The notes under the pieces are model-generated. The model worked only from the letters and a program-made list of their open reading frames with translations, was not told the origin of the DNA and made no database searches. A stretch of 8,490 nt of DNA, taken from assembly GCA_012032855.1 (NCBI GenBank), contig JAAUQA010000112.1, positions 1-8,490 on the forward strand. Reading direction: 5' to 3'. The position numbers were made by a program, and so were the translations under genes. The DNA comes from Candidatus Competibacteraceae bacterium. Its GTDB lineage: Bacteria; Pseudomonadota; Gammaproteobacteria; Competibacterales; Competibacteraceae. Shown here piece by piece: positions 1 through 8,490 of this stretch. Each line of letters opens with the position of its first letter. The stretch's first letter is position 1.

Positions 1-101
1 ATTGGCCAGGAACTGGCTTTAGCCCGGCTGGCTTCGTGTGCCTGTTGTTCGGCACGCCGTCTCTCCGTCACTTCACGTTGCAGACGGCGTCCCAGAGCAA
101 G
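1..101 (-). pseudogene. Continuation of the sensor kinase in a shifted frame (linker and start of HisKA), partial
   Basis: Read from about 101 downwards in the shifted frame, this stretch gives LALGRRLQREVTERRRAEQQ and then AHEASRAK, a typical coiled-coil linker before a histidine kinase dimerisation domain. At the AAA run (18-20) the frame must slip back by one base. It then reads SQFLAN, matching the usual RAK-S-x-F-L-A-N entry to the H-box region of hybrid kinases. The first break is near 97-102 (one extra base, perhaps a T in ACTTGC). The second is one missing A. The two together restore the original frame. The catalytic domains lie outside the window, so whether the kinase is hybrid cannot be seen. 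Confidence 0.65.
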
Positions 102-672
102 TACCCAACGCCCAGACCACTAGCAGCAAAGCTAAAATCAGTAGCGCTTCGACAACCAGGGTGCGAAGAATGTCTTGTTTCAGGAGCTGGAAAAATGCGG
201 GGCTGACATAAAACCAAGCAATGCCCAGTAACTCATCGGTCCAAGGCGAGTACAGTGACATCTCAATCTTGAAACAATCTTGACAAGCGGTTTGCCCACG
301 TTGCAGATCAAACATACCTGCATTAGCGGTAACCGTTTCGTAATCCAACTCCAGCGTCAGTCCAACGATAAAAGGTTTGCCGGTAGCTGGATCAACGACA
401 AGCAGGGTCTTATCCATCTCCGTCGCCACTTCGATCATGGAAATCTTATCGCCTCGTGGTTGCAGCACCTCCGCTAAGGATACGGCTTGAGCTTGAGCTA
501 CCAGTTTGGCATTGGCTTCGGCAGCGACTAATAATCGGGGTTGTAACAAAACAAACCAATAAACTGCGGTCAACCCGGCCACCGCCACCGCTAATAGGAT
601 AAACGACAGGGTAAGCTGAGAAACAATCCGGTCGGCCCGTCGTCTATCATGATGACTAACGCCATTAATCAT
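73..672 (-). CDS. Membrane sensor histidine kinase, N-terminal sensor part (frameshifted; gene runs off the window)
   Basis: This is the sensor half of an inner-membrane histidine kinase. Residues about 20-43 form a first membrane helix, 44-168 a periplasmic domain, and 169-190 a second helix. The periplasmic part carries a CxxC motif (Cys130 and Cys133, positions 274-285), followed by a conserved-looking stretch LYSPWTDELLGIAWFYVSP. The frame ends at a TGA (73-75) just after helix 2. One base out of frame, the sequence continues with a charged linker (REVTERRRAEQQ) that normally joins such sensors to a HisKA domain, so the stop is an artefact or a lesion. ATG at 672 overlaps the end of the YfiR-like gene by 8 bp, which suggests translational coupling. 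No HAMP domain is visible. Ligand and partner are unknown; a link to the YfiR-like protein is inferred from context. Confidence 0.75.
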   Translation of the reverse strand: MINGVSHHDRRRADRIVSQLTLSFILLAVAVAGLTAVYWFVLLQPRLLVAAEANAKLVAQAQAVSLAEVLQPRGDKISMIEVATEMDKTLLVVDPATGKPFIVGLTLELDYETVTANAGMFDLQRGQTACQDCFKIEMSLYSPWTDELLGIAWFYVSPAFFQLLKQDILRTLVVEALLILALLLVVWALGTCSGTPSAT

Positions 673-1252
673 AAATCTTGGCCACCTTGAGTAATAGGCT
701 TTTTAGCTCAATACCGGATCGTTCCAGGGTTGTCCGGTTGATATAGGGCCTCACTCGAACTCCTATGGCAAAACCCGCCAGCACCCCGTTTTCCACATCA
801 CCTGCAAACGGCGAAAACACAATCCGTCGATGATCAATACCGTACTGAATAATGGTTTTGAGCAGCGGTAGCGGTAGGGGTTGTACCAGATAAATGGCCG
901 CCGGAACCGGCAACTGCAGCGCTTCCAGGTTGGCGACATCAATGGGAGTAATCTGAAGTGGTAATTGCTTAATTTTCCCTTGCTGGTCTCCGTGACCGGA
1001 TGCTTTTATTGACTTGGCAAACTCGTCTGCTTGATTCCGATCATCACGGTAGAGCAGCATCAACTCCAAACGGCCTTCGGCATTTACTTTTTCCGCCAGA
1101 TTCTGATCCGCTGCCAACAAGGTGCGAAACAGGCGCAATCCGATCTGCACCCGTTGTTCTTGTGGGCTACCCAGCGCCACAGAAAACGTGATCAGGCAAC
1201 CAAGCACGATGACCAACCGCAGAAAAAGGCGCTTTGTGGACGAAATTGGCAT
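665..1252 (-). CDS. YfiR-like (DUF4154) periplasmic protein
   Basis: A 195-residue protein with an N-terminal signal sequence (hydrophobic core about residues 9-27, possible cleavage near ALG-SP), so it is probably periplasmic. The C-terminal part, from GDVENGVLAGFAIG through VRPYINRTTLERSGIELKS to the final LLLKVAKIYD, matches the ending of the YfiR/DUF4154 family: a Gly-rich turn, a strand with a conserved Asn, then a helix ending in S-x-L-L-K-x-A. YfiR is known in Pseudomonas as a periplasmic inhibitor of the membrane diguanylate cyclase YfiN. Here the neighbouring membrane protein is a sensor kinase instead. It lies 24 bp after the TonB receptor and overlaps the kinase start by 8 bp. No strong ribosome binding site is visible at ATG 1252 (AGGA lies about 12 bases upstream). 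Family call is moderately sure; the partner is inferred. Confidence 0.62.
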   Translation of the reverse strand: MPISSTKRLFLRLVIVLGCLITFSVALGSPQEQRVQIGLRLFRTLLAADQNLAEKVNAEGRLELMLLYRDDRNQADEFAKSIKASGHGDQQGKIKQLPLQITPIDVANLEALQLPVPAAIYLVQPLPLPLLKTIIQYGIDHRRIVFSPFAGDVENGVLAGFAIGVRVRPYINRTTLERSGIELKSLLLKVAKIYD

Positions 1253-1276
1253 CTTGCCGGTTAATCCTGGGTCACT

Positions 1277-2686
1277 TCAGAAGTCGTAAGAAATCTGCCC
1301 CCAAAACAGGCTGTCGGGGTAGTCGATGGTCCGAGTGCCACCCGGCGGCGGCAACTGAAACACTGAATCCTGATCGGCCTCAAGTAAATTGCGCACGCCC
1401 AGCCGGAGGGTTAAACCTTCGGTCCAGACATCGAACCAATTCAGGGTAACGGCGACCCGATGCTCATTAGATGTTTCCACCTCCCGGCTATGGCGTTCGT
1501 GAACGTAATTCCAGTGCGTCGTAAGTAACAACCGGTCAGTGAGCTGATAAAACAAGGCCAAATTGCCCAGCCAGTCGGTGGTCAACGGGTCTTCGTCCGG
1601 TTGTTCGGTGGGTGGACCGAGAAGAGTTATGCGATCGTCATGGTTGTCGGTATAGGACAGATTAAACCAAGTCTTGAAGCGGGGTGACCAGCGCTGCTCC
1701 CATTCCAACTCTACCCCTGCCGATCGGGCTGATCCGGCATTGATAAAGTCGAAATCCGGTGAGCCCCGTTGGGTGACGGAATCTTCAAAGCGGGAATGAA
1801 ACAGAGTCAACCGCAGCACCCGCTCAGGCACTCGATAGATATAACTCAATTCGGTCGTGGCGATAGTTAGGGGATCCAGCTCTGTTAAGGTGCCGGGGGA
1901 AAACGCCTCCCAGAAGGTGGGCGTCCGGTAGCCTTCAGCATATTGAGCTTTGAAGATATGGCTGTCGGCCATGCGCCACACCATAGCTAGCCGGGGGGTG
2001 ATGATGGTGGAATCGAGGTCGTCATGACGATCGAAACGCAGGCCGGCAGTGATCGACAATCGATCCGACACTTGATACTCATCTTGAAGGCTGATACCGA
2101 AAGAACGCAAATTGACATCGCGTAAATTCAATGAACGAGGGGTAGGGGGCGGTTCAGGGTTACCGCCTGGGGGAGGACCACCACCCGGAGGAGGACCGCC
2201 GGGCGGCGCTGGTGGAAGCCTTAAAAAAGCCTCCTCTACACGGGTATCAACATAAGAAAATTGTAACAACCACCGATGGCGTTCCCAGCCTTGCCAGAAC
2301 AGCCGCCCTCCCCCTTCCCAGGTTTGGCCTCGAAAAATTCTGCGTCCGAAATCGGAATCGTTAGTGAGATAGGAGAGATACAGTTCTCCTTGGGTGTCTG
2401 CCGTCGGTTCGAAATGTTGCCGCGCCTCAAAAGCTTCAGTTCGTTCCGTGCGGAACCGTTCTCGGTCATCGTCATAGTCGCGATTGATGACCTGAGCGGT
2501 TAGTTGCAAGCCCCGATGCGCGAAGATAGCAATACCGGACTGCTGATCGTCGTTGGCCTCAATACCCGGAGGAGCTTCCACTGAATCACCCGTAAAGCCC
2601 GCCAGATCAAGGCTGAATCGGGTTGCGCCATCCTCACTCTGAGAGGCATATTGCCCCCCCAGCATGGCTGTACCATTCTCGTCCAC
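1277..2686 (-). CDS. TonB-dependent receptor, beta-barrel part (3' piece of a frameshifted gene)
   Basis: This is the barrel domain of the receptor whose plug is encoded at 2500-3315. Typical barrel strands recur throughout, for example LSITAGLRFDRHDDLD, GYRTPTFWEAFSPG (the conserved GYRxPxxxE block of TonB receptors) and FKTWFNLSYTDN. The last residue is Phe in WGQISYDF, the usual outer-membrane insertion signal, so the 3' end is intact. The GTG at 2686 is only the first start-like codon in this frame. Real coding sequence extends upstream to about 2711, where the A6 run breaks the frame. One predicted loop (2138-2215) is almost pure Pro and Gly. Joined with the plug, the protein would be about 679 residues, normal for the family. 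The transported or sensed ligand is unknown. Confidence 0.85.
   Translation of the reverse strand: MDENGTAMLGGQYASQSEDGATRFSLDLAGFTGDSVEAPPGIEANDDQQSGIAIFAHRGLQLTAQVINRDYDDDRERFRTERTEAFEARQHFEPTADTQGELYLSYLTNDSDFGRRIFRGQTWEGGGRLFWQGWERHRWLLQFSYVDTRVEEAFLRLPPAPPGGPPPGGGPPPGGNPEPPPTPRSLNLRDVNLRSFGISLQDEYQVSDRLSITAGLRFDRHDDLDSTIITPRLAMVWRMADSHIFKAQYAEGYRTPTFWEAFSPGTLTELDPLTIATTELSYIYRVPERVLRLTLFHSRFEDSVTQRGSPDFDFINAGSARSAGVELEWEQRWSPRFKTWFNLSYTDNHDDRITLLGPPTEQPDEDPLTTDWLGNLALFYQLTDRLLLTTHWNYVHERHSREVETSNEHRVAVTLNWFDVWTEGLTLRLGVRNLLEADQDSVFQLPPPGGTRTIDYPDSLFWGQISYDF
2138..2215 (-). repeat. Pro/Gly low-complexity segment in the receptor barrel
   Basis: Of the 26 residues encoded here, 15 are Pro and 7 are Gly, arranged as short GGPPPG units. 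The repeat units use different synonymous codons (CCT/CCC/CCG/CCA, GGC/GGT), so the pattern is kept at protein level rather than being fresh DNA slippage. It sits between two barrel strands (LLQFSYVDTRVEE and RSLNLRDVNLRS) and is best read as a surface-exposed loop. Confidence 0.8.
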
Positions 2687-3315
2687 CCGCGTAAATAACC
2701 TGTTATTTTTTGCCGGGTCAGAATATTCAGCACTCCATTATAGGCAAAATCGCCGTACAAAACGGAACCGGGACCACGGATGAATTCGATCCGCTCTACC
2801 TGTTCGATCGGCAGGGTCAAGGTCTGGGATGGTAGTCCGGAAATATCCCGGGCCATAGTCACACCATTGAGCAAAACTTTGTAGTTGAACTCAGTGGCTA
2901 AGCCCCTAATGGCCAAGCCTATATCGGTCGGGGCGTCTGGAACTCTTTGGAGGGTCATCACGCCGGGGATCAGGGCCAACGCTTCCCAAACGTTTCGCAT
3001 TCCCAGTGCTTCCAGATCGCGGCCATGTAACACGGTTACCGTTCCGGGTACGAAATCGGCATTCAGCCGGCTTTTAGTGGCGATCTCAGTGCTTTCGTCG
3101 AGTACCTGAAGCATTTCCTCCAGCCATTGTTCGTCCTCACTGGCTAAGTCGGTTTCCCCAATCGCTACATCTTCTTGGGCCGGCAACGAAGTGCACACCA
3201 GTAACAACAATAGCGCTACGCTTACGCAAACTGTGATGAACCTTGGCTTACTTCGCAGAGTTTTTGCCTTTCCAGACCGAGCTTGTCGTAAGGTTCCACG
3301 GCGGATTTTTGTCAT
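2500..3315 (-). CDS. TonB-dependent receptor, signal peptide and plug domain (5' piece of a frameshifted gene)
   Basis: Residues 1-47 form a long signal sequence: a basic stretch of about 26 residues, then the hydrophobic core VSVALLLLLVCTSLPAQ. Residues about 70-200 are the plug: TEIATKSRLNADFVPG, VWEALALIPGVMTLQ, LLNGVTM, and the hallmark VERIEFIRGPGSVLYG followed by NGVLNILTR. After Lys203 the frame is lost at a run of six A (2706-2711 on the plus strand); the remaining 68 residues are out-of-frame nonsense. With one more A the reading continues as NNRLFTRVDENG into the barrel piece. The gene starts 29 bp after the GGDEF gene stop, with a weak GAGA in place of a good ribosome binding site. 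It would bind an outer-membrane ligand and take energy from TonB, or act as a signal receptor in this operon. The function is recognised; the ligand is not. Confidence 0.88.
   Translation of the reverse strand: MTKIRRGTLRQARSGKAKTLRSKPRFITVCVSVALLLLLVCTSLPAQEDVAIGETDLASEDEQWLEEMLQVLDESTEIATKSRLNADFVPGTVTVLHGRDLEALGMRNVWEALALIPGVMTLQRVPDAPTDIGLAIRGLATEFNYKVLLNGVTMARDISGLPSQTLTLPIEQVERIEFIRGPGSVLYGDFAYNGVLNILTRQKITGYLRGWTRMVQPCWGGNMPLRVRMAQPDSALIWRALRVIQWKLLRVLRPTTISSPVLLSSRIGACN
2706..2711 (-). other. Frameshift site: A6 run in the TonB receptor gene
   Basis: On the coding strand the run reads CGG CAA AAA ATA. Seven A would give CGG CAA AAA AAT AAC and join plug and barrel without loss. One base is missing relative to the inferred intact gene. 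Confidence 0.85.
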
Positions 3316-3344
3316 TTTGTTTTTCTCTGGTTCGCACTAAATTT

Positions 3345-4271
3345 TCAGGCGCAAGGGTTATCATCTCCCACCACCCGATTTCGTCCGGCCCGCTTCGCTT
3401 GATACAAACGACTATCAGCCATCTCCAGCAAAGCTTGGGATTCGGTATGCGGATCGGGTTGCAGGGTGGCGACACCCATGCTGACCGTGACGAAGGTGGC
3501 GACGCTGGAATGCTGATGGTCGATTTGCTGTGACACGATCCGTTCTCGTAATCGTTCAGCAATCGCTAACGCTCCAGTGTGATCGGTTGTCGGCAACACA
3601 CAGGCGAATTCTTCACCACCGTAGCGCGCCACTAGATCGGTGCGTCTCGGTAAACCTTCCGCCAGCGTTTGCGCAACCGTTTGCAAACAGCGATCACCGG
3701 CGGCGTGACCGTACTGGTCGTTGTATGCCTTGAAATGATCCACGTCGATAAGCACCAAAGAAAGCGGCGTTCTGGCCCGAATCGCGCGAGCCCATTCGGT
3801 GTCGAGAAACTCATCGAAGCGGCGGCGATTGGGAATGCCGGTCAGCCCGTCGGTCATGGAAAGATCCGCTAAGAAATCCCGGTAGCGTTTTAGTTCGAGA
3901 TGAATGCCCACCCTTAGCTTCACGATACCGGGGCGCACCGGTTTAGTCAGATAATCGACAGCGCCGAATTGCAAGCCGATTTCCTCGTCTTCTTCCTGAT
4001 CCCTGGAGGTGATGAAAATGACCGGTATGTCCTGAGTGATCGGATTTTGCTTCAAGCGGGCGCAGACATCGTGGCCGCTCATTTGCGGCATGACGACATC
4101 TAACAAGATCAAATCCGGGCGCTGCTGCTCAGCCACAGTCAGGGCATCCGGCCCGCTGGTGGCGAATAGGATCCGATACTCGTCCGACAGCATGGCGTTC
4201 AGAATTTCGATGTTTTCAATCAGGTCGTCGACAACCAACAGAGTCGCCGGTTTTTCGCTCGATGTTGTCAT
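3345..4271 (-). CDS. Response regulator with receiver and GGDEF domains (diguanylate cyclase)
   Basis: A 308-residue intact cytoplasmic protein that should make c-di-GMP from two GTP when phosphorylated. The receiver spans about residues 9-125: acidic pair D15/D16, phospho-acceptor D58 in LILLDVVMP, T88 in FITSR and K110 in TKPV, so all key residues are present. The GGDEF domain spans about 137-300: TDGLTGIPNRRRF entry, metal-binding D176 in LIDVDHFKAYND, the active-site signature GGEEF at 218-222, and a product-inhibition I-site RxxD (R209-D212) five residues before it. It should therefore be active and feedback-inhibited. ATG at 4271 has GGAG five bases upstream. It is the first gene of the four-gene cluster, so the sensor kinase at the far end is a plausible phosphate donor; that pairing is inferred. 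Confidence 0.95.
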   Translation of the reverse strand: MTTSSEKPATLLVVDDLIENIEILNAMLSDEYRILFATSGPDALTVAEQQRPDLILLDVVMPQMSGHDVCARLKQNPITQDIPVIFITSRDQEEDEEIGLQFGAVDYLTKPVRPGIVKLRVGIHLELKRYRDFLADLSMTDGLTGIPNRRRFDEFLDTEWARAIRARTPLSLVLIDVDHFKAYNDQYGHAAGDRCLQTVAQTLAEGLPRRTDLVARYGGEEFACVLPTTDHTGALAIAERLRERIVSQQIDHQHSSVATFVTVSMGVATLQPDPHTESQALLEMADSRLYQAKRAGRNRVVGDDNPCA

Positions 4272-4276
4272 TAATA

Positions 4277-4280
4277 CTCC
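4277..4280 (-). promoter_or_regulatory. Ribosome binding site of the REC-GGDEF gene
   Basis: GGAG on the minus strand, five bases before ATG 4271. It fixes the start of the first gene in the cluster. Confidence 0.7.
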
Positions 4281-4375
4281 ACGCGCGTTGGAATCGAACT
4301 TATAACCATACAGACAGTAAAATATAAGAACGACCGAAAGGTTTGTTGCTGATCAATGAATCGACAGAAACGGCA

Positions 4376-4397
4376 AGGCAACTAATTAAAATTGCCT
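4376..4397. promoter_or_regulatory. Possible operator: AGGCAA-N10-TTGCCT inverted repeat
   Basis: A perfect 6-bp inverted repeat around an AT-rich 10-base spacer, in the divergent promoter region and overlapping the candidate -10 block. The size and position suit a dimeric repressor site. A 6-bp repeat can also occur by chance. Confidence 0.28.
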
Positions 4398-4463
4398 GAA
4401 TTTTGCCGGATTGGTACCGGCTCAACAGTCCGTACCTATTGCGGACCAAGTCAGACTAACGGC

Positions 4464-4468
4464 GGGAG
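4464..4468 (+). promoter_or_regulatory. Ribosome binding site deciding the Slp start
   Basis: GGGAG eight bases before ATG 4477. No such site precedes the upstream in-frame TTG at 4411. Confidence 0.7.
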
Positions 4469-4476
4469 ACAGTGCC

Positions 4477-5196
4477 ATGCGCAGCAATCAGCTAATCTCT
4501 CTTGTCCTTATCCTATCTCTGTCGGCGGGATGTGCAACTGTCACGACCTCGGGAATGACGGGCACAGTTAACAGGCTAGATACCGAAACAGAGGTGGCTC
4601 CGGCACGGTATAACACTCCGCATAGCTTAAGGCAGATCTCTGCAAACGATCTGTCGTTAACTCAGGTAACCAGAAGCCGTGGCGCTTTCGCGGGAGCACG
4701 GGTTAGGTGGGGCGGCACAATCCGTTCCTTAGCCAACGAACCTGGTCGGACCTTGGTCGAAGTGCAGGCTTATGCGCTCGACCAAACCGGTAGACCCAGG
4801 CTTGATACAGCTGCAGAGGGCTGGTTTTTGGCCCGTGCCCGGATACCGTATGATGAAGTTGTCTATGCCGAAGGCCGACCGCTGACGGCATCTGGAACAC
4901 TGCAAGGAACGGTTATGACGGGAGGGCAGGTCATCCCGATTATCGAGGTTGATTCATTGTATTTTTGGGACCAAAGCCCCGATGCCGGCGATCGTTATCG
5001 TTATGCTTTAAGACCGAATCGATCCGCCGAATTGTATTACTATCCCTACCGTGATCATCGACCCTGGCGTTACCGTCCCTGGTATTGGCCACATATTTCG
5101 TTAGGTCTCGGCTATTGCAAAGGTTGTGGCGGATGGCGGGCCTATCCATCGTTGGTCTGGCCTGGAAGCGGGTTTTATTTCAGATACGGGTATTAA
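4477..5196 (+). CDS. slp: Slp-family outer-membrane lipoprotein
   Basis: A 239-residue lipoprotein. ATG 4477 is chosen because GGGAG lies eight bases upstream (4464-4468) and because it puts a clean lipoprotein signal at the N-terminus: a hydrophobic stretch, then LSAGC with acylated Cys19. Ala at +2 favours outer-membrane sorting. An upstream TTG at 4411 is in frame but would place 22 extra residues before the signal. The Slp domain covers about residues 50-170, with GARVRWGGTIRSLAN, TLVEVQAYALDQTGRP and a C-terminal EVDSLYFWDQ strand. A further 60 or so residues are rich in Tyr, Trp and Arg and include a CKGC motif (214-217). Slp in E. coli is a starvation and stationary-phase lipoprotein of uncertain role. 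It is transcribed alone and faces the protease gene. Confidence 0.88.
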   Translation: MRSNQLISLVLILSLSAGCATVTTSGMTGTVNRLDTETEVAPARYNTPHSLRQISANDLSLTQVTRSRGAFAGARVRWGGTIRSLANEPGRTLVEVQAYALDQTGRPRLDTAAEGWFLARARIPYDEVVYAEGRPLTASGTLQGTVMTGGQVIPIIEVDSLYFWDQSPDAGDRYRYALRPNRSAELYYYPYRDHRPWRYRPWYWPHISLGLGYCKGCGGWRAYPSLVWPGSGFYFRYGY

Positions 5197-5220
5197 TCTC
5201 CCCCTTAGGTCAGGGGGAGA
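5197..5220. terminator. Strong palindrome between convergent genes, probable bidirectional terminator
   Basis: TCTCCCCCT and AGGGGGAGA form a perfect 9-bp stem around a six-base loop, starting at the base after the Slp stop codon. A second G5 run followed by TTTATT lies at about 5226-5236 and could pair with the same C5 arm to give a more classical terminator for the plus strand. The protease gene ends at 5233 on the other strand, so one element may stop both genes. Similar C5/G5 palindromes are scattered as intergenic repeats in many bacteria, so it may also be a member of a repeat family. Confidence 0.6.
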
Positions 5221-5232
5221 CTTAGAGGGGGT

Positions 5233-6387
5233 TTATTGAATTGGACTTATCTTTCCGCTAACTGTGCCGGTGCTTGCCGTTTCAACAACGACATCATCGA
5301 TGCGAATTTCGCTGGCCTCATCGCGATAGGTCTTCTTGTTGTTAAAACCCCCGATAGTCAGGGCATGAACGCCCGCCGAGAGGGTGCCCAAATCGATAGC
5401 GACGGTCTGCCAGCCGGTGGTGCGTAGCGGTCCACCGTTCCCATCGCCGACAATCCGGGCCACAAAATCATTTCCTGAATCACTGATGAGCTCGCGTCTA
5501 TCGCCAGCAGCGCCTCGCTGAACTCCGTCCGCTTCATAATTGGCAGCTTGGCTTAAGCGGTAGCGTAACGACACGGTTACGGGCTGCGGCGCGGCCAACG
5601 TGAAAGTTCGCCGCCAACCGCCGGACATGCCGAAAATATCCGCGTCGTCACGTCCACCGAGCATTACCCGCAGACCGCCCCCACTGAATCCACCTCCTTC
5701 CAGAAACTGGCCCCAGGCATAAAACGGTCGATTTGTGCCGCCAAAGGTGTCATCGACATACTCGAAGCCATTGGTGTCACCGTCGAAGCGAGCTTCGAAG
5801 ATAACTGCACCGCCATCACCGCCATCACCAGCAATATCGATAGTGGCTTGCGCCGTATTGTTGGCCGCGTTGCTGTCGTTGTCGGCGGACACGGTTACGG
5901 TGCTGACAAAGCGACCACTCTCCGCACTTTGCAGCGTCACGGTGATCGTCCTGTCGTCACCGGCGGTAATATCCTCCAGATCGCAGTCGATCTGGCCGCT
6001 ACCCTCGCTACAGCCACCGACATCAACCGCCGTATTCGCTACCACCAACCCAACGGGTATAGCGATTGTGGCGGTCGCATTGGTGGCGGTTGCCGCGCCG
6101 CTGTTTCTGACTTCGATCACGTAGTCAAAATCGGTATCCGCTGCGGCACTGATCGGATTGGTCGGAAAGCTGACGCGGACATCCGCATCCGGGTTATCAA
6201 TCGCTGTGATACAGCTGGCGTCGACGATTTCAGGTTGCATTTGGTCGAGGCTGCATTGAGAGAACTCATCGCTGCCATTGAGAAAGGGATTCATGATAAA
6301 ACCATTGGGCGTACTCGCACAGGCCGAACCCGATTGATTATCGTGAGGAGCGCCGAAATTATGGCCAAGCTCATGAGCAACCGTCAA
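5233..6387 (-). CDS. Secreted metzincin protease, catalytic motif and C-terminal domains (3' piece of a frameshifted gene)
   Basis: This piece begins in the middle of the catalytic domain with HELGHNFGAPHD (positions 6343-6375 cover HExxHxxGxxH), the zinc site of metzincins of the reprolysin/M12B type. FIMNP around 6294 is the Met-turn. Cysteines around it (CASTP, QCSLDQ, DASC) could form disulfides. Next comes a DUF11-like Ig-fold segment, about residues 62-170 (VRVSFPTNPIS, VEVRNSG-type strands, SADNDSNAANNT). Residues about 190-375 form a beta-rich domain (EARFDGDTNGFEY, WRRTFTLAAP, VTVSLRYRLS, EIRIDDVVVET) that resembles a jelly-roll binding module. The TTG at 6387 is not the real start; the frame was broken at the G7 run 12 to 20 bases upstream. 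The substrate is unknown. Confidence 0.85.
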   Translation of the reverse strand: MTVAHELGHNFGAPHDNQSGSACASTPNGFIMNPFLNGSDEFSQCSLDQMQPEIVDASCITAIDNPDADVRVSFPTNPISAAADTDFDYVIEVRNSGAATATNATATIAIPVGLVVANTAVDVGGCSEGSGQIDCDLEDITAGDDRTITVTLQSAESGRFVSTVTVSADNDSNAANNTAQATIDIAGDGGDGGAVIFEARFDGDTNGFEYVDDTFGGTNRPFYAWGQFLEGGGFSGGGLRVMLGGRDDADIFGMSGGWRRTFTLAAPQPVTVSLRYRLSQAANYEADGVQRGAAGDRRELISDSGNDFVARIVGDGNGGPLRTTGWQTVAIDLGTLSAGVHALTIGGFNNKKTYRDEASEIRIDDVVVETASTGTVSGKISPIQ

Positions 6388-7458
6388 AGCGCCGGCCGTT
6401 CCCCCCCTGCCTAACCTCGCTCACGCCAACGCCAAACCTAGCGCTGCATAGGGAACCGAGGTACGCGATACCTACGGTGCTCCCAGTCAGATCACGCCCG
6501 GTAAATAGATGAGTCAGCCCCGGATTGGTAAATCCAGGCGCACTGGCGAAACTGCCGAGTTGACGGAGCAAGGTCAGCGGGTCCGTTGAAGTCAGCGAGC
6601 CGTTGTTCTGCAGCAGTCTTATCTCGACCGGGTTGATCCTGACCCCGACCTGCTCCGAATAAATACCGTCGACCACATTCATCCTCGCCATGACCGCAGC
6701 CTCCGCGTTGCCGCTATTGGCTTGAACGAATTGGACATCGGCAATAATCGCCAAATCCAGTTGCAGCGCAGCGGCGGGCAGTGCCTGCACCAATCCCTGC
6801 AAATTCTGCACCTGGGATCGATAATCCTGTAGGGGTCGCTCGTTTCTTTCGAGAGTTGCATCATCTCCACCCCCTTCGGTGGCCGGATCGACATAGTCCT
6901 TAACCGGCTCCTGAGGACGGTTGGAAACCGTGTCCGACAACCGGTAGATCAGGGTATAAGGGGTTGACCGCAGGGCGGGCGTCTGCAAAGACTCCGCGAC
7001 GTCGTTGGACGAGTCGATGACATACAGTTCCATACCGTCCCAAATCGTCCCGGACCAGCGTCCTCCCATCTGTGTCAGGCGTACCCAGGAATTCGGCGCG
7101 TCGGTAACCTGACCACGATAAAACTGCGCGGCGTTACGCAGCCTCTCCCGCTGCGCTTGCGGCAAATTGGCCATCAGGCGTTCATTCGACTCCAACACCA
7201 GTTCGAAATCCCGACCAAACGCCTGAAACGATAATACGAACGAATCGGCAGGCATGCCTTGAGCCGATTCCGTTTCCGGCGACAGTTGTTGGCGATCGGT
7301 TGGGTCCGAGGGGGTCAGTTCCAACAGTTCGTGGTGCAAAATTTCAAGGTCTTCGGTTGTGGTGATGTCCGTCGATGCGCCATTCTCGGCAAAAGCCGGT
7401 CCGCCCGCCACGGCAGTGAAAAAGCCATGATCGACAGGTAGGTAAAAAAACCTCGCAT
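6371..7458 (-). CDS. Secreted metzincin protease, signal peptide, propeptide and first half of catalytic domain (5' piece)
   Basis: The true start is taken as ATG 7458 because GGAGGA lies seven bases upstream; the longer ATG at 7480 has no such site. From 7458 the protein reads MRGFFTYLSIMAF, then loses its frame at a T5 run (7419-7423). With six T it continues FTAVAGGPAFA-EN, a complete signal peptide with an AFA cleavage site. Then come a propeptide-like region (FYRGQVTDAPNSWVRLTQM, WSGTIWDGMELYVID), as in reprolysin precursors, and the start of the catalytic domain (LDLAIIADVQFVQ, GVRINPVEIRLL, HLFTGRDLTGSTVGIAYLGS). The frame fails again at a G7 run (6401-6407). With both repairs, 7458-5233 is exactly 742 codons (741 residues plus stop). 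The product is exported by Sec. Confidence 0.82.
6401..6407 (-). other. Frameshift site: G7 run inside the protease catalytic domain
   Basis: The coding strand reads CAG GGG GGG AAC and runs into a stop 30 bases later. With six G it reads GGTAGALTVAHELGH, joining the two halves just before the zinc motif. One base is in excess relative to the inferred intact gene. Confidence 0.85.
7419..7423 (-). other. Frameshift site: T5 run inside the protease signal peptide
   Basis: From the well-supported ATG 7458, five T give AFSLPWRAD and an early stop near 7315. Six T give AFFTAVAGGPAFA, a proper signal peptide ending. Confidence 0.78.
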
Positions 7459-7465
7459 ACCGTTT

Positions 7466-7471
7466 TCCTCC
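7466..7471 (-). promoter_or_regulatory. Ribosome binding site of the protease gene
   Basis: GGAGGA, a near-perfect Shine-Dalgarno, seven bases before ATG 7458. It decides the start and exposes the frameshift in the signal peptide. Confidence 0.8.
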
Positions 7472-7788
7472 AATCGCCATATTCGGCGTTGTTTCTTGTT
7501 GGCTGGATGATTCAGCAATGAATTTGCCCCGCTGGGGCGAGGCTGTGCTATAGAAGTTCCATGCCAGACAAGCTCTTTCGCAACGGAAACGACCTTTGAG
7601 AGGTATGGGCTAATAGCCGCTATCTACCCACTTACCGGGGGCAAAGCGCTAACGAAGAAGGGGAAAACAGTATTACCGGTCAAGATGACTCGGGTGCCGA
7701 TTGGGTTTGTTCTGCCGTGATTTGTTACTTAAAACGTCTCAATAACCCAACGGGATGTAGAGACAATGGATTCAAAGGCTCCTTATTA

Positions 7789-7983
7789 GTGTAACGGCTG
7801 GGCTGCTTGTGTCGGTGTTTTGCGACTTCGAATCCTTTGCACGTACAACCCGTTGAACCGAATCGGGTTTGCTGTCGCAGGCTCACGAACGGAGCAGCAA
7901 ACGCAATTGCAGCGAGCCCAAGGGTTACATTCCTTTTACACGCCGTTACAAACTGATACGGAGACGACATGAGGCCGTTACAC
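7789..7983. repeat. Inverted repeat GTGTAACGGC / GCCGTTACAC with an extra internal copy
   Basis: GTGTAACGGC at 7789-7798 is the exact reverse complement of GCCGTTACAC at 7974-7983. A third, nine-base copy GCCGTTACA lies at 7942-7950 in the same direction as the right arm. The 195-bp span could be a small non-autonomous mobile element or a cluster of regulator sites. No target-site duplication was identified. Confidence 0.45.
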
Positions 7984-8006
7984 AACCCTGGTAATCTGGA
8001 CACACT

Positions 8007-8046
8007 GCCGAAAAGCACATCAGTCTGAGGCTGGAGCGTTTTCGGC
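8007..8046 (+). promoter_or_regulatory. Stem-loop in the leader of the small plus-strand gene
   Basis: GCCGAAAA (8007-8014) pairs perfectly with TTTTCGGC (8039-8046), and the stem can extend by GC/GC past a single bulge. It ends 33 bases before ATG 8080. No T-run follows on either strand, so it is not a normal terminator. It could shape the 5' leader or mark an operator. Confidence 0.4.
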
Positions 8047-8079
8047 GATACCGACAGCCCATGATTCCCAGGATGAAGG

Positions 8080-8487
8080 ATGACCGCCATGACCGCTCAC
8101 CGTGTTGATCCCGCGTTGGCCGCTGGACTACTAAAAATGCGCCTCGCCATACGCAAGGAATTCGGGGCAATGCTGGATATTTATGCACCGGACGCCATTC
8201 CCCGTTTCATCGCCTACGGCCTGAAGTCGCAGGATAACGTGTTAAGGGATTTTGCAGACGCGCTGCGGGCACAGTTTCCTGAAGTCTCGGTGATTGAAGA
8301 CGAGCCCGCGCCGTCCTCGGCACCTCAATCACCGTCAGCCGCCCGTCGATCTTATCGCGGAGTAGCGCTTGCTGCCGCACCTGCGCCCACTTCCCCGGAC
8401 AAACTCGCTATCCCTGTCGGTGGGAATTCGGCCACCACCAGCCCCGGTCGCAAACCGGTCTTTTATCGGGGCGTTCGCGTCAAGTGA
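8080..8487 (+). CDS. Small hypothetical protein with two YRGV motifs
   Basis: A 135-residue protein that I do not recognise. Residues about 10-70 look like a folded helical domain (LAAGLLKMRLAIRKEFGAML, then VLRDFADALRAQFPEV). Residues 74-127 are rich in Ala, Pro and Ser and probably disordered. Two short motifs, SYRGVALA (91-98) and FYRGVRVK (128-135, the very C-terminus), repeat within this tail; the YRG pattern recalls DUF4278-type sequences, but that is a weak resemblance. Two starts are possible: ATG 8080 with AGGA six bases upstream, or ATG 8089 with AAGGA eight bases upstream; the latter removes three residues. There is no signal peptide or membrane segment, so it is probably cytoplasmic. 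It is complete, ending at TGA 8485-8487. Confidence 0.65.
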   Translation: MTAMTAHRVDPALAAGLLKMRLAIRKEFGAMLDIYAPDAIPRFIAYGLKSQDNVLRDFADALRAQFPEVSVIEDEPAPSSAPQSPSAARRSYRGVALAAAPAPTSPDKLAIPVGGNSATTSPGRKPVFYRGVRVK

Positions 8488-8490
8488 GAG

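Follow-up and report, generated by a model that had tools for sequence, protein, structure and literature searches.

The 8,490-base stretch of DNA analysed here (the window), an entire contig whose end lies at base 1, carries a gene cluster that, judging from sequence comparisons, probably represents a divergent branch of the modular Yfi-type signalling relays, in which a dedicated TonB-dependent receptor (TBDR) would provide the outer-membrane input and the sensor has no detectable relationship to CHASE8. Our survey of related loci shows a recurrent combination of a dedicated TBDR subfamily, a YfiR-like protein and an inner-membrane protein bearing one particular periplasmic sensor domain. 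This gene linkage shows shared function, and says nothing about the order in which the products act.

Organization of the cluster

The minus strand of the contig encodes, in this order, a REC-GGDEF protein, the TBDR, the YfiR-like protein and the sensor protein, in four co-directional blocks separated by 29 bases, 24 bases and finally an overlap of 8 bases (-8). The layout and spacing described in an earlier note on this DNA are thereby recovered; its description of four adjacent genes holds for order and strand, but the receptor consists of two ORFs in different frames and the sensor protein is incomplete. As to a promoter or terminator that might separate the genes, a site scan found no promoter-like or terminator-like minus-strand site in either the 29- or the 24-base gap; over the whole window, the numbers of such sites come close to those expected from shuffling (2 promoters versus 5.2, 13 terminators versus 8.6).

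The REC-GGDEF protein (3345..4271, minus strand, 308 aa) is a response regulator of the PleD/WspR type, with Pfam matches to Response_reg (87.7 bits) and GGDEF (182.7 bits). PleD is its best solved relative; in a residue-by-residue alignment the receiver Asp falls on that of PleD. All the characters of the PleD/WspR type (receiver Asp, GG(D/E)EF in the form of a GGEEF active site, and RxxD I-site) are thus found, along with the receiver Lys, which bears out the earlier reading of an enzyme with its active residues and an I-site.

The receptor (1277..3315, minus strand) was likewise rightly recognized as TonB-type in so far as plug (64.5 bits) and beta-barrel (133.8 bits) are both present, as in 26/26 relative receptors scanned; its coding sequence, however, is split, with the plug in ORF 3315-2500, the barrel in ORF 2686-1277 and a frame change at about 2,715-2,690. 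The barrel piece falls inside the clade of cluster receptors, with 67% identity to the receptor of Ca. Competibacter. Immediately before the plug lies the motif TEIATKSRLNADFVPG (3043..3090, minus strand), a signature of the cluster receptors that occurs in 31/33 other receptors of this type and in 0/42 comparison receptors. Phylogenetic analysis places 32 cluster receptors on one side of a branch (support 100/99; 100% of 200 bootstrap trees) and 32 others, among them 13 of the closest non-cluster receptors from those genomes, on the other side; the cluster clade also takes in receptors that are kilobases away, on the other strand or unlinked. In some non-cluster receptors, too, the match to the receptor profile starts at early positions.

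Conservation of the cluster in other genomes

We compared the window with 35 other loci, for which the YfiR-like protein was the only selection criterion. Directly downstream of the YfiR-like gene, in an overlapping reading frame, 34/35 loci encode the unnamed sensor domain also present in the window, joined to a kinase in 29 cases and to GGDEF-EAL in four (one protein is cut off). Carriers of the cluster include the non-pathogenic Marinobacter halodurans and Shewanella salipaludis. The kinase boxes are kept in the relatives, and the direct joining to GGDEF-EAL represents one lineage. A same-strand TBDR lies directly upstream of the YfiR-like gene in 22/35 loci, several of which are closely related to one another; this arrangement is far above chance, since 424 plug matches over 137.5 Mb would lead one to expect about 0.0005 for each locus. 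In the remaining loci the TBDR is found elsewhere on the strand (8/35), only on the other strand (2/35) or not nearby (3/35, one of these at a contig end). A same-strand REC-GGDEF(-EAL) protein is encoded within 6 kb in 23/35 loci, the four loci with GGDEF-EAL output not being among them.

In 21/35 loci all four parts share one strand and lie within 6 kb (20 with REC-GGDEF and one with REC-GGDEF-EAL; one, L018 with L081, spans two contigs), in at least three gene orders. The co-occurrence of the four families that the earlier note had suggested looking for therefore exists, and a conserved four-part module is supported. Individual genomes depart from it: one locus (L071) has the YfiR-like gene without the sensor, no YfiR-like gene was found for two sensor proteins (L118 and L119), the cluster receptor is absent in Hahella (L006), and in genome G075 a cluster-type receptor is located far off on the same contig (L151). 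Seven kinase loci have no REC-GGDEF within 6 kb, including one that is cut close upstream (L012) and one with a REC-GerE regulator (L067), and a divergent sigma-54 response regulator adjoins the cluster in eight loci scanned; hence, c-di-GMP need not be the sole output.

Among 369 Gammaproteobacteria, the class of the carrier G001 itself, the YfiR-like protein is present in seven genomes and the sensor in seven, with six common to both. Tree distances of the sensor follow those of the YfiR-like protein (r 0.83) more closely than those of the kinase core to which it is joined in one chain (r 0.58), and this order holds in 488/500 subsamples; the correlations are inflated by shared history.

The YfiR-like protein and the sensor

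The YfiR-like protein (665..1252, minus strand, 195 aa) is probably periplasmic. Its assignment to DUF4154 (PF13689, YfiR/HmsC-like), as made previously, misses the Pfam cut-off (16.9 versus 24.9 bits, E 0.0068), but both profile-level similarity and the YfiR fold are found, so that the protein is a divergent YfiR in the sense of distant homology only. In the alignment of this family, 25/29 members match DUF4154 when E values as high as 1 are admitted, the best being 0.00038. Eight of the nine invariant columns of the 29 sequences fall in a C-terminal block (668..814, minus strand; SPF-GDVE-G ... RV-PYIN ... LLLKVAK), which aligns with the C-terminal part of YfiR whose face, according to PMC4655355, binds the partner proteins YfiN and YfiB. 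The mature region is free of cysteine in all 29 sequences, which accordingly have none of the conserved YfiR cysteine pairs; 21/25 canonical proteins have two or more cysteines.

The window contains the N-terminal part of the sensor protein (1..672, minus strand), comprising a transmembrane helix, a periplasmic PAS/Cache-like domain, a second transmembrane helix and a linker; its AlphaFold2 model has a pLDDT of 92. ORF 672-73 has no Pfam match and departs from the conserved frame at about 120-100, before the contig end, and neither HisKA nor HATPase is found in the window. Of the "sensor kinase" announced earlier, the periplasmic sensor part is thus present, whereas the kinase identity is inferred from relatives, the nearest of which (L001 and L002) carry HisKA-HATPase-REC-Hpt.

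The sensor domain is not detectably CHASE8, although the two may have a very distant common origin. A scan of 28 sensor domains gave matches to nine families with E no higher than 0.05, CHASE8 not being one of them, while 9/9 canonical partners scanned as a control match it above the cut-off; the profile-profile comparison with CHASE8 sensors gives a probability of only 2.2. In addition, a periplasmic CxxC (274..285, minus strand) is present in 23/28 sensor domains and in 0/16 CHASE8-type sensor pieces. Redox control may have moved from the cysteines of YfiR to this CxxC of the sensor.

Predicted signal path

We tentatively suggest that the dedicated TBDR serves as an outer-membrane switch. 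Once ligand or TonB has led to their exposure on the periplasmic side, the helix at its N-terminus and the TEIATKxRxNADxVPG segment might capture the YfiR-like protein and thereby free the PAS/Cache-like sensor. In the relay that we consider probable, capture or transport of a ligand would move the N-terminal segment of the receptor, which would alter the binding of the YfiR-like protein to the sensor domain and, as a consequence, kinase activity; phosphate would then pass to REC-GGDEF, in the nearest relatives probably via the kinase's own REC and Hpt, and change c-di-GMP, the molecule behind a switch of lifestyle. Repression of the sensor by the YfiR-like protein, as by YfiR, is our default guess, activation being the alternative.

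A different role for the YfiR-like protein, which we consider rather unlikely, is that of a soluble ligand-binding protein that takes over the ligand that the receptor has brought in and, once liganded, binds the sensor of the kinase, for which LuxP-LuxQ is the model; the receptor would then be only an importer. The fold scores are tied and do not decide on this reading. The protein, however, appears to have a single lobe with no obvious inter-lobe cleft for a ligand, and its most conserved part is precisely the block that matches the partner-binding face of YfiR (PMC4655355).

It is unlikely that the receptor and the signalling genes share no more than an operon, with the two-component system answering another stimulus by regulating c-di-GMP or expression of the receptor, and the receptor not contacting the YfiR-like protein. 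The variable position of the receptor described above fits this explanation, as do receptor distances, which agree no better with the YfiR-like protein (r 0.67) than with the kinase core (r 0.70), both values being subject to the same inflation by shared history. On the other hand, a single receptor clade with a special N-terminal segment exceeds what a shared promoter needs. Finally, despite the conserved N-terminal segment of the TBDR, signalling of the FecA type, from the receptor to an anti-sigma factor through an N-terminal STN domain, is highly improbable, since STN is absent from the five families matched in 26 cluster receptors and from the window pieces, and none of the nine window proteins scanned matches FecR or a sigma factor.

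If the receptor-switch proposal is true, the catch of one outer-membrane receptor would be turned into a c-di-GMP decision by proteins that hand the signal over within the periplasm. Inward signalling from the outer membrane would then have a third route, in addition to anti-sigma signalling of the FecA type and sequestration by YfiB, and this route would feed either a phosphorelay or c-di-GMP enzymes directly. The receptor motif would predict a docking site, and the occurrence of the same sensor before kinases and before GGDEF-EAL is a natural domain swap, which makes the hand-off step directly testable.

Comparison with known systems

A receiver and a GGDEF domain with I-site are common to our response regulator, PleD and WspR; unlike PleD, it has a single receiver, and its presumed partner kinase is linked to a TBDR and a YfiR-like protein. 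In LuxPQ and similar kinases a soluble periplasmic protein acts on the sensor domain of the kinase, but there the binding protein is two-lobed and no dedicated TBDR is involved.

The closest parallels are YfiBNR/TpbB from Pseudomonas aeruginosa, DgcN-YfiR from E. coli and HmsC-HmsD from Y. pestis, in which a periplasmic protein with the YfiR fold is encoded beside an inner-membrane sensor that controls c-di-GMP. The cluster shares with them the conserved C-terminal block of YfiR, but its YfiR-like protein scores below the DUF4154 threshold and has no cysteine in the mature region, its sensor is not detectably CHASE8, and the usual output is a kinase, REC-GGDEF being a separate protein. At the outer membrane, the partner is a TBDR and not the OmpA-like lipoprotein YfiB; no YfiB-like OmpA domain was found in the nine window proteins scanned.

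Divergent Yfi systems with kinase, Hpt and GGDEF-EAL outputs were described by Malone et al. 2012 (PMC3375315), who stated the modular idea and reported that the PAS residues with a presumed role in YfiR binding are retained in divergent YfiN homologues. Placing a kinase where YfiN would be, as the earlier note did, is true of the relatives but not new. The sensor in our cluster differs from those modules in having no detectable relation to CHASE8 sensors. The main text of that paper does not mention TonB, and our literature search found no publication linking TBDRs with YfiR.

Nearby TBDRs and kinase partners are also seen at canonical DUF4154 loci. In Gammaproteobacteria, a TBDR on the same strand lies no more than 450 bases from 15/30 such genes, and 18/30 have a CHASE8-type partner directly downstream (13 kinases and five GGDEF-EAL proteins). 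Their sensor domain is another one, as the profile-profile comparison indicates, and their TBDRs differ: the receptor motif occurs in 0/9, and none of the eight included in a second tree joins the cluster clade. The TBDRs linked to these ordinary DUF4154 genes would be a candidate outer-membrane input for YfiR systems without YfiB.

Gene content of the window

The window, one entire contig of 8490 bases, carries on its minus strand the four co-directional genes that the earlier note had described. ORF reading and domain search identified the first three as a REC-GGDEF protein (4271-3345), a TonB-dependent receptor (TBDR; 3315-1277) and a YfiR-like protein (1252-665); the fourth, a membrane sensor (from 672), begins there and runs off the contig end. 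The gene spacings given in that note (29, 24 and -8 bases) were exact on re-measurement, and site prediction placed no minus-strand promoter-like or terminator-like site, which would separate the genes, in either intergenic gap. The kinase that it had read in the window is not visible there as a domain, and its support is comparative, coming from relatives of the cluster. At 77% identity the YfiR-like protein matches one from a Candidatus Competibacteraceae MAG, and the receptor barrel shows 67% identity to the barrel of a Ca. Competibacter phosphatis receptor, which makes this family the probable source of the contig. The remaining features are an Slp-family outer-membrane lipoprotein (4453-5196, plus strand) divergent from the REC-GGDEF gene, a Reprolysin-like (M12B) metalloprotease with DUF11 (5233-7480, minus strand) lying in two frames split around 6,380, and a 135-aa ORF (8080-8487, plus strand) with no Pfam match. 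Three genes on the contig, those of the receptor, the sensor protein and the protease, are broken over frames, which suggests an indel-prone assembly; assembly indels are the likeliest cause of all three breaks.

A conserved four-part neighbourhood

A species-genome scan with the YfiR-like alignment yielded 22 loci, whose carriers include Competibacteraceae, Rhodocyclaceae, Marinobacter, Shewanella, Gilvimarinus, Hahella, Acidobacteria and Nitrospinota. Further YfiR-like searches gave matches in 7 of 369, 3 of 40 and 5 of 244 genomes, partly repeats of earlier ones. With second copies added, and with L018 and L081 (two contigs of one genome) merged, we obtained 35 distinct loci besides the window, all chosen through the YfiR-like protein alone; they do not amount to 35 independent cases, as L002/L003, L004/L007/L009, L019-L022 and L077-L079 are near kin.

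A sensor-domain protein lies immediately downstream of the YfiR-like gene in 34 of the 35 loci (the exception is L071), with frames that overlap by amounts to be read as upper bounds, since gene starts are those of the longest ORFs. The output fused to this sensor is a kinase in 29 loci, GGDEF-EAL in four (L019-L022, a single lineage) and cut off in one (L003). A same-strand TBDR is found immediately upstream in 22 of the 35 loci (gap -116 to +51), at another same-strand position no more than 6 kb away in eight and only on the opposite strand in two. None was found nearby in L006, L072 and L022; the L022 locus begins at a contig end, and its genome encodes a cluster receptor on a different contig. 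At L006 (Hahella) a HAMP and GAF protein with a weak dCache match (5936-7723) occupies the receptor's place. A same-strand REC-GGDEF (22 loci) or REC-GGDEF-EAL (one) protein is present within 6 kb in 23 of the 35 loci and in none of the four with GGDEF-EAL output (contig ends truncate some of these four).

From a baseline of 424 plug matches per 137.5 Mb, chance predicts about 0.0005 same-strand receptors per locus in the 300 bases upstream and 0.02 when 6 kb on either side is counted; for GGDEF, 1301 domains give about 0.06 per locus on one strand over 6 kb either side. In 21 of the 35 loci the complete four-part set shares one strand and fits within 6 kb. The view that the parts form one module is well supported. 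Two Rhodocyclaceae copies scanned (L077, 5951-7894; L079, 8630-10576) have a CrtC/lipocalin and carotenoid-synthesis gene between the receptor and the YfiR-like gene, which may hint at a hydrophobic ligand.

The receptors

In a tree of 64 receptors, 32 of cluster type, including the window barrel, form one side of a branch (support 100/99; 100% of 200 bootstrap trees); the other side comprises eight that adjoin canonical DUF4154 genes, 13 nearest non-cluster ones drawn from the same genomes and a further 11, with the class of L151, L152, L156 and L157 set beforehand by profile score or place. An earlier tree of 28 receptors, before any row was removed, showed the same split apart from one misframed row. 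A pre-plug segment, T-x-AT-x4-N-x-D-x-VPG, is present in 31 of 33 cluster-type receptors and absent from L071 and from L151, which is unlinked. Lacking the N-terminus, the barrel piece of the window is outside this count; the window plug ORF carries the motif. The motif occurs in none of nine DUF4154-adjacent, 20 background and 13 nearest non-cluster receptors. STN was not among the five domain families found in 26 receptors.

The sensor domain

Among 28 sensor copies the best Pfam match has an E-value of 0.011, and nine families appear at E up to 0.05, each in one copy. In the structural model (pLDDT 92) a long membrane helix leads into a small PAS/Cache-like sheet, which is followed by another membrane helix; structure comparison found no convincing solved relative. 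The partners of canonical DUF4154 proteins, with kinase or GGDEF-EAL outputs, have CHASE8 above the cut-off in 9/9 scanned, whereas a CHASE8 relation of the cluster sensor is not detectable by profile-profile comparison (probability 2.2). A periplasmic CxxC is found in 23 of 28 sensors of the sensor-domain alignment vs. none of 16 CHASE8-type sensors, and is absent from L001 and L002, two close relatives of the window. The canonical pair is thereby reversed: CxxC is common in the cluster sensors, whereas cysteines are absent from their partner YfiR-like proteins.

The sensor occurs in seven of 369 Gammaproteobacteria (at most eight candidates scored per genome, with the search centre picked as a carrier), six of them among the seven genomes with the YfiR-like protein; four of these six shared loci were already part of the sensor alignment used in that search. 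The sensor is also present in 31 of the 32 genomes that carry the YfiR-like protein. Sensors on a hybrid kinase (L118, 6246-8558) and on GGDEF-EAL (L119, 7962-10214), for which no adjoining YfiR-like gene was found, count against strict dependence. Across 25 loci, sensor tree distances correlate more closely with those of the YfiR-like protein (r 0.83) than with those of the kinase core that shares its chain (r 0.58), as in 488 of 500 subsamples; receptor distances behave alike towards both (r 0.67 and 0.70, respectively). As all pairs correlate via shared history, these values are supportive only.

The output side

GG[DE]EF is present in 21 of 22 REC-GGDEF proteins examined, the window's included, and an RxxD I-site at the expected place in 20; the short ORF of L014 shows neither, and the I-site pattern is also missing from L013. 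The window protein aligns to PleD across the entire active region. The G box is present in all 29 kinases. A plausible N box was seen in 26; in L016, L077 and L078 the pattern matches look like chance. The H-box pattern SHE[LI]RTP is found in 18; re-inspection of eight of the remaining 11 revealed an H box in seven (THELRTP in five) and none in L072. In the nearest relatives, L001 and L002, the kinase is HisKA-HATPase-REC-Hpt, which makes a four-step phosphorelay likely.

A receiver gene divergent from the cluster encodes a sigma-54 (NtrC-type) activator in all eight loci scanned (L004, L010, L015, L017, L074, L075, L076 and L081), and TGGC-N7-TTGC-like sites with modest scores lie upstream of some of these operons. 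This activator makes a second, transcriptional output probable in that branch, possibly one of the kinase; no such gene was found among nine window proteins scanned. At L067 the kinase-adjacent regulator (11081-12061) combines a REC domain with a weak GerE match in place of REC-GGDEF, so that an output swap seems to have occurred at the regulator level too.

Relationship to known Yfi systems

TBDRs are also frequent beside canonical DUF4154 genes: in our comparison set of 30 such genes from 17 genomes (nine from one genome), a TBDR lies on the same strand no more than 450 bases away in 15. A CHASE8-type partner accompanies 18 of the 30 (13 kinases, five GGDEF-EAL), of which 16 built the model used and nine were confirmed with Pfam. 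This makes the window cluster a single branch within a broad association of YfiR-type proteins with TBDRs, a pairing of which we found no description in the literature looked at, as judged from titles and abstract openings; the main text of Malone et al. 2012 (PMC3375315) nowhere uses the word TonB. In its passages on distant Yfi systems, the same paper reports that GGDEF is replaced by GGDEF-EAL, Hpt or kinases and that YfiB is nearly always missing, and proposes a modular YfiR-YfiN core. By analogy to YfiB-YfiR-YfiN, and in keeping with the co-occurrence described here, the receptor would act on the YfiR-like protein, which in turn would restrain the sensor. We group the cluster with the Yfi-type systems and keep it apart from the YfiBNR system proper.
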